In this document: one piece after another, positions 1-64,000 of the stretch | Layout: each line of letters starts with the position of its first letter | Position numbering within the stretch: the first letter of the stretch is position 1 | Assembly: GCF_003014495.1 (NCBI RefSeq) | Contig: NZ_PYGC01000012.1 | Span: 62,001-126,000 of the forward strand | Source: Prolixibacter denitrificans | GTDB taxonomy: Bacteria > Bacteroidota > Bacteroidia > Bacteroidales > Prolixibacteraceae | Reading direction: 5' to 3' | Length of the DNA: 64,000 bases | Translations under genes and position numbers: made by a program | The notes under the pieces: model-generated | Told to the model about the DNA's origin: nothing | The model's database searches: none | Seen by the model: the letters and a program-made list of their open reading frames with translations, nothing else

Positions 1-1185
1 TTTATAGTCACAACGCCAGTCGGTTTCGAACCACCCGGTGTCGAAGTGAATCACATCGGCTGGGATTTTATCCTTGCGGAGATGTTCGGTTACTTCATAG
101 CCTTGTTTCTCTGAGTCATAAGTGATACGGCTCATCCACAGACCAAATGACCAGAGCGGTGGCATTGGTGCTTTTCCGGTCAGGTCGGTGTACTGATCGA
201 GAATGTCTTTCGGTTCGCCCAGGAAGATGAATAAGTCCAGTTGATCATCACCAATCATTAGCGTATTTACACCACGGAACGAAGCGCCGAAATCGCAGGT
301 AATGGGCGTAGAAGTGTGCATAAACATACCGTAACCCCGGCTACTCATGAAGAACGGAATCGGTTTGTATTCCGCTTCGTTCTGGGTACCGTTGGCATCG
401 TCGGTGTACAGCACAACCCTCTGACCACGCTTGTTAAGGTTGGTGAACGATTCGCCACAGCCGAAGATTTTTTCATTCGGCGAAAGCGTAAACGATGCTG
501 CCACACTGCGCGAGTAGTCGGATGAACGACGAACAAAAGAGAATGGGACTATGGGAGTGTAAGTATCCTTGTTATCTGCAGGACTATCGGTTTGCGTCAG
601 CAATTTTCCTTTGGCATTGTAGATTTTGATGTGCCAGGGATGGGTTTCAACAACTACGGAACCATAAGCACTCGTGTACTTGTATCCGTTGTCGACTTTG
701 GTGTATTTCCAGATTCCCGGTTTGGCTTCGGGAGCTACACCGTTGACCAGCATCAGCGATTTACCTTCCGGTTTGGCCACAAAGCCGGTGTTCATTCGGA
801 TACGAATGGTGCGTGCCGATACAAAATCGATACGGAAGGGGAGATGCGGGTTGGCCTCGTATTCCCTGCCCGGAAACTCATTGCCCGGAGCGGGTTGCAG
901 AAATGCCAGCATGTTGTCGAAAGCCTGGCGTGTTTTGTAAACATTACGCTGCCATTCGACGGTACCTTTTCCGGTAGCCGGATCGAACTTCGTCAAGCTG
1001 TCGGCAACAAAGTAGGTATTCTTAAAATTGTAGAAATCGGGACTAATGTCCACCGGTGAGTTGAGTAATCCGTTCTGTGATTCCAGCGACTGCGCGGCCA
1101 TGGGCTGGCTGAATGTAGTCAAAATCGCAGCAGCCAGTACCGTAAAGGTCCTACGAATCAGCAACTGTGGGTTTTTCCTTTTCAT
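1..1185 (-). CDS. GH31 glycoside hydrolase, probable alpha-xylosidase (partial, C-terminus beyond left edge)
   Basis: First 395 codons of a secreted family-31 glycosidase; the rest, including the catalytic Asp residues, lies off the left edge. The ATG at 1185 is followed by a signal peptide (about residues 1-31, ending in PMAAQS). The N-terminal beta-sandwich runs to about residue 330 and includes FGCGESF, and the (beta/alpha)8 barrel begins at APMPPLWSFGLWMSR. The segment DVIHFDTGWFETDW is typical of the alpha-xylosidase branch of GH31 rather than alpha-glucosidases. Last gene of the susC-susD-lipoprotein-GH2-GH31 series (57 bp after GH2). Alpha-xylosidases remove terminal xylose from xyloglucan oligosaccharides. 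Family assignment is firm; substrate is inference from motif and neighbours. Confidence 0.88.
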   Translation of the reverse strand, partial: MKRKNPQLLIRRTFTVLAAAILTTFSQPMAAQSLESQNGLLNSPVDISPDFYNFKNTYFVADSLTKFDPATGKGTVEWQRNVYKTRQAFDNMLAFLQPAPGNEFPGREYEANPHLPFRIDFVSARTIRIRMNTGFVAKPEGKSLMLVNGVAPEAKPGIWKYTKVDNGYKYTSAYGSVVVETHPWHIKIYNAKGKLLTQTDSPADNKDTYTPIVPFSFVRRSSDYSRSVAASFTLSPNEKIFGCGESFTNLNKRGQRVVLYTDDANGTQNEAEYKPIPFFMSSRGYGMFMHTSTPITCDFGASFRGVNTLMIGDDQLDLFIFLGEPKDILDQYTDLTGKAPMPPLWSFGLWMSRITYDSEKQGYEVTEHLRKDKIPADVIHFDTGWFETDWRCDYK

Positions 1186-1240
1186 TTGTTTATTCTTTGT
1201 TTCATTGAATGATTTATACTTTGTCTTTGCTTATCCTTTT

Positions 1241-3667
1241 TTATTGAGCTGTTAGCGTCACCTTCGCATCTGGTAGTCCTTCTGCTGAAGCTGTGAGATA
1301 GATGTTTCCCGGTTTTCCGTCTGACTGAAGAACGATGAGGCATTTTCCGTTAAAAGCGTGTCGGTAGTTGGCCTTGAATGGCTCGTGGCTGGTCTCACTT
1401 CCATTATCCACGCCGGCAATGGTGGCTTCGCCATTTACTTTAAAACGAACCAGGTTGTCGGCATGTGGAACCAGCGTTCCGTTTTGGTCGACCACATTTA
1501 CGGTCACAAAAGCCAGGTCTTTACCATCGGCATGGATTTGCGGACGATCCACCGTAAGCTGTAATCTGTATGGTTTACCAGCTGTTTGAATTTCTTTAGT
1601 GAGAATAACTTTTCCATCCTTTTTTCCCACTGCTTTTAACGTGCCGGGCTCGTAAGTCAGTCGCCACATCAAATGAAGTTTGTCACCCGTCTTTTTACGG
1701 ACACCCATTGATTTCCCGTTTAGGAAAAGTTCCACCTCATCGCAGTTGGTGTAAGCCCAAACATCAATAGTTTGCCCTTTTTTCCAGTTCCAGTGCGGGA
1801 AAATGTGCAGTACCGGTTTGTTGGTCCATTCACTTTGATAGAGGTAGTACGCATCTTTCGGGAAGCCTGCTAAGTCGACAATGCCGAAGTAGGAGCTTCG
1901 TGCCGGCCATGTATAAGGCGTCGGTTCTCCCAGATAATCGAAGCCGGTCCAGATAAATTGTCCCGAAAGGAAATCGTATTTCTCGATGAGTTTGAGTGTT
2001 TCTTCGTGTGTCGAACCCCATGGTGCATGGCAGTTATCGTAAGACGAGCAGGTGTAGTCGGGGTTTCCCTTCTCTGGAAGATCCCAACGTTTGGGCCACA
2101 GCCTGATGCTATCAGATGGCATGTCATAACTTCCGCGGGTTTGCAGCGAAGACACCGTTTCGGTAGCAATGAATTTTTGCCCGGGGAAAGAGTCCGGGAA
2201 GCTGGCATACAACTGATGATGGTAATTGTAACCAATCAGGTCGAGCGCACCCGATTTGATGATGCTGTTGCCGGGTTGCGGATCGTTGCAGGCAGATGTA
2301 ATCGGACGAGTTGTATCGTATTGATGAACGATGCCGGCCAATTCACGTGCGATACTGGTTCCGGTAGAGTCCCATTGTTCCGGAATTTCGTTACCAATGC
2401 TCCAAATCATCACACTGGGGTGATTGCGGTCGCGAAGAATCTGGTCGGTCAAATCCTGCTTGTGCCATTTATCCCAGTCGTGTGAATAGTCGTATTTCGT
2501 TTTCTGCTTTTTCCACATATCAAAGGCTTCGTCCATGACAATGAAGCCCATTTGGTCGCAAAGCTGCAGCAATTCCGGAGCCGGAGGATTGTGGGAAGTC
2601 CGGATAGCGTTGACGCCAGCGCCTTTTAAAATTTCCAGCTGTCGCTGAATAGCGCGGGTGTTGACGGCAGCTCCCAGACATCCTAAATCGTGGTGCATAC
2701 AAACACCATTGATTTTCATGGGAACGCCGTTCAGCGAAAAGCCTTTTTGCGCATCGAAGTGGAAATAACGGATGCCAAACGGTACGGTTTTATCATCGAT
2801 GATTTTGTTGTCACTGATAACCTGGGAAACACTTTTATAAAGAGTAGGCGAGTCGATTGACCATAATTCAGGTTGCTGAATATGGAATTGTTGGTCAACA
2901 GAAGCCGTTTCTCCCGAAGCAATTTCTTTTTCGTTGTCAGTTTCTCCGACTTTCGTCCCGGTTTGATTAAAGAGTGTCGTGCGGAGCGTAATTTTTTTCG
3001 ATTCCTTTGAATCGTTCGTAACCTGCGTGGTAACCCGCACCAATGCATTTTCGTTACTCACTTCAGGTGTAGTGATGTGTGTTCCCCAATGGGAGATATG
3101 AATCGGGGAAGTCAGTTCGAGGCGAACATTTCGGTAAATGCCGGAGCCGCTGTACCAACGGGAGTTGGGTTGGTTTGAATTGTCGACTTTCACGGCAATG
3201 AGGTTGGTGCTGTCGCCAAAATGCACGTAGGGAGTCAAATCGTATTGGAAGGATATATAGCCGTTCGGGCGTTTGCCGAGATAGTGGCCATTGATCCAAA
3301 CTTCGGAATTGTGATAAATACCATCGAAGTCGATGAAGACTTTTTTTCCTCTATTCTCTTTTTCTAATGAAAAGGTTTTGCGGTACCAGCCTATTCCACC
3401 CGGAAGGGCACCGCCACCAGCACCGGCCGGATTGTCTTTGCTAAATTTACCTTCAATGCTCCAGTCATGAGGAACGTTTAAGGTTCTCCAGTTTGTGTCG
3501 TTAAATGCAGTCCCACTGGCATTGGTTGTATCGCCCAGGTGGAATTTCCAGTTGTTGTCGAAATCCCGGATGATTCGGGCCCGGTCACTCTGCGACTGAT
3601 GCTGATCGCATCCATTCATCATTAAAGACAGTGAAACCAGCAGAAGAAGGGTGTAAGTTAATTTCAT
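1241..3667 (-). CDS. GH2 glycoside hydrolase, probable beta-galactosidase lipoprotein
   Basis: 808-residue GH2 enzyme. The N-terminus is a lipoprotein signal with Cys20 (SLMMNGC), so it is probably anchored in an outer or inner membrane leaflet. Domain order seen: sugar-binding jelly roll (about 35-190), Ig-like sandwich (about 190-300), TIM barrel (about 300-610) and C-terminal DUF4982/Big-type domains. RNHPSVMIWSIGNE puts the acid/base Glu at 427 and FIATETVSS the nucleophile at Glu503. Family members are beta-galactosidases, beta-glucuronidases or beta-mannosidases; galactosidase is preferred because of the adjacent GH31 and GH43, which fits xyloglucan side-chain removal. Same strand and order as the Sus genes, about 190 bp after the upstream lipoprotein gene, with a hairpin in the gap. 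Confidence 0.9.
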   Translation of the reverse strand: MKLTYTLLLLVSLSLMMNGCDQHQSQSDRARIIRDFDNNWKFHLGDTTNASGTAFNDTNWRTLNVPHDWSIEGKFSKDNPAGAGGGALPGGIGWYRKTFSLEKENRGKKVFIDFDGIYHNSEVWINGHYLGKRPNGYISFQYDLTPYVHFGDSTNLIAVKVDNSNQPNSRWYSGSGIYRNVRLELTSPIHISHWGTHITTPEVSNENALVRVTTQVTNDSKESKKITLRTTLFNQTGTKVGETDNEKEIASGETASVDQQFHIQQPELWSIDSPTLYKSVSQVISDNKIIDDKTVPFGIRYFHFDAQKGFSLNGVPMKINGVCMHHDLGCLGAAVNTRAIQRQLEILKGAGVNAIRTSHNPPAPELLQLCDQMGFIVMDEAFDMWKKQKTKYDYSHDWDKWHKQDLTDQILRDRNHPSVMIWSIGNEIPEQWDSTGTSIARELAGIVHQYDTTRPITSACNDPQPGNSIIKSGALDLIGYNYHHQLYASFPDSFPGQKFIATETVSSLQTRGSYDMPSDSIRLWPKRWDLPEKGNPDYTCSSYDNCHAPWGSTHEETLKLIEKYDFLSGQFIWTGFDYLGEPTPYTWPARSSYFGIVDLAGFPKDAYYLYQSEWTNKPVLHIFPHWNWKKGQTIDVWAYTNCDEVELFLNGKSMGVRKKTGDKLHLMWRLTYEPGTLKAVGKKDGKVILTKEIQTAGKPYRLQLTVDRPQIHADGKDLAFVTVNVVDQNGTLVPHADNLVRFKVNGEATIAGVDNGSETSHEPFKANYRHAFNGKCLIVLQSDGKPGNIYLTASAEGLPDAKVTLTAQ

Positions 3668-3810
3668 TGTATTCAGTTAGTAGAAGTTTTATTGTACAAA
3701 ATACTATAACTTGTTTAATAAACCTTAGCGATTACGGTCAAAATGCTTTGGAAATGCATACTTGTTTTTATTGTCTTCGAAGAGAATAAGAGTTTTATGA
3801 GTAGAAATAA

Positions 3811-3838
3811 TCCGGGAGAGCAAAGTGCCCTTCCCGGA
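3811..3838 (-). terminator. GC-rich hairpin between lipoprotein gene and GH2
   Basis: Inverted repeat TCCGGGA (3811-3817) / TCCCGGA (3832-3838), with a further internal GCA/TGC pairing. It follows the lipoprotein stop at 3862 on the minus strand. Only a weak TTATTT follows it, so it could be a partial terminator or an mRNA-processing/stability element that lowers expression of GH2 and GH31 relative to susCD. Nothing else is recognised in 3668-3861. Confidence 0.4.
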
Positions 3839-3861
3839 TCAAACTGCTACTTGTGATGAGA

Positions 3862-4767
3862 CTAATGTGAATCGTAATAAGCTTTGCTAACGAAGTTTAA
3901 TGTTTGAATGCAGGCTCCCTGTCCGGAAATAACCGGATCGCGAAGAACACCAATCATCATTTTGTCTGCTGTCAACGCCATAATCTTGAACTTCCCTGTC
4001 CATGATTTGGTCAGGGTTGTATGGTAATTGATGGGATGAATCAGTGTTACATCGTTCAATGTAATGGTGTGATTCTTCGTATCCAGCATATAGGTTCCAG
4101 ACTGTTGTCCACCCATCGTAATTCCATCCGGTGTAGACGTGTGGTCAACCTGTACGTAAGGGCCGTCTTTCAAGTTAAAAGTCATTGAACCGAAATCGGT
4201 AGCAGCGCAAAGCCACTGGTTGCCGGACCAATCAGGTGACCAGTTCCACGAATCACCACCAACAGCAACTCCGTCGGTTACTGAAAGCCAACTATCGTTG
4301 GTTCCGTAAAAGTAGATGGGACCCGCCCATATCTTACTGACGCCGTTGGCATCCAGGTCTAAGTACCAGGTTTTTTCTTTGCCATAACCTCCGGAAATGT
4401 TGGTCCACATATCTCCGCTTACAGCATTCTGATCAAGTGTATTTATTGACACCTGTACCGAATCAGCCTGTACATATCCACCGGCGCTTTCTACTCCGTA
4501 TTTAAACGTGTAATCGCCGGGGAATGCGACATTAATCGTATCGACGACCTTGATAGAACGTCCAAATGGAGTAGTCCACAGCGGGGTTACATTAGGTGTC
4601 AAACTTGTGAGAACGATATCATTTGGATTGGCGCTCGATGGTTCTATCGTGAAATTTAAATCGCTTTTGGAGAGTAATGCTCCAAGCTCATAGTTATCGG
4701 GTGTACAAGCCGAGAAAAGCAAGGTGAGTCCCAATAACGTATATAAAATTTTGAATCTATTTTTCAT
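3862..4767 (-). CDS. SusE/SusF-position surface lipoprotein, putative glycan-binding
   Basis: 301 residues from the ATG at 4767. The longer reading from 4809 would overlap the susD stop and hide the signal peptide behind 14 residues. Lipobox LFSAC gives Cys21. After the anchor comes an Ig/PKD-like beta domain (about 30-110), then a Trp/Gly-rich beta region (GDSWNWSPDWSGNQW) ending in TLNFVSKAYYDSH. No catalytic motif is visible. Its place right after susD (28 bp) is where surface glycan-binding proteins (SusE/F, SGBP) are encoded, so a role in holding polysaccharide at the outer membrane is inferred from position and composition, not from a family match I can name with certainty. Confidence 0.7.
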   Translation of the reverse strand: MKNRFKILYTLLGLTLLFSACTPDNYELGALLSKSDLNFTIEPSSANPNDIVLTSLTPNVTPLWTTPFGRSIKVVDTINVAFPGDYTFKYGVESAGGYVQADSVQVSINTLDQNAVSGDMWTNISGGYGKEKTWYLDLDANGVSKIWAGPIYFYGTNDSWLSVTDGVAVGGDSWNWSPDWSGNQWLCAATDFGSMTFNLKDGPYVQVDHTSTPDGITMGGQQSGTYMLDTKNHTITLNDVTLIHPINYHTTLTKSWTGKFKIMALTADKMMIGVLRDPVISGQGACIQTLNFVSKAYYDSH

Positions 4768-4795
4768 TGCTTTCTGTTTTATTGATCCGTTAATC

Positions 4796-6388
4796 TTACC
4801 AACCTGCATTTTGTTTCAGCGTTCCTGAAGACAAGGTAATCTGGTCGTTCGGTATTTGCTGAAAGCCGTTGGTTGCTTTGATATTCGCTTCCAGCTGAGA
4901 AGCACTTGGAGGCGTTCCACCATTATCCAGATAGGAAACAGAAGTGTTATCAGCAATGGTTTTGGCTGCTTTATCAACTCCCTGACGGAGCAAATCCCAG
5001 TAACGGATACCCTCTCCAACAAACTCGAGTCGGCGCTGGGCCATGATCACATCTTCGTTAACCGAAGTGGCCGGCGATGCGGAAGGATTAGCTCTTTCCA
5101 AAACCTGGTTGTAATACGAAACAGCATTGGGACTTCCCAATTCAGCTGCCATCAGCAATACATCGGAATAGCGGATAGCAAAATAGTCCTGGTACTGACC
5201 AATTTGGAAGTCTGTAACAACAGATGTTCCTGTTGAATCACAGATCGGACTATACTTTTTCATAAAATAGCCAGTGTATTCCCGGTTCTTGTCTGCTTTG
5301 GAATAATCCGGAAATTCTTCTGAAATATTGATGATGGAGGCGAACCGGCGACTATCGTCAGCGCTGAATGTATTGTATAGTTTCGGGTCTACTGTGCAGG
5401 CACCCCAGCCGTACTGGTAAGGGAAATGTGACTCTTCCCTGATTCCTTCCATCACCATCCATGTATTGCCCGTAATGTTACCGTTGTAATCACCGGTTGA
5501 CGAGTACTTGATAGAGAAAACCACCTCGGGGTTATCTTCCCCTGCATAGGTAACACCTTTCGCTAACGATGCCGCCGGCCACAGGGTTGTGTAGTCGCTG
5601 ACCAGGCTGTGGCCGCTGTTGGCGATGACATCTTCAACCGCAGCCAAGGCTGTTTGAGCTGTTTCACCGCCAATTGAGCTTTTGCCGTAGTATCCGCTGT
5701 AGAACAGATAAACCCGTGCCAACAATGACTCGGCAGCCCATTTGGTCACCCGACCACTCGGAACGCTGGTGTAGTCGTTCGAAGGAAGATGATCAACAGC
5801 ATAACGCAAGTCGTTCATAATTAATGTATACGTTGAGTCGGCACTGGCTTGCGGCACATTGTCCAGGGTAGGGGTGGTGACCAACGGAACTTTCTCCCAA
5901 AGACGTACCATATCGAAATAGCAAAATGCACGAATGAACTTGGCTTCCGATTCGTATTGTGTTTTTACTGAAGTGCTGTCGCCCCATGAGACCTGGTCCA
6001 ATTTACCCAGCAAAACATTACAACGGTATATCGCCTGGTAGTAATTTTTCCAGGTAGTACCAAAGATTGATACATCGGAAGGAGAGATCGATTTATTGAA
6101 TTCATCAAGCATCTGGTATCCGTAACCATCCGATGCTCCTGTCCCTCCTAAGCTATTGTCAGAAAATACCTCAGAAGCTACCGGGAAAGCAGTCGCTCCG
6201 TTCCAAATCAAATCCAGACCGTTATAGCATCCCACCAGTGCCGTGTAGGCATCTTCAGGTGTCTGGTAATATGATTCATTGGTTTTCTTCGGATCCGTCA
6301 GGTCCGTCGTGAGAAAGTCACTGCACGAACTGAAGGCGGTCATTGCAATTAGTGCAATAAACAAAATCCTATATCGTTTCATATTCAT
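4796..6388 (-). CDS. susD: SusD/RagB family nutrient-binding outer membrane lipoprotein
   Basis: 530 residues; lipoprotein signal with Cys22 (TAFSSC). The N-terminal stretch (DLTDPKKTNESYYQTPEDAYTAL) and the SusD-like C-terminal region with QRRLEFVGEGIRYWDLLRQG are the hallmarks of RagB/SusD proteins. It forms the lid over the SusC barrel and binds the incoming oligosaccharide. The start could also be Met3 at 6382. Only 14 bp separate it from susC, so the two are co-transcribed and probably co-translated. Specificity cannot be read from sequence; neighbouring enzymes suggest a hemicellulose. Confidence 0.95.
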   Translation of the reverse strand: MNMKRYRILFIALIAMTAFSSCSDFLTTDLTDPKKTNESYYQTPEDAYTALVGCYNGLDLIWNGATAFPVASEVFSDNSLGGTGASDGYGYQMLDEFNKSISPSDVSIFGTTWKNYYQAIYRCNVLLGKLDQVSWGDSTSVKTQYESEAKFIRAFCYFDMVRLWEKVPLVTTPTLDNVPQASADSTYTLIMNDLRYAVDHLPSNDYTSVPSGRVTKWAAESLLARVYLFYSGYYGKSSIGGETAQTALAAVEDVIANSGHSLVSDYTTLWPAASLAKGVTYAGEDNPEVVFSIKYSSTGDYNGNITGNTWMVMEGIREESHFPYQYGWGACTVDPKLYNTFSADDSRRFASIINISEEFPDYSKADKNREYTGYFMKKYSPICDSTGTSVVTDFQIGQYQDYFAIRYSDVLLMAAELGSPNAVSYYNQVLERANPSASPATSVNEDVIMAQRRLEFVGEGIRYWDLLRQGVDKAAKTIADNTSVSYLDNGGTPPSASQLEANIKATNGFQQIPNDQITLSSGTLKQNAGW

Positions 6389-6402
6389 GTTTTCTTTAAG
6401 GT

Positions 6403-9400
6403 TTAGAATTTAAGATTAACACCGACCATAAGTGTTCTGGGACGCGGATAGAAGCCCAGGTCAACTCCTTGTCCGAAAGAGTAAACATTGTTGGCGTCTT
6501 TAGCCGAGTACCCTACTTCCGGATCCATACCATTGTATTTGGTGAAGGTGAACAGATTTTGAGCAGCTACATAGAAGTGAAACTCGCTGAGGTTTTTCCA
6601 TTTAACCAGCCTGGCAAAATCGTAGCCTAGTGAAATATTTGAGATACGCCAGTAGCTTCCATCGTGGATGTACAAGTCTGAGAATTTAGCCCAATTGGCA
6701 TTATCCTGTGTTACACGGGGCATGGTGTTCGATGTACCTTCACCATGCCAGCGGCTCAGAATCTCACTGGTCCAGTTTCCATATGCACTGGCAACGTTCC
6801 GGTACGACTGAACGATTTTATTTCCGGCTACGCCATTGGTTGTTACCGAGAAATCAACATTCTTATAGTTGCATGAGAAACTCAGACCAAAAACTTCGTG
6901 TGGATTCGGGTCACCAATGTTGGTTTTGTCGTCAGCAGTAATTTTGCCGTCACCATTCATATCCACATATTTTACGTCGCCAGGTTGTGCATCGGGTTGA
7001 AGTACTTGTCCGTTGCTGGTATAGCTCCGCACATCAGCCTCATTTTGGAATATGCCATCTGTTTTGTAGCCCCAGAAATATCCAATCGGGTTTCCGGCTG
7101 AAGCACGGAAAAACTCGGGTGCATTGTTAAACAAGATATTGGTGCCGCCATGAATAATTCCGTCTTCGGTTGGAATGTTGTTGACAATGTTTTTGTTGTA
7201 CGAAAATGAGCCGCTAACATTATAATGGAAATCTTTACCAATGTCGTTGTTGAAGGACAACTGAACCTCGACTCCTTTGTTGGTTACGTCACCGCCGTTG
7301 ATATAGGGGTTGGTCTTTACTCCTGCAGTTGCCAGCAGTGGAGCGGCAATCAGCCAGTTTTTTGTCTTCTTATTGTAGAAGTCTACATTCAGACTCATTC
7401 TGTTATTCAGAAACTGTGCATCAAAACCCAGATCGGTCTGGTATGAGGTTTCCCATTTGGTATCGGTAACACCGATTGTCGACGGATAAGCTCCCTGCGT
7501 CAGCGTGCTGTTGTCGCTTCCAAAGTTGTACTGCGCATTGGACAGCTGAATGAGTGACAGATAGTTGAAAGCCGTAATAGCATCATTACCATTGGTACCC
7601 CAGCTTCCGCGAATTTTCAGGAAGTTGATAACATTTTTCAGTGGTTCCATAAAAGAGGCGTTGGATGCCACCCAGCCCAGAGATACAGACGGGAAGTAAC
7701 CCCACTGATGTCCCTTGGCAAACATAGTGGAACCATCGGCTCGGAACACCAGCGAAGCCAGGTAGGTCTCCTTGTAGTTGTAGTTCAAACGACCGAAGAA
7801 CGATTGCTGTGCATAAACGGCATTCTGATTACCGGTCAACGAAATGGTGTGCGTAACGGTCTGGGCATCGCCGGGATCACTACTCGGACTCATGGTGATG
7901 GTGGTTACCTCAGAATTACTCAGGTAAGCGCGGTCGAAGTTGCCGAACAGTGTTGTTCCCTTGTTCGAACCGTTCATCCAGCTTCCGGTGTATTTGCGTA
8001 CAGAAGTACCACCCAAAATGTCAAACTTGTGATCGTTGAGATTGAAGGTGTAGTTAACCGTATTATCCCAGTTCCAGGTATAACCTTGTGAACTACTCTG
8101 GGTAATGGTTTCGTAGTCGTTATACGAATAAAGTGAAAGGTGCCCGTAAGCCGGCAAATAGCTGTGATAAGCCGATGCCGAGTAGTTCAAACCAAAAGTC
8201 GTTTTGATTTTCAGATTTTTAATCGGCTCCAATTCAGCATATACATCACCAACCAGCGTTTGTGTTTTTGTATTGTTTTTGTTGGTCAAAACCATTGAGG
8301 CGTAGGGATTGGATTCGCCGTCGTACCAGGGACCGCCATTGTAAACAGTTGAATTCTGGCTGTTCAGGAAATTACCGTCTGAATCGTACATGGCGAGCAG
8401 CGGCGATGTGGTGAAAGCGCCACGGAAACTGTTGTTGTAGATATTTCCGTCCTTAATCCCTTTCTGTTTTTTAAACGAGAAGGTCAGGTGTTCTCCAACT
8501 GTCAGCTTTTTGTTGTACAGTTTGCGTTCGCTATTGCTGCGGAAATTGTATCGTTCGTAATTCGAGTATTTCGAACCACCGACAATACCACCCTGGCTGG
8601 TATACGAAAGTCCCAGTGAGTAAGTCGAAATGTCACTTCCGCCACTGGTCGACAAGTTGTAGTTTTGCGTGGGAACGTTCGAAACGAACATCTCGTTCAT
8701 CCAGTTGGTGCCTGTTCCCAGTGCGTCAATTTGTGACGGAGTGAAAAGCGGTCCTTTGCCAGAGTTGATGGCTGCCTCGTTTTGTATGGTTGCATATTCC
8801 CGTGCATTCAGCAAGTCCACTTTACGCGGAACATTTTGCAAACCGTAATAGGCATCGAAGGTAACCTGACCGCCTTTTTTGCCGGAAGCACTTCCGCTTT
8901 TGGTTGTAATCAAAACAACACCGTTGGCTCCGTTTACCCCGTAAATAGCACATGATGCAGCATCTTTCAGAATGTCGATCGTTGCAATGTCTGAGTTGTT
9001 CAGGTAGGTGATATCGTTGGTAATTACCCCATCGACAACATACAACGGGCTGGAGTTACCAATGGTACCCACACCACGAATATTTACTTTGAAACCTCCT
9101 CCGGGTTGTCCCGATTCTGAGGTAATGTTTACACCGGCAGCTTTTCCCTGCATGGCTTGTAAAGCATTTGTTGTATTCTCTTTCTGAAGGCTCGAACCAT
9201 CAACAGAAGCAGTAGCACCCGTTACCAGCTTCTTTTTTTGAACACCGTAACCAATTACCACCACTTCGTCCAGGCCTTTGATATCCTGTTTCATGGTGAT
9301 GGTCACTGTTGTTTTTCCGTTTAGCGGGATGGTTTGTGTCGTGTACCCGATAAACGATGCTTCCAGAACGTCATTCGGTTTGGCCTGCAACGTAAAATGG

Positions 9401-9645
9401 CCATCGATGTCGGATACGGTACCCGTTGACGTGCCTTTCACTACAATGGTAGCGCCCGGAATGGGTGAACCATCGTCAGCACCCACTACGGTTCCATTGA
9501 TGGTAGCCAGCTGATTCTGGGCAAAACCAGGAACAGCAAGAAATACCAACATCAGGATTGCCATGATTCGTGCTATTTGAATCATTTGTTTCCGAAATAA
9601 GAAGAATCGCGTCAGCGACTTTCTTAGGAGTTGTTCATTCTTCAT
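6403..9645 (-). CDS. susC: SusC/RagA family TonB-dependent outer membrane transporter
   Basis: 1080 residues. A long N-terminus with a signal peptide ending at VPGFAQ (about residue 43) is followed by a carboxypeptidase-D regulatory-like domain (about 48-130: TINGTVVGADDGSPIPGATI), the TonB-box area and the plug with LDEVVVIGYGVQKK and SPLYVVDGV, then a 22-strand barrel ending in the usual terminal Phe (VGVNLKF). Imports oligosaccharides across the outer membrane using TonB energy together with the SusD partner. First gene of the operon; the 9646-10290 leader carries repeated boxes that are candidate HTCS-binding sites. Confidence 0.96.
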   Translation of the reverse strand: MKNEQLLRKSLTRFFLFRKQMIQIARIMAILMLVFLAVPGFAQNQLATINGTVVGADDGSPIPGATIVVKGTSTGTVSDIDGHFTLQAKPNDVLEASFIGYTTQTIPLNGKTTVTITMKQDIKGLDEVVVIGYGVQKKKLVTGATASVDGSSLQKENTTNALQAMQGKAAGVNITSESGQPGGGFKVNIRGVGTIGNSSPLYVVDGVITNDITYLNNSDIATIDILKDAASCAIYGVNGANGVVLITTKSGSASGKKGGQVTFDAYYGLQNVPRKVDLLNAREYATIQNEAAINSGKGPLFTPSQIDALGTGTNWMNEMFVSNVPTQNYNLSTSGGSDISTYSLGLSYTSQGGIVGGSKYSNYERYNFRSNSERKLYNKKLTVGEHLTFSFKKQKGIKDGNIYNNSFRGAFTTSPLLAMYDSDGNFLNSQNSTVYNGGPWYDGESNPYASMVLTNKNNTKTQTLVGDVYAELEPIKNLKIKTTFGLNYSASAYHSYLPAYGHLSLYSYNDYETITQSSSQGYTWNWDNTVNYTFNLNDHKFDILGGTSVRKYTGSWMNGSNKGTTLFGNFDRAYLSNSEVTTITMSPSSDPGDAQTVTHTISLTGNQNAVYAQQSFFGRLNYNYKETYLASLVFRADGSTMFAKGHQWGYFPSVSLGWVASNASFMEPLKNVINFLKIRGSWGTNGNDAITAFNYLSLIQLSNAQYNFGSDNSTLTQGAYPSTIGVTDTKWETSYQTDLGFDAQFLNNRMSLNVDFYNKKTKNWLIAAPLLATAGVKTNPYINGGDVTNKGVEVQLSFNNDIGKDFHYNVSGSFSYNKNIVNNIPTEDGIIHGGTNILFNNAPEFFRASAGNPIGYFWGYKTDGIFQNEADVRSYTSNGQVLQPDAQPGDVKYVDMNGDGKITADDKTNIGDPNPHEVFGLSFSCNYKNVDFSVTTNGVAGNKIVQSYRNVASAYGNWTSEILSRWHGEGTSNTMPRVTQDNANWAKFSDLYIHDGSYWRISNISLGYDFARLVKWKNLSEFHFYVAAQNLFTFTKYNGMDPEVGYSAKDANNVYSFGQGVDLGFYPRPRTLMVGVNLKF

Positions 9646-9961
9646 AGGTTTATTTGTTTTATTGAAAAAAGGGTGTAAAACAAGTTCTCACCGAAAACTC
9701 AACTGTTTCCGGTTTCTATATAATCGTTTGTGAATGTTTGTTGCAGAATTTTTTGTACCCGCCTGTAGATGTAAGCGATTCGGTGGATAATAATAGACCG
9801 CGATACCGGTTGCCGGATGAGATACTGTGGCAGTGGTAGTGCACAAAGTATGGTGCTGTTTCCCGGAAGGGATTTCCGGATACCACAAGGCAAGCTTGTG
9901 CATACCTGTTCGTGTTGTCGTGCAGCCAATGCAGGTTTGGATTAAAATTTTTCATATGACC

Positions 9962-10122
9962 CAGTTAGTTGATTGCCGCATTTATGTCCCGTTGCGACAA
10001 AATTGTTACTGACGAATGTATTGATTCGCGCTGCCGGGTATAGGATTGGTTTGTTTCTGTGTGGGGTGATAAATGTTAACAGGGGGAGAAATTTGTAAAT
10101 AAAAGGGGGAGAAATGTTAATG
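9962..10122 (-). promoter_or_regulatory. Candidate HTCS operator/promoter of the susCD operon
   Basis: The stretch 9962-10090 is clearly related to 11935-12058 in front of the GH43 gene: shared blocks include GTTGCGAC, ACGAA.GTAT.GATT, GCGCTG, TTTGTTTC and AAATGTTA. Within it, three similar boxes lie in direct orientation: GGGGTGATAAATGTTAAC from 10063, GGGGGAGAAATTTGTAAA from 10082 and GGGGGAGAAATGTTAATG from 10105, spaced about 20 and 23 bp, i.e. two helical turns. Direct repeats with such phasing suit an AraC-type DNA-binding domain such as that of the HTCS at 12117-16277. The rest of 9646-10290 shows no other feature to me. Confidence 0.6.
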
Positions 10123-10290
10123 GTATGACCAATTAGGGCATTTCATAATAGTCATCAGAACAGTTGATTCGTTATGATTTCTTTGTGAAGGATGATTTGG
10201 TGAAAAAGAATGCCGGATGAGCCGAGAATATATTAGTGATGCAATTATCCTGCAGTCATCAATCGGATGTGCATAGCGGCTTGTATCGTC

Positions 10291-10318
10291 AAAAAAAATC
10301 CCTCCGGAGAGGGATTTT
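10291..10318 (-). terminator. Rho-independent terminator of the GH43 gene
   Basis: Perfect 10-bp stem AAAATCCCTC (10295-10304) / GAGGGATTTT (10309-10318) with a 4-nt loop. Read on the minus strand, the stem runs into eight T residues. It lies 56 bp after the GH43 stop, so GH43 is a separate transcription unit from the susC operon. Confidence 0.85.
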
Positions 10319-10373
10319 GTATTTGAACGAATTGGATGGTAAAAGGTAGTCAATGTTATAATCCAATTGTTGT

Positions 10374-11885
10374 TTATTTAATGGCTTCATACTTGAAATT
10401 CCTGAACCTCACGGTTCCTTTTCCAATGGAACAAAGCCCGATTCGCAAGCTTAAGAATCCGCCGAGTACATTATGGTTCAGGCTGGAAACTTCCATCGAA
10501 TTTTCAATTTTCTTCCAGTTCTTTCCATCGGTGCTGTAATACATGTCGACCGTATTGTTCATACTTCTAAGCCTCAGGAAGACATGTCGGTTGATGGCAT
10601 CTTCTTCCGTTACGAACTGCCATCCCCGCAGATTGGCCAGGATGTTCTCTTTGTCGGCCAGCATGCCCGAATTGAAATTGTTATTGTAGAAAAGAACCAG
10701 GCCACCCATGGCATCGCCTTCAATATCCATTTCCACCTGAGCGATGTAGGAATGGTCGGACGGAACACACAGCAGCGGAGAGCAATTCCCGATGGAGTTT
10801 CCCTTGCCTTTAATCTCCAGTGATTTTCCCGTAAGGTGAAAGCGGGTGGTATCGTACTCGCCGAAGAACTTCCATTGCAGGTTCAATGATTTGCCTGTGA
10901 AATCATCATTCAACGTGAAGGTGGGTTTTGATTTCTCTCCAAAAGGCCTGAGGATGGGATCATCGGTTTTGAGCCCTTCCGGTATTTTAAACCAGCCGTC
11001 TTTGGTCCATTCCACCGGTTCCAGCATGGTTTGTCGTCCCATGTTGTAATGTCCTTTTTCGTATGCATGGAACATCAGCCACCAGTCGCCGTTGACGTCG
11101 TCGAACAATGTCCCGTGCCCCTTTGACCACCACCTTTCCGACTTATCTTGTGTCCGGAGAATCGGATTGTATGGGGAATTTTCCCACGGTCCCAGCGGAG
11201 ATCTGGAGCGCGCCGAGATAATCATATGGCCGGTAGCCGGTCCGGCCGTTCCGCCTTCTGCCACCGTCAGGTAGTAGTAATCACCATGTCTGACCAGTTT
11301 CGGGCCTTCCATGCAGAAACATTCAATCGACCAATCACGAGGAATCGTCCAGCCGTCGTACACATGTTGCGTTGGTCCGGTAACCCGGAGGCCGTCATCC
11401 GATAACGGGACGTAACCGCCATTGGCGGAATAGAGGTAACGTTTTCCGTTCCGGTCGGCCACATGGCCCGGGTCGATATTGTTTATTTTCAAATCGACGG
11501 GATCGCTCCACGGACCGGCTATCGAGTCGGCTGTTACCACATAAATTTCGTTGTTAGCCGGGAAATAGATATAATACTTGCCTTTGTATTTCACAAAATC
11601 AGGAGCCCAAACCGAACCCAGGTATTTGTGCAGGGCGTTGGTCACCGGTGTCCAGTTAATCAAATCTTTCGATTGCCAGATCATCAGTCCAGGGTAATAT
11701 TCGAACGACGAATGCACAACGTAGTAAGTATCTCCGTCGCGCAGAATACTCGGATCGGGGTAATCCCCGTCAAAAATGGGGTTCACAAAGTAGTCGGTGC
11801 CGACGGTTCTGGGGTTGGTTTGGTATTGGGCATGCGCCCACACCGCCAGTTTTGCCAGCAATAAGGTCAGGATAATTTTCTTCAT
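10374..11885 (-). CDS. GH43 family glycoside hydrolase (arabinofuranosidase/xylosidase type)
   Basis: 503 residues from the ATG at 11885; an upstream in-frame Met at 11975 is rejected because the signal peptide (MKKIILTLLLAKLAVWAHAQ) begins here. Five-bladed propeller with the GH43 triad visible: general base Asp44 in YPDPS, pKa-modulating Asp138 in NNIDPGH and general acid Glu193 in CMEGPK. The C-terminal about 180 residues form a beta-sandwich often seen in GH43 xylosidases and arabinofuranosidases. Secreted to the periplasm. Its promoter resembles that of susC, so it is probably co-induced by the same HTCS. Substrate linkage (alpha-L-arabinofuranose or beta-xylose) cannot be decided. Confidence 0.9.
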   Translation of the reverse strand: MKKIILTLLLAKLAVWAHAQYQTNPRTVGTDYFVNPIFDGDYPDPSILRDGDTYYVVHSSFEYYPGLMIWQSKDLINWTPVTNALHKYLGSVWAPDFVKYKGKYYIYFPANNEIYVVTADSIAGPWSDPVDLKINNIDPGHVADRNGKRYLYSANGGYVPLSDDGLRVTGPTQHVYDGWTIPRDWSIECFCMEGPKLVRHGDYYYLTVAEGGTAGPATGHMIISARSRSPLGPWENSPYNPILRTQDKSERWWSKGHGTLFDDVNGDWWLMFHAYEKGHYNMGRQTMLEPVEWTKDGWFKIPEGLKTDDPILRPFGEKSKPTFTLNDDFTGKSLNLQWKFFGEYDTTRFHLTGKSLEIKGKGNSIGNCSPLLCVPSDHSYIAQVEMDIEGDAMGGLVLFYNNNFNSGMLADKENILANLRGWQFVTEEDAINRHVFLRLRSMNNTVDMYYSTDGKNWKKIENSMEVSSLNHNVLGGFLSLRIGLCSIGKGTVRFRNFKYEAIK

Positions 11886-11934
11886 ATTCTTCGTTTTAGC
11901 GATTTCGTTAGCGCTTATCATCTGTTTTTTTGAT

Positions 11935-12058
11935 TCAGTTGGCTGAATGTCGCATGGGTGTTGTGTTGCGACCAAACTATCACCGACGAAGGTATGGATT
12001 AGCGCTGATGGGAGTGGGGGTGTTTTGTTTCGTAAACGGGGAAAAATGTTACCAGAAA
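11935..12058 (-). promoter_or_regulatory. Candidate HTCS operator/promoter of the GH43 gene
   Basis: Related over about 125 bp to the susC upstream region 9962-10090, with blocks such as GTTGCGAC, CGACGAAGGTATGGATT, GCGCTGATGG, TTTGTTTCG and GGGGAAAAATGTTACC conserved in the same order and at similar spacing. Located 50-175 bp ahead of the GH43 start. One clear GGGGAAAAATGTTA box is present, against three before susC. Interpreted as a shared regulatory region of one regulon. Confidence 0.6.
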
Positions 12059-12116
12059 GGCCAATGGATATCGATATTCATAATCTGTCACAAAAAAGTG
12101 AGGAAAGAGAGAAAGT

Positions 12117-15100
12117 TTACCCGTTCCCATTTTTCCCGTATTGCGACGGTGTGATGCTGAATTCGTTTTTAAACTGCCGGGCAAAATATTTCGGGTCGTT
12201 GTAGCCTACCCGGTACGCCACTTCGCTAACGGTGAGCTGACCTTGTTTGAGGAATTGGGCTGCGCGTTTCAACCGGATGGTACGAATGAACTCGACCGGG
12301 GTTTGTCCGGTGAGCGAAGATATTTTCTTGTAAAGGTTCACCCGGCTCATGCCCAGCTCCGAGCTCATTTCCTGTACCGAGAACTGACTGTTGGCAATAT
12401 TTTTCTCGACTAAATCAATGGCTTTTTGGATGAAGATTTCGTCCAGCGAGGTGATTTCGATTTCGCTGGGGCTGACATCGATCTTCTTACGGAAGGCTTT
12501 CTGCAGCTTCCGGCGTTGCGCCAGCAGGTTCTTGATGCGCGATTCGAGCAATTTGAAATTGAATGGCTTGGTGATGTAATCGTCAGCGCCCACATCGAAG
12601 CCTTCCATCTTCTGGTTGTCGGCTACTTTTGCGGTCAGCAGAATGACGGGGATGTGCGACGTCTCGGCCGTAGTCTTGACTTTTCGGCACAGTTCGATGC
12701 CATCCATCACCGGCATCATCACATCGCTGATAATCAAATCGGGCAGCGATTTCGATGCTATTTCCCAGCCGGTATGTCCGTCGCCGGCTTCGAGCACTTC
12801 AAAGGTGAGTTTGAAATTATCCTTCAGGTAAAATCGGAAATCTTCGTTGTCTTCCACCAACAACAATACCGGTTTGGTACTTTTCGCCGGCTTACCGGTT
12901 GTTTCACTTTCTTCTGCCGTTTCCGGTTCCATCACAACCGAAGGCTGAGCTGCCGGTTGGCGTTTCCAGCTTGCTTGTTCCGCTTCTGCCGATGTTTCTT
13001 TGCCAAATACCAATGGTAATGTCACCCGGAAACAGCTGCCTTTTCCCGGCTCGCTCTCCACGGTAATGGTGCCGTTTTGCAACTTCACATATTCATTTAC
13101 GAGCGCCAGCCCGATGCCGCTTCCCTGGTTGTAATCGGAGCCGTTGGTCTCATCCTGGAAGAAGCGCTCGAAAATGCGTTGTTGTTTTTCTTCCGGAATA
13201 CCGATACCGGTATCGCTGATGCTGATTTCGATGGTGGGCTGTTCTTTTTCGTCTAAACGAACAGCTACATGTACGTCGCCGTTTTCGGAGGTGTATTTGA
13301 AAGCATTGGAAAGCAGGTTCAGGAGAATTTTTTCCAGTTTATCGTGGTCGAAATACGCGGTGACATTTTCTACATCGGTCTGGAAATAGAGATGAATATT
13401 CTTCTTCTCCGAGAGGTCGGAAAACGATTCGGTGGTTTCGCGAATGAAACTGACAATTTCGCCTTCACTCGGACGGAGCTTAATCTCCTGGAATTCCAGC
13501 TTCCGGAAATCGAGTAATTGGTTCACCAGGCTTAGCAAACGTCGGCTGTTTCGGTAAATAAGCTGCAGGTGTTTCTTTTCGTCGTTGTCTTTCGCTTTTT
13601 GCAACAACTGCTCGATGGGTGTGATGATTAGCGTGAGCGGCGTGCGGAACTCATGACTGATATTCGTGAAGAAACGGAGTTTCAGCATGTCGAGGTCGTG
13701 CAGGCGGCGTGCCTTGATTTTTTCCCGCTCGATCTCGAATTTTTCGTGCTCCCGCCTGATAATCCGCTGGCGCCATAACCAAATGATGAGCAGGATAATG
13801 AGCACATAGGCGACATAAGCGTAAATCGTTTGCCAGAAAGGAGGGAGGATGTTAATCTTCAGGGTAGCACCTTCCTGGTTCCAGTAGCCGTTGTTGTTCG
13901 ATGCCCTGACACGCAATGTGTACTCGCCCGGGTCGAGGTTGGTGAAGGTGGCCCGGCGGTTCTTCCAGTCGGTGTAAATCCAGCTGTTATTAAAGCCTTC
14001 CAGTTTGTAAGCAAATTGATTTTTTTCCGGATGGAAATAACTTAGCGTGGAGAAGGCTACCGAGAAGAAGTTTTCGGCGTGCTTCAGCGTGATTTCTTTG
14101 GTGTCGGTTACGGATTGCGGCAATAACACACGGCGGTTAAATTTTTCACCTACCCTGATGGTTTGGTTGAACACCTGCAGATTGGTGAATACCACTTTCG
14201 GTGTGTTTTTGTTTTCAATAAGGTTTTCGGGACTAAAAAAGTTGATGCCGTTCGGACCACCGAAGAAGAGCTGCCCATTGCGGGTGACATAAGCCGCCCG
14301 TTCGTTGAATTCCTTGGCCTGCAACCCGTCTTCGTCGTCATACTGCTTGATGCGTACGGCAAAATCGGATACCTGGTCGCCTTTGACGAAGATTTGAACC
14401 AGTCCCTTAATGGTTCCCAGCCAGATATTGTGTTGTTGATCCTCTACTATAGAAACAACGTTGTTCGTCGGTAAGCCGTTACTTTTCAAAATACGCCTGA
14501 ACTGGCCGGTGTGCTCGTCGTACACATTCAGGCCTTCGGGTGTGCCTACCCAAATCCATCCGCGCGAATCGGCTAACAGGCAATTCACCGTATTGCTGCT
14601 CAATGTCGTGGTATCTTTGTCATTATGAAGCAGTTTACTGAATTTTTGGTTTCTTGTGTTTAAGATGCTCAGGCCATCGGGCGTGCCAATCCACAGGCGG
14701 TTTTGTTTGTCTTCGACCAAAGAAATGATAACATTGGAAACGATGGAATTCGCACCGCCGGTACGAAAATGCTGAAAACTTTCCGTATCACGGTTAAACC
14801 GGTCGAGTCCGCCGCCCAGTGTTCCAATCCAGAGATTGTTAAATGAATCTTCAAATATCGACCAGATATTGTTATCGGATATACTGGTTGAATCTTTGGG
14901 ATTGTGGGTGTAGTGAGTGAATTTTTTCCCGTCGAAACGGTTAAGGCCACCGAAGTAAGTACCAATCCAAAGTTTGTTTTCGTGATCGATAAACAGTGAA
15001 ACAATTACATCGTTGGAGAGGCTGTTCGGGTCATCGTCATGATGAACGTAATGGGTAAATTTTCCGGTTTTCCGGTTATAGTAGTTTAGTCCGCCGCCAT

Positions 15101-16277
15101 TAGTCCCAATCCACAAATTCCCTTTTTTGTCTTCGGCAAAGCAGTTAATATCACCAAAGTTCAGCCCTTCTTCATTTTGAGGCGTATACCGGATGGTGTT
15201 GAACAGGATCAGGTTTTTGTGATAATAGCTAATTCCCTCTTTATAGGTTCCTATCCAGATAATCCCTTCGCTGTCGCGGAACATGGCCGTGACGCTGTTG
15301 TGAGCAATGCTGTGGACGTTGTAGGTTTCGTGTGTCAGGTAGCGTATGGTGAAATCTTTTTTGTCGAGTAGGTTGATGCCTCCGTGGTCGGTGGCTATCC
15401 AGATGTTGCCATCCGAGTCTTGTGTGATACCGGTAATGATGTTGGTGTTGGTATGAGTGGGCCTGGAAGCCTGGTCGATGTGGACAAGTTTTCCGGTGGC
15501 AGGCTCATAATAAAAGAGGCCGATGGCATGGTCCTGTGTCGAAATCCAGATATCGTCATCTTTGTCAATAAATATGCGACAATCCAATTGTTCCCCGGGA
15601 TACCGGTCATGCAAGAAGCTGGCCTGAATCTTCGCTTTCATGCTCCCTTTGGGCTTCATTTCCAGGTAACCATCCTGATGGATGAGCCACAGGTTTCCTT
15701 TTGAATCTTCGGCCATGGCAATCACATCGGAGGTTGCTTTTATACCATTTTTATTGGCGAGATGTTCTACCGGGACAATATCCTGATGAAGCGTGTCGAA
15801 GCGGAATACCCCATAACCACTGGTCATCAGCCAACTCTTATTTTCACTGTCGGTAAACAGGTTGATGAAATGACTGATGAATTCAGGGTGTTTTTGCAGA
15901 ACAGGAGAATTGGAAAAGGAGAAAGTCTCGGTTTTTGGGTCGTAAACGTTGAAGCCGTTTTGAGTTCTGACCCAAAGTTTCCCATTGCAGTCCTCGCTAA
16001 TTGCCGCGATGATGTTGTTGTCAATCGATGTACTGTCGGACGGATTATGTGTGAAAACTTTAAAGGAGTAACCATCATAGCGGTTCAACCCAGATGTAGT
16101 TCCGAACCACATAAAGCCTTGCTTGTCACGCAAAATGCATGTAACATGATTATTCGATAACCCGTTTGTATTATTTATCTGGGCAAAGTTGTATTGTTTC
16201 TGTTGAGAAAATGCGGAAACACTAGAAAATACAGCTATAAGCAGTATTAGGATAAAGTTGGTGAATCTGATTTTCAC
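12117..16277 (-). CDS. Hybrid two-component system sensor/regulator (HTCS) of the polysaccharide locus
   Basis: About 1386 residues from a GTG at 16277. The open frame extends to 16454, but the signal peptide (KIRFTNFILILLIAVFSSVSAFSQ region) starts immediately after this GTG. Order: signal peptide; two seven-bladed Reg_prop propellers (about 25-720, repeats such as LWIGTxGGGLNRF); Y_Y_Y domain; membrane helix (about 808-832); histidine kinase with H875 in ISHEFRTPL, N-box NLLSNAFKYT, G-boxes DTGIGIPEE and GSGIGLALV; receiver with Asp1185 in ISDVMMPVMDG; C-terminal AraC-type helix-turn-helix. Senses an oligosaccharide in the periplasm and activates the locus directly. Encoded just upstream of GH43 on the same strand; no separate response regulator is present. 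Confidence 0.95.
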   Translation of the reverse strand: MKIRFTNFILILLIAVFSSVSAFSQQKQYNFAQINNTNGLSNNHVTCILRDKQGFMWFGTTSGLNRYDGYSFKVFTHNPSDSTSIDNNIIAAISEDCNGKLWVRTQNGFNVYDPKTETFSFSNSPVLQKHPEFISHFINLFTDSENKSWLMTSGYGVFRFDTLHQDIVPVEHLANKNGIKATSDVIAMAEDSKGNLWLIHQDGYLEMKPKGSMKAKIQASFLHDRYPGEQLDCRIFIDKDDDIWISTQDHAIGLFYYEPATGKLVHIDQASRPTHTNTNIITGITQDSDGNIWIATDHGGINLLDKKDFTIRYLTHETYNVHSIAHNSVTAMFRDSEGIIWIGTYKEGISYYHKNLILFNTIRYTPQNEEGLNFGDINCFAEDKKGNLWIGTNGGGLNYYNRKTGKFTHYVHHDDDPNSLSNDVIVSLFIDHENKLWIGTYFGGLNRFDGKKFTHYTHNPKDSTSISDNNIWSIFEDSFNNLWIGTLGGGLDRFNRDTESFQHFRTGGANSIVSNVIISLVEDKQNRLWIGTPDGLSILNTRNQKFSKLLHNDKDTTTLSSNTVNCLLADSRGWIWVGTPEGLNVYDEHTGQFRRILKSNGLPTNNVVSIVEDQQHNIWLGTIKGLVQIFVKGDQVSDFAVRIKQYDDEDGLQAKEFNERAAYVTRNGQLFFGGPNGINFFSPENLIENKNTPKVVFTNLQVFNQTIRVGEKFNRRVLLPQSVTDTKEITLKHAENFFSVAFSTLSYFHPEKNQFAYKLEGFNNSWIYTDWKNRRATFTNLDPGEYTLRVRASNNNGYWNQEGATLKINILPPFWQTIYAYVAYVLIILLIIWLWRQRIIRREHEKFEIEREKIKARRLHDLDMLKLRFFTNISHEFRTPLTLIITPIEQLLQKAKDNDEKKHLQLIYRNSRRLLSLVNQLLDFRKLEFQEIKLRPSEGEIVSFIRETTESFSDLSEKKNIHLYFQTDVENVTAYFDHDKLEKILLNLLSNAFKYTSENGDVHVAVRLDEKEQPTIEISISDTGIGIPEEKQQRIFERFFQDETNGSDYNQGSGIGLALVNEYVKLQNGTITVESEPGKGSCFRVTLPLVFGKETSAEAEQASWKRQPAAQPSVVMEPETAEESETTGKPAKSTKPVLLLVEDNEDFRFYLKDNFKLTFEVLEAGDGHTGWEIASKSLPDLIISDVMMPVMDGIELCRKVKTTAETSHIPVILLTAKVADNQKMEGFDVGADDYITKPFNFKLLESRIKNLLAQRRKLQKAFRKKIDVSPSEIEITSLDEIFIQKAIDLVEKNIANSQFSVQEMSSELGMSRVNLYKKISSLTGQTPVEFIRTIRLKRAAQFLKQGQLTVSEVAYRVGYNDPKYFARQFKNEFSITPSQYGKNGNG

Positions 16278-16488
16278 AGGCCGGCTTTTACTTGATTCAG
16301 TTCCGCAATTTAATAAAAGGTTGGTATTTCCTGAAACATTCGGAATAAACGCGGATAATATTCTCAGAAATGGGGCCGACAGTAGTTTTGTTCCCACAAT
16401 GTTGTACCGGAATGAAGCTTGTCTTTCTGTAGCAAAACAGACCGAAAACTCCATCCCGGGATTTATGGCAATTTAATCTGACGTTCTG

Positions 16489-17895
16489 TCAAAAATATTC
16501 CGGCAATCCTTCCTCAATTTGTTCGTGTTGCCAGATGATAAAGAGCTGTTCATCCTCAAAGCACTCCTTCGGTTTCTTCCCGTTGATGAGCTGCAGCAGA
16601 AGATTGGACAAATTGGGACGCAGTGATAAATCATTTACAACAAAACCCGATTCGATGTATATGTTGCGGGCAGAGGTTAACGAGATGCGGCTCACATCCG
16701 GAATATCGCCGGTTTGCTCGCTCAGCCGCATATTGGTGTACGAAACCAATATCTCTTTCGTAACCGGAAGAAAGCGTTCCAGCATTTTGGCTTTGAGCAG
16801 TACTTTGCCTTGCGGCTCATTAATCTGAATTTTGCTTTGCTCGCTTTCCGGGAGTTGAGCAAACAGTTGCCGGAATTGCTGCCAGTCGGAAACCACGATA
16901 GCTAAATTCCGGATATATCCTTTTTCGGTTATTTCCTCGAAAGGTTTAACAATAAACGGAGCCAGTTTATTGCGGAATCCCGATTTCTGGTAACGGCTTT
17001 TGTAGGCATACGAACAGTAATTCACCGGCAGATTGATTTGTTCCTGTTTTGTATACTCCAGAATTTTTAAAGCGGTTATCTCCGAATCGGGCAGTGTTAC
17101 TCTCGGACCATGAGCGAATTGAAAGTTTCGGTCGAGCAGTTTGGGCAGGTTGTAGGGCGTTAATCTCATCTGGTGCAGGTTCAGATGCGACAATCCGGCT
17201 TCGGCCGACTCCTTAACTGCTTTTTTTAATTGCTCGAGTTCATCAGGCACGGCCGGAACTTCCACTGTTACTACCGGAATGATGCCAATCGCTTGTTTCA
17301 CCTTTTTTAGGTTATAGTTGGTCGCTCCGATGTCGAACCGGATTTCATTCAGCCCCAGTTCAGCCAATTCTTGCAACTTTTTTGGCGTCGAAAGAATGCC
17401 ATTGGTATACATCCAGATGTAGAGCTCGTTCCCAAACGAATCTCTCAACGCTTTCAGAAATGTTTTTACCCGATCGAATGTCAGGAAAGGCTCGCCGCCA
17501 CTAAAACTGACGCCTTTGAAGCCCATCTTTTTTATGTAGGCGACATACTCTTCCGGTGTGTGAAAATCGATGGTTTGTGTTTCCGGTACGCCAATGGTTT
17601 CCTGTGGAGCAGGACAGTAAAAGCAATGCGCATTGCAACGGTTGTTGATGAAAAGACAGCTCCATTCGCCTGCACCGCAAAGCCGGCAACCCGGCGACAG
17701 ATTGCTGGTGTCGACTTTCGTTTCCTTAAATCCGGTTTGAATGTTGTCTTTTAGTCGTTCGAGGATTTGGTCCCGTTCGGCTTCCAGTTCAATTCCTTCG
17801 TAATACCCCAGCCATTTCAGCTGGTCGTAAAAAACACCATATTCCAGACGATTTCGTTCGACGAGATCGTTCCGGTACTTAATTAAGGCGTTCAT
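16489..17895 (-). CDS. Radical SAM protein with extra N-terminal cysteine motif
   Basis: 468 residues. The radical SAM cluster motif C-x3-C-x2-C is at Cys87, Cys91 and Cys94 (RCNAHCFYC), followed by a GGEP-type motif (SGGEPFLTF) in a typical 6-strand partial barrel. Three more cysteines precede it (Cys70, Cys73, Cys80 in CRLCGAGEWSC), which could bind a zinc or an auxiliary cluster. No peptide substrate, transporter or maturase lies next to it. I do not recognise the specific subfamily. The 211 bp between it and the HTCS start holds no gene that I can support. Confidence 0.8.
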   Translation of the reverse strand: MNALIKYRNDLVERNRLEYGVFYDQLKWLGYYEGIELEAERDQILERLKDNIQTGFKETKVDTSNLSPGCRLCGAGEWSCLFINNRCNAHCFYCPAPQETIGVPETQTIDFHTPEEYVAYIKKMGFKGVSFSGGEPFLTFDRVKTFLKALRDSFGNELYIWMYTNGILSTPKKLQELAELGLNEIRFDIGATNYNLKKVKQAIGIIPVVTVEVPAVPDELEQLKKAVKESAEAGLSHLNLHQMRLTPYNLPKLLDRNFQFAHGPRVTLPDSEITALKILEYTKQEQINLPVNYCSYAYKSRYQKSGFRNKLAPFIVKPFEEITEKGYIRNLAIVVSDWQQFRQLFAQLPESEQSKIQINEPQGKVLLKAKMLERFLPVTKEILVSYTNMRLSEQTGDIPDVSRISLTSARNIYIESGFVVNDLSLRPNLSNLLLQLINGKKPKECFEDEQLFIIWQHEQIEEGLPEYF

Positions 17896-18067
17896 CTCTT
17901 ATTTCCTCATGGAACCTAACGATATCAATGTTTAGCTCAATTCGGTTATACGAAAAAAGCGAGCAAATATATCGAATTTTCCAATCAGAATTTCAGCCGG
18001 AAGCAGTATTCAACGCGCGGATGATTAAATAGATTCATTCTTGTTTTGCGCTCCGTTGTTGAGTTGT

Positions 18068-18514
18068 TTATCTTTTTCTCCGAAAGAAATCAATGATTGA
18101 GTCGATGCTGATTTTCCCGGGACCGAGGATGAACAGCGTAAACAGCATGAGCATGTAGTATAGCGGAATCTCAAACCCATTATCACTTGCAGCGAATCCA
18201 TGTTGCCAGTGAACCGTTTTGATAGCAACAAACATCACAAACATGAGTGGAATGGTGATTATTCGGGTTCCTAATCCCAGGAGCAGCAAAATTACACCCA
18301 ATGCTTCAGTGGAAGCTGCCATGTAGGCATTCAGGGTAGGCATCGGCATTCCCATTTGTGTAAACCAGGAGATGACGCCATCCATGTTGCTCCACTTCAT
18401 TTTGGCAGGACCCATAAATCCATAGGCGAGGATTAGACGTAAGAAAAGGAGGGGAAGCGCTTTTGCTTTGCTGATAGCTTCAACCAATTTGTGGTAAGTG
18501 GAATAGAGTTTCAT
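18068..18514 (-). CDS. DoxX family membrane protein
   Basis: 148 residues with four predicted membrane helices; the segment LLFLRLILAYGFMGPAKMKW and the later GVILLLLGLGTRI are typical of DoxX/DoxD-like proteins. The family has been linked to oxidative or sulfur-stress membrane complexes, but the function of this copy is unknown. Ends in a basic tail (FFRRKR). Flanked by non-coding gaps on both sides, so it is probably a single-gene unit. Confidence 0.85.
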   Translation of the reverse strand: MKLYSTYHKLVEAISKAKALPLLFLRLILAYGFMGPAKMKWSNMDGVISWFTQMGMPMPTLNAYMAASTEALGVILLLLGLGTRIITIPLMFVMFVAIKTVHWQHGFAASDNGFEIPLYYMLMLFTLFILGPGKISIDSIIDFFRRKR

Positions 18515-18730
18515 GTCTTCGTTTTTGGTGTTTAGACGAATTGAGTCCTGCTACCTTACATGGCGGGAAAAATTTTTATATCGACCGGACCTTGCCGCCC
18601 ATTATAGCTTGGGAACCATAAAAGAGGTCGTCTTTTTTATCTCCATGGCATTTCTTATCTTTTTTATTTGAATGGAGTAATAAGAGAGACTTTTGCTTTA
18701 GGTGTAAAACAGTTTAACCAGTTGAAATTC

Positions 18731-19705
18731 ATGCAAATTATTAATAAGTGGATTACTTTTTTCAATCCGGAACAGTTCCAGGGATGGGGTCGTAAAAAGC
18801 GTTATTTCGAGGGCTGGTACTATAAGATGGTTAGTGCAGGCGAAACCAAAGCTATTGCTGTTATTCCGGGTATTGCGATGGATGAAACCGGAAAAAAGCA
18901 GGCCTTTATCCAGGTACTTGACGGACGAAAACATACTTCCGAATACTTTCGTTTCGATGCGGAACAGTTCCGGCCGCAGGCACGAAAATTTCAATTCTCG
19001 ATTGCCGACAATCATTTTTCACTCGATACGATACATTTGGAATTGCCCGTCCTTTCAGGTGAATTGCATTTCTCGGGGATGGTGCCCTGGCCAAAGCCCT
19101 GGTATTCGCCCGGAATTATGGGCCCTTACGCATTCGTGCCTTTTATGGAATGTTACCATGGAATCGTCAGTATGGATCACAGCATCGAGGGGAAGCTGCA
19201 GTGGAATGGTGGATCTGTTGACTTTTCGGGTGGACGAGGTTATACTGAGAAGGATTGGGGACTATCGTTTCCCAGTGCGTATATCTGGATGCAAAGCAAC
19301 CATTTTTCCCGTCCGGGAATTTCTCTGAAGCTTTCTGTCGCGAACATTCCCTGGATACGAAAAGCTTTTGTAGGATTCATAGCCGGTTTGTGGTTGGACG
19401 GGAGGTTAATTCGTTTTACGACATACAACAAGTCGGTTTTGCGTAAGTCTTCGGTCTCAGCGGAATTGGTTGAATTGATCATTGAAAATCAGAGCTACCG
19501 GCTTTGGATTCGTGCCTACCGGGAAAAAGCTACAGAATTGGCTTCACCTATTCATGGATTTATGGAGGGACGGATTGAAGAAAGCATGACTTCGACCATT
19601 GATGTGGAGCTATTCGATAGAAAAAGAAGAGTGATAGTATTTAAGGATACCGGGCGAAATGCCGGTCTGGAGGTAGCCGGAAATATTCAGGAAATTATCC
19701 TTTGA
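18731..19705 (+). CDS. Tocopherol-cyclase-like family protein
   Basis: 324 residues from the ATG at 18731; an upstream TTG at 18668 would add 21 residues of poor quality. The segments GRKKRYFEGWYYKMV near the N-terminus, VPWPKPWYSPGIMGPYAFVPFMECYHG and GRGYTEKDWGLSFPSAYIWMQSNHF are hallmarks of the tocopherol cyclase-like family (PF14249). In plants and cyanobacteria the family closes the chromanol ring of vitamin E; in heterotrophic bacteria the substrate is unknown, and tocopherol synthesis is not implied. No signal peptide. Followed 71 bp later by a small gene on the same strand. Confidence 0.82.
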   Translation: MQIINKWITFFNPEQFQGWGRKKRYFEGWYYKMVSAGETKAIAVIPGIAMDETGKKQAFIQVLDGRKHTSEYFRFDAEQFRPQARKFQFSIADNHFSLDTIHLELPVLSGELHFSGMVPWPKPWYSPGIMGPYAFVPFMECYHGIVSMDHSIEGKLQWNGGSVDFSGGRGYTEKDWGLSFPSAYIWMQSNHFSRPGISLKLSVANIPWIRKAFVGFIAGLWLDGRLIRFTTYNKSVLRKSSVSAELVELIIENQSYRLWIRAYREKATELASPIHGFMEGRIEESMTSTIDVELFDRKRRVIVFKDTGRNAGLEVAGNIQEIIL

Positions 19706-19776
19706 AAGCTTTACGGATAAAGTGGCATATTTTTGTTTACTTCACTTCCACGGAATAACGAAATGTAATCGATTGT

Positions 19777-20148
19777 ATGAATCTTCCCGATATACGTAAT
19801 GATAATGTTGCCTGGTTTCTCGATAGCGCTGCTGTTGTTCAGGAAACTGCCGAGCAGATCATGAAGGATTTTGCCATGTTTGGTATTACCATCACTTTCT
19901 CAGGAAATACGGACCAAGCTTACCGCGAATTGCACGAGCAGTTGGTCGATCAGATTCGTCATCTGCTGGCCAATGATTATCAACGGCTTTTGTCGGTGCT
20001 TTACCAAGTGGATATTACGCAAAGGGAAATTACACAGGCCGGTTTGGATTTGCCCGATTATAATGAGATGGAGGTATTGGCACATCAGATTATCGTGCGC
20101 GATTTGAAGAAGGTGCTGACCCGACGTTATTTCAAATCGCAGGGTTAA
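19777..20148 (+). CDS. Small conserved-looking protein of unknown function
   Basis: 123 residues, mostly helical, acidic N-terminus (MNLPDIRNDNVAWFL), ending KKVLTRRYFKSQG. No membrane segment, signal or metal motif. Codon usage and a clean ATG 71 bp after the tocopherol-cyclase-like gene make it a likely real gene, possibly in the same transcript. I do not recognise a family. Confidence 0.7.
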   Translation: MNLPDIRNDNVAWFLDSAAVVQETAEQIMKDFAMFGITITFSGNTDQAYRELHEQLVDQIRHLLANDYQRLLSVLYQVDITQREITQAGLDLPDYNEMEVLAHQIIVRDLKKVLTRRYFKSQG

Positions 20149-20171
20149 TGTAGTTTCAACTGAACCGTGTA

Positions 20172-20214
20172 AAAACACAAATGGGAACCATTCTTTGACG
20201 AATAGTCCCCATTT
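20172..20214 (-). terminator. Terminator of RNA copy 1
   Basis: On the minus strand a 15-bp stem (arms 20214-20200 and 20193-20179, with G-U wobbles) is followed by GTGTTTTT. The wobbles become A-C mismatches if the plus strand is read, so the hairpin is built for the minus-strand transcript. Confidence 0.8.
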
Positions 20215-20708
20215 CGCTGTTGAAGTTTTCACTTCACAGTGTCAGGTTACGGTTATTGTGGCCGGCTACATGACCGTCCGAAGACTTTCGTGCAACCTCA
20301 GGCTCTTGGACAATATTTGTTACAACATCATCTTCAAGCTGTCCCTTCGGCGTCCCGGGAGGACACCTTCCCGGACGAAGCTTCTTTCAGGCTATCTCTG
20401 TCTATCTGTTCCGAAGAACTGATTGACAGTCGATGAAGTGAAACAGGAAATAAATTCCTTGTTCCGGCTTCTTTCTGCAACATTAACCGGAGTTGCTGCT
20501 GCAGAGCCATCAGATTCAGTTTTGAAATGAACGTTTCCGTTTATCCGAGACCGACTGGCAGTTCGATTGGATTTTACTCCTTTCGCTTTCCAGGCTTCAG
20601 CTCCTTCAACAAGCAAGTTTTGCAACCTGAACGATCGGAATCGAGCCTCAATTAAGTGACTTTTTTCTTCTCCTTGTTTCCGGCGCGACCTTTTATCGCT
20701 CACCTGAT
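20172..20708 (-). ncRNA. Copy 1 of a duplicated ~535-nt structured RNA unit
   Basis: The region 20174-20805 is a diverged copy of 22431-23056. Read on the minus strand it has a promoter, a nearly identical 5' block of about 150 nt, a variable middle and a nearly identical 3' block ending in a terminator. Hairpins conserved by compensatory change relative to copy 2: 20398-20429 (CTGTC/GACAG with a UUCG loop), 20349-20367 (GGTGTCC/GGACGCC) and 20309-20329. A GAAA-capped stem (TGAAGT/ACTTCA) and a CAGGTT/AACCTG long stem are invariant. A GTG-started 103-codon frame (20392-20703) exists but begins only about 10 nt after the -7 box. A structured RNA is favoured; a small basic protein is the alternative. 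Confidence 0.7.
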
Positions 20709-20713
20709 ATATG

Positions 20714-20743
20714 CAAATTACAATGTTTTATTTATCAGGCAAG
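20714..20743 (-). promoter_or_regulatory. Promoter of RNA copy 1
   Basis: Minus-strand CTTG (20743-20740), 19-nt spacer, TAATTTG (20720-20714), close to the Bacteroidota TTTG/TAnnTTTG consensus. The same two boxes at the same 19-nt spacing precede copy 2, while the spacer sequences are unrelated. That pattern is expected if only the boxes are under selection. Predicted start of transcription is near 20708. Confidence 0.7.
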
Positions 20744-20887
20744 TGTTTTTGGCAAAACAAAATCAACGAAAAACAAACAAGAGATATTAACAATTGTTGA
20801 TAACGCTTGTGGGCCTTGTTTCTATTGATTGTTTGGGATTGCTGGGGCTGGATCTTCAGCAACAATCGGTAGAGCTAAGGAGAAAAA

Positions 20888-22324
20888 TTATTCGCTAATA
20901 ATGGTCAATCGCCCTTCTTTTTGGGGATGCAACACTTTATTTTTCAGTGCGTAGTGCTCGAGTGCTTTGTAGTCCAACATCGCTTTTGGATTGTTTTTAC
21001 CGATGATTCTCCGGAATCGATTCGGTGTCCGATTCAGAATGTAGTTATTCATTGTGACGGAAATTGAGTCACTGGAAGGAAGGGGAGTTCCGTTTCGATA
21101 AACTGAAAGGGAATCATTTTCCAGTCGGTAGGTGTATTTTATGCCGAAAACCTGAAAGAGTTGCCCTGTTTTACTGTTCACGTTGGCTTTGATTAGTTTC
21201 TCCAATTGGTTTCCGGTTATTTTTACCAGGCATAGCTTATTCCCGAAAGGCAATAACGAGCGGGCTGACTTCAGTGTGAAAGTTCCTGCGGGAACGTTAG
21301 CCCGGATGCCACCGCCATTAATGAGCGCAACGTCGGAATGATATGCCGCCCGAAAAGCATCAGCAACCAGGTTGCCCGCAGCGCTTTCACCCGTAATTCC
21401 TTCCCGGAAGGAAAGAGGAACTTCCAATCGGGCCAGTGGTTCCGAAAGCTTTTGATTCATGTCATTCCGGTAAAATACTTCGAGCTTGCGAAGTTGCGGA
21501 CTGGGTAAAACCGTTGAGTCCAACGGAATGATTTCGACAGATGGTCTTCCGGTTTTCCGGAGGATAACATGGGCAACCGAACTCATATTTCCTGCCGGAG
21601 CGATAATCGGGCGCTTTCCCAGGTAAAATACATTGCTGTTGTATTCATGCTCTTCTTCTGTGAAAACGAAATTAATTTGAGGAAATGCGTTGAGTAATTT
21701 CCTGTTGGTTTCGAGGTCGGTTTGTGTAACGGCAATAATCCAGTCGGGGTGTTGTGACTTTATCTCTGGTAAAACTTCGGATGTGGCTTTTGTCAGATTT
21801 TCCTGAACAACACCTCCGTCATTTAATGTGGTGTTCATCGCGTCTGTTAAGCCGATAAAAGCAATCCGGATACCATGGAAATTGTGAATAACGTAGCGGG
21901 GGACATCAGCGAACGGTTTTCCGGAAGGAGACTGAAGATTAGAGGAAAACCACTGGAAAGTTGAGCGCCGGATGAGCGAGTTGGCGTGATCGGAACCAAA
22001 ATCAAATTCGTGCTGACCAAAATTGCAAAGGTCGAGCGGAATTTGATTAAAAGCCCGAATCATCGGCCAGCCTTTGTACATTCCTCCGAATAAAACACCT
22101 CCGGCCAAATCTCCACCGTGAATCAGGAAGGTATTCTGATTTTCCTGGCGGATGCTGTCTGTTATTGTTTTCAGACGGGCGACGCCACCTCGTCCTCCGG
22201 GAACGTCTTCTACCGGAAAAATGCGATGAGCATCGGTGAAATAAAGCAAATCGACTTGTTGGGCTTTTACTTTTGATGTTATTCCTAATATTATCAGCAG
22301 AAGAATAGAGATAAGTTGCCGCAT
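20888..22324 (-). CDS. 5'-nucleotidase/UshA-family secreted metallophosphatase homologue with altered metal site
   Basis: 478 residues with signal peptide (cleavage near KAQQ, residue 22). N-terminal calcineurin-like metallophosphatase domain and C-terminal 5'-nucleotidase domain with NGGGIRANVPAGTFT. Metal ligands Asp31-x-His33 and Asp72 are present, but the usual GNHEFD is GQHEFD (Gln104-His105). The usual His in the SHLG region reads TQTD (Gln201), and GGHSH is replaced by TEEEHEY with only the second His kept (His226). The C-terminal aromatic/GGDG-type segment is also changed. It may use other metals or substrates, or have lost activity. Sits between the two structured-RNA copies, all on the minus strand. 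Confidence 0.85.
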   Translation of the reverse strand: MRQLISILLLIILGITSKVKAQQVDLLYFTDAHRIFPVEDVPGGRGGVARLKTITDSIRQENQNTFLIHGGDLAGGVLFGGMYKGWPMIRAFNQIPLDLCNFGQHEFDFGSDHANSLIRRSTFQWFSSNLQSPSGKPFADVPRYVIHNFHGIRIAFIGLTDAMNTTLNDGGVVQENLTKATSEVLPEIKSQHPDWIIAVTQTDLETNRKLLNAFPQINFVFTEEEHEYNSNVFYLGKRPIIAPAGNMSSVAHVILRKTGRPSVEIIPLDSTVLPSPQLRKLEVFYRNDMNQKLSEPLARLEVPLSFREGITGESAAGNLVADAFRAAYHSDVALINGGGIRANVPAGTFTLKSARSLLPFGNKLCLVKITGNQLEKLIKANVNSKTGQLFQVFGIKYTYRLENDSLSVYRNGTPLPSSDSISVTMNNYILNRTPNRFRRIIGKNNPKAMLDYKALEHYALKNKVLHPQKEGRLTIISE

Positions 22325-22429
22325 CAGCTATCCGGATTAAGATTTTGGCGTGAAAATAGAAAAAATGGTTGAAGTGTTGGAGAGAAAAGAGATGGTAAAA
22401 ACAAAGGGGGGAGGAAGGATGAGGCTATA

Positions 22430-22469
22430 AAACACAAATGGGAACCATTCGGAGGAATAGTTCCCATTT
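22430..22469 (-). terminator. Terminator of RNA copy 2
   Basis: 15-bp minus-strand stem (arms 22469-22455 and 22450-22436) with a 4-nt loop, followed by GTGTTTTAT. One arm position is A-U here and G-U in copy 1. Confidence 0.8.
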
Positions 22470-22964
22470 CGCTGTTGAAGTTTTCACTTCACAGTGTCAG
22501 GTTACGGTTATTGTGGCCGGCTACATGATTGTCCGAAGACTTTCGTGCAACCTGTGGCTTTTAGATAATGCCTGTTACAGCATCGTCTTCAAGCTGTCCA
22601 TTCGGTATTCACGAGGAATACCTTCCCGGACGAAGCATCTTTCAAGCTATCTCTGTTTTCGTGTTCCGAAGAACTGTCCAACAGGCGATGAAGACGTCTT
22701 GGGAAATGAATCCTTGTTTTCATCTTCTTTCTACAGCGTTAACCGGAGTTGCTGCTGCAGAGCCTTGAGATCCAGTTTTGGAATGAACGTTGCCGTTTAT
22801 CCTTGACCGACTGGTAGTTCGATTGGATTTTACTCCTTTCGCTTTCCAGGCTTCAGCTCCTTCAACAAGCAGGTTTTGCAACCTGGATGATCGGAATCGA
22901 GCCTCAATTAAGTGACTTTTTTCTTCTCCTTGTTTCCGGCGCGACCTTTTATCGCTCACCTGAT
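22430..22964 (-). ncRNA. Copy 2 of a duplicated ~535-nt structured RNA unit
   Basis: Partner of the 20172-20708 unit. The 5' block and the last about 130 nt are almost identical; the middle differs, but in ways that keep pairing: 22653-22684 changes CTGTC/GACAG to CTGTT/AACAG around the same UUCG loop, 22604-22622 changes GGTGTCC/GGACGCC to GGTATTC/GAATACC, and 22564-22584 changes U-A to C-G. The GTG frame (22720-22959) stops 23 codons earlier than in copy 1, and its differences are about half amino-acid-changing, which is weak support for a protein. Lies between arfB and the nucleotidase gene, 106 bp before the latter. Confidence 0.7.
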
Positions 22965-22969
22965 GAATG

Positions 22970-22999
22970 CAAATTACGACGAATCAGTTATATGTCAAA
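22970..22999 (-). promoter_or_regulatory. Promoter of RNA copy 2
   Basis: Minus-strand TTTG (22999-22996), 19-nt spacer and TAATTTG (22976-22970): a full -33 match and a close -7 match to the Bacteroidota primary sigma consensus. Boxes and spacing equal those of copy 1 although the spacer differs. Predicted transcription start near 22964. Confidence 0.75.
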
Positions 23000-23121
23000 T
23001 GTTTTTGGCAAAACAAAATCAACGAGAAACGAACAGGAGATATGAACAATTGTTAGTAAGTGCTTCAGTTCCTTTGTTTAAGCCATCTTTGAGATGTCTT
23101 GAGCACGAAATATTCGGTTTT

Positions 23122-23529
23122 TTAGTCGAAACGAGGGCGTTGACGGCGTGATTTTTTCTCCGAATGTTGCTTTTTCTTTTCCAATCTTCTACGGCGTGAA
23201 GCCAATGTTGGACGGGTAGCTTTCCTTCTTTTTTTCGGAGTAAGTGCATGATTGATCAAGCGATAGAACCGGTCAATCACTTTTTCTTTGTTTTTCAGTT
23301 GCGAGCGATCGTTTTGTTCGGTCAGAATCAGTTCGCCTTCCTTGTTCATCCGGTTCGCCAGCTTGCGTATCAATATGGCTTTTTCGTCGGCAGACAATAA
23401 CCCGGATGATTCGATGTGGAATCGCAGTTCGACTTTGGTATTTACCTTGTTCACATTTTGTCCACCTGCTCCGCTGCTGCGCGAAGCACTAAATTTCAGT
23501 TCCGGCATGAAATTACGATGGACTAACAT
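23122..23529 (-). CDS. arfB: ArfB/YaeJ-type peptidyl-tRNA hydrolase (ribosome rescue)
   Basis: 135 residues from the ATG at 23529, chosen over 23568 because family members start shortly before the GGQ region. The catalytic GGQ is at residues 22-24 (SGAGGQNVNKVNTKV), followed by a short release-factor domain and a strongly basic C-terminal tail (KKRRKATRPTLASRRRRLE) that enters the empty mRNA channel. It hydrolyses peptidyl-tRNA on ribosomes stalled without a stop codon. Transcribed alone, 123 bp ahead of structured-RNA copy 2. Confidence 0.9.
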   Translation of the reverse strand: MLVHRNFMPELKFSASRSSGAGGQNVNKVNTKVELRFHIESSGLLSADEKAILIRKLANRMNKEGELILTEQNDRSQLKNKEKVIDRFYRLINHALTPKKRRKATRPTLASRRRRLEKKKQHSEKKSRRQRPRFD

Positions 23530-23717
23530 GGTATCGCTATTTTGTTGGGCAAAGATAATGGATTGCATCTTGATTCCTGATAAGAAAGGGGTGTTTTCCT
23601 CCGATAATTGCTTATTAGTTTAACAATAATTCAACTCTATTAATGTTTTTTAAACTGGTTAAAGCAAACTACTCTTTGTGCTCAATTGTTTTTCTGTTGA
23701 TTTAAAATGATTGCCTT

Positions 23718-26195
23718 ATGAACGGAAACAATGCAGTGGAACCGGAACTTAATGACCTGACCATTGATGAACTAAAAGAAAAACTTCAAACTTCCGAAAA
23801 AGGCTTGTCCTCCGAAGAAGCGTCGAAACGACTGAGCCAATACGGGCTCAATAGTCTGAATGAACACAAACAGCATCCCATTGTCAAATTCCTGAAAAGT
23901 TTTTGGGGACCTATTCCCTGGATGATAGAAATTGCAGCGATTTTATCGGCTGTTATTCATCACTGGGAAGACTTCTGGATTATTTCTGCCTTGCTGGTGC
24001 TGAACGCGATTGTTGGTTTTTGGCAGGAGCACAAAGCTGACAATGCTATTGAGCTGCTGAAAAAGAAACTGGCGCTAAAGTCACGCGTTATTCGTGACGG
24101 AAAATGGACCGAGCTTCCCGCCGGGCAGTTGGTGCCGGGTGATTTGATTCGCCTCCGACTGGGCGACGTGGTTCCGGCTGATGTGAAATTAACCAAAGGA
24201 GATTACTTGCAGCTGGATGAATCTTCGTTAACCGGAGAATCGTTGCCGGTTGAGAAGAAGGCTTCTGAAATGGCTTATTCCGGCTCGGTTGTCAAACAAG
24301 GCGAAATGAACGGAATTGTGACAGCTACCGGAATGAATACGTTCTTCGGAAAAACAGCTAAATTGGTTCAGGAAGCGAAAACGACCAGTCACTTCCAGCG
24401 GGCGGTGATAAAAATCGGGAACTACCTGATTGTTTTTGCCTTCGTGCTGGTTTCGCTCATTTTTATCGTCTCCCTTTTCCGGGGTGAGAGTATGCTTCAC
24501 TTCATTCAGTTCGCGTTGGTACTGATGGTGGCTGCGATTCCGGCGGCTATGCCGGCAGTTCTTTCGGTTACGATGGCTGTCGGGGCATCGGCGCTTGCGC
24601 GGAAAGAGGCCATTGTTAGCAAGCTGGCTTCCATTGAAGAGATGGCTGGAATGGATATTCTTTGTTCGGATAAAACGGGAACCATCACCAAAAATGAGTT
24701 AACCCTGGCTGACGTGGTGCCTTTCGACCAATTCGAAGTTAACGACGTGTTGACGCTGGCCACGTTGGCTTCTAATGAGGAAGACCACGATCCCATCGAT
24801 ACGGCAATTATTGATCGGACGAAAGCTGAAGAAGCAAATCAAAAGCGTCTGAATGACATTGAGATTGTCGATTTCAAACCTTTCGATCCGGTGATTAAAC
24901 ATACCGAGGCGAAAGTAAAAGAAGGCACTTCGGAATATCAGGTAGCCAAAGGTGCACCACAGGCTATTCTTTCATTGATTGATAATCCTGGTAAGGTGAA
25001 AGAACAAGTCGATAATCAGGTGGAAGCTTTCGCTGAAAAAGGATATCGCGCGCTTGGGGTAGCCCGTACCGACAAAAAGGGCCACTGGCAATATGCCGGC
25101 ATGATACCGTTGTACGATCCGCCTCGTGAGGATTCTGCTGAAACCATCAAAACCGCTCAGGAAATGGGCGTTGAAGTGAAAATGGTAACAGGCGATCATA
25201 CTGCAATTGCGAAAGAAACTGCCGATCTGGTGGGTTTGAAAAGAAACATCAAAAATACAGATGCCATTATGCAGCCTTCCGAACGAATGGCATTGAAAGA
25301 GATTGAAGAAGCCAACGGTTTTGCCCAGGTTTTCCCGGAACACAAGTACCATATTGTCGAGATACTGCAGCATAACGACCACATTGTTGGCATGACGGGG
25401 GATGGAGTAAACGATGCTCCCGCGTTGAAGAAAGCCGATGTGGGAATTGCTGTTGCCGGAGCAACGGATGCTGCCAAATCGGCTGCGTCTATCGTGCTAA
25501 CAAAGCCCGGATTATCGGTTATTATTGATGCAATAAAAGAGAGCCGGAAGATTTTCCAGCGAATGAATAACTATTCCATTTACCGGATTGCGGAAACCAT
25601 TCGGGTTCTGCTGTTCATCACGCTATCGATTATAGCGTTTAACTTCTATCCGGTTACGGCTCTGATGATTGTTCTGCTGGCTCTGCTGAATGATGCGCCG
25701 ATTATGACGATTGCGGTAGATAATGTGAAGTATTCCCGTACACCTGATAAGTGGAATATGCGTACTACATTGGGAATTGCTACTTTTCTGGGTGTGGTTG
25801 GTGTTTTCTTTACCTTCGCTCTCTTTTTTGTAGGTAAGGAAATGCTCCATCTGAGCGATGCCGTGCTTCAACCGTTTATCTATCTGAAACTATCGGTTGC
25901 CGGACAATTGACAGTATTTATGGCACGCACCAAAGGACACTTCTGGTCGGTGAAACCCTCCAAAGCGTTGATGATTGCCTTTATCAGTACACAAATTGTC
26001 GCTACACTGATAACCGTCAATGGCTTCCTGATGCCCGCCATGGGCTGGAAACTGGCGGCTTTGATTTGGGGATGGGCTCTTTTTGAACTGGTTGTAACCG
26101 ATGCATTGAAAGTATGGATGCTGAAAGTGCTGGATCACAGTGATGTTCGTTTCCGTAATTACAAACACTGGGGGCGTCATTCGGTACGTGGATGA
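23718..26195 (+). CDS. P-type (P3A) plasma-membrane proton ATPase
   Basis: 825 residues. Cation-ATPase N-terminal domain (about 10-75); actuator domain with LTGES; phosphorylated Asp318 in SDKTGTIT; hinge MTGDGVNDAPALKKADVGIAV; about ten membrane helices. Length, the PxxMPAVLSV transmembrane-4 segment (AAIPAAMPAVLSV) and overall layout match P3A proton pumps of plants, fungi and some prokaryotes rather than calcium pumps. Expected to pump protons outward at ATP cost, aiding pH homeostasis. Single gene; its 3' end overlaps the convergent zinc-ribbon gene by 19 bp. Confidence 0.9.
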   Translation: MNGNNAVEPELNDLTIDELKEKLQTSEKGLSSEEASKRLSQYGLNSLNEHKQHPIVKFLKSFWGPIPWMIEIAAILSAVIHHWEDFWIISALLVLNAIVGFWQEHKADNAIELLKKKLALKSRVIRDGKWTELPAGQLVPGDLIRLRLGDVVPADVKLTKGDYLQLDESSLTGESLPVEKKASEMAYSGSVVKQGEMNGIVTATGMNTFFGKTAKLVQEAKTTSHFQRAVIKIGNYLIVFAFVLVSLIFIVSLFRGESMLHFIQFALVLMVAAIPAAMPAVLSVTMAVGASALARKEAIVSKLASIEEMAGMDILCSDKTGTITKNELTLADVVPFDQFEVNDVLTLATLASNEEDHDPIDTAIIDRTKAEEANQKRLNDIEIVDFKPFDPVIKHTEAKVKEGTSEYQVAKGAPQAILSLIDNPGKVKEQVDNQVEAFAEKGYRALGVARTDKKGHWQYAGMIPLYDPPREDSAETIKTAQEMGVEVKMVTGDHTAIAKETADLVGLKRNIKNTDAIMQPSERMALKEIEEANGFAQVFPEHKYHIVEILQHNDHIVGMTGDGVNDAPALKKADVGIAVAGATDAAKSAASIVLTKPGLSVIIDAIKESRKIFQRMNNYSIYRIAETIRVLLFITLSIIAFNFYPVTALMIVLLALLNDAPIMTIAVDNVKYSRTPDKWNMRTTLGIATFLGVVGVFFTFALFFVGKEMLHLSDAVLQPFIYLKLSVAGQLTVFMARTKGHFWSVKPSKALMIAFISTQIVATLITVNGFLMPAMGWKLAALIWGWALFELVVTDALKVWMLKVLDHSDVRFRNYKHWGRHSVRG

Positions 26196-26389
26196 TGCTC
26201 TTTCGAACTTGTTTTGAAAGAAGGTGGTCTGACTGGAATGATTTCAATCACTTCGTCACAAGCGGCACAGAGGTAACGTTCACAGCCAGTGCAGGCAAAA
26301 CAGTTGCTGCAGTATTTGCGTAAGTCGGCTTTGGCAAACTCTTTTCCGCAGTGCGGACAGGTGACGGTATGCTGTTTGGGTTCAGGCAC
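26177..26389 (-). CDS. Small zinc-ribbon protein
   Basis: 70 residues from a GTG at 26389. Four CxxC pairs are visible: CPHC, CSNC, CTGC and CAAC, enough for two zinc sites, followed by a hydrophilic tail rich in Pro, Ser and His. No enzyme domain. Its stop lies inside the 3' end of the proton ATPase gene on the other strand. Function unknown; the cysteine spacing makes coding very likely. Confidence 0.7.
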   Translation of the reverse strand: MPEPKQHTVTCPHCGKEFAKADLRKYCSNCFACTGCERYLCAACDEVIEIIPVRPPSFKTSSKEHHPRTE

Positions 26390-26420
26390 GTTGGCTTACC
26401 TTGGATTCATAAAAATAAAA

Positions 26421-26463
26421 AAAAGCTCCCGGATTGGAACAATGCGTTCTTCCGGAAGCTTTT
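26421..26463 (-). terminator. Bidirectional terminator after the nitroreductase gene
   Basis: AAAAGCT-c-CCGGA (26421-26433) pairs with TCCGG-a-AGCTTTT (26451-26463), with an inner GAAC/GTTC. On the minus strand it runs into eight T residues, on the plus strand into TTTATTTTTT, so it can stop transcripts from either side. Confidence 0.8.
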
Positions 26464-26484
26464 ATTTTTTCCGGTAGTCTTACT

Positions 26485-27015
26485 TTACAATCGTATTTCC
26501 CGGACAGGTTTCCGTGTGCGACTTTCTTGTTCAGCCGTTTCCTGCGTATAGCCGATGGCAGCCACAGCCACCGGATGGTAACCTTCGGGCAATTCGATGT
26601 TTCTTTCGATTTTTTCTGGGAAAAATCCTCCCATCTGGTGTACCTGGACACCGGCTTCGACTCCGGCCATTAAAAAGAATCCCATAGCCATACCGGTATC
26701 GTGCCAGGCGTGTCGATTAGGTTTTCCGTTGCGCGCATAGTTGTTATTGGCCAGCGTAACGACAAGGACTGGAGCATCGCCGGCCCAGTTTTGGTTGCCC
26801 TCCATTAGTGCATTATAAATTTTTTGGAAGTTTTCTTCCCCGTTGTGGGCAACCAGAAATTTCCAGGGCTGCTCGTTATACGAACTGGGAGCCCATCGGG
26901 CAACATCCAGCATGTCATTTATCAATTCGTCACTAACAGGTTGATTGTTGAAAGTGGTCGGACTAAAACGTTCGGCGACCATTTTTTTCATCGTTTTTAT
27001 ATCTTGTGTATACAT
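26485..27015 (-). CDS. Nitroreductase family protein
   Basis: 176 residues from the ATG at 27015; the frame is open to 27045 but the first ten residues do not resemble the family. MVAERFSPTTFNNQPVSDELI, the FMN-binding ARWAPSSYNEQPWKFLVA and the late MGGFFPEKI/LPEGYHPVAVAAIGY segments are typical of the FMN-dependent nitroreductase fold (HgbF/MhqN-like oxidoreductases). Cytoplasmic NAD(P)H oxidoreductase; substrate unknown. Monocistronic with its own terminator. Confidence 0.9.
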   Translation of the reverse strand: MYTQDIKTMKKMVAERFSPTTFNNQPVSDELINDMLDVARWAPSSYNEQPWKFLVAHNGEENFQKIYNALMEGNQNWAGDAPVLVVTLANNNYARNGKPNRHAWHDTGMAMGFFLMAGVEAGVQVHQMGGFFPEKIERNIELPEGYHPVAVAAIGYTQETAEQESRTRKPVREIRL

Positions 27016-27189
27016 AGCTAATGATTTAAAAATCCTCATTAGCAAAACTAATCATCATATAACCGAAATGCTTGCACAATTTGGGGAATCTGTTGTACAA
27101 TTTAAAGGAAAGAATAGGCCTCGTTGTTTTTATCTCCTTAGAAATGTAGAGAACATATTCTCTTTGTTTTGGATACTTACTTCCCAAAA

Positions 27190-27224
27190 AAATCCCGGGT
27201 CACTGGTTAGTGAGTCCGGGAAAT
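27190..27224 (-). terminator. Terminator of the small PQ-rich membrane protein gene
   Basis: TCCCGG (27193-27198) pairs with CCGGGA (27216-27221), inner CACT/AGTG, and on the minus strand a run of seven T follows. Located 63 bp after the stop of the 27287-27571 gene. Confidence 0.8.
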
Positions 27225-27286
27225 TTGTAAAGCATGTTTATCAGCATCCATTATTGGAGTCTGAATACTCTCCAATCATACTGTCT

Positions 27287-27571
27287 CTAATTCCATTTGT
27301 GGAACATGGCTGCTCCGAATATTGCCATAAAGAGTAACCAGATAACAATGCCGATAGCTGCCCAAAGCAATGCTGCTTTTGCCCAGTTTGCCTTACTGGG
27401 ATTGGTGTTGCTGCCAAATGCCCACACAAATAGCAATATAATTCCAACCAGAGGAATTGCTGTCAGGAAGAGGGTGAGAAACCAGTCAGAAATCGTGACA
27501 GGCGGTTGTGGAACTTGTTGTGGTGTTTGTTGAGGTTGCTGCGGCTGTTGCTGCGTTTCTTGATTTTCCAT
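27287..27571 (-). CDS. Small PQ-rich membrane protein
   Basis: 94 residues from the ATG at 27571 (a longer frame from 27649 looks non-coding). N-terminal Gln/Pro-rich cytoplasmic stretch (ETQQQPQQPQQTPQQ), then two hydrophobic helices, the first around TLFLTAIPLVGIILLFVWAF and the second around ALLWAAIGIVIWLLFMAIF. This is the usual layout of small bacterial two-helix proteins near CD225/DUF4190 types. Function unknown. Has its own terminator downstream. Confidence 0.7.
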   Translation of the reverse strand: MENQETQQQPQQPQQTPQQVPQPPVTISDWFLTLFLTAIPLVGIILLFVWAFGSNTNPSKANWAKAALLWAAIGIVIWLLFMAIFGAAMFHKWN

Positions 27572-27649
27572 GAGAATTTGTTGTTTAGGTTGTCCTACTC
27601 GTAAGGCTTTTCGGTTCCGCCCCGTTTTTTCAGTGGTTGCAGTCTCCAC

Positions 27650-28131
27650 ATAATATATCTTAAAAGATTTTATGAGTCGTTGAGTTATCGTTAATCCAAT
27701 GGAATAATGTGGAGGTGAAATGTAACGTTGCCTATGAATTTATTGATAGAAGAGAGTACAGAGGGATAGTGATAATAGGTTTTTGTGTCGGACGAAATGA
27801 GGTAAGGAAAAAGTCCGGAAGATGAAGATTTCATTTTCAGGTAGCTCATTTAGTTACATTTAAATATCTCGCTAACTAAATTAATTGATAACATACAGAA
27901 TACCAAATTGCCACAGCTTAAATATCTGTTTCCTATCTGTTAAAAAAGAGCATAAAGGTGTTTTATGGTAAAGAGAATATGAAGTCTTTGTTGTTGAGCT
28001 ATGTTTCAGGAACTTATTGTGGTGTTCTAAATAAAGATGGTTAAGTATTGATTTTTAGTTGGTTTTATTTTGATTTATGTTTTCTAACGATTTTTTTATC
28101 AGATAAGAAAAGGTGGTTTCAATTAATGATC
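27650..28131. other. AT-rich intergenic region
   Basis: About 480 bp with no convincing coding frame, hairpin or repeat. It separates the small membrane protein gene from the sulfur-assimilation leader and presumably carries upstream regulatory sequence for both. Confidence 0.5.
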
Positions 28132-28139
28132 TAATTTTG
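28132..28139 (+). promoter_or_regulatory. -7 box of the sulfur assimilation operon
   Basis: TAATTTTG is an exact match to the Bacteroidota -7 consensus TAnnTTTG. A good TTTG -33 box at 19-21 nt upstream is not seen (AAAGGTGG is there). A start of transcription near 28146 would place the leader peptide ATG about 16 nt into the transcript. Confidence 0.55.
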
Positions 28140-28161
28140 GGAGCATAAACAAACGAGAATA

Positions 28162-28257
28162 ATGAGAAATTTCACTTCAAATATGAATATGTGTATGTGC
28201 AGCATGATGATGTGTATGTGCAGAGCTATTCGTATGCGGAAGTGGACCTCAGGATAA
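28162..28257 (+). CDS. Met/Cys-rich leader peptide of the sulfate assimilation operon
   Basis: A 31-codon frame missed by size cut-offs. Residues 8-20 plus the preceding Asn read NMNMCMCSMMMCMC; in total 9 Met and 4 Cys of 31 residues. The stretch ATGTGTATGTGCAG occurs twice, 21 nt apart (28189 and 28210), each giving Met-Cys-Met-Cys. After the last Cys codon (28219-28221) the frame continues 11 codons to TAA at 28255. It sits between a consensus -7 box and a strong terminator in front of cysD. The product is probably irrelevant; what matters is whether the ribosome stalls on Met/Cys codons. No transcription factor gene is nearby. Confidence 0.85.
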   Translation: MRNFTSNMNMCMCSMMMCMCRAIRMRKWTSG

Positions 28258-28322
28258 AAGATAAGCCTTTACAAGGTTGAGGAAAAGATAAAGCCCTTCT
28301 GCATCGCAGAGGGGCTTTTTTT
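28235..28322 (+). promoter_or_regulatory. Attenuator: antiterminator and rho-independent terminator ahead of cysD
   Basis: Terminator: AAGCCCTTCTGC (28291-28302), loop ATC, GCAGAGGGGCTT (28306-28317), 12 bp with one G-U, then Ts to 28322. Competitor: TGCGGAAG (28235-28242), 14 nt past the last Cys codon, pairs over 8 nt (one G-U) with CTTCTGCA (28296-28303), i.e. the left arm of the terminator. An enclosed CCTCA/TGAGG stem (28247-28251 / 28278-28282) would stack inside. A ribosome stalled at Met/Cys codons leaves 28235-28242 free (read-through); one reaching the stop at 28255 covers it (termination). Confidence 0.8.
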
Positions 28323-28379
28323 ATGTCTATATCCGGATTTTCATCAGATACCAAAAACCAAATCATAATCAATCAAAAG

Positions 28380-29276
28380 ATGAGTTTAAACCATTTACAA
28401 CAACTGGAGGCCGAAGGAATCTACGTGATTCGGGAAGTGGCCTGGCGTTTTAAAAGGCCGGTATTGCTCTTCTCAGGAGGTAAGGATTCCATCGTGATGT
28501 TTCACCTGGCCCGGAAGGCTTTCTGGCCCGAACCGATTCCGTTTCCGCTGCTGCATATCGACACGGGACATAACTTTCCGGAAACGCTGGCTTATCGTGA
28601 TCGGCTGGTGAAGGAAAGCAACAGCCAATTAATCGTGCGAAGTGTGGAAGATTCTATCGCACAGGGAAAAGCGGTTGAAGAGACCGGCATTCATGCCAGT
28701 CGAAACAAGTTGCAGACCGTCACCTTACTGGATGCCCTGGAAGAATTACAGGTGGATGCTGCTCTGGGAGGCGGTCGGCGAGATGAAGAGAAAGCCCGGG
28801 CTAAGGAGCGTTTCTTTTCGCACCGTGACGATTTCGGGCAGTGGGATCCCAAGAATCAGCGGCCCGAATTGTGGAGCCTCTATAATTCGCATCATGCGGA
28901 AGACGAGCACTTCCGGGTATTTCCCATCAGCAACTGGACAGAGATGGATGTGTGGCAGTATATTTTGCGGGAAGAGATTCCCATTCCATCGCTTTACTTC
29001 TCGCACGAGCGACCGGTCATCGAGCGTGATGGAATTTTGCTGGCCGATTCTCCTTATCTCGTGAAGACGGAAGATGAAAGACCGGTTTTAAAAGAGGTTC
29101 GTTGCCGCACGATTGGCGATATGACCTGTACCGGGGTAACGGTGTCACCCGCTTCTTCGCTTGACGAAATCATCGCCGAAGTAGCAGCCACCCGTGTCAC
29201 CGAGAGAGGCGGTCGGGCCGATGACAAACGGTCCGAATCGGCCATGGAGGATCGCAAAATAGCCGGGTATTTCTAA
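28380..29276 (+). CDS. cysD: Sulfate adenylyltransferase subunit 2 (ATP sulfurylase small subunit)
   Basis: 298 residues from the ATG at 28380; the longer frame from 28323 begins within the terminator tail and is rejected. PP-loop SGGKDSIVMFHL near residue 40, GGGRRDEEKARAKER and the C-terminal GGRADDKRSESAMEDRK are CysD hallmarks. With CysN it makes adenosine 5'-phosphosulfate from sulfate and ATP. First structural gene of the operon, directly behind the Met/Cys attenuator. Confidence 0.97.
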   Translation: MSLNHLQQLEAEGIYVIREVAWRFKRPVLLFSGGKDSIVMFHLARKAFWPEPIPFPLLHIDTGHNFPETLAYRDRLVKESNSQLIVRSVEDSIAQGKAVEETGIHASRNKLQTVTLLDALEELQVDAALGGGRRDEEKARAKERFFSHRDDFGQWDPKNQRPELWSLYNSHHAEDEHFRVFPISNWTEMDVWQYILREEIPIPSLYFSHERPVIERDGILLADSPYLVKTEDERPVLKEVRCRTIGDMTCTGVTVSPASSLDEIIAEVAATRVTERGGRADDKRSESAMEDRKIAGYF

Positions 29277-29291
29277 TTCAACACATCACAC

Positions 29292-30560
29292 ATGACAACA
29301 TCAGCTATTACACATAACAGTTATCTCGATATGGATCTGCTGCGCTTTACCACCGCGGGCAGCGTGGACGATGGTAAGAGTACCCTGATAGGGCGCTTGC
29401 TGTACGATTCCAAATCCATTTTCGACGACCAGGTAGCCGACCTCGAAAAGGTGAGCAGCCGTACCGGAGAAGGATTGAACCTGGCTTTGCTGACCGATGG
29501 CCTTCGCGCCGAACGGGAGCAGGGCATTACCATCGACGTGGCATATCGCTATTTTGCCACGCCTAAACGCAAATTCATTATTGCCGATACTCCCGGACAC
29601 TTGCAGTATACCCGGAACATGGTGACCGGAGCTTCCACAGCCGATTTGGCCATTATCCTTATCGATGCCAAACAGGGCGTAGTGGAGCAAACCCGCCGTC
29701 ACACCTTTATTGCCAACTTGCTGGGCATTGAACACATCGTAGTCTGCATCAACAAGATTGATTTGGTCGATTATGACGAAGCCGTCTTTAATCGCATTGT
29801 TGCTGACTTCGATATGGTGAAGAAAGAGTTGAATACAGATGTGACTTTCATTCCTGTAAGCGCTTTAAAAGGCGATAACGTGGTCTCGCGGTCCGAAAAA
29901 CTGCCGTGGTACAAAGGTCCGTCGCTGCTTCAGTTGCTGGAAGGGATTCAGGTTCGTGTGCCCGACGCCGGTGAACTGTTCACTTTCCCGATTCAGGGCC
30001 GTGTAGGGCAAAATGGAAACAGTCGCTACACCGGGCGTATCAGCAGCGGAGTATTACGCCCGGGAACAACGGTGCGAGTGCATCCATCCGGTGAAGAAAC
30101 TACGGTGGAAGCTATTGAGCTATACCAGGAAGTGAAGCAGGAGGCTTTGCCCGGTGAATCGGTTTCGTTGCAATTGTCCGGAGTACAGTTGTTCAATCGT
30201 GGTCACCTTCTGGCGGATGCCGAAGCAAAAATTCGGTACACCCGGCATGTGTTAGTAGACACCTGCTGGTTTAGTGAAACGCCGTTGCAAAAGAACCACT
30301 CTTACATTCTTGCTCACGTAACCGGCGAGACAAGCGCGGTAGTTGCCCAGGTGGAAGATAAGATAGACTTCGGTAACCTGGAACGACTCAAAGGTGAGCA
30401 GACCATCGGGGTAAATGATATTGCCACGCTTTCACTGCAACTGGAGGAAGAAATTCCTGCTATTGCCTACCGGGAAAACCGGACATTGGGCAGCATCATT
30501 CTGATTGATCCGGATACGCACCAAACAGTGGCTGCCGGAATGATTATCAACCGGAAATAA
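29292..30560 (+). CDS. cysN: Sulfate adenylyltransferase subunit 1 (GTPase subunit)
   Basis: 422 residues, EF-Tu-like GTPase: G1 AGSVDDGKSTL, switch II ADTPGHLQYTRNM, G4 NKIDLVD, followed by two beta-barrel domains. GTP hydrolysis drives the unfavourable sulfate activation by CysD. No CysC (APS kinase) domain is fused at the C-terminus, unlike CysNC. 15 bp after cysD. Confidence 0.97.
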   Translation: MTTSAITHNSYLDMDLLRFTTAGSVDDGKSTLIGRLLYDSKSIFDDQVADLEKVSSRTGEGLNLALLTDGLRAEREQGITIDVAYRYFATPKRKFIIADTPGHLQYTRNMVTGASTADLAIILIDAKQGVVEQTRRHTFIANLLGIEHIVVCINKIDLVDYDEAVFNRIVADFDMVKKELNTDVTFIPVSALKGDNVVSRSEKLPWYKGPSLLQLLEGIQVRVPDAGELFTFPIQGRVGQNGNSRYTGRISSGVLRPGTTVRVHPSGEETTVEAIELYQEVKQEALPGESVSLQLSGVQLFNRGHLLADAEAKIRYTRHVLVDTCWFSETPLQKNHSYILAHVTGETSAVVAQVEDKIDFGNLERLKGEQTIGVNDIATLSLQLEEEIPAIAYRENRTLGSIILIDPDTHQTVAAGMIINRK

Positions 30561-30569
30561 CCGACGACG

Positions 30570-30797
30570 ATGAGAGAGAAAGCCTACCGTAGTCTGTTGA
30601 AGAGTGTCTCATGGCGGGCCCTGGGAACAATCGATACTATTTTGATTTCCTGGTTGATTACCCATAAAATCATGTTTGCGCTTTCTATTGGCGGTGTGGA
30701 GGTCTTTACCAAGATGTTCCTCTATTTTCTGCATGAGCGAGCGTGGAATCGCGTTGGGATTGGGAAGCACGATGAAAAACCGGAGTACGAAATTTAA
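30570..30797 (+). CDS. DUF2061 small membrane protein
   Basis: 75 residues: KSVSWRALGTIDTILISWLIT and the second hydrophobic segment ending FLYFLHERAWNRV are the DUF2061 signature. This family is repeatedly found inside sulfate-assimilation operons of Bacteroidota. Two membrane helices; role unknown, perhaps in sulfur oxyanion handling. Spaced 9 bp after cysN and 12 bp before the next gene, so firmly within the operon. Confidence 0.88.
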   Translation: MREKAYRSLLKSVSWRALGTIDTILISWLITHKIMFALSIGGVEVFTKMFLYFLHERAWNRVGIGKHDEKPEYEI

Positions 30798-30809
30798 AAA
30801 CGAACAGCG

Positions 30810-31277
30810 ATGAGTCGAAATGAGAAAACCTATCTGCCCATTACCCTCGATATTACCGGGCGAAAAATCCTGGTGATTGGCGGTGGCCCGGATGCTGCGA
30901 AGAAACTGAAGATCTTGCTTCGGTTTACCCGCGATGTGGAAGTGTTGGCCGAAACCGTTTGTGACGAAATCCGGGAAACCGGAGTCGTTTGCCACGAAAA
31001 GCCTTACACTCCGGCTATACTCGACGATTATGTTCTGGTGTATGTCTGCCTGAATGACCCGGATATGGAACAGAGAATTCGTCGTGATGGCGATGAGCGG
31101 CGTGTACTGGTCAATGTGCACGACAAACCCGATTTGTGCCGCTTCGTTTCGCCAGCTATTTACCGGAAGGATAACATTAGCGTGTCGGTGGGCTCGGATT
31201 CAAAAAATGTATACGAGGCCATCGCTATTCGTGATTTAATCAGAGAATTCCTTGAGAAAAATTACTTCAGAAATTAA
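30810..31277 (+). CDS. Precorrin-2 dehydrogenase/sirohydrochlorin ferrochelatase-type siroheme synthase domain
   Basis: 155 residues corresponding to the N-terminal part of CysG (Met8/YlnF type). Starts YLPITLDITGRKILVIGGGPDAAKK, where the GGG.xAAxK loop binds NAD. The conserved VNVHDKPDLCRFVSPAIY and ISVSVGSDSKN segments follow. Oxidises precorrin-2 and may insert iron to make siroheme for CysI. The methyltransferase needed before it is encoded at 35659 in the same operon, so the CysG functions are split. Length is at the short end of the family. Confidence 0.9.
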   Translation: MSRNEKTYLPITLDITGRKILVIGGGPDAAKKLKILLRFTRDVEVLAETVCDEIRETGVVCHEKPYTPAILDDYVLVYVCLNDPDMEQRIRRDGDERRVLVNVHDKPDLCRFVSPAIYRKDNISVSVGSDSKNVYEAIAIRDLIREFLEKNYFRN

Positions 31278-31280
31278 CGT

Positions 31281-33056
31281 ATGAGCAACCTATTAGGACT
31301 TTTGAATGACAAACAGCAACAACTGGTTGGCGATTTGACCAGTGGTTTGCAACGCGACCAGCTGCTATGGCTGAGCGGTTACCTGGCCGGTCTGGGGGAA
31401 GGTTCCGGCGAAAAGCCCGCCGCAGCTTTAACCGGAACGCAGCAGGTTCCGCTGACGATATTATTTGGAACGCATACCGGTCACAGTGAAGCATTGGCCA
31501 ATCAGTTGGCCGAAAGGGCTCGCGAGCTCGGCATTGATGCGGAAGCGACCGTGATGGAAGATTATGACGTGCAGGAGTTACCCGATGCCGTAAACCTGCT
31601 CGTGATTGTGAGTACGGATGGCGAAGGAGAACCTCCGCTGAATGCGCTCGACTTCCTGGAATACCTGCAGGGTGAACGCTGCCGCGAATTGACCGGGCTG
31701 AATTATGCCGTGCTCGGATTGGGTGACCTTAGTTATAAGCAGTATTGCCAAACGGGCATCGATTTCGATGTGGCGTTGGAAGGCAAAGGCGCCAACCGAT
31801 TGCTGGAGTTGGTGAAATGTGATGTGGATTATCACGAAGATGCCCGCAATTGGAGTGATGGCGTGCTCGAAATTCTAAAACAACAAAAAGGAACCGTTTC
31901 CGATGCGTCCGTAACCGCTTCGGATAGCGTGACTCCCGCGGTTGTTTACGATCGGCAGAATCCTTTTAAAGCCAAAGTGCTTGAAAAGATTAAGCTGAGC
32001 GGAAGAGGTTCCGGCAAAGAGGTTTATCACCTGGAATTGTTGCTTCGTGATTCGGGACTGACTTATGAGCCGGGCGATACGGTGGGGATTTTCTGCGACA
32101 ATCCGCCGGAACTGGTGGAGAAGGTATTGGAGATTACCGGCTTCGACCGCAATGAGCAGGTGACGATTAAGAACGGGACGCATTCGCTGGAAACCGCTTT
32201 ACGCCATCACCTGGAATTATCGGTGTTGAACCGCGCAGTATTGGAAAGCTACCGCGAATTGACCGGCAATGAGATTCTGGGTGATTTGCTGAATGACGAG
32301 CAGGCGCTGGATACCTATCTCTATGGACATGATGTGGTCGATTTGCTGACTGATTTTCTTGCGGAATTGGAAATTGCAGGACTGGTGTCCGTACTGACAT
32401 CGCTGCAACCCCGGATGTATTCCATCTCATCGAGTCAGGCAGCTCATCCGGAGGAACTGCACCTCACCGTTGCGGCCGTGCGCTACGACAATCATGACCG
32501 TCGCCGCCACGGTGCTTGTTCGACCTTCCTGTCCGACCGGGTAGAAGCGGGTTCAGAGATTCCGATTTTCATCGAGAAGAATCGGAACTTCAAATTACCC
32601 GAACAAAATGAAGCGCCACTTATCATGGTGGGAGCCGGAACTGGAATTGCTCCGTACCGGAGCTTTGTGCAACACCGTCAGAAACTAAAGGCGAAAGGTG
32701 ATTCGTGGTTGTTCTTTGGCGATCGGCAATTCTTCACCGACTTTCTGTACCAGGCCGAGTGGCAGAAATTCCTGAAAAAGGGATCGCTGGGACAGCTTAC
32801 GGTAGCCTTCTCGCGTGACCAGGAAGAGAAGTTGTATGTGCAGCACCGGATGCGTGAACACGGCCGTCAGTTATACGAATGGTTGCAACGGGGCGCTTAT
32901 TTCTACGTGTGTGGCGATAAAATCCACATGGCCAAAGATGTTCATCAGACGCTTTTGGAGATTGTGGCGACCGAAGGGGGTATGACGCCCGAAAAAGCCG
33001 AAGAGTACCTGAAAGATCTGAAAAAGCAGCGCCGTTACCAGCTGGATGTGTATTAA
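31281..33056 (+). CDS. cysJ: Assimilatory sulfite reductase flavoprotein subunit
   Basis: 591 residues, close to E. coli CysJ in size. N-terminal flavodoxin domain with FMN loop [19 protein letters not shown] (about 60-200); FAD domain with [13 protein letters not shown] domain with [15 protein letters not shown] and a terminal Tyr (QLDVY) as in the ferredoxin-reductase family. Passes electrons from NADPH to CysI. 3 bp after the siroheme gene. Confidence 0.96.
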
Positions 33057-33072
33057 CCTCAAAACAAAAACA

Positions 33073-34770
33073 ATGAGCGAGCAAATTAACTGGGATGTTT
33101 TATCCGAACTGGAAAAATTAAAATACGATAGTAACTATCTGCGGGGCACGTTGACGGAGAGTTTAGCCGATCCGATTACCGGTGCCATTGCCGCAGCCGA
33201 TCAACAGATATCGAAGTTTCATGGCATTTATCAACAGCAGGACCGTGACTTGGAGCTGGAACGCAAGAAACAAAAGCTGGAACCGGCCTGGTCGTTCCTT
33301 ATCCGGGTACGGTTGCCGGGAGGTATTGCCACAGGCGAGCAGTGGCTGACCATGGACAGTCTGAGCGATACCCATGCCAACAGTACCTTGAAGTTGACAA
33401 CCCGTCAGGCCTTTCAGCTGCATGGTGTATTCAAGCGGAAGCTAAAGTCCACCATTCAGGGCATTAATCGGTCGCTGCTGGATACGATTGCCGCCTGTGG
33501 AGACGTGAACCGGAATGTGATGGCGAGCCCAAATCCTTACGGTTCGAAAGTGCATGGCGAAATACAGGATATTGCCCGTCAGTTGAGCGCCCACCTGCTG
33601 CCGCAAACACCAGCTTATCACGAAATCTGGCTGGATAAAAAGTTAGTGGCTGGCGGACAGCAGGAAATTGAGCCGTTGTATGGTAAGCGTTACCTCCCGC
33701 GTAAATTCAAAATTGGTATCGCCATTCCGCCGAACAACGACACCGATATCTTTTCGCAGGATGTGGGCCTGATTGCCATCGAAGAGAATGGAAAACTGGC
33801 CGGATTTAACGTCGCTGTTGGCGGCGGCATGGGCTCTACTTTTGGACGGAACGACACGTACCCGCGGGTAGGAAATGTGCTTGGCTTTGCCACCCCCGAT
33901 CAAGTGTTGGACGTGGTAGAGAAAGTTGTGTTGATTCAGCGCGATAACGGGAACCGGGAAGATCGGAAACGGGCGCGTTTGAAATATACCATCGATTCGT
34001 ACGGGCTCGATTGGTTTGTGAAAGAGTTACACGAAAGACTCGGTTATGAGTTGGAGGCCGAACGCTCGTACACGTTTACCCGTAACGGCGACGACTATGG
34101 ATGGCACGAGAATGATGGTCGCTGGTACTACACGCTCTTCATCGAAGGCGGCCGGGTGAAAAACACCGGGACTTACCAGTTGAAAACAGCCTTGCGGGAG
34201 GTAGCGAAACTGGGGTTGTGCGATTTCCGACTGACCGGAAACCAGAACCTGGTGCTGGGCAATATTGCTGCCGGAGATAAGAAAAAGATAACCGATACCT
34301 TGCAGCAGTGGGGGGTTATCCAGGAGGAGTTGTCCGGGCTGCGACGCAATTCCATCGCTTGTGTGGCGTTGAACACCTGTCCCTTGGCTTTCGCCGAAGC
34401 AGAACGTTACCTGCCTTCACTGATTACAAAGATTGAGAAACTATTGGACGAAGTTGGACTATTTCAGGATGAGATCGTGATACGGATGACAGGTTGCCCG
34501 AACGGTTGCGGGCGTCCTTCGCTGGCAGAGATAGGCCTGATTGGTAAATCGCTGGGACATTATAACCTCTACCTGGGCGGTGGCTTTTCCGGCGAACGCC
34601 TGAACAACCTCTATCGCGAAACGCTCACAGAGGAAGAGATACTGGAAACGCTGCGTCCGCTGTTAAAACAGTACGCTGAAGAACGAGAAGAAGGCGAACG
34701 CTTTGGTGATTTTGTTATTCGTGCAGGAATTGTGAAAGAAATTAAGGAAGGAGCAGAATTCAGACACTGA
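33073..34770 (+). CDS. cysI: Assimilatory sulfite reductase hemoprotein subunit
   Basis: 565 residues from the ATG at 33073; a Met at 33046 overlaps the cysJ end and is rejected. The siroheme-4Fe-4S ligands are Cys430 and Cys436 (ACVALNTC) and Cys475 and Cys479 (TGCPNGC), matching the spacing of the E. coli enzyme. Reduces sulfite to sulfide with six electrons from CysJ. A 62-bp gap with a GC-rich inverted repeat (GCCGGT/ACCGGC) but no clear T-run follows. Confidence 0.97.
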
Positions 34771-34832
34771 TTTGGAATGCCGGTCGGAGGCCGTAGGAAA
34801 GTACCGGCCGGCGCTCCTTTCATTTTAAAAAT

Positions 34833-35681
34833 ATGAGAGAGATAACACACATTAGTATACTGGGCTGTGGCTGGTTAGGAACTTCTTTGGCAAAAGCGTG
34901 GCTGAAAAAAGGTGCCATTGTGAACGGTTCGGTTCGGGATGAGGCGGTTTTTCCGTCACTGGCAGCACAGGGCATTCGTCCCTTCCGGGTGAATGTGGAG
35001 GAGAATGGTATTTTCTCCAACGCCGAAGCTTTTTGGAACTGCGATGTGCTGGTGGTCAGTATTCCGCCGGCCCGTAATGAGCGGGTAACGGAAGTTTATC
35101 CCCGTCTGGCGGAACAGGTGGTTGCTGAAGTGAAGCGTCGAAGCATTCCCCGGGTGGTTTTCATCTCTTCCACATCGGTATATCCTGAAACTGGCGGTGA
35201 AGTAAATGAAGAAACATCCGGTCGGCCGGAGAAACCCTCAGGAATCGCGCTGTGGCAGGCGGAACAGCTTTTTCTGCAGGAAGAATCGTTTCGGACCCTG
35301 GTGGTGAAGCCCGGTGGATTGATTGGTCCGGGGCGTTTACCGGGAAATTTCATCCGGAAAGCCCATCCTTCCCGTCCGGGAAACGTGCCGGTTAACCTGG
35401 TGCACAGCGATGATGTGGTAGAAGCCATCCTGCATCTCACGGAAGTGGAAAAAGATAGTGCTGTTTACAACATCGTCTCGCCGGAACATCCTTTACGGAG
35501 TGAGCTGTATAGCCGGGCGGCAGAACTGCAGGGCATCGGTTTGCCCGATTTCCCGGTAGGAGAAAATGTGAAGTTTAAAACAGTCAGTAGTCAGAAATTA
35601 ATCGATACCGGTTTTCGGTTTACCTACCGGAATCCGTTAGCGGCTTTGGAGGATTTGTATGAACAGAAGGAGAATGATTGA
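34833..35681 (+). CDS. NAD(P)-dependent epimerase/dehydratase-like protein (YeeZ-like)
   Basis: 282 residues with an N-terminal Rossmann motif SILGCGWLGTSLA and ISSTSVYPETGG in the active-site strand; extended-SDR fold of the YeeZ type, in which the usual YxxxK is degenerate (IALWQAEQLF here). Function in sulfur metabolism unknown, but it overlaps the methyltransferase gene by 23 bp, so the two are translationally linked and belong to the operon. Confidence 0.85.
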   Translation: MREITHISILGCGWLGTSLAKAWLKKGAIVNGSVRDEAVFPSLAAQGIRPFRVNVEENGIFSNAEAFWNCDVLVVSIPPARNERVTEVYPRLAEQVVAEVKRRSIPRVVFISSTSVYPETGGEVNEETSGRPEKPSGIALWQAEQLFLQEESFRTLVVKPGGLIGPGRLPGNFIRKAHPSRPGNVPVNLVHSDDVVEAILHLTEVEKDSAVYNIVSPEHPLRSELYSRAAELQGIGLPDFPVGENVKFKTVSSQKLIDTGFRFTYRNPLAALEDLYEQKEND

Positions 35682-36468
35682 ACGGGTACCGGTGTCATTG
35701 GTCGGGGCCGGGCCCGGCGATCCGGAATTGCTGACGGTGAAAGCCCTGAAGCGACTACAGCAGGCTGACGTGTTGCTATACGATGCACTGATAGACGAAC
35801 GCATTCTGGAGGAAACCCGGCCGGATTGCGTAAAGATATATGCTGGAAAAAAGTGCAGTGATGGACAGAATCCACAGGAACGACAGGATGAAATTCACCG
35901 GCAGATGGCTTTGCATTTTCGGAAAGGAAAGCAGGTAGTTCGCCTGAAAGCTGGTGACCCGATGATTTTTGGGCGAGGTATGGAAGAGGTTCGTTTCCTG
36001 GAAAGTGAAAGTATCCCGTGGGAGGTAGTCCCGGGGATCAGTGCAGGGATTGCGGCTTCGTCGGCCTTTGCGTTGCCCCTGACTGAGCGGAATAAAAGCC
36101 GGATGGTGCTGTTTACCAGTGGCTATACATCTTCGGGCGAAACGCCGGGATGTGATCCGTTGGTGTTGGTGATTAAAGAAGGCGGAACGGTTGTGGTGTA
36201 CATGGGCCTGACCAAGTTGCATTGTCTGCTGGAGGTGATGGAGAAAGCGGGCATTGGGAATATTCCATTGATGATCGCCGATCGCGTCAGCCAGGAAGGG
36301 GAGCAGCTCATTGCGGCTACGACCGACAGCGTATTGGAACGCCTGGAAAGCGAGCAGGTTCAGGGGCCTTCACTGGTGATGGTTGGGAAATACCTGGAAA
36401 CATTGGAACCAAAAGAATTGCTGGAATCGCTTCATCAGCAGCTACCGGATGCATCGCTGTTGACTTAG
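35659..36468 (+). CDS. cobA: Uroporphyrinogen-III C-methyltransferase
   Basis: 269 residues; start at 35659 or Met6 at 35674. SVSLVGAGPGDPELLTVKA-type N-terminus (here VSLVGAGPGDPELLTVKAL), YDALID, RLKAGDPMIFGRGMEE and TVVVYMG are the canonical SUMT motifs. Makes precorrin-2 from uroporphyrinogen III for siroheme, serving CysI. Last gene of the operon; converges with the next gene leaving 9 bp. Confidence 0.95.
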   Translation: MNRRRMIERVPVSLVGAGPGDPELLTVKALKRLQQADVLLYDALIDERILEETRPDCVKIYAGKKCSDGQNPQERQDEIHRQMALHFRKGKQVVRLKAGDPMIFGRGMEEVRFLESESIPWEVVPGISAGIAASSAFALPLTERNKSRMVLFTSGYTSSGETPGCDPLVLVIKEGGTVVVYMGLTKLHCLLEVMEKAGIGNIPLMIADRVSQEGEQLIAATTDSVLERLESEQVQGPSLVMVGKYLETLEPKELLESLHQQLPDASLLT

Positions 36469-36477
36469 ACCGTGGGC

Positions 36478-37377
36478 TCATTTTTTTTCTTCCGCAAGAA
36501 GATCGGAGAACAGATCTTTCTCGGGTTCCAGAATGTGTACGTGTTGCTCCAGATCGACATCCATTTCGCGGATGGAGAAGGCGAGAATGGCGGCCAGGAT
36601 GCTTTTATTCCGATCGGGACCGAAGTCGGCTTCCACGTGTTTAAGTAACGGGCCCAGTTCGTCGGGCATGTTATGCGCCCGGGCAATTTCCCGGACACGG
36701 ATGTAACGAATGTGGTAATTGGTGATTTCGTGGTAACGTAACAGTTCCCTGAGGGTGAAGATTTCGTCATCCCAAACGGCAACCAGGTTGTTGTTCAGGC
36801 TAGTGCTCATCTCGTCATGCCATTTCCAGATATCTTCAAACTCAGAGGCGTATATCTTTTGTGGATCGAAATAGTATTCGTCCATGATTTCAAGGTACTT
36901 CCGTTTGTGGTTGTAAGGATAAGGAGGAATGAAATCGAAGTCATCCAGGTCGGCTATTTTGTCATCTTTCAGGTAGCAAAGGTCGATTCGAAAGGCGCTG
37001 AGCTTATCCGGAGAACATTGCAGAAAGCGGATACCGATGATGTCGAATTCGCAGTGGAAATATTCCTCGAACGTATAAGGATTATGGAAAACGTGTCGCC
37101 GAATCTTATCATTCAATGCTTTTTCGTACTCAGGTTTTAGCAGAATGTTTTGCCGCCGTAATTCTTTTCTTACTTCTTTCAGTGTGATATATGGCGTCAC
37201 TTCGATGTACTTGTAAAAGCGGTACGGATTGGTTTTCTCCGGATGGGGAAGCGTGACTGTAACCGAAGTGGATGACGGCCAGGAACCGTAGCCGGAACGA
37301 TAAGTGGGAGTGAAGAGCCAGGAAAAGAATTTCACAAAGAGTATCACAAAAGTGATGATGAGCAGAATATCAAGCAT
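36478..37377 (-). CDS. Membrane-anchored protein of unknown function
   Basis: 299 residues. One N-terminal membrane helix (MLDILLIITFVILFVKFFSW) then a soluble, aromatic-rich and charged domain without recognisable motif; His/Asp/Glu are abundant (DEYYFDPQKI, HEITNYHIRYIRVREIARAH). Good codon usage and clean ends make it real. I do not recognise a family. Converges with cobA. Confidence 0.75.
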   Translation of the reverse strand: MLDILLIITFVILFVKFFSWLFTPTYRSGYGSWPSSTSVTVTLPHPEKTNPYRFYKYIEVTPYITLKEVRKELRRQNILLKPEYEKALNDKIRRHVFHNPYTFEEYFHCEFDIIGIRFLQCSPDKLSAFRIDLCYLKDDKIADLDDFDFIPPYPYNHKRKYLEIMDEYYFDPQKIYASEFEDIWKWHDEMSTSLNNNLVAVWDDEIFTLRELLRYHEITNYHIRYIRVREIARAHNMPDELGPLLKHVEADFGPDRNKSILAAILAFSIREMDVDLEQHVHILEPEKDLFSDLLAEEKK

Positions 37378-37581
37378 GGTTCGCGGTTTTGAGAATCGGT
37401 TACGAACCGGGTTAGTATTTGGGTTAACTATCTTAATTTAACGCTTTTATTTCGGATAGTCAATGCTAAATCTGAACAGTGCTATCAATGATTCAATAAG
37501 TTATGAAAAATAGGATGAATGATTCAGGGTGTTTGTGTAGTTACTTGTCTTCTGTTTTTAACATCATCCAAATTCAAACCT

Positions 37582-38916
37582 ATGCGTCTAATCAACTCAA
37601 TTTTTATCATCAGTGTTTTAATACTTTCCTTTACTTCTTGTCAAACTCATCCTCGTTCGGCCGTCATGTTTCGCGGCGACGCACAGCATTCCGGATATTT
37701 TGCTTCACCGGATATTGATACGCTCCATGGCGTGAAATGGAAATTCAAAACCAACGGCTATGTTTTCAGCTCTCCGGCTGTATTTGGACAAGATGTCTAC
37801 TTTGGCAGCAACGACAGCACCTTTTATGCGGTCGATAAATCTTCCGGAAGGGAAAAATGGAGTTACAAAACCAGTGGTTATGTTGCCTCTTCGCCTGCAG
37901 TGACGGAAGAGTCGGTCTATTTTATCAGCTCCGATGGTTATCTATACGCCTTGGAGCGGTCATCCGGAAAGTTGCAGTGGCGTTTCAACGAAGGACCGGA
38001 AAAGCATTTCTCTGCGCCGGGTGTTCAGGGACTGCAACCGAAGGATGAAATAATTGCCGATCCGTGGGACATGTATGTTTCGTCGCCGGTGTGGCATGAT
38101 AATGTGTTGTACTTCGGAAGTGGTAACGGTAACTTCTATGCGGTGGACGCGAATACGGGAATGGAAAAATGGCACATTGCTACGGGAGAGGCGATTCACA
38201 ACGCGCCAACCATCTACAACGACATGGTCATCTTTGGCGGGTGGGACCGGTTCCTGCATGCGGCTAACCTGGAAACAGGCCGCGAGATTTGGAAATTTGA
38301 GACGGGAAAAGACACCGTAAATTATAATCAGACGGGTATTCAATCGTCGCCAGTGGTTTGGAACGACCGGATTTACTTCGGTTGCCGCGACGCACATGTG
38401 TACGCGCTCGACGGCATGACAGGAAAGCTTCTCTGGAAACGGTTTAACCGGTATTCATGGGTCATCAACACGCCGCTGGTGCGCGATAGCACCGTTTATT
38501 ACGGCACATCCGATACACATCGTTTCATTGCGTTGAATGCGATCAATGGTGATTCCATCTACAGCAAAGATATCCCGGCCGGATACATCTTTTCATCGCC
38601 AGTGACAACCGGAAAACAGATCTACTTCGGCGGCTTTAATGGTACCGTGCATGCTGTAAAAGCGAAGAACGGAGAAAAAATGTGGGAGTATCGCATGGAT
38701 GCTTCGGTTGCCGATCGCGATAGCGTGTTGACGGCTGATGGTGAAATCAGTAACGATTTTTACCGGAGGGTTTTCAAAGATGGCTACAACGCGCAAACCC
38801 ATGAGGTAGCGATGAAAGGTCTCTATTCCGTTGGTTCGGTGCTGAGTACGCCTGCTGTGTCGGATGGTGTGTTGTATGTCGGGAGTGCCGACGGATATTT
38901 GTATGCGTTACATTAA
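37582..38916 (+). CDS. PQQ-like beta-propeller lipoprotein
   Basis: 444 residues from the ATG at 37582, which starts the lipoprotein signal (MRLINSIFIISVLILSFTSC, Cys20). The frame upstream to 37519 is discarded. Tandem PQQ-type blades: WKFKTNGYVFSSPAV, YFGSNDSTFYAVDKSSG, WSYKTSGYVASSPAV and later copies form an eight-bladed propeller, as in BamB and PQQ dehydrogenases. No catalytic Ca/PQQ ligands are evident, so a scaffold or binding role on the envelope is likelier than dehydrogenase activity. Confidence 0.88.
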   Translation: MRLINSIFIISVLILSFTSCQTHPRSAVMFRGDAQHSGYFASPDIDTLHGVKWKFKTNGYVFSSPAVFGQDVYFGSNDSTFYAVDKSSGREKWSYKTSGYVASSPAVTEESVYFISSDGYLYALERSSGKLQWRFNEGPEKHFSAPGVQGLQPKDEIIADPWDMYVSSPVWHDNVLYFGSGNGNFYAVDANTGMEKWHIATGEAIHNAPTIYNDMVIFGGWDRFLHAANLETGREIWKFETGKDTVNYNQTGIQSSPVVWNDRIYFGCRDAHVYALDGMTGKLLWKRFNRYSWVINTPLVRDSTVYYGTSDTHRFIALNAINGDSIYSKDIPAGYIFSSPVTTGKQIYFGGFNGTVHAVKAKNGEKMWEYRMDASVADRDSVLTADGEISNDFYRRVFKDGYNAQTHEVAMKGLYSVGSVLSTPAVSDGVLYVGSADGYLYALH

Positions 38917-39100
38917 AAATAGAGCTTGTCTGTCTCGATGCCGGGGGAGAAAGGTAATGAAGTAGTCGTTCATTGTATATTTCGGAAGCTTCATTAAACC
39001 ATTGCCTCAGGAGGCAATCAAATACTACCAGTTAATGCGATAGCATTTTCTGGTTGAACAGAACATTTCTTTTTTTTCATAGATTTTGTACACCAAAGTA

Positions 39101-39151
39101 AAAAGCTGCCCGGACATTCCTGAAAAAGGAAATTGGCCGGTGCAGCTTTTT
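39101..39151. terminator. Bidirectional terminator
   Basis: AAAAGCTGC (39101-39109) pairs with GCAGCTTTT (39142-39150), with CCGG/CCGG pairing inside; T-rich tails on both strands. It lies between the PQQ-propeller gene and the convergent S9 peptidase gene. The rest of 38917-39217 shows nothing further. Confidence 0.75.
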
Positions 39152-39217
39152 CGTCTATGGTGCTATCTTATGGTCTAAGGAACGACTTCCGGCCGAAGCC
39201 GGAAATCAGTTCCTTCA

Positions 39218-41299
39218 TCACTTGTCATTAACGAAGCTCTGGTTGAGCGACATTTTGTGCACGTCGTACGGTGCAGCAGGACCTCCCAGGTATTTGTGGA
39301 ACCAGTCGAGGTGCGCGTCGTAGTACAGCGGCATCGATTTCACGCGGTTGGGCCAGTGACCGTCGTTTTTGAAGATGATCAGACGCGATGGAATGCCCAG
39401 TGTCTGCAGTGTACTGAAATATTGAATGCTCTGAGTGTACGGTACACGGAAATCCTTCTGGCCGGTGATGATGAGCGTCGGTGTCGCGAAGTTCTTCACG
39501 TATTCCGAAGGCGAGAATTTCTTGTACAGGTCAGAATTCCATGGTTGTCCTTTCAGGTCGAAGTTCGGGAACCAAAGTTCTTCGGTTGCTCCCCACATCG
39601 AACGCAGGTCGTAGAGTCCCATCATCGAAGCCAGACACTTGAAACGTTTGGTTTTGGCCTGGAACCAGTTCATCATGTAACCTCCGTACGACCATCCCAT
39701 GGCGCCCATGCGGGTTGAATCGACATACGACAGTTTAGCCAGTGCATCGGTTACCTTCATCAGGTCTTCGAACGGTTTGCCGCCCCAGTCACCCGAAATT
39801 TCGCGGGTGTAAGCCTGTCCGCGTCCGGTTGAACCGTGCGGGTTGGCAAATGCCACCACGTAACCGGCTCCGGGATATACCTGCCAGTCGCCGCGGAACG
39901 AATCCATCCATTGTCCCTGTGGTCCTCCGTGAACGTTCAGGATGAGCGGATATTTTTTCGACGGGTCGAAGTTGTGTGGCTTCACGATGAATACCTGTAC
40001 CTGCTTGTTGTCGGCACCGGTTACCCACATTTTTTCCGCCGGACGGAAATCTACTTTCGACAACAGCTCTTTGTTGAAGTTGGTCAGCTGTTCTTCGGTT
40101 CCGCCTTTGGTTTTCATGCGGAAGAGCTCAGCTGGCTTGTCGATGGTGGTAGCCAGGTAGTATAGATATCCGTTACTGGCTACATCGAAACCGTAAATGG
40201 AGCGCTGTCCCGAAACAGGAGTGATAACGTCCGACGCCAGATCGACCATGTAAACCGGTTCTCCTCCTTCTTGCTCTGCTGAGAAGAAGATTGACTTGGA
40301 GTTGGGAGCCCATTTAAAGTCATCCACCCAGTTGTCAAAGTCCTTGGTGATGATCTTCGTTTCGCCGGTTGCCCGGTTATAGAGCGCGATGTTGAATTTC
40401 GCCGATTCGTAGCCCGGAATACTCTGGGTACGGTAAGCAATGTACTTGCCATCGGGTGAGTAAATGGGCCATCCGTCCCAGGCTTTGTTCTCTTTGGTAA
40501 TGTTTTTGGCTGTTCCACCCGTTACCGGAACAACAAACAGGTCGCTGTTGGTCGATGCCTCGGGGTGCTCGACGTGTTTCGACGCGTAGCAAAGTTCTTT
40601 ACTGTCGGGCGAGAAGTTGTAACCTACGCCACCGCCCAGCATAAACACGGGCGATACAAATTTACCCGGGGTAACATCGGTGTATTTTCCGGTCTCGGTG
40701 TTAAATACAATGATGTGGGAATATTTACCCTTGGCGTATTGTGTCCAGTGACGGAACAACAGGTGATCGGCTACATAGGCCTGGATGGGACCGTTGTGTG
40801 ACAACGAGTCGTTGCGAGCATTGCACTCACTGTTGGCGCCGCAATCGGGATAAACTTCTGCCGAAAAGGCAATCAGTTTGTTGTTGGGCGACAATACCGG
40901 GGCGTCTACACCCATCGAGAAATCGGTTACCTGTTTTGATTTCCCGGTTGCAAATGAATAGTGAACCATTTGCGGAGCTCCCGATGCAGTCGACACATAA
41001 TAGAGGTTTTTGCTGTCGCTGGTCCAAATGGGATTGTAATTTCCCTTGTGGTCGGTAGTTACCGGGGTGACGTCGCTGCCGTCGGCGTTCATTACATAGA
41101 TGTCGGTCATCGATTTACCTTTCGGCATATCGTAATCGGTTACCGTGAAGGCAACGCGCATGCCGTCGGGCGAAACTACGGGAGTGCCTACGTGACGTAC
41201 TTTGTACAAATCGGCGATGGTAAACGCGCTTTTCTGCGGAAACGCTGCCTCCGCAGTAAAGAGGAAGACCATCACAAAGAGATAAAGAATTCGTTTCAT
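39218..41299 (-). CDS. S9 family prolyl oligopeptidase/dipeptidyl-peptidase-like secreted peptidase
   Basis: 693 residues, signal peptide to about residue 22. N-terminal WD40-like/PD40 propeller with repeats such as PVVSPDGMRVAFTVTD and PIYSPDGKYIAYRT, then an alpha/beta hydrolase with the triad Ser537 (GWSYGGY), Asp616 (TGQKDFRVPY) and His648 (DGHWPN). Cleaves short peptides in the periplasm; this acylaminoacyl-/DPP-type branch is common in Bacteroidota that grow on peptides. Monocistronic. Confidence 0.93.
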   Translation of the reverse strand: MKRILYLFVMVFLFTAEAAFPQKSAFTIADLYKVRHVGTPVVSPDGMRVAFTVTDYDMPKGKSMTDIYVMNADGSDVTPVTTDHKGNYNPIWTSDSKNLYYVSTASGAPQMVHYSFATGKSKQVTDFSMGVDAPVLSPNNKLIAFSAEVYPDCGANSECNARNDSLSHNGPIQAYVADHLLFRHWTQYAKGKYSHIIVFNTETGKYTDVTPGKFVSPVFMLGGGVGYNFSPDSKELCYASKHVEHPEASTNSDLFVVPVTGGTAKNITKENKAWDGWPIYSPDGKYIAYRTQSIPGYESAKFNIALYNRATGETKIITKDFDNWVDDFKWAPNSKSIFFSAEQEGGEPVYMVDLASDVITPVSGQRSIYGFDVASNGYLYYLATTIDKPAELFRMKTKGGTEEQLTNFNKELLSKVDFRPAEKMWVTGADNKQVQVFIVKPHNFDPSKKYPLILNVHGGPQGQWMDSFRGDWQVYPGAGYVVAFANPHGSTGRGQAYTREISGDWGGKPFEDLMKVTDALAKLSYVDSTRMGAMGWSYGGYMMNWFQAKTKRFKCLASMMGLYDLRSMWGATEELWFPNFDLKGQPWNSDLYKKFSPSEYVKNFATPTLIITGQKDFRVPYTQSIQYFSTLQTLGIPSRLIIFKNDGHWPNRVKSMPLYYDAHLDWFHKYLGGPAAPYDVHKMSLNQSFVNDK

Positions 41300-41576
41300 A
41301 CTTCTTTTCGAATTTTAAATCATTGATGAATGAATAAATATCTTGTCATCCAGGTTTCGGGTTATAAGCAACAATGCAAACAAACCGACACCCTTATTGT
41401 TTGCCACTGGCACATAAACTCCTGAAATGGAGTTATTATTCATTGGTTTTAGGCAGGATTTTCAGTCTGGTTTTGACCTTGTGGGAAAGGATTTCACCAC
41501 AATTGACCGGTTTTGGACGAGAAAATTACAAAGAAAAGGAGGAGAGGGGCATGAATTTTCTCATATTGGAGCCTTT
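41300..41576. other. Intergenic region upstream of the S9 peptidase gene
   Basis: No gene, hairpin or repeat recognised; presumably holds the peptidase promoter on the minus strand. Confidence 0.4.
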
Positions 41577-41680
41577 TTAAGCTTTTTTTAAGAATGAACC
41601 CCCTTCCGGGAAGTCGGTGATGCCCTCTTTTTTATTGAATCTGGTTGTGTGATGTCGTTTGCTTCTTCGGGAATACAGTT

Positions 41681-41857
41681 TGCAGTTGTAGCAATAGGTA
41701 AACCACGCGAAGCAATGCACGACGGACGTGAGGAAATGCATAACGAACCTGTAGCAACCCGTCACGCACGTGAAGCAATGCTCGACTGACCTGAAGCAAC
41801 GTACGCCGCAACTATAGCAGGTCATGCTGCACATGTAGCAACACAAACCGGACGTTA
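41681..41857 (-). repeat. Eight-unit 21-nt degenerate tandem repeat
   Basis: An AGCA(A) core recurs exactly every 21 nt on the plus strand, at 41690, 41711, 41732, 41753, 41774, 41795, 41816 and 41837, with no insertion or deletion between units although the units differ at many positions. On the minus strand one frame stays open throughout and encodes heptads beginning Cys-Phe/Tyr (for example CFTCVTG, CYRFVMH, CFAWFTY). That frame (41577-41846) would need a TTG start, so I list the repeat, not a gene. Confidence 0.75.
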
Positions 41858-41937
41858 CGTGGTTGACCTCTCCTAAAATCTTTGACCTACCCTAAAATAG
41901 CTTGACAGATTTATACTTAATTGGAGAGGGGATAAGG

Positions 41938-42171
41938 TTATTCTTCCCGTGTGTTGTTCAGATAATAACTTAATGCTCCGGAAGGACATCGGTCTATCTG
42001 GTCTTTCAGCTCAGCAGTCGTGGCTTTGTCAATGGTTACCCAAGGCCGTTCTCCGGGATGGTAGACTTTGGGCAGTGTTTTTACACATACTCCCGAATGA
42101 ATGCAGAGTCCGGGTTTCCATACGATGGTCAATTCACCGTTGGTGTATTCTTTTGTAATTTCCTTTTCCAT
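41938..42171 (-). CDS. YjdI-type (4Fe-4S) mono-cluster protein
   Basis: 77 residues. CIHSGVCVKTLPKVY near the N-terminus and RCPSGALSY near the C-terminus give the Fer4_19 (PF06902) cysteine pattern. Probably a small electron carrier or regulatory iron-sulfur protein. Starts 1 bp after the stop of the GNAT gene, a pairing that is also seen with YjdI/YjdJ in enterobacteria, so they form a two-gene operon. Confidence 0.88.
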   Translation of the reverse strand: MEKEITKEYTNGELTIVWKPGLCIHSGVCVKTLPKVYHPGERPWVTIDKATTAELKDQIDRCPSGALSYYLNNTREE

Positions 42172-42172
42172 A

Positions 42173-42466
42173 TCAGCGAATGTTAACTCCTTTTAATACC
42201 AATGATTTCCATTCGGGATTCCGCGCTATAAAGGTGGCCACAAACGGACAGAGCGGAACAAGTGTAAGCTCTTTTTCTTTGACGTCTTCCAATGCCTGCC
42301 TGACCAGCTCCATACCAATTCCATGGCCTTTTAGCTCCGGAGGCACTTCGGTATGTGTCAGGTAGATGGTGCCTTGTGCTTTGATGTATTCGATTCTGGG
42401 TATGAGATCATCGATATGAAATTCATATTGCTTTTTCTCTTCGTTGTCAATCAGTTGATGGTCCAT
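42173..42466 (-). CDS. Short GNAT-fold N-acetyltransferase (YjdJ-like)
   Basis: 97 residues of the compact acetyltransferase family PF14542. The CoA loop is at VPPELKGHGIGMELVRQAL; conserved LVPLCPFVATFIARNPEW at the C-terminus includes the family's reactive Cys. Protein or small-molecule acceptor unknown. Upstream of and coupled to the YjdI-type gene. Confidence 0.88.
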   Translation of the reverse strand: MDHQLIDNEEKKQYEFHIDDLIPRIEYIKAQGTIYLTHTEVPPELKGHGIGMELVRQALEDVKEKELTLVPLCPFVATFIARNPEWKSLVLKGVNIR

Positions 42467-42589
42467 ACAGCATGCTTGAAATTGATGAATTTCTGGATAC
42501 CTGTTTTTGCTGGGTATCGCTGATGGAGATTACGTGCGGAATAAGGAAATGGTTTCGGTTATTGTTCTGGGGCAGTTGATTGCCGTTGT

Positions 42590-43114
42590 TTATATGAGTT
42601 CGATTTCCTGCAGGTCAGTAAGAATGTTATCAGTATAGTCGACAATGGTCAGCGTGGTGATTTTTCCTTTGATCGAGAACTCCTTTTGATTCCATTCGTC
42701 CACCCAGCCTTTTACTTTGAGTGGGTCTTGGGAGTTGGCTATGCCTATATGAGGGATGTAGTCGATGTCGAGCCTTAGTTCGTCAAAAAGCAAATTGGAG
42801 TACAGCTTGTCGTGAAGCCTGACTATTTTACTGTATCCCTCATCGGGGACGAGTAGCAAATGGAAATAGTCGAGAACGGCATCCTTGTTGATGGTGGCGC
42901 ATTTGATTTCGAAGTCAATGGCTTTCACACCACGGGACTTGCTTTCTATTTCGGCAATAAAAGCCTTTTGGTCGATTCCGGAAACCGGGAATACAAAAGG
43001 GAAATGTGGCTCAGCAACGGAATAGTATAATTCGTCGTTTGCCTTTCGGAATTCCTGGATGCGGTCATAATCATCCGCCTGTAACTGAGGATATGATAAT
43101 ACACCTAATGCCAT
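42590..43114 (-). CDS. 2H-phosphoesterase/2'-5' RNA ligase-like protein
   Basis: 174 residues. Two His motifs at the expected separation, PHFPFVFP (residues about 36-43) and PHIGIA (about 121-126), with the rest of the pattern of the 2H phosphoesterase superfamily, although the classical HxT/S is weak (His-Phe-Pro-Phe and His-Ile-Gly-Ile). May act on cyclic nucleotides or RNA ends. Monocistronic. Confidence 0.7.
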   Translation of the reverse strand: MALGVLSYPQLQADDYDRIQEFRKANDELYYSVAEPHFPFVFPVSGIDQKAFIAEIESKSRGVKAIDFEIKCATINKDAVLDYFHLLLVPDEGYSKIVRLHDKLYSNLLFDELRLDIDYIPHIGIANSQDPLKVKGWVDEWNQKEFSIKGKITTLTIVDYTDNILTDLQEIELI

Positions 43115-43329
43115 TTTTGCTATCAGTGATTTGAGTGTTCATTAAAGTTACGGGAAATTTTGGTTGGTGTGGGGTGATACAAAAAGAGACGCTGTCCTTT
43201 GGCTAAATCTTTTATATCAGTTGATTTCTGTTTTTCCCAACTTAAGTGGGTATATTTAAACATAGGAATGCACTATTCTTGCCATGCTATTCGCGTGAAG
43301 CGCAGAATTGACACAAAAATGTACAAACC

Positions 43330-44010
43330 ATGAAACAGCGATCAATAAGGCGAATCATATTTCGAATTTTAGGGACCATCGTTTTGTTTATTGTTATCCT
43401 GATTGGTAACCTGCTGCTTTTCGAAAAGAAAGCATCTGTTGTTTCGGAAGGAGAACCTATTGCCACTTCCGATGTTGTGCGCCCGGCACTACTGGTCATC
43501 GATGTGCAGGGAGCAACAACGGGTGAGGCTTCGCTCAATTCATATTACATAGCGGAATCCGAAAGTCTGATTCGTACTATCAATCAGTTGACTGAAAGCT
43601 TTCATAGTCATAACATACCCGTCATCTATATTCGGAGTGAAATCACCAATCCGCTGATTAACTTATTGAATGCGTCGTATGCCAAGGGAGGCATAGGAGC
43701 TCGGTTTGACAAACGGATGAATCTCGTTTCCGATATGGAAGTGATCAAAAGCCGGAATGATGCCTTTCTGAAAACATCTCTTGATGAATTGCTTCGTCAA
43801 CATCAGGTTAATAAGTTATATATCGTCGGGCTGGATGCTGCGCACTGCATCAATACGACCGTGGCAGCAGCGCAAAACAGAAACTACGATGTGACGCTCA
43901 TCAAGGAAGCTATCCTGTCGAAATCAGCTCAGATGAAAGATAGTATGATGACTGTGTTTCATGCTCGTGGTGCAATGCTTGTAAGTATGGATAGTTTGAG
44001 CTTTGATTAA
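43330..44010 (+). CDS. Membrane-anchored isochorismatase-like cysteine hydrolase
   Basis: 226 residues. An N-terminal membrane helix (about 9-31) unusual for this family precedes the hydrolase domain, whose triad is Asp58 (LLVIDVQG), Lys140 (VIKSRNDAF) and Cys173 (DAAHCINTT). Family members cleave isochorismate, nicotinamide, N-carbamoyl compounds or related amides. The anchor suggests it faces the periplasm. A soluble relative lies at 53884-54450. Substrate unknown. Confidence 0.88.
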   Translation: MKQRSIRRIIFRILGTIVLFIVILIGNLLLFEKKASVVSEGEPIATSDVVRPALLVIDVQGATTGEASLNSYYIAESESLIRTINQLTESFHSHNIPVIYIRSEITNPLINLLNASYAKGGIGARFDKRMNLVSDMEVIKSRNDAFLKTSLDELLRQHQVNKLYIVGLDAAHCINTTVAAAQNRNYDVTLIKEAILSKSAQMKDSMMTVFHARGAMLVSMDSLSFD

Positions 44011-44450
44011 CCGTTGTAATCAGATTGTAGTTTATGCAGTGAAGCGAGTTCACGCAAGTGTTATCAGTTTCTTCTGTTCCTGTTCAAAAAAACGAATGAT
44101 TTGGTTATGCTTCCGACCAGCCGCTCAGGTAGGCCTTGAATTTTGTATGCGATTCTCCTATTGGTCCGGAGATTTCCTCTCGCGCGTATGTGTATCATTC
44201 AATAGCCAGTTTTTTGTCGATTTGTGTCAATAATTCCGGTGCGGCCGAATATTTTTGCTGCTTTTTGTCGTAAATCGTCAGTACGCCGGCCCTTTCTAGC
44301 TGTTTTATTGATTTCCAGGGGAATAGTTAACATGCAATCCCACAATTGATTAAGAAATACAGCGAAAATTTTTCCGTGATTTTAAATGGTTGATAATCAG
44401 TTTTTAAATGTTTTTTTTCAAAATTATTTTTGAGAAAATAAAAGATGGTG
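44011..44450. other. Intergenic region
   Basis: About 440 bp without a convincing gene. A 76-codon frame from 44003 overlaps the hydrolase stop, is rich in Cys/Phe/Trp and looks like chance. No repeats or terminators recognised. Confidence 0.4.
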
Positions 44451-44480
44451 TTTGGAATTCGGATACAATGCGTATATTGC
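44451..44480 (+). promoter_or_regulatory. Promoter of the cold-shock gene
   Basis: TTTG (44451-44454), 18-nt spacer, TATATTGC (44473-44480), a near match to TTTG-N19-TAnnTTTG. Predicted transcript start near 44487, leaving a very short 5' leader of about 14 nt before the ATG, unlike the long leader of E. coli cspA. Confidence 0.6.
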
Positions 44481-44500
44481 GGCGTATTAAATAAATAACA

Positions 44501-44692
44501 ATGAATAAAGGAACAGTAAAATTTTTTAATGACACCAAAGGTTTTGGTTTCATTAAAGACGAAGAATCAAACAATGAGTATTTTGTGCATGTAACCGGAT
44601 TAGTGGATGAAATCCAGGAAAATGACGAAGTAACCTTCGATTTACAAGAAGGAAGAAAAGGATTGAATGCAGTGAACGTTAAACTTGCGTAA
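44501..44692 (+). CDS. Cold-shock domain protein (CspA family)
   Basis: 63 residues, one OB-fold. MNKGTVKFFNDTKGFGFIKDEE contains RNP1 (KGFGFI) and YFVHVTGL is RNP2. Binds single-stranded RNA/DNA and melts secondary structure. Monocistronic with its own promoter and terminator. Slightly shorter than the 65-70 residues common in the family. Confidence 0.95.
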   Translation: MNKGTVKFFNDTKGFGFIKDEESNNEYFVHVTGLVDEIQENDEVTFDLQEGRKGLNAVNVKLA

Positions 44693-44728
44693 GTAAGTTT
44701 AGACGATGACATATTCATTAAGATTTTG

Positions 44729-44755
44729 AGCCTCACAGTTTGTGAGGCTTTTTTT
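44729..44755 (+). terminator. Terminator of the cold-shock gene
   Basis: Perfect 9-bp stem AGCCTCACA / TGTGAGGCT with a GTT loop followed by seven T residues; 36 nt after the stop codon. Confidence 0.9.
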
Positions 44756-44784
44756 ATGTCCAAACGTCTGAGCCGAGATGTTCA

Positions 44785-45684
44785 TTATCCATGCCTCATT
44801 CTTTCCATTTCTTTTTTAAAGAAATGCTCCAGATGATGTTTGCCATAGTTAGGAGCCAATTGGTCATTGGCCATGAGTGTGAGGAAGAACTCGATGGGGC
44901 CATAGGTTTTGGATGAGGTGAATGTCCTCACGAGTCCGATGGTCATCCGGCGAATCCAGTCGGGGAGGTGTGTAATTTTGATTGGTTTATTCGATGCTTT
45001 CAAAGCGAGTGTCGCCAGTTCGTTCTGCGATAGGTTGTCCGGGCCGCCAACGGCAATTTCCTGTTCAGCGGAAGTAATGGCATCGACACATACTTTGGCC
45101 AAGTCCTCACCATGGATGGGATTCATTTGGTAGTGACCATCACCAAAGAGATAAACTCTTCCACCTTTTGCCATATCGAGGAAGTCGCGCATGTCGGAAA
45201 AGAACCCGTTGGGGCGCATCACAGTGTAATCGAGTCCCGATGATTTTAACGCATCCACGAAAGCTTCCTTGGCCTGGAAGATTTTCAGATGGCGGTATTT
45301 GTCTCCATTGATGGCCGAAACGTAGATGAATTTTCGCACGCCAGCTCTCTTTGCTTCGCTGAGCAAATTCAGATTCGCCTGGTAATCGACGTCCATGTAG
45401 GTAAGACCGTCTCTTTGCCGGGTGATACCGATGGAGGATATGACGGTCGTAATCCCTTCACATAATCCTTCGAGAGTTTTGAATTGTGTAACTTCTGCCC
45501 GGATGATTTCCCGGTTTCCTCCTTCGAGATATTCGAGTTTTTCGGGCCGACGGCCGATGATTTTTGCCGGTATATTTCGCCGTACCAATTCTTCCGCGAT
45601 GTAGTGTCCAAGGTAACCAGTTGCGCCTGCCAATAATACTTTTTCGGTTGTTTTTTCGGTGTCCATATTGCTATTTGTAGTCAT
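44785..45684 (-). CDS. NAD(P)-binding SDR/NmrA-like protein
   Basis: 299 residues (or 293 from Met7 at 45666). Rossmann motif LLAGATGYLGHYIAEEL, then FIYVSAINGDKYRHLKIFQAKEAF, where the Tyr/Lys pattern of atypical SDRs is seen, and LDYTVMRPNGFFSDM. Resembles atypical SDR proteins related to complex I assembly factor NDUFA9 and YwnB/NmrA. Reaction unknown. Monocistronic. Confidence 0.88.
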   Translation of the reverse strand: MTTNSNMDTEKTTEKVLLAGATGYLGHYIAEELVRRNIPAKIIGRRPEKLEYLEGGNREIIRAEVTQFKTLEGLCEGITTVISSIGITRQRDGLTYMDVDYQANLNLLSEAKRAGVRKFIYVSAINGDKYRHLKIFQAKEAFVDALKSSGLDYTVMRPNGFFSDMRDFLDMAKGGRVYLFGDGHYQMNPIHGEDLAKVCVDAITSAEQEIAVGGPDNLSQNELATLALKASNKPIKITHLPDWIRRMTIGLVRTFTSSKTYGPIEFFLTLMANDQLAPNYGKHHLEHFFKKEMERMRHG

Positions 45685-46080
45685 TTGTTAAGTCATTTTA
45701 TTTCTCCGTTTTCGCTCTTCAATTTATTATATTTGGGAGTATATTTCCAGCGAATGTTTTGATAATTTAAAAACATCCAGTATTCGATTGGAGACTCCCG
45801 GTTATCCGTGTTCTGTGCAATCGCTACCATCTTACCTGGTTCTTTTTTGAAGACGGACTTGCACATGATTTCATCCTGACTTTTCCCGAAATGAGTTTAT
45901 TCGATTCATTATGAGTAATTCGGATATTAAAATCTTTTATTTTCAATTCTGCTTTGTGACTTGAGCAAGTTACTTCCATTTTCATTCGGTCTTATTTTAT
46001 TGGGTGAAAAAGAATGCGAATGGGCTAAAACTTACTTGAATATGTTGTGTTCGTAATCTGTGCTTGTTGTTGTTTATCAA
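45685..46080. other. Intergenic region
   Basis: About 400 bp with no gene, hairpin or repeat that I can support. Confidence 0.4.
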
Positions 46081-46320
46081 TTAATTGGTGGAGTTTTTGT
46101 TGCTATTCCGTCCAGTTAGGGACGATGGACGTTCAACCGGTCCAATTTTCCTATTTATAATAATGAAGGTGGTCAAATCCGATGTGGCGGGGAGGGGTTT
46201 TTGAGTTTCCAGACCCGTCACTTGAGTTTGTTTTGTCGGTTTGAGACACCGGTAAAGTGACTCGCTTTGGATACAAGTTGTGAGGAAAGAATGTGTATAA
46301 AGAATAAGAAGCTTTTGCAT
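46081..46320 (-). CDS. Small lipoprotein-like protein, diverged paralogue of the 46427-46687 gene
   Basis: 79 residues. The start MQKLLILYTHSFLTTC and the core ETQKPLPATSDLTTFIIINRKI line up with the neighbouring small lipoprotein (MKKLLILYMLLLFTAC; GTQKQAVSGPGLAISVIVNREI). The hydrophobic signal is damaged by His and Ser residues and the C-terminus is unrelated, so this may be a decaying tandem duplicate. Function unknown. Confidence 0.5.
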   Translation of the reverse strand: MQKLLILYTHSFLTTCIQSESLYRCLKPTKQTQVTGLETQKPLPATSDLTTFIIINRKIGPVERPSSLTGRNSNKNSTN

Positions 46321-46426
46321 GACGATTACTTTTCTGTCAGCAAAATTAGGGAGGAAATTGGTCGAGATCGTCCCAATTTATAAAACGGGACTTCTTTTGG
46401 GAAAACCGATTTGTTGGCAAGATGGG

Positions 46427-46687
46427 CTAGGGAAGTTCGGAGGCAATTCTATTGGTGGTAGTACGCCCACCCAATTCTTCTTCGATTGAAATAGTCGTTT
46501 CGTGCAGCGCAATCTCCCGGTTAACAATAACGGAAATGGCCAGGCCCGGACCTGAAACAGCTTGTTTCTGTGTCCCTGCATCAATGACATAACTGTCGTC
46601 GACCGTTTTCCGACCGTGATGAAGCGCCCCATTCTCGGTGCAGGCGGTGAACAAAAGCAGCATGTATAGAATCAGAAGCTTTTTCAT
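46427..46687 (-). CDS. Small secreted lipoprotein of unknown function
   Basis: 86 residues with a lipoprotein signal and Cys16 (LLFTAC). The mature part is about 70 residues, with VIDAGTQKQAVSGPG and VIVNREIALHETTISIEEE. No known domain. A damaged paralogue follows it on the same strand about 105 bp on. Confidence 0.65.
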   Translation of the reverse strand: MKKLLILYMLLLFTACTENGALHHGRKTVDDSYVIDAGTQKQAVSGPGLAISVIVNREIALHETTISIEEELGGRTTTNRIASELP

Positions 46688-46837
46688 GACAGTTGTTCGA
46701 AGTGTACGCTGTTTGTACTAATAGACTGTCTGAAAATGGAAAAGTTACGGTTTTTGGAAATTTTTTTTTTTGAAAAAAGTTCGTGACTTCTCGCAGAGTA
46801 TAGGAATAATAAGGGTAGTTGGTTGTGTTGCCAAAAG

Positions 46838-46863
46838 AAATCCCACAGATTCTGTGGGATTTT
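46838..46863 (-). terminator. Probable terminator of the DUF3857 gene pair
   Basis: Near-perfect palindrome AAATCCCACAGA / TCTGTGGGATTT, 20 nt after the stop at 46883 on the minus strand. The tail (CTTTTGG) is only moderately T-rich, so efficiency is uncertain. Confidence 0.65.
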
Positions 46864-46882
46864 GTTAACTGAAAATGTTGTT

Positions 46883-48796
46883 TTAAACTTTCTTCACCAA
46901 CACCACCTTCTGTCGTTCCTGCGAAGCAATTCCCGTTAGGAAATCGTTGATGGATTTGACGTCATCGGCTTTGTATTTTCCCTGGTGAATGACGACTTTT
47001 CGGGTCACTTCAATGGTATTATTCCCATTCTGCCCGTAGTTGATTTCGTAATCACCAAAAGAAGAAGAGAGTTCCGTTTTCTTCGGAAGGTACTCCACCT
47101 TAAAACCGTCAGGGATGGTGATGGTGAGGGTGTCCTTGTAGGTATAGCCCGTACGCTGATAAATCTCCAACTGACGATCCGTTGACAGATGCGATGGAAA
47201 GCTGTTCTCAATTAAAAAGTTGGTCGATACAAACATTCGGTTCCCGGTAGGTATGGCATAGCGACTCGTTTCTCCTTTGACATTCAGCTTTGCTTTGGCC
47301 GTGTCGGCAGAAATATCCTGCATGGAAAAGTTTTGAATCGTAAGTCCCGGCACATTCAACCAGCGGGTTAAGGCGTCTTTTTGTTCTTTTGATGACAAGT
47401 GGAGGACCCCGAAAACATCTTCAAATTCGCCTTCTTCGAATTCGGAATTCAGCTGGAATGAAGCAGCCCCATTGTTTTGCAGGTTGACCTGAATATGGGA
47501 ATCCCGTCGGTTCTCTTTTTCTGTGTACTTTGGTGTGCGCACCAGCTTTCCCCCTTCAGCCGAAATTTGCAGCGCAAAGCGGTTGGCATTGTCCAGGCTG
47601 ATGTAACCAAAAGGAATTTGCTGATTGGTGCATTCCAGCCAAATGGTGTCTTGATCGAGGGGAACGAACAGGATGGCGTGATTCATCTGGCTGGCTCCCG
47701 GAAAGTCGGGATATTTGATTTGCCTGTAATCGCCACTGCCGATAACTGTGTAATACGAATCGATGCCGATGGCCTTTAACAACGAGCGGGTGTAGTTACT
47801 CAGTGCTTTGCAATCGCCGTATCCTTTCGCGTCCACATCTTCAGCCATGAGCGGTTGAAATCCCCCGATGCCCAACGCAATGTTGACGTAGCGTGTCTTC
47901 TTCTGCATATACCGGTATACTGCTTTTACCTTGTCCCGTTTATCCGGTATGCTGTCAGTCAGCCTGAACAGTTTTAAGATGGTCTCCTCGGGCAGTAAGG
48001 TCCGGTCTCTGATAAGTTGGTATGTCCAGGCACCATACCCTTTCCATGTTGCGAAATTTCCGGTTGTTCCTTCGTATGACATGTCGTCCGGTGATAGAAG
48101 CACTACCGGAAATACATCCATGAAATCGGGTGCGAGTCTTTCCCATTCGAGGGCTTTAAAACCTGACAGTTGCCAGTGGTAGGTTACCGTGTTTTTTTCG
48201 GTCGTCTGGCTAAAGGCAAAATCACTGTTTAGGTCTTTGTGTCGTAATTGGAACTTGTTCGGTGTGATGAACGTCAACTCCGCTTTTTCCACGGAAGTGT
48301 TATAACCCGAAGCCGGAACCCAGTTACCAAAGCCGACCAAATCGTTGTAATTTACTTTGTAATAGTATTCAACGGTGTATGGATAGAGCTTATATGCCGG
48401 TCTGAAGAACTTGACCCGGTTGTCTCCGAACAGCGTATAGCTTTCGTTGTAGGCAAAATCCCGGATGTCTTTATTCCGAAGTCTCTTAACGGTTTTGCCG
48501 TGCGCGTCATAGACGGTTCCGCCAATCTGGGAAACATTTGAGTTGTGGTCGTACATGACAACCAGGTTGGCTTCACCTCTTCCATTGCTGTTCAGAATGG
48601 TGGCTACCAAATGAACCTTCCGGCTGTAACTGCCTGCACCGGTCCGGTTGTATGTGACCTGGTATTCCCGGATAACCGCATCGGCGTGCTTTTTCAGGGA
48701 GTCGGGAATAGAAGCAGCATCCCGGCTGCTTTGCGAAAATACCGGGATGCTGAAGAAAAAAGTGCAGAGAAAAGTGAGAAATAATGTCTTCATCAA
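46883..48796 (-). CDS. DUF3857 and transglutaminase-like secreted protein (member 1)
   Basis: 637 residues, signal peptide to about residue 21 (IPVFSQ). DUF3857 region about 40-230 followed by a transglutaminase-like core with the nucleophile Cys329 in GYGDCKALSNYTRSLL and the catalytic His region MNHAILFVPLDQDTIWLECTN, then a C-terminal beta domain. Start overlaps the upstream gene stop by 4 bp, so translation is coupled. Such proteins are thought to be periplasmic or surface peptidase-like or crosslinking enzymes; no substrate is known. Confidence 0.85.
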   Translation of the reverse strand: MMKTLFLTFLCTFFFSIPVFSQSSRDAASIPDSLKKHADAVIREYQVTYNRTGAGSYSRKVHLVATILNSNGRGEANLVVMYDHNSNVSQIGGTVYDAHGKTVKRLRNKDIRDFAYNESYTLFGDNRVKFFRPAYKLYPYTVEYYYKVNYNDLVGFGNWVPASGYNTSVEKAELTFITPNKFQLRHKDLNSDFAFSQTTEKNTVTYHWQLSGFKALEWERLAPDFMDVFPVVLLSPDDMSYEGTTGNFATWKGYGAWTYQLIRDRTLLPEETILKLFRLTDSIPDKRDKVKAVYRYMQKKTRYVNIALGIGGFQPLMAEDVDAKGYGDCKALSNYTRSLLKAIGIDSYYTVIGSGDYRQIKYPDFPGASQMNHAILFVPLDQDTIWLECTNQQIPFGYISLDNANRFALQISAEGGKLVRTPKYTEKENRRDSHIQVNLQNNGAASFQLNSEFEEGEFEDVFGVLHLSSKEQKDALTRWLNVPGLTIQNFSMQDISADTAKAKLNVKGETSRYAIPTGNRMFVSTNFLIENSFPSHLSTDRQLEIYQRTGYTYKDTLTITIPDGFKVEYLPKKTELSSSFGDYEINYGQNGNNTIEVTRKVVIHQGKYKADDVKSINDFLTGIASQERQKVVLVKKV

Positions 48797-50850
48797 ATGT
48801 GTTTTAGTACGACCAGTTCGTGCTGTTTGTCAATCATCATTTGGAAGAACTTCTTCAGGGACTCGTATTCGCTTGGTAGAAATACACTTTTGTTAATGTT
48901 CAGAGATGAACTGACAATCAGGTTGCCTCCGAGGTTTTGGACCTGGAAAACAAATTGTGCTTCATTATTCGGAAGGACCATTTTTACCGACTTCGGTGCT
49001 TCCTGAAGCTGGTAATTGGCCGGTAATCTATAAGTCTGAACTTGTTGAATATGGTAGGGATGATCGAATTCCACCGGATACTCCCTTTTGTCGAGCTTGA
49101 ATGGGTTATTCTCGAAATACGGTATGACTACCGGGTTGAAGTAGAGCATGTCTCCCGGATTGGATGACAACTCGTTATCTGTGAATTTGTAGGTGAGGTT
49201 CAGGTTGTGATAAAGAGTATCGAGGCCTTTGACTTTGATCCCGTCTACATCCTGAAGTTTGTTTTTATCATCCATTGCTTTGATGAAATCAGCCGGCGAA
49301 TCATATTTTCGAATGGCTTTCCGGAATTCGTAAGCACCGTATCCCTTCAGGTTCATATTCGCCTGGCCGCTAATCGTTGCTGTGCTATCCATCATCATCA
49401 GAATGCTGGAGGTCATGGTGAAGGGCTGATAGTTCATCAGGTTGATCCACTTGTCCTGAACATCACCAATGATTCGTCCTTTGTCGTTCAGACAGCGGAT
49501 TGGGAGCAGGTTGATTTCAGCATCGCGATCGGTGGCGTCCATCAGGTAGGCTTTACCATTACTGAGTACCATGGCAACCACATAATTAAAACTACTGATG
49601 GAGGGATGCGACGGATGGATAATTCCGTTGTCTTGTGTACTCAGTACGACCGGATAACTCTTGAAACCCAGTTCGCGTAACAGCCTGACAAGATTGAGGT
49701 TCACATCGGCACAGTTTCCTGAACCTTCCTTGAATGCTTTATTCAGCGTTGCGTTGATGTACTTGCTTCGGGTACCGTTCCAGGCGACGTGCCTTTTGAT
49801 GTATTCGAATGCCAAATCCAGCATCTGCATGCCTTCAACTCCGCTCTGTTTTAGCTCTTCTGCGGCATCCCGGATGTAACCAGCGCTGTTGAGCTGCTTC
49901 CCGAAATATTGATTGTCGGTTAAATCTTTATCGACATTTGCCCAGGTCGATGTTACATAATGTATGGGCTCCTGAGGAAATTTTACATATTCCAACTCAA
50001 ATTCTACCTTGGAAATATAATTCTCCTCTGTCCGAAGGAATTTCTCTTTTGGAAATGCCGGAATGCTATCGGCGGTGTAGTGGTAAATATGCTCCGTGTA
50101 ATTGAATGAACTGGTGTACCTGGCTTCATCTACAAGGCGGCCCCGAGCCTGCTGATGAACATTGATCGTAAGCTTCTGTTGCCGGTTATCCTGATCGAAC
50201 TTCACCGGATAATATCCCCTTAAAGTCTTGTTATAATGAAAGTATTCAGGAATAATCGCAGTGAAATCACTGTTTAAGATTGGGATATCCCGCTGAAAAT
50301 ACCACGTGCGAAGATTAAAAAAATGAGTTGTACGAATGGTATAGTCTACCTCGATGATGGAACCTGCTTTTACGTTGGGCAGGGCAAACTTAACCGTATT
50401 CCAGTGTTCGCTGGTTTCTTCTGTCATGACATCTTTGTTACTGAGCTTGTCTTTTACCACCTTTCCGTTTTCAAGATTGTAAGTATAAGCTTTCAGCTGT
50501 GATAGTTCGTCATCTTTATCTCCTTGGTACAATGGAATTTCAATGTTGGCATAATCGAAGCCTTCGTTGTCGAGAATTTTGATTCGGAAATGCCGGTTGA
50601 AGTGAAGTTGAAAACCGGTTTGACTGCTTCCCGCTTCGTTGGTACGAACGTTTTTGGCCATGTAATCAAAATCGGCCTTTCCATAGTCAAAAATGAAGTA
50701 TGCGTGAGCGTTCGAATCGGTAGGACATTGAGTCGCTTCGAGGTTCTGGATGTCTACCTTTCCTGTTTTGGGTTCTTTTTGTGCGTCGACCTGTTGGGGT
50801 ATAGTCACGAGTAACAACAGCACAGACAATAGGAGGAAGCAAGTTTTCAT
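48793..50850 (-). CDS. DUF3857 and transglutaminase-like secreted protein (member 2)
   Basis: 685 residues, signal peptide to about residue 23 (QVDAQ). Same architecture as its neighbours: DUF3857, then a transglutaminase core with Cys380 in GSGNCADVNLNLVRLL and C-terminal beta region ending LMIDKQHELVVLKHI. Closely related along its whole length to the 51221-53275 protein and more distantly to 46883-48796. The catalytic Cys is present. Confidence 0.85.
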   Translation of the reverse strand: MKTCFLLLSVLLLLVTIPQQVDAQKEPKTGKVDIQNLEATQCPTDSNAHAYFIFDYGKADFDYMAKNVRTNEAGSSQTGFQLHFNRHFRIKILDNEGFDYANIEIPLYQGDKDDELSQLKAYTYNLENGKVVKDKLSNKDVMTEETSEHWNTVKFALPNVKAGSIIEVDYTIRTTHFFNLRTWYFQRDIPILNSDFTAIIPEYFHYNKTLRGYYPVKFDQDNRQQKLTINVHQQARGRLVDEARYTSSFNYTEHIYHYTADSIPAFPKEKFLRTEENYISKVEFELEYVKFPQEPIHYVTSTWANVDKDLTDNQYFGKQLNSAGYIRDAAEELKQSGVEGMQMLDLAFEYIKRHVAWNGTRSKYINATLNKAFKEGSGNCADVNLNLVRLLRELGFKSYPVVLSTQDNGIIHPSHPSISSFNYVVAMVLSNGKAYLMDATDRDAEINLLPIRCLNDKGRIIGDVQDKWINLMNYQPFTMTSSILMMMDSTATISGQANMNLKGYGAYEFRKAIRKYDSPADFIKAMDDKNKLQDVDGIKVKGLDTLYHNLNLTYKFTDNELSSNPGDMLYFNPVVIPYFENNPFKLDKREYPVEFDHPYHIQQVQTYRLPANYQLQEAPKSVKMVLPNNEAQFVFQVQNLGGNLIVSSSLNINKSVFLPSEYESLKKFFQMMIDKQHELVVLKHI

Positions 50851-51220
50851 TATTCTTGTTTATTAGTTAGAACTTTTGTGATTGATCCGGCACCGAAAAA
50901 TTACCCACGATGTATCTCAACGAGATATTCGTCAGGTAAGTCGAAGGGCAATAATATCAGGATACTATCCTGTTTTTATATCCGTAAAAAATAAATACTT
51001 CGGTAAAATTGAATCATTTGCCATTTCAGGTAAAGTAAGGAAGGTGAAAAACTGCAGGGATGGTTTGTTTGATAAAGCCTCAGGTCTCATTTTCAAAGGA
51101 ATCGCAGATTTGTTTATTTTTATTGGTACGCTTAAAGATAAAATCTTATCGCAACGTTACAAGAAATTGGCATTATGTTATTGGACAGGACAGCCTTTCA
51201 ATTGTCGATTAATGATGACT
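50851..51220. other. Intergenic region between DUF3857 paralogues
   Basis: 370 bp with no gene or hairpin recognised. A plus-strand frame at 50882-51241 overlaps the next coding region and has no recognisable protein character. Confidence 0.4.
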
Positions 51221-53275
51221 TTAAGAGGCATCTTTTCTTAATACCACTAGTTCATTTTGTTTATCAATCATTAATTGAAAGAATTGCTTCAGTTGTCTGT
51301 ATTCTTTCGGAAGAAAAATACTTTTGTTAATTCTAACAGTTGTGATCACGTTCATATTTTGTCCGAAAACATTGACCTGATATGTGAACTGGGCACTTTG
51401 GTCAGGGAGTGTGATACTTATTGGCTCAGGAGCCCGTGTTATATGGTAATTGGTTGGGATGGAAAATGTACTAATTTGTTGTATTTGATAGGGATGATTG
51501 AATTCGACAGGATATTCTCTCTTTTCGAGCTTGAATGGATTTTTTTGAAAATAAGGATTAACGATGGGAGCATAGTAGAGCATATTTGCCGGATGATTGG
51601 ATGAATCCGAATTGACAAAGTGATAAGAGACAACCAGGCTTTTCGACGTTTTGGCTAGATCCTTAATTTTAATGTTTTCGATTTTTGCAGTCGTCATATT
51701 CTTATCCAGAACTGATTGGAAATATTCAAGAGGTGAACTGCTTTTGTTTATATCCTTGCGATATTCGTATGCACCATAACCATTTAACCTCAGTCTTGCG
51801 TTACCGGTAATTGATGCACTGCTGTCTATTTTTGATAGAAAGGTCGATTGCAAAACAAAAGGTTGGTAGTTTGTCAGATTGATCCATTTTTCACTTCTAT
51901 CACCAATAATTCTGCCTCTGTCATTAATACACCGGGTAGGTAACAAATTGATTTCAGCATCGTGGTCTGTCGCATCTAACAAATAAATATGGTTTTTCAT
52001 AAATACCGCGGCAATGACGTAGTTGAAGCTGCTGAGTGAAGGATGCGCCGGGTGTATTATACCATGTTTTTGGGTACTGAGCAAGACGGGATAGCACTCA
52101 AAGTCCAGTTGTTTCAAAAGTCTCACTAGATTGAGATTGATGTCAGCGGAGTTGCCGACACCATCTTTGTATTTTTTTGCTAATGTATTGCTGGCATATG
52201 GACTTTGAAATTCGTTCCAGGAAAAGTGCTGCTTAATATGTTCATAAGCTTTCTGTAATAGATCAATTCCGCTTACTTCATTTGTTTTCAATTTGGCAGC
52301 AATGTTTCGAATATAACCCGCACTACCAAGCTCTTTCCCAAAATACGGATGCTCGATGAAATCTTTGTCAATGCTTTCCCAGCTGGTTGAAAATTTTCTT
52401 TCAGAGCTCATGGGAAATTTTATGGATTGGAGTTCAAAGTCGACTTTTGATATATAGTTTTCAGCCGTTCTGAGAAACTGCTCTTCAGGGAAAGCAGGTA
52501 TGCTATCGGCGCTGTATTCAAATACATTTTTCGTGAAATTAACGGTTCGGGTGTAAGATTCGGGACTTCCTACCATACCATTTTGTCTTCGGTTAAATAT
52601 AATCGAGAGGCCTCGATTGATAATATGTCGCTTGAATCTGACAGGGAAATAACCAGCAGCAGTCTGATTATAGGAATAAAATTCAGGAATCATAGCGGTA
52701 AACTCACTATGAAGTGTTGGTATATCTCGTTGAAAATACCAGGTGTGGAAGTTGTAGAAATAGCTTGAAGTAACATTATATTCTATATCGAGGACAGAAC
52801 CGGCTTTGACTTCAGGCATCGCAAATTTCACCGTATATAAGTGTTCACTGGTTTTCTCTGTTAACATGTCGGATGGTTCGAGCTTGGTTTTTTGAATCTC
52901 TCCGTTTTCGAGATTATAAGTATAAGCTTTCAGTTTTGTTATATCCTCTCTGCCCCGACCACGAAATAGAGGAATCTGAATGGTTGCATAACGGAAGCCT
53001 TGATTATCAATGATTTTAACTCGAATGTATCTTTTGAAAACCATATGAAAGCCGGCATTTTGATTGGAATAAATAGTTGTACTTCCCAGAGATAAATCAG
53101 CTATTCCATAATCAAATACATAGTAGGCGTGGGCATTGGAATCAATGGGGCAGGTATTGCTTTTGAGCGTTTCTATGTCAATTTTTCCAAATTTCGGAAG
53201 ATTTTGCGCGGAGGCAAAGTGGGAGCAAGCTATTAGGAAAAAGCTAACTTGCAGGAGACGAAGAAAGTATTTCAT
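51221..53275 (-). CDS. DUF3857/transglutaminase-like paralogue lacking the catalytic Cys (member 3)
   Basis: 684 residues, signal peptide to about residue 23 (FASAQ). Aligns end to end with the 48793-50850 protein, including QLMIDKQNELVVLR at the C-terminus. The nucleophile position reads GVGNSADINLNLVRLL, with Ser376 (codon TCC) instead of Cys. The surrounding residues are intact, so this is a specific change and not decay of the whole gene; it may be a binding-only or regulatory partner. The DNA here is visibly more AT-rich than member 2. Confidence 0.85.
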   Translation of the reverse strand: MKYFLRLLQVSFFLIACSHFASAQNLPKFGKIDIETLKSNTCPIDSNAHAYYVFDYGIADLSLGSTTIYSNQNAGFHMVFKRYIRVKIIDNQGFRYATIQIPLFRGRGREDITKLKAYTYNLENGEIQKTKLEPSDMLTEKTSEHLYTVKFAMPEVKAGSVLDIEYNVTSSYFYNFHTWYFQRDIPTLHSEFTAMIPEFYSYNQTAAGYFPVRFKRHIINRGLSIIFNRRQNGMVGSPESYTRTVNFTKNVFEYSADSIPAFPEEQFLRTAENYISKVDFELQSIKFPMSSERKFSTSWESIDKDFIEHPYFGKELGSAGYIRNIAAKLKTNEVSGIDLLQKAYEHIKQHFSWNEFQSPYASNTLAKKYKDGVGNSADINLNLVRLLKQLDFECYPVLLSTQKHGIIHPAHPSLSSFNYVIAAVFMKNHIYLLDATDHDAEINLLPTRCINDRGRIIGDRSEKWINLTNYQPFVLQSTFLSKIDSSASITGNARLRLNGYGAYEYRKDINKSSSPLEYFQSVLDKNMTTAKIENIKIKDLAKTSKSLVVSYHFVNSDSSNHPANMLYYAPIVNPYFQKNPFKLEKREYPVEFNHPYQIQQISTFSIPTNYHITRAPEPISITLPDQSAQFTYQVNVFGQNMNVITTVRINKSIFLPKEYRQLKQFFQLMIDKQNELVVLRKDAS

Positions 53276-53424
53276 TTGTTAAAAGTTGAGGTATAGTGGT
53301 ATATTTTATTGGCGGTTGTAAAAATATTATCTTACTGAAAAACATCTACGGAGATGGTGCATGTTATTGGGCAGTCTGTTAGTTAAGCCTCTTTTTTTGA
53401 GAGTGATAAATTTCAAGTTGTTTA

Positions 53425-53817
53425 CTATCTCCTTTTTAAAAACTTCCGCCGTGTTCCCCTTGAAGCATCGGCTGCGTGAATATTACCGCCTCCCCAGGTT
53501 AAACCGGAATGATGGTCACGAAACGGTGGATTGTTAATGCCCCACTCATCAATTTCCTCCCGACTATTCGGGGTTCCTTTTTTTATCTGTAGCGGTTCCC
53601 TTTTTTTGCCTTTGTATGATGCGATGATTTGTTTGATCTCTTCGTCGCGTAGACGTTTATCGTATAAATAGGTTGGAATACAAACGACAAACAGCAGGAA
53701 CAGGCCGGAGTAAAGTAAAAAGGCATTGGCATTGAATTCGGCTATGATACCGATGGCCCGGAAGATTAAGAGGATGCCTCCGGTAATTCCCGAAACGTAT
53801 ATGATGCCGGTTCTCAT
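53425..53817 (-). CDS. Small two-helix membrane protein of unknown function
   Basis: 130 residues. Two membrane helices (about 5-27 and 32-50), then a basic cytoplasmic tail with YDKRLRDEEIKQIIASYKGKKREP and an odd Gly/His-rich C-terminus (HHSGLTWGGGNIHAAD). 66 bp after the hydrolase gene on the same strand. No family recognised. Confidence 0.6.
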   Translation of the reverse strand: MRTGIIYVSGITGGILLIFRAIGIIAEFNANAFLLYSGLFLLFVVCIPTYLYDKRLRDEEIKQIIASYKGKKREPLQIKKGTPNSREEIDEWGINNPPFRDHHSGLTWGGGNIHAADASRGTRRKFLKRR

Positions 53818-53883
53818 AGGTCAGGATTTTTGGTGCGTACCATTAAATGTACTCATCCTGACGGAGATTAACAAAACCGAGAA

Positions 53884-54450
53884 CTACGTGCCGGCTACAA
53901 TTTCAGCCGTGCTTTGCAACGCCGCAAACCAACGGCCAATGATCTTGTGATGGTACCGGATAATGGCTTCGGCTTTCATGAAGTCATTATCATATGTGCT
54001 GTGGCCGTCGTGTACCAGGATGGTGTGGTAGTTTTTAGCGAACGCACTCCGGCAGGTAGTGTCGATGCAGTAGTCTGTCTGCAGTCCGGTGATATACAAC
54101 GTGTCGATTTTGTTTTCCTGCAGAATGGCTGCTAGTTCAGTGCGGTAAAAGGAGTCGGGCGTTTCCTTGTTCACAAAATAATCATCCCGTTTGTGTCGGA
54201 GCTTGTGATGAACTTGCCAGGCTCTGCTGCCTTCTTTCAGGTCTTCATCACCATCTTCAGTGTGCCGGATAAAAACGATGGGACGGTTCCTTTTACGGAA
54301 GCTGTCGATCAGTCGGTTGACGTTGTCGATTAATTCTTTTTCGCGGTAAACCGGCTCGTTGGGATCGGCAAAAAAGCCTTCCTGCATATCGATAATCAGA
54401 AGTGCTTCACGCGGTTTGGACGGAGAGAGATTTATGTGACCGTTTGACAT
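53884..54450 (-). CDS. Isochorismatase-like cysteine hydrolase
   Basis: 188 residues, cytoplasmic. Triad Asp21 (LLIIDMQEGFF), Lys95 (VNKETPDSF) and Cys128 (TDYCIDTTC). Typical of the nicotinamidase/isochorismatase superfamily; the closest functional class cannot be told. A membrane-anchored relative is at 43330-44010. Confidence 0.9.
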   Translation of the reverse strand: MSNGHINLSPSKPREALLIIDMQEGFFADPNEPVYREKELIDNVNRLIDSFRKRNRPIVFIRHTEDGDEDLKEGSRAWQVHHKLRHKRDDYFVNKETPDSFYRTELAAILQENKIDTLYITGLQTDYCIDTTCRSAFAKNYHTILVHDGHSTYDNDFMKAEAIIRYHHKIIGRWFAALQSTAEIVAGT

Positions 54451-55076
54451 ATCGCAAGGGGTTAACAGGTTTCATTTCATAAAGTTACGCATAAAACGAA
54501 CAGGTCGGAAGGAATATCCCCTGCAAATTCGGTGCGGGTGATTGACTTGTTTCCATATGCGAACTGCCTGACCGCCTGTTCTCAGCTCAGATGGCAGTTG
54601 TGCGCTTGGTTTTATCGTCTTATAGGCTCGCGAGTAGTTAGTTACCTAATCTGAACACAGTTGGGTTCGGAAGCTATCTGAAACCGGACTAAATAATTCT
54701 TATGAAAAATCATTTCCTATAACATTCTCTGTCTGATATTATTATCAAATAGAGATGAATTTTATTGAGTTCTCTACATAATAATGCTGTATATCGGTTC
54801 GTTTTTTAAATCATATAACAAATTATGTTTCTATTAATGAGACATGCCTGGCTTAAGTCATCTTGCCCAAATGGTGACATTAAGTTAAGACCTAATCTGA
54901 CGACAGAACAGACATTTATATAAATAGACAGACAACAAACTTGATTAATTGAAAATAAGAGGTTTAAAGTGGCTGATGACCAGGAGGAGGGTTACATCAC
55001 AATTATTGTGAGGTAATGCTCTATCTGTGTTTCAGGATACCGTTCCGGAGTTAGTTTAAACCTAAACTTAGTTCCT
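54451..55076. other. Intergenic region upstream of the surface protein gene
   Basis: About 625 bp, AT-rich toward the right. CCTAATCTGA occurs twice (near 54643 and 54890), otherwise no hairpin, tRNA or coding frame is supported. It separates the divergent hydrolase and T9SS-protein genes and should contain both promoters. Confidence 0.45.
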
Positions 55077-57038
55077 ATGAAGAAAATATTAGCCGTTATT
55101 TTTTTACCGGTGGCTTTTATAGCCAATGGTCAAAATGCTAATAATCTGTTACATCCTGACGTTTGGCTTAGGGCCGATCAACTGACTGAAACGAATACGG
55201 TCTGGAATGATATCAGCGGTAATCAACTTGATGCGATTCCTTCTGACAGCCTGATGCTTAAAGGAGAAGGGTTGATTAATTTTAATAGAACAGTCAGTTT
55301 TAACGGACAGAAAGAGCAGTTTAAAATTCCCTTAAACCTCAGTCAAACTTCTCAGCTGACCATCGTCGCTGTATATCATTCGAAAGATACTACTTCGGAG
55401 CGGGCGGTGTGGAGTGCCGTTGTCAAGCCGGAACAGTCTGTGATGCTGAGTACACGGCGGGCGGCCGGGCCGCAAAGTATTGCAAAATATTCAGAAGGTA
55501 CTATCAGCGTGCCAATGGTCAATACGACAGCAGAATATTGGGGAAAGGCCAGTAGCGGTGTTACCGGGGCTTCCCTTTGGTTGGGAAGCGGCGCATCAAT
55601 AGCGGACAGTTTACAGAATTTCTCCGGGGACATGGCAGAACTGCTAGTGTTTAAACGCTTGTTGAGTGGGCCGGAACTTCAATTGGTACAGTCCTATCTT
55701 TCGTTAAAATATGGAACCACTTTCCAGTATTCCAGTTATCTAACCTCCACGGGGCAGGTTGTCTGGGACTATGAAGCGCATCCTGAATTTTCAAAAACTG
55801 TCGCCGGTATCGGTCGCGATGATGGCTTCCTGTTAAACCAAAAACAGACGGAGTATGCCGACGATCCCAAACTGCTTGTTATTGGGGCAGATAAAATCGC
55901 AGCTTCGAATGAGAACAACACTGCTACTATCAACAAAGGTGATTTCCTGGTTTGGGGAATGAATGATAAAGCTTTCCAATTGGAAAGATCAGAACAGGAG
56001 GTTTATCCCTACACCTACCCTGTGCTGCAACGAAAATGGATGATGTCGGTGACCGGAAAAACAGCTTCGTCTGTCCCGACAGAAATGAAATTCAATACGA
56101 AGGCATACGCCAAAGATAAGGAGGTGAAACAGTGTTACCTGGTGATTGATCGTAGCGGAACCAATGACTATTCATTAAAAGATGTGGAGTACATTCCGGC
56201 AGATACCCTTTCTTCAGACGGAATTGCCACGTTCGATAAGGTGACCTGGGATCCGGATGGTTCAGGAAGTGATAGTTTTACCTTCTCTTTCGGAATGGAT
56301 AACGGCGTTAGATGTACTGATCCGTTGTGTCACAATGCATCCACCGGAACAGTGAATGTTGAAGTGATGGGAGGTAAAGCTCCGTATCAATTTCAGCTGG
56401 TTAGTGATTCACTTGGTTTCAAAAAGGATTGGACCGGAACATCCCGTTTTCAGGTGGTTGATAATCTGGCTTCCGGAGCATATACGCTTGCTGTAACGGA
56501 TGGCAAATCACAAACAGCTGTCGACAAAATAACCATTGACAACCCAGAGGATTTTAATTTCGGACTGGATTCCCTTTACACCATGAATTTAGGTGACCCG
56601 CTGGTGCTTGATGCCGGAACGCATATTTCGGATAGCACGGCTTTCTATACATGGGAAGGCGATGATGGCTACTATGCAACGACAAAAGATGCAACCATAA
56701 CCTATCCGGGAGAATATCAGGTGTCGGTAACTAATCAGTATGGATGTTCTGCCAGTCAGAATATCACGGTCAAGGTGCCGGACGGGATATTGTATCATTA
56801 TCAGCTGTATCCGAATCCCTCCCGGGGACAATACCATATCGATATCTCATTGACCAAAGCGATTCCCGTAACGGTTCGCATATACAATATCCAGGGAGCA
56901 TTACAAAGCACGCGGATGGGAGAAGGTTCCTTCAATTATCATTTTGACGGGGAACTTGATCAGGCAGGCCTTTACCTGGTGAAAATTGAAACGTCTTCGG
57001 GAACAGAAACTTTCAAGCTGGTTATCAATCGGAATTAA
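55077..57038 (+). CDS. T9SS-sorted surface protein with LamG-like domain
   Basis: 653 residues, signal peptide to about residue 20 (FIANGQ). N-terminal concanavalin/LamG-like region (HPDVWLRADQLTETNTVWND... to about 215), then a beta-rich region with VAGIGRDDGF and PKLLVIGADK (the DUF8202 type found in Bacteroidota surface proteins), SprB-like repeats with GGKAPYQFQL (about 430-490), and a C-terminal T9SS type A sorting domain starting at YQLYPNPSRGQYHIDI. Secreted across the outer membrane by the type IX system. Upstream by 107 bp of the giant SpvB/RHS gene and likely co-expressed. Confidence 0.88.
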   Translation: MKKILAVIFLPVAFIANGQNANNLLHPDVWLRADQLTETNTVWNDISGNQLDAIPSDSLMLKGEGLINFNRTVSFNGQKEQFKIPLNLSQTSQLTIVAVYHSKDTTSERAVWSAVVKPEQSVMLSTRRAAGPQSIAKYSEGTISVPMVNTTAEYWGKASSGVTGASLWLGSGASIADSLQNFSGDMAELLVFKRLLSGPELQLVQSYLSLKYGTTFQYSSYLTSTGQVVWDYEAHPEFSKTVAGIGRDDGFLLNQKQTEYADDPKLLVIGADKIAASNENNTATINKGDFLVWGMNDKAFQLERSEQEVYPYTYPVLQRKWMMSVTGKTASSVPTEMKFNTKAYAKDKEVKQCYLVIDRSGTNDYSLKDVEYIPADTLSSDGIATFDKVTWDPDGSGSDSFTFSFGMDNGVRCTDPLCHNASTGTVNVEVMGGKAPYQFQLVSDSLGFKKDWTGTSRFQVVDNLASGAYTLAVTDGKSQTAVDKITIDNPEDFNFGLDSLYTMNLGDPLVLDAGTHISDSTAFYTWEGDDGYYATTKDATITYPGEYQVSVTNQYGCSASQNITVKVPDGILYHYQLYPNPSRGQYHIDISLTKAIPVTVRIYNIQGALQSTRMGEGSFNYHFDGELDQAGLYLVKIETSSGTETFKLVINRN

Positions 57039-57145
57039 AGACGGAAGCAGGTGGGTAATGCCTATTCATTACCATGAATAATCTGAAATATCATCACGCT
57101 GTCAATTTGATTTAACGAACGACAGTTGGCACAAGCATCGACTTC

Positions 57146-60100
57146 ATGAAAAAGAAAATGAACTTTCATTGGCTTAACAGAAAACCGGAACACTTACAAT
57201 CAACTGAACTATCTATTAAACAGCTTCGCAGTCGTTTTTGGAAGCGGGTTTTCAGAGATTCCTTTATTTTGCTCGGTCTGTTAGTGATCGTATTCGTCGT
57301 CACATCCATTCGATCGGGCGATCCGACTTCACAGAATGTTAACCAGCCGGTCGATTCGGTGAAGGTGGCCAGGCCGGTTCCGTTAGGTGACGTGCTAAGC
57401 CCTGACAGTTTAGCTTTACCGGATGAGGTCGGTTCTGTGAATTATCCGGCGACCCGAAAAGAGGGGTTTATCGGAGTCTTTGCCAACAGGCCGGTCGATA
57501 ATCCTGTCGACAATGTCTTTCACGTGCACATCGATCATCCGGTTCAAAAGAATGCAACCGTATGGCTGGAATATGATTTGAAAGGAGTGCAGGATTATAC
57601 CGGTATTTCGCACAGTGTGAACGAGCAGTTGTCGGTGGGTGGATATTTCGTCCGAAAGAACAAAACCTGGGGAAGACAAAAGGAGCTGCTGAATCCGGGC
57701 GACCTGAAAGAAGGAGATAATGTGATACGGTTTACCCTGCCCGAAGGAGCCGGTTACGGATATCAAATCCGAAATCTTTCCATCAAGGTGGAGCCTTACC
57801 GAGAGCTACAGGAACGTTCCCAAAGAAAGTTGGTTGTTAATCAGCCGGTCAACGAATGTTACTACGGAAAGCTGGGCTACCTGGAAGGATATGTGACGGG
57901 AAGTGGGAGCAAGCAGGCAAGTGTGTACGTCGCAGGAGATAAAGTCCGCTTTCAGAACGGGACATTTGAAAGCATCGTACAGAAGCCGGAAAATTCAGAA
58001 AAAACGTGGTCGGTAAATGTACGGGCGGTTTTCCCGGACGGGGAAGAGCTGCTTACCCGGGTATTGTTCAGACAACCGGCAAAATGGGATACAAAGAACG
58101 GCTTTCATAAAGAGATCCATCTCGCGGAGAAGACAGCCGAACCCGGTAAAGGATTTGCCCTAAAGCTGGGCGATGCCTTGCTGAAAGGTGATGCAGGCTC
58201 GGTGAAAGAGAATACCCGTTTATCGGTAACGGCACTTCGTGCCCGGGATGTACCCGCCCTGGATCCGGGAATGGTGAATGTGACCTCCGGATTCAGCGGA
58301 TACCGTTTTCTGCCACACGGGACCCGATTTCAGAAGCCGGTTACCATGGAGTTGGGGTACGATACCCATAAAATTCCCAACGGATACTCCGAAGAAGACA
58401 TTCGCACCTGTTATTTCGACGAAGAAACCAATCACTGGGTTCCCCTTCACAGAGATTCTGTACTGCTGGCATTGAACGCCGTCCGCTCGGGAACCACCCA
58501 CTTTACCGATTTCATCAACGCTATCATAAAAGTCCCGGAATCGCCCCAAACACAAGGGTACACCCCCACATCCATGAAAGATGTGAAGGTGGCGAATCCG
58601 GCTACCGGTATCAATTTAATAGCACCTCCTACGGCCAATTCCATGGGAAATGCCAATCTGAGCTACCCGATCGCTGTTCCGGCCGGACGACAGGGCATGC
58701 AGCCTTCGTTGTCCTTACGGTATAACAGCGGTGGCGGCGACGGTTGGTTGGGTTTAGGTTGGGATCTCTCGGTTCCTTCTATTTCCGTGGATACCCGTTG
58801 GGGGGTGCCCCGGTATGATCCGAACCTGGAGTCGGAAACCTACACGATGCAAGGAGAACAGTTGAGTCCTGTGGCTTATCGTTCGGCCTGGAAACCACGT
58901 GATAAAAGTGTAGACGCAGAAAAACTGTTCTATCCCCGCGTGGAGGGTGCTTTCAGCGAAATTAAGCGACATGGAGGAAGCCCTGCTACCTATTGGTGGG
59001 AAGTGACGGATAAGAGTGGGGTAAAATATTACTATGGTGGAGATGGAAGTAATGTGGATCAAAATGCCGTATTAAAAGACTACAAGGGGAATATTGCCTT
59101 TTGGGCGCTGACCAAAGTGCAGGATGTATTTGGTAATTGTGTAACCTATCAATATGATATTGATGAAATCAGGCAGTCAGCTGGCGATAAGTACCCTTCA
59201 AAACAGATTTACCTGAAGGAGATAAATTATACCGGGTATGGTCACGAGAAAGGTGCTTATTCGGTATATTTTAAACGCACGAAATTGGTCAACGGCGAAG
59301 AACGAAAGGATAAATCGTTTGATGCCCGTTTGGCATTCAAAAGGCATACAATCGATTTATTAAAGACCATTGAGGTCAAATTCAATAATTCCCTGATACG
59401 TTCATATGAATTGAATTATAAGGAAGGAGCGTTTTTTAAGACCCTTTTGACAAGTGTTGATGAGCTGGATTCTCAGGGAAAAGTATTTAGTGAACATGAA
59501 TTTGACTACTACAACGATGTAACGAAAGGAAATCAAACCAAATATTTCAATAGTGAGGTGCCCTGGGATTCTCAAGGGGATGATATTCAGGTTGATTTGT
59601 ACGGACTCAATAAGTTACCGAAGTTTAGTCCTGCTTCCTCAGCGTTAAGTGGTAGTTCATCGTGGAGCGGAGGTGCCGGCTTGTATGTTGGTCCCGGCAT
59701 TGGTGCCAATCCGTGGTCAAAAAAGGGAACTGTTGGTGGCTCTTATAGTTTTAATCATTCAGAAAGTGATGGGAAAGTACTTCTGGTCGATCTGAACGGG
59801 GATGGTTTGCCTGATAAGTTATTTCAAAAAGGAGGTCACGTTTGGTTTCGCCCTCAGCTACGACAAACAGCTGGTGATATGGAACCTCATTTTGGTGGGG
59901 CCGTCCCGATTGAGAGCATTAGTCGATTTCTAAAAGAAAAAACAAATTCTCATTCGTTGGGCGCCCAGATTAATATTAGTTTAAGTGGCTTTATTGGTGC
60001 AAATACGACTTATTCAAAATCAAAAACCTCTGTATATTTTTCGGATGTGAACGGAGATGGATTGCCTGATTTAGTGGATAACGGACGGGTACTTTTTAAT

Positions 60101-63100
60101 CGGCTAAAAGATGGTGTTCCGGAATTTGATGGTACGAGTGCAGGTACACCAAATCCAATAAATCAGAGTGGAGGTATTGATTCAGATATTTACAAGCCCG
60201 ATCCCACCGAACTGCAGGAGGCCGAAAAGCAAAATCCATTACATGATGTTATTCGGGTCTGGCAGGCTCCTTTTACGGGAAAAATAGATATTACAGCTCC
60301 GATTCATTTAATTGAAGATTTCAGTGCCGAAAGGAAAGGCTATTCTACAGCAGATGGCGTAGTAGCTTCACTGGAATACAACGGAACAAGATTATGGACT
60401 GATACCATCACGGAAAATGATTACAGTATAAAAACGCTATCGATCAAGAGTCTTGATATTAAAAGAGGAGACCGGTTATTTTTTAGGTTGAATTCGCGGT
60501 ATGACGGAGCCTATGATCAGGTAGCCTGGAATCCGGCTATTACATACATCAATGCCTCGAATCCAGACTTGAAAGATGCGAACGGGAAATATTATTTCAG
60601 GTTTATTGCCGGAGATGATTTTGTTTTAACCGGGAACCAAACGATTAGCACTCCAATTGATGGAAAGATTCAACTTGAGGGGACAATAAGAAAACCTGTC
60701 ACAAGCGACAATATAAAGGTCTCCATCATAAAAGAATTTGACGGAGCAAAAGATACCATTTGGTCGAAGCATCTTTCATGGAAAGATTCTGTATCCGTTG
60801 ATATTAGTCAGGAAAGAACGGTAAAAAAGGGGGAGACGTACAGTTTTAAAGTTGAGTCACAGTCCAATATCAACTGGTCCAATATTCATTGGAAACCAAG
60901 AATGTATTATACCGAATCCGATGATGAAAACGTACAATCGGTAGTCGATGCGGAAGGCGAGCCGACGATAAATGCTTATGCCACACCGTCATTTAGTATT
61001 TATGCCAATACAATCAGGGTTTCTTCGCCCTGGGTCGCACCACAGGCTGCAAAAGTAGATCTCATACCAGGAATATCTTTTACCAATGGGTATAACGGTA
61101 AGGTCGTATTTACCGCAAAGAGAAGAAATGAACTTATCGACAAAAGAACACTGACTATTGCTGACGGGGTAATGAGCAGTAAGGATACCATTCAAATTGA
61201 AGTAAATAAAGGAGACAGCGTCTTTTTCGGATATTACCTTCCTGATTTTGCTAAGGATGGTGCTATCAACAGTAATTCATTCATTCTTCAGGACAGTATT
61301 AAAAGTTTTTCTGATACGTTAATGGCGAGCTGTTATTCACCCATTGCGGATGAGGATGAGATTTATGGCCCATTGTATGGGGGGTGGGGGCAATTTATCT
61401 ACAATGCAAACGACGGCAGAGATTCAAAGGTAATTGACCAACAATTGCTTAAGCTCAATGACAACATTGCCGATGTTTCGAAATCAGATTTTGACCAAAT
61501 TGACGATCCATCTAAGTTGAAGGGATCAAAGGTCTACGACCCTTCAACGGATATCTTCATATTAATGACACCGGATGCTGAAAAAGGTGCCTGGGTGGGC
61601 TATGATGATTTGACTTACGTCAAAGACACAGTTGTCAGCTCATCCCGTATGGGGGAGGATGCCATTAGTCCCTTTAACCCGTTTTCCGGTGGGACTGGCG
61701 CCAGGGCGATTGATAAAATGAGCAGAAGTTTAAATATCTCCTTTTCAGGAGGTGGCAAGGTTGGAAGTGGTAGTGTAACCACCGGATGGAACAGGGTGCT
61801 AACTGATTTTACTGATATGAACGGTGACCGCTACCCTGATGTTGTTACCAAAGACAAAATACAGTACACTAATCCCGACGGCAGTTTGTCAGACTTCGAA
61901 AAGAACTTCGATGCACTTAATAAAACAACAGTTTATGCGGCAGGCCCTTCAATGAATGGAAAATTTACGGAAACTTCAAAAACGCCATCACATAGTGCAA
62001 ATGGGAATTTTTACATCGTAAAGAGTAAGGGGTCAACCTTTAACGTTGGTGGAGGAACCGGAAATAACTACACAACGCAGACCTATGCTGACATAAATGG
62101 AGATGGATTACCTGATAAAATTCGGTTGAACGGAAAAGTAGATATCAACCTGGGATATTCTTACACCGATGATGAAACCTGGAATATTGATTCAATTAGT
62201 GGTGGACATAGTAATGACATCAATGGTGGAACAGGTTTTAGTCTGTGGAATAATAGTTTTGAAGGTGGAATTGGGCTTTCGACTTCGTTTAGTCATCTGA
62301 GATACTCATTTATCGACGTCAATGGAGATGGCCTGGTCGATCTGGTGTACAAAAAAACCGGGGTTGTTTATCTGCGGTTAAACACAGGAACCGGATTTTC
62401 GCAGCCGTTTGCATGGAATGAAATCAGTGATATTGGAAAATCATCTACGACGAGTGCGTCGGCAAATGTTTCATTTACTTTTGGTTTTTCAGCCTTTTTG
62501 GCGAAAATAGTATTTACCCCTTCTATCAACGGAAGTGTTGGTATCAATCGCACAAATATTCAAATCTCGGATATTGACGGCGATGGTTATCCGGACTTTC
62601 TGCAATCAGACGTCGATAGCGACATCAAGGTGAAAAGTTCTGCTATTGCGCGTACCAATTTATTACATACGATACACCGACCTTTGAAATCAAGTATTGA
62701 ACTTAACTATAAACCGGTTGGAAATACCACGGATATGCCCCAATCCATCTGGGCGTTGAGTGAAGTGAAGGTGTTCGACGGTCACAAGGGCGATGGGGTG
62801 GATACCCTGAAAACCACTTTCGACTATTCGGACGGTTACCGCGACCGGCGCGAACGGACTTTCTATGGTTTTGGCGAGGTGAAAACGCATCAGCTGGATG
62901 AGCAGGGCGACGTTTACCGGACAACCATTCAGAAATTTGCCAACGATAATTACTACGATAAGGGATTGTTGTTGTCGGAAACCCTGGAGGATGTTAAGGG
63001 ACGGAAATATGTCGAAACGGTGAACAAATATCAGCTGAAGGATCCTGCCGACAACCTGAAAGCGATTGCCGATACAGCGGATATGGCAACGGTCTACCGG

Positions 63101-64000
63101 GCCTTCCCGGCGCTGGTGGAAACACACAAATACTTCTATGAAGGCGAGAGTTCGCCGCAGAAGAGTACCTACATGTCATTTGGTTACGGGGCATACGGCA
63201 ATGTCGTATCGTATACCGATCACGGCGAGCCGGACGAACCCGGCGATTCGATTTCGTCATCGATCCAGTATTGGGAGCTGACGGGTAAACACATTCTGAA
63301 CGTACCGAAATCCATTACGGTTACCGGTGAAGGAAAAACCTACCGGGAGCGCTCGACGGAGGTGGACGATCAGACGGGTAAGATCACCCAAATTACTCAG
63401 GCGCTGAAAAAGGGCCAGGCGGTGTACGACCTGCATTACGATGCCTACGGAAACCTTGATTCGATTATCCAACCCGCCAATTACAAAGGGCAGCGGATGC
63501 ACTATGCGTATGAATACGACCACACTGTGCACAGCTACATTACCAAAGTACGCGATGCTTACGGTTACAGTTCGTCCAGTACCTACGATTACCGTTTCGG
63601 GCAGGTGCTGAGCACGACGGACATCAATGGGCAGGAGACCAAATACGCGATCGATGATGTGGGACGTATCACAACGATTACGGGTCCGTACGAACTGGAA
63701 GCGGGTGTGCCGTTTACCATCAAGTTCCAATACCATCCGGATGCAACGGTACCCTGGGCCTTCACGCAGCATTACGATCCCGATCATCCGGATAATCCCA
63801 TCGAGACCGCGATGTTTATCGACGGACTGGGACGCGCCTTGCAAACGAAGAAAGATGCTGCCATCTTCCAGTCGAAACATTCCGACGACGAGGAGATGAT
63901 GATTGTCTCGGGCAAGGTGACGTACGATGCCTTCGGGCGGAGTGTGACTTCGTATTATCCGGTAACGGAAAAGAAAGGTCACACGGAAACGTTCAATACT
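57146..64000 (+). CDS. Giant SpvB/TcdB-like, FG-GAP and RHS-repeat protein (partial, runs off right edge)
   Basis: 2285 codons in frame with no stop. Short cytoplasmic N-terminus, one membrane helix (about 38-58, DSFILLGLLVIVFVV), beta-rich region to about 470, SpvB domain (from about 500: SYPIAVPAGRQGMQPSLSLRY... GWLGLGWDLSVPSI), then FG-GAP/VCBS-type calcium loops DLNGDGLPD (881), DVNGDGLPD (967), DMNGDRYPD (1556), DINGDGLPD (1648), DVNGDGLVD (1724), DIDGDGYPD (1809), and from about 1880 TcdB-mid/RHS sequence (YDAYGNLDSI, DVGRITTITGPYE, TYDAFGRSVTSYY). This is the BC-shell layout of Tc toxins and polymorphic RHS toxins. The toxin tip would be at the unseen C-terminus. Confidence 0.9.
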   Translation, partial: MKKKMNFHWLNRKPEHLQSTELSIKQLRSRFWKRVFRDSFILLGLLVIVFVVTSIRSGDPTSQNVNQPVDSVKVARPVPLGDVLSPDSLALPDEVGSVNYPATRKEGFIGVFANRPVDNPVDNVFHVHIDHPVQKNATVWLEYDLKGVQDYTGISHSVNEQLSVGGYFVRKNKTWGRQKELLNPGDLKEGDNVIRFTLPEGAGYGYQIRNLSIKVEPYRELQERSQRKLVVNQPVNECYYGKLGYLEGYVTGSGSKQASVYVAGDKVRFQNGTFESIVQKPENSEKTWSVNVRAVFPDGEELLTRVLFRQPAKWDTKNGFHKEIHLAEKTAEPGKGFALKLGDALLKGDAGSVKENTRLSVTALRARDVPALDPGMVNVTSGFSGYRFLPHGTRFQKPVTMELGYDTHKIPNGYSEEDIRTCYFDEETNHWVPLHRDSVLLALNAVRSGTTHFTDFINAIIKVPESPQTQGYTPTSMKDVKVANPATGINLIAPPTANSMGNANLSYPIAVPAGRQGMQPSLSLRYNSGGGDGWLGLGWDLSVPSISVDTRWGVPRYDPNLESETYTMQGEQLSPVAYRSAWKPRDKSVDAEKLFYPRVEGAFSEIKRHGGSPATYWWEVTDKSGVKYYYGGDGSNVDQNAVLKDYKGNIAFWALTKVQDVFGNCVTYQYDIDEIRQSAGDKYPSKQIYLKEINYTGYGHEKGAYSVYFKRTKLVNGEERKDKSFDARLAFKRHTIDLLKTIEVKFNNSLIRSYELNYKEGAFFKTLLTSVDELDSQGKVFSEHEFDYYNDVTKGNQTKYFNSEVPWDSQGDDIQVDLYGLNKLPKFSPASSALSGSSSWSGGAGLYVGPGIGANPWSKKGTVGGSYSFNHSESDGKVLLVDLNGDGLPDKLFQKGGHVWFRPQLRQTAGDMEPHFGGAVPIESISRFLKEKTNSHSLGAQINISLSGFIGANTTYSKSKTSVYFSDVNGDGLPDLVDNGRVLFNRLKDGVPEFDGTSAGTPNPINQSGGIDSDIYKPDPTELQEAEKQNPLHDVIRVWQAPFTGKIDITAPIHLIEDFSAERKGYSTADGVVASLEYNGTRLWTDTITENDYSIKTLSIKSLDIKRGDRLFFRLNSRYDGAYDQVAWNPAITYINASNPDLKDANGKYYFRFIAGDDFVLTGNQTISTPIDGKIQLEGTIRKPVTSDNIKVSIIKEFDGAKDTIWSKHLSWKDSVSVDISQERTVKKGETYSFKVESQSNINWSNIHWKPRMYYTESDDENVQSVVDAEGEPTINAYATPSFSIYANTIRVSSPWVAPQAAKVDLIPGISFTNGYNGKVVFTAKRRNELIDKRTLTIADGVMSSKDTIQIEVNKGDSVFFGYYLPDFAKDGAINSNSFILQDSIKSFSDTLMASCYSPIADEDEIYGPLYGGWGQFIYNANDGRDSKVIDQQLLKLNDNIADVSKSDFDQIDDPSKLKGSKVYDPSTDIFILMTPDAEKGAWVGYDDLTYVKDTVVSSSRMGEDAISPFNPFSGGTGARAIDKMSRSLNISFSGGGKVGSGSVTTGWNRVLTDFTDMNGDRYPDVVTKDKIQYTNPDGSLSDFEKNFDALNKTTVYAAGPSMNGKFTETSKTPSHSANGNFYIVKSKGSTFNVGGGTGNNYTTQTYADINGDGLPDKIRLNGKVDINLGYSYTDDETWNIDSISGGHSNDINGGTGFSLWNNSFEGGIGLSTSFSHLRYSFIDVNGDGLVDLVYKKTGVVYLRLNTGTGFSQPFAWNEISDIGKSSTTSASANVSFTFGFSAFLAKIVFTPSINGSVGINRTNIQISDIDGDGYPDFLQSDVDSDIKVKSSAIARTNLLHTIHRPLKSSIELNYKPVGNTTDMPQSIWALSEVKVFDGHKGDGVDTLKTTFDYSDGYRDRRERTFYGFGEVKTHQLDEQGDVYRTTIQKFANDNYYDKGLLLSETLEDVKGRKYVETVNKYQLKDPADNLKAIADTADMATVYRAFPALVETHKYFYEGESSPQKSTYMSFGYGAYGNVVSYTDHGEPDEPGDSISSSIQYWELTGKHILNVPKSITVTGEGKTYRERSTEVDDQTGKITQITQALKKGQAVYDLHYDAYGNLDSIIQPANYKGQRMHYAYEYDHTVHSYITKVRDAYGYSSSSTYDYRFGQVLSTTDINGQETKYAIDDVGRITTITGPYELEAGVPFTIKFQYHPDATVPWAFTQHYDPDHPDNPIETAMFIDGLGRALQTKKDAAIFQSKHSDDEEMMIVSGKVTYDAFGRSVTSYYPVTEKKGHTETFNT

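Follow-up and report, generated by a model that had tools for sequence, protein, structure and literature searches.

A predicted Met/Cys-reading transcription attenuator before a sulfate assimilation operon of Prolixibacter denitrificans, with similar leaders before sulfur genes in other Bacteroidota

Results

A Met/Cys-rich leader ORF and a terminator precede cysD

The window is a stretch of 64,000 nucleotides from Prolixibacter denitrificans (contig NZ_PYGC01000012.1, positions 62,001 to 126,000). It contains a run of genes for sulfate and sulfite assimilation that starts with cysD and is preceded by a promoter box, a short ORF and an intrinsic terminator (Table 1). The box, already recognised in a reading of the sequence alone, agrees with TAnnTTTG, which we take to be the -7 consensus. 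The ORF translates to MRNFTSNMNMCMCSMMMCMCRAIRMRKWTSG and contains 9 Met and 4 Cys in its 31 codons, exactly as that sequence-only reading had counted. Among 1478 short ORFs (10-60 codons, both strands, whole window) it has the highest Met and Cys density, with 11 of 14 residues compared to 5 in the runner-up. Its core holds a 14-nt direct repeat (28189-28202 and 28210-28223).

Table 1. Features of the leader and of the genes behind it, in window coordinates.
Feature	Positions	Strand	Basis
-7 promoter box TAATTTTG	28132..28139	+	sequence; fits TAnnTTTG
Met/Cys-rich leader ORF, 31 codons	28162..28257	+	sequence, translation, ORF density ranking, relatives
Segment 1, partner of segment 2 (28239-28246)	28171..28178	+	folding; conserved helix in alignments
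Regulatory codon core, codons 8-20 (MNMCMCSMMMCMC)	28183..28221	+	translation; ribosome-position folding
Segment 2: antiterminator 5' strand (28234-28242, 28244-28245) and protector partner (28239-28246)	28234..28246	+	folding, alignments, spacing
Hairpin within the antiterminator (28247-28251/28278-28282 and 28265-28269/28273-28277)	28247..28282	+	folding
Intrinsic terminator hairpin, segments 3 and 4, 13 bp	28290..28318	+	sequence, folding, alignments
cysD, sulfate adenylyltransferase small subunit	28380..29276	+	PAPS_reduct domain; ORF can start at 28323
cysN, sulfate adenylyltransferase large subunit	29292..30560	+	GTP_EFTU domains
DUF2061 small membrane protein	30570..30797	+	domain match; homologue first behind 38/71 relatives' leaders
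Siroheme synthase N-terminal type	30810..31277	+	NAD_binding_7
CysJ-type sulfite reductase flavoprotein	31281..33056	+	domain match
CysI-type sulfite reductase	33046..34770	+	domain match
NAD-dependent epimerase-like protein	34833..35681	+	domain match
Uroporphyrin-III methyltransferase, CobA type	35659..36468	+	TP_methylase domain

None of the eight neighbouring proteins that were scanned matches a transcription-factor family. As far as these eight go, this fits the earlier statement that no transcription factor is encoded near the operon. The block at 28002-28133, upstream of the leader, is well conserved in the window's own genome (G000), in its congener (G113) and in G114, and is a possible regulator site; it lies upstream of the promoter and leaves room for a regulator encoded elsewhere. 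A DUF805 RNA (RF03081) lies on the minus strand at 27588-27654, at the start of a divergent small gene. The DUF2061 membrane protein may take part in the handling of sulfite or sulfate.

The leader RNA can form three mutually exclusive helices

Folding of the leader predicts a protector helix (1:2), an antiterminator (2:3; 28234-28245/28294-28304) and the terminator (3:4), which exclude one another. Segment 2 is common to the protector and the antiterminator, segment 3 (28294-28304 in the antiterminator) to the antiterminator and the terminator, which ends in a T-run at 28316-28322. When no ribosome is present, the protector (28171-28178/28239-28246) hides segment 2 in the predicted fold. The sequence-only reading had placed a 12-bp terminator at 28291-28317; the hairpin and its T-run are there, with 13 bp at 28290-28318. 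The pairing it had proposed between 28235-28242 and 28296-28303 exists as well and is longer, joining 28234-28242 and 28244-28245 to 28294-28304. Its view that this pairing and the terminator are mutually exclusive is borne out by folding and by conservation in relatives; helix 1:2 had escaped it.

The whole leader RNA, terminator included, folds much better than shuffled sequences (z -5.8). Of 1000 dinucleotide shuffles of the window sequence alone, 32 attain the energy of the antiterminator and 133 form as many pairs. With chance levels near 3% and 13%, respectively, one sequence would be no proof of the helix; the proof comes from the relatives. At equilibrium, the terminator is more stable than the antiterminator (-29.8 compared to -18.7) and wins in the complete RNA. 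Antitermination must therefore be kinetic, with the choice made during transcription.

We then placed a ribosome on the leader as a mask of 15 nt from the first base of the A-site codon (codons 1, 4, 8, 10-13, 15, 17-20, 22, 25, 28, 30 and 32; codon 1 without edge pairs). With RNA polymerase at 28304, the antiterminator is the best fold as long as the tested A-site codon is no later than 20, where the core has its last Cys. At codon 22 only 5 bp of it remain, and at codon 25 it is absent. As a matter of geometry, a stall on the regulatory codons frees segment 2 and a ribosome at the stop codon covers it.

The leader is patchy at CysD loci

The congener has the same leader: the stretch that begins with the -7 box and ends with the terminator carries two substitutions, of which one turns Ala22 into Val, compared to 91.4% identity between the two genomes across an aligned 4.4 kb. 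G114 retains only fragments of the operon (G114:C1:1158000-1168500, locus L112; L with a number denotes a locus throughout). Here, the alignment jumps from 28136 to 28422, and a deletion has removed the promoter, the leader, the terminator and the start of cysD. Neither G112 nor G114 contains a match to the covariance model described below, in keeping with a patchy element.

Within 600 nt upstream of 123 CysD loci (oriented by tblastn, with G113 counted twice and the G114 remnant left out), the leader is present only in G000 and G113. This would have suggested an oddity of one genus; a blastn search then showed leaders before other genes. The scan missed the leader of L104 (Bacteroidetes bacterium RYN_276, a metagenome genome), which precedes cysC-cysD and lies further upstream, before cysC. 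A second cysD in the window's genome is without a leader, and the region upstream of this second cysD of the genus is a different one. Neither a search of 393 genomes of the order for an MCMC..MC codon pattern nor, among the matches listed, a search of 4 genomes for a degenerate codon pattern brought up anything beyond the known site or noise. The leader that precedes OsmC in G113, used as a DNA query, found no match in the window's genome.

In genus g10, hairpins near cysD were considered as attenuators and rejected, as they resemble operators over a promoter. One type of upstream region at these CysD loci (e.g. L011, L014, L017, L120-L123) has a palindrome near ACCATAAACATGGT, the other a hairpin running into a TAnnTTTTG-like box. 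Both are likely regulator-controlled promoters.

Leaders of the same design are conserved across the family

A blastn search with 28130-28330 against 140 genomes of the family returned weak matches at matched spacing in other genera. Nineteen of the 20 loci fetched from this list contain a Met/Cys-rich leader; the 20th (L163), a plain terminator without a leader, was dropped. All 19 have a CAGAAGG-like segment 2 and a terminator resembling CCCTTCTGC...GGGGC-T(n), and nearly all an early CTTCTG-like segment 1. Aligned with the window and G113 (alignment A1, 21 rows), they are paired to 93.2% in helix 1:2, 95.2% in helix 2:3 and 98.1% in helix 3:4. When helix 2:3 is slid, its pairing falls to 36-57%. 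One of its pairs varies as GC, UG, GU and UA, and its covariation score is reached by none of 500 shuffles; doubly changed pairs (1, compared to 1.1 in shuffles) are not in excess.

A first covariance model matched 106 of the 140 family genomes and 18 of 23 genera at E<=0.01, counts in which the matches near the threshold, between E 1e-4 and 1e-2, are mostly uninspected. At E<=1e-5, 15 of the 23 genera are matched, and some genomes of the family hold several matches. Forty family loci were picked by hand from strong and secondary matches and form a non-random set. In every one of the 72 matches inspected, all at E<=1e-5, the leader ORF contains between 5 and 17 internal Met and Cys, a richness that is partly circular in later matches, because models R1 and R2 were trained on leaders with a ATGTGTATGTG core and a script chose the Met- and Cys-richest ORF nearby. 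Sixteen weak matches in the genus served as negative controls, and none is Met/Cys-rich (0-4 Met and Cys).

Two of these 16, one per genome, are an ilvD leader. In the window's genome it consists of a MMRTIVDNLLLVDIIILVGTS leader and a terminator (G000:C3:481125-481295, L248; L245 in G113). It shares the design and is rich in Leu, Val and Ile codons (LLLVDIIILV), which makes a branched-chain attenuator likely.

The 72 inspected leaders, 71 of them distinct, were fitted to the structure of the model (alignment A3). Here, pairing in helices 1:2 and 3:4 amounts to 97.0%, double changes occur in 11 of 16 pairs, and the covariation score is again reached by none of 500 shuffles. By the sequence of their arms, the leaders were assigned by hand to types A (CAGAAGG), B (TGTGGAGGG), C (e.g. 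TTGCGAAAGG) and D (CGGAAGAG), with matching partners in each. Type B sits one column out of register for helix 2:3 on A3. In an alignment-free comparison of segment 2 with the left arm of the terminator, 59 of 71 leaders have a cognate pairing better than that of their own dinucleotide shuffles (p<=0.05), and the other 12 miss this level. Cognate arms pair better than the mean of non-cognate types in 67 of 71 leaders for helix 2:3 (-14.8 compared to -9.8 kcal/mol) and in 65 of 71 for helix 1:2 (-16.3 compared to -10.8 kcal/mol). The start of the antiterminator lies a median of 14 nt past the first base of the last Met or Cys codon of the core (range 3 to 38 nt).

The sequence-only reading had staked itself on Met/Cys enrichment and helix conservation in relatives. 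Both were found: Met/Cys-rich frames together with conserved helices 1:2, 2:3 and 3:4 and covariation occur in the family and, beyond it, in further classes of the phylum. This bears on the idea that a small tandem repeat has produced the Met/Cys run incidentally, in front of an ordinary terminator and with no regulation at all. The direct repeat in the core and the weakness of the antiterminator on a single sequence fit such an origin, which is nevertheless contradicted by other genera and classes, where leaders of different sequence and with covarying helices precede genes of the same kinds. We regard it as scarcely credible.

The strong fold of the leader RNA (z -5.8) could also reflect a structured-RNA switch, either a riboswitch or a protein-binding leader, in which the ORF is incidental. 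Yet the arms change across types A to D while the Met/Cys ORF and the logic of the pairing stay. Among 29 leaders with exact motifs, 28 have segments 1 and 2 in the same codon phase, which is also an indirect sign that the leader is translated, and conservation is confined to the core codons and the arms, with no aptamer-like core. Nor did Rfam 15 (SAM-I, other riboswitches, T-box and leader families) place any family above its gathering score on the window leader or on the leaders of 38 scanned loci (36 distinct places). A switch of this kind is very improbable.

A terminator-like hairpin was found by script in 71 of the 72 model matches, one of these being a wrong pick (L155); in L202 the script found none. 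This bears on the further option that translation of the leader acts through coupling, re-initiation or Rho and not through a 2:3/3:4 switch. A precedent exists in mycobacterial Cys leaders, for which the accessible part of one study describes no conserved terminators and suggests Rho (PMC1262725). The near-constant hairpin and the conserved 2:3 alternative, on the other hand, make this option highly unlikely here.

Mostly sulfur-linked genes follow the leaders

The first downstream genes played no part in the search for leaders. At 69 of 71 family loci they belong to recurrent, mostly sulfur-linked families: DUF2061 (38), OsmC (11), siroheme synthase type (6), MetY (3), HemA type (3), CysK type (2), CysD (2), DUF4395 (2) and carbonic anhydrase (2). 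Outside the tally are L202, with no family, and L216, where a short OsmC-like gene can be read by eye. L148 has DUF2061 followed by CysJ and CysI types, and the CysJ type also follows in L154 and L165; a PALP (CysK-type) gene comes after OsmC in L205, L207, L212 and L215. Where checked, cysJI or cysK stands behind DUF2061, siroheme synthase or OsmC, and it is on account of such neighbours that DUF2061, OsmC and carbonic anhydrase are called sulfur-linked. The proposal of an attenuator ahead of a sulfate assimilation operon fits the window, while the usual partner in relatives is DUF2061-cysJI and not cysD. Leaders L213 and L236 precede DUF4395 (PF14340), a family that is said to be connected with sulfur metabolism, going by the title of Lyubetsky 2014.

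A second covariance model, built from the 72 family matches and used at E<=1e-4, matched 5 of 374 genomes in a sample of the order (a patchy distribution, with one match false) and 25 of 395 in a sample of the phylum, the window's genome being included in both. With the window's genome set aside, a Met/Cys leader is present at 3 of 4 matched places in the order and at 26 of 27 in the phylum. L258 and L271 have none and were rejected as false matches. The phylum is given here as Bacteroidota, the label of most named CysD relatives. All 30 first genes outside the family (L104 included) again fall into recurrent, mostly sulfur-linked families. These are MetY (16), CoA-binding (6, with a metY start next in all six, by eye), and one each of APS kinase, PAPS reductase, solute-binding protein, sulfite reductase, rhodanese, DUF2061, OsmC and hexapeptide transferase. 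The 30 places count as 28 distinct ones, since L260/L284 and L261/L285 are the leader pairs of one operon each.

These genes matter for one more alternative, in which the nascent Met/Cys-rich peptide itself is the sensor, binding copper or another metal or becoming oxidised, and arrests the ribosome in front of the same RNA switch. Met- and Cys-rich peptides can bind Cu(I), and the RNA switch would look identical. Against this, the genes downstream serve sulfur assimilation and the synthesis of Met and Cys, and neither tally contains a copper-handling family. The peptides differ widely in sequence, length and Met:Cys order, yet keep Met and Cys codons, and the last core codon lies about one ribosome edge (median 14 nt) before segment 2. 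We consider a peptide sensor improbable.

Some leaders stand in series with a second leader or a SAM-I riboswitch

Two Met/Cys leaders occur in tandem before nine metY operons (L256, L259, L260/L284, L261/L285, L262, L263, L264, L265, L276) and one cysH operon (L269). The second leaders are same-strand model matches (E 2.7e-9 to 0.005) with Met/Cys-rich ORFs. Ten of the 38 leader loci scanned with Rfam (36 distinct places) have a SAM-I riboswitch directly after the Met/Cys leader and ahead of metY or CoA-binding/metY genes (L266, L267, L268, L270, L273, L274, L275, L278, L280, L282). Relatives appear to combine or exchange control by Met/Cys leaders and by SAM-I. Close to the tandem metY leaders L262, L265 and L276, the other strand carries a SAM-II riboswitch.

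In the window's genus, a SAM-I riboswitch precedes aspartokinase, with metY about 1.7 kb further on. The contig of this locus contains no match to the Met/Cys leader model. With SAM-I near metY and the Met/Cys leader at cysD, the Met branch appears to be under SAM control there and the sulfate operon under Met/Cys charging.

The codon mix of the cores varies with the genes. Met-dominated cores precede some MetY operons (L204, L206 and both leaders of L256), and more Cys-heavy cores precede OsmC-cysK. The Met fraction is 0.71 in metY leaders compared to 0.51 in Cys-branch leaders (p=0.006); with the CoA-binding-metY leaders (0.45) added it is 0.65 compared to 0.51 (p=0.10), so that the separation is partial, and both p-values are rough because the compared leaders are related.

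Discussion

We conclude with high confidence that transcription of the sulfate and sulfite assimilation operon in the window is gated by ribosome-mediated attenuation, in which the leader responds to how much charged Met- and Cys-tRNA is available. Sequence and comparison show the leader ORF, three covarying helices, the distance between core codons and antiterminator, and sulfur genes behind the leaders of relatives.

In the proposed mechanism, RNA polymerase would start near 28146 and a ribosome would follow on the leader. If Met or Cys is short, the ribosome would stall on codons 8-20 and cover or separate segment 1, leaving segment 2 free. Free segment 2 would pair with segment 3 once 28294-28304 has been made, so that the terminator would come too late and cysDN-DUF2061-siroheme-cysJI would be transcribed. 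If Met and Cys are plentiful, the ribosome would reach the stop codon and cover segment 2, and helix 3:4 would terminate transcription. Without translation, helix 1:2 would form and lead to termination too. The start site, the translation of the leader, the stalling, the termination with its response to Met- or Cys-tRNA charging, and whether Met or Cys dominates are parts of this model that we infer.

The trp, his, thr and ilv leader attenuators combine an ORF with regulatory codons, helices 1:2, 2:3 and 3:4 and an intrinsic terminator before a biosynthetic operon. The window leader shares the short regulatory-codon ORF, the three helices and the terminator, and, as in thr and ilv, the signal appears to be more than a single amino acid. 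It has codons for products of its pathway (in relatives partly by construction), an intrinsic terminator, and an antiterminator with a protector 1:2. It differs from the classical cases in that the codons are Met and Cys, the targets are sulfur assimilation, cysK and metY, and Rfam gave no match on the scanned leaders. SAM-I riboswitches (S-box, RF00162) also control Met/Cys genes from the leader; they are, however, metabolite aptamers without an ORF, and in ten relatives lie behind a Met/Cys leader. Lopatovskaya 2010 and Lyubetsky 2014 may contain earlier predictions. Mycobacterial Cys-rich leaders are said to act by translation attenuation, the term that a paper citing Canestrari 2020 uses in its accessible part.

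As far as the accessible text of Seliverstov 2005 (PMC1262725) goes, the leaders of mycobacterial cys operons are Cys-rich short ORFs before sulfur assimilation genes, like that of the window, and have no conserved terminator. The window leader has a terminator and mixes Met with Cys, and does not belong with them as they are described there. In Rhodobacterales, uORFC-8-2 upstream of cysS likewise has Cys codons and a terminator and is predicted, in the part of the source consulted, to be a ribosome-mediated attenuator (PMC8632094). In contrast to the window leader, it belongs to another phylum, targets cysteinyl-tRNA synthetase and has two tandem Cys codons only, with no Met reported in that part. 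Closer to the window in taxonomy, attenuation by leaders before amino-acid biosynthesis operons has been inferred in Flavobacterium psychrophilum, a member of the Bacteroidetes, although the available portion of that paper names no sulfur operon or Met/Cys peptide (PMC9723704). Within the open-licence literature, as partially accessible and including PMC2965389, PMC13236596 and PMC4833913, no Met/Cys attenuator is described for this phylum.

Leaders of the same design before OsmC-cysK, metY and other sulfur operons suggest that the window locus is probably one site of a sulfur regulon spanning the phylum. From the comparisons above, we lean moderately towards such a regulon, in which modular Met, Cys or mixed leaders would precede operons for sulfate reduction, siroheme, cysteine and methionine, some of the metY operons having two leaders or a leader and SAM-I in series. 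If this is true, transcription behind a leader and SAM-I in series would occur only when tRNA charging is poor and SAM is low, so that two RNA sensors of unrelated kinds would form an AND gate.

Cys is the first organic product of sulfur assimilation, and Met derives from Cys. A mixed core would thus report sulfur shortage as such, and these bacteria probably sense that shortage through the speed of their ribosomes over Met and Cys codons. Reading Met and Cys together would give Bacteroidota a direct and testable sensor of sulfur shortage, based on an RNA motif that is absent from Rfam. In series with a SAM riboswitch, such an attenuator would be a natural two-input control. The leader family predicts a regulon and points to the uncharacterised DUF2061, OsmC-like and DUF4395 proteins as linked to sulfur.
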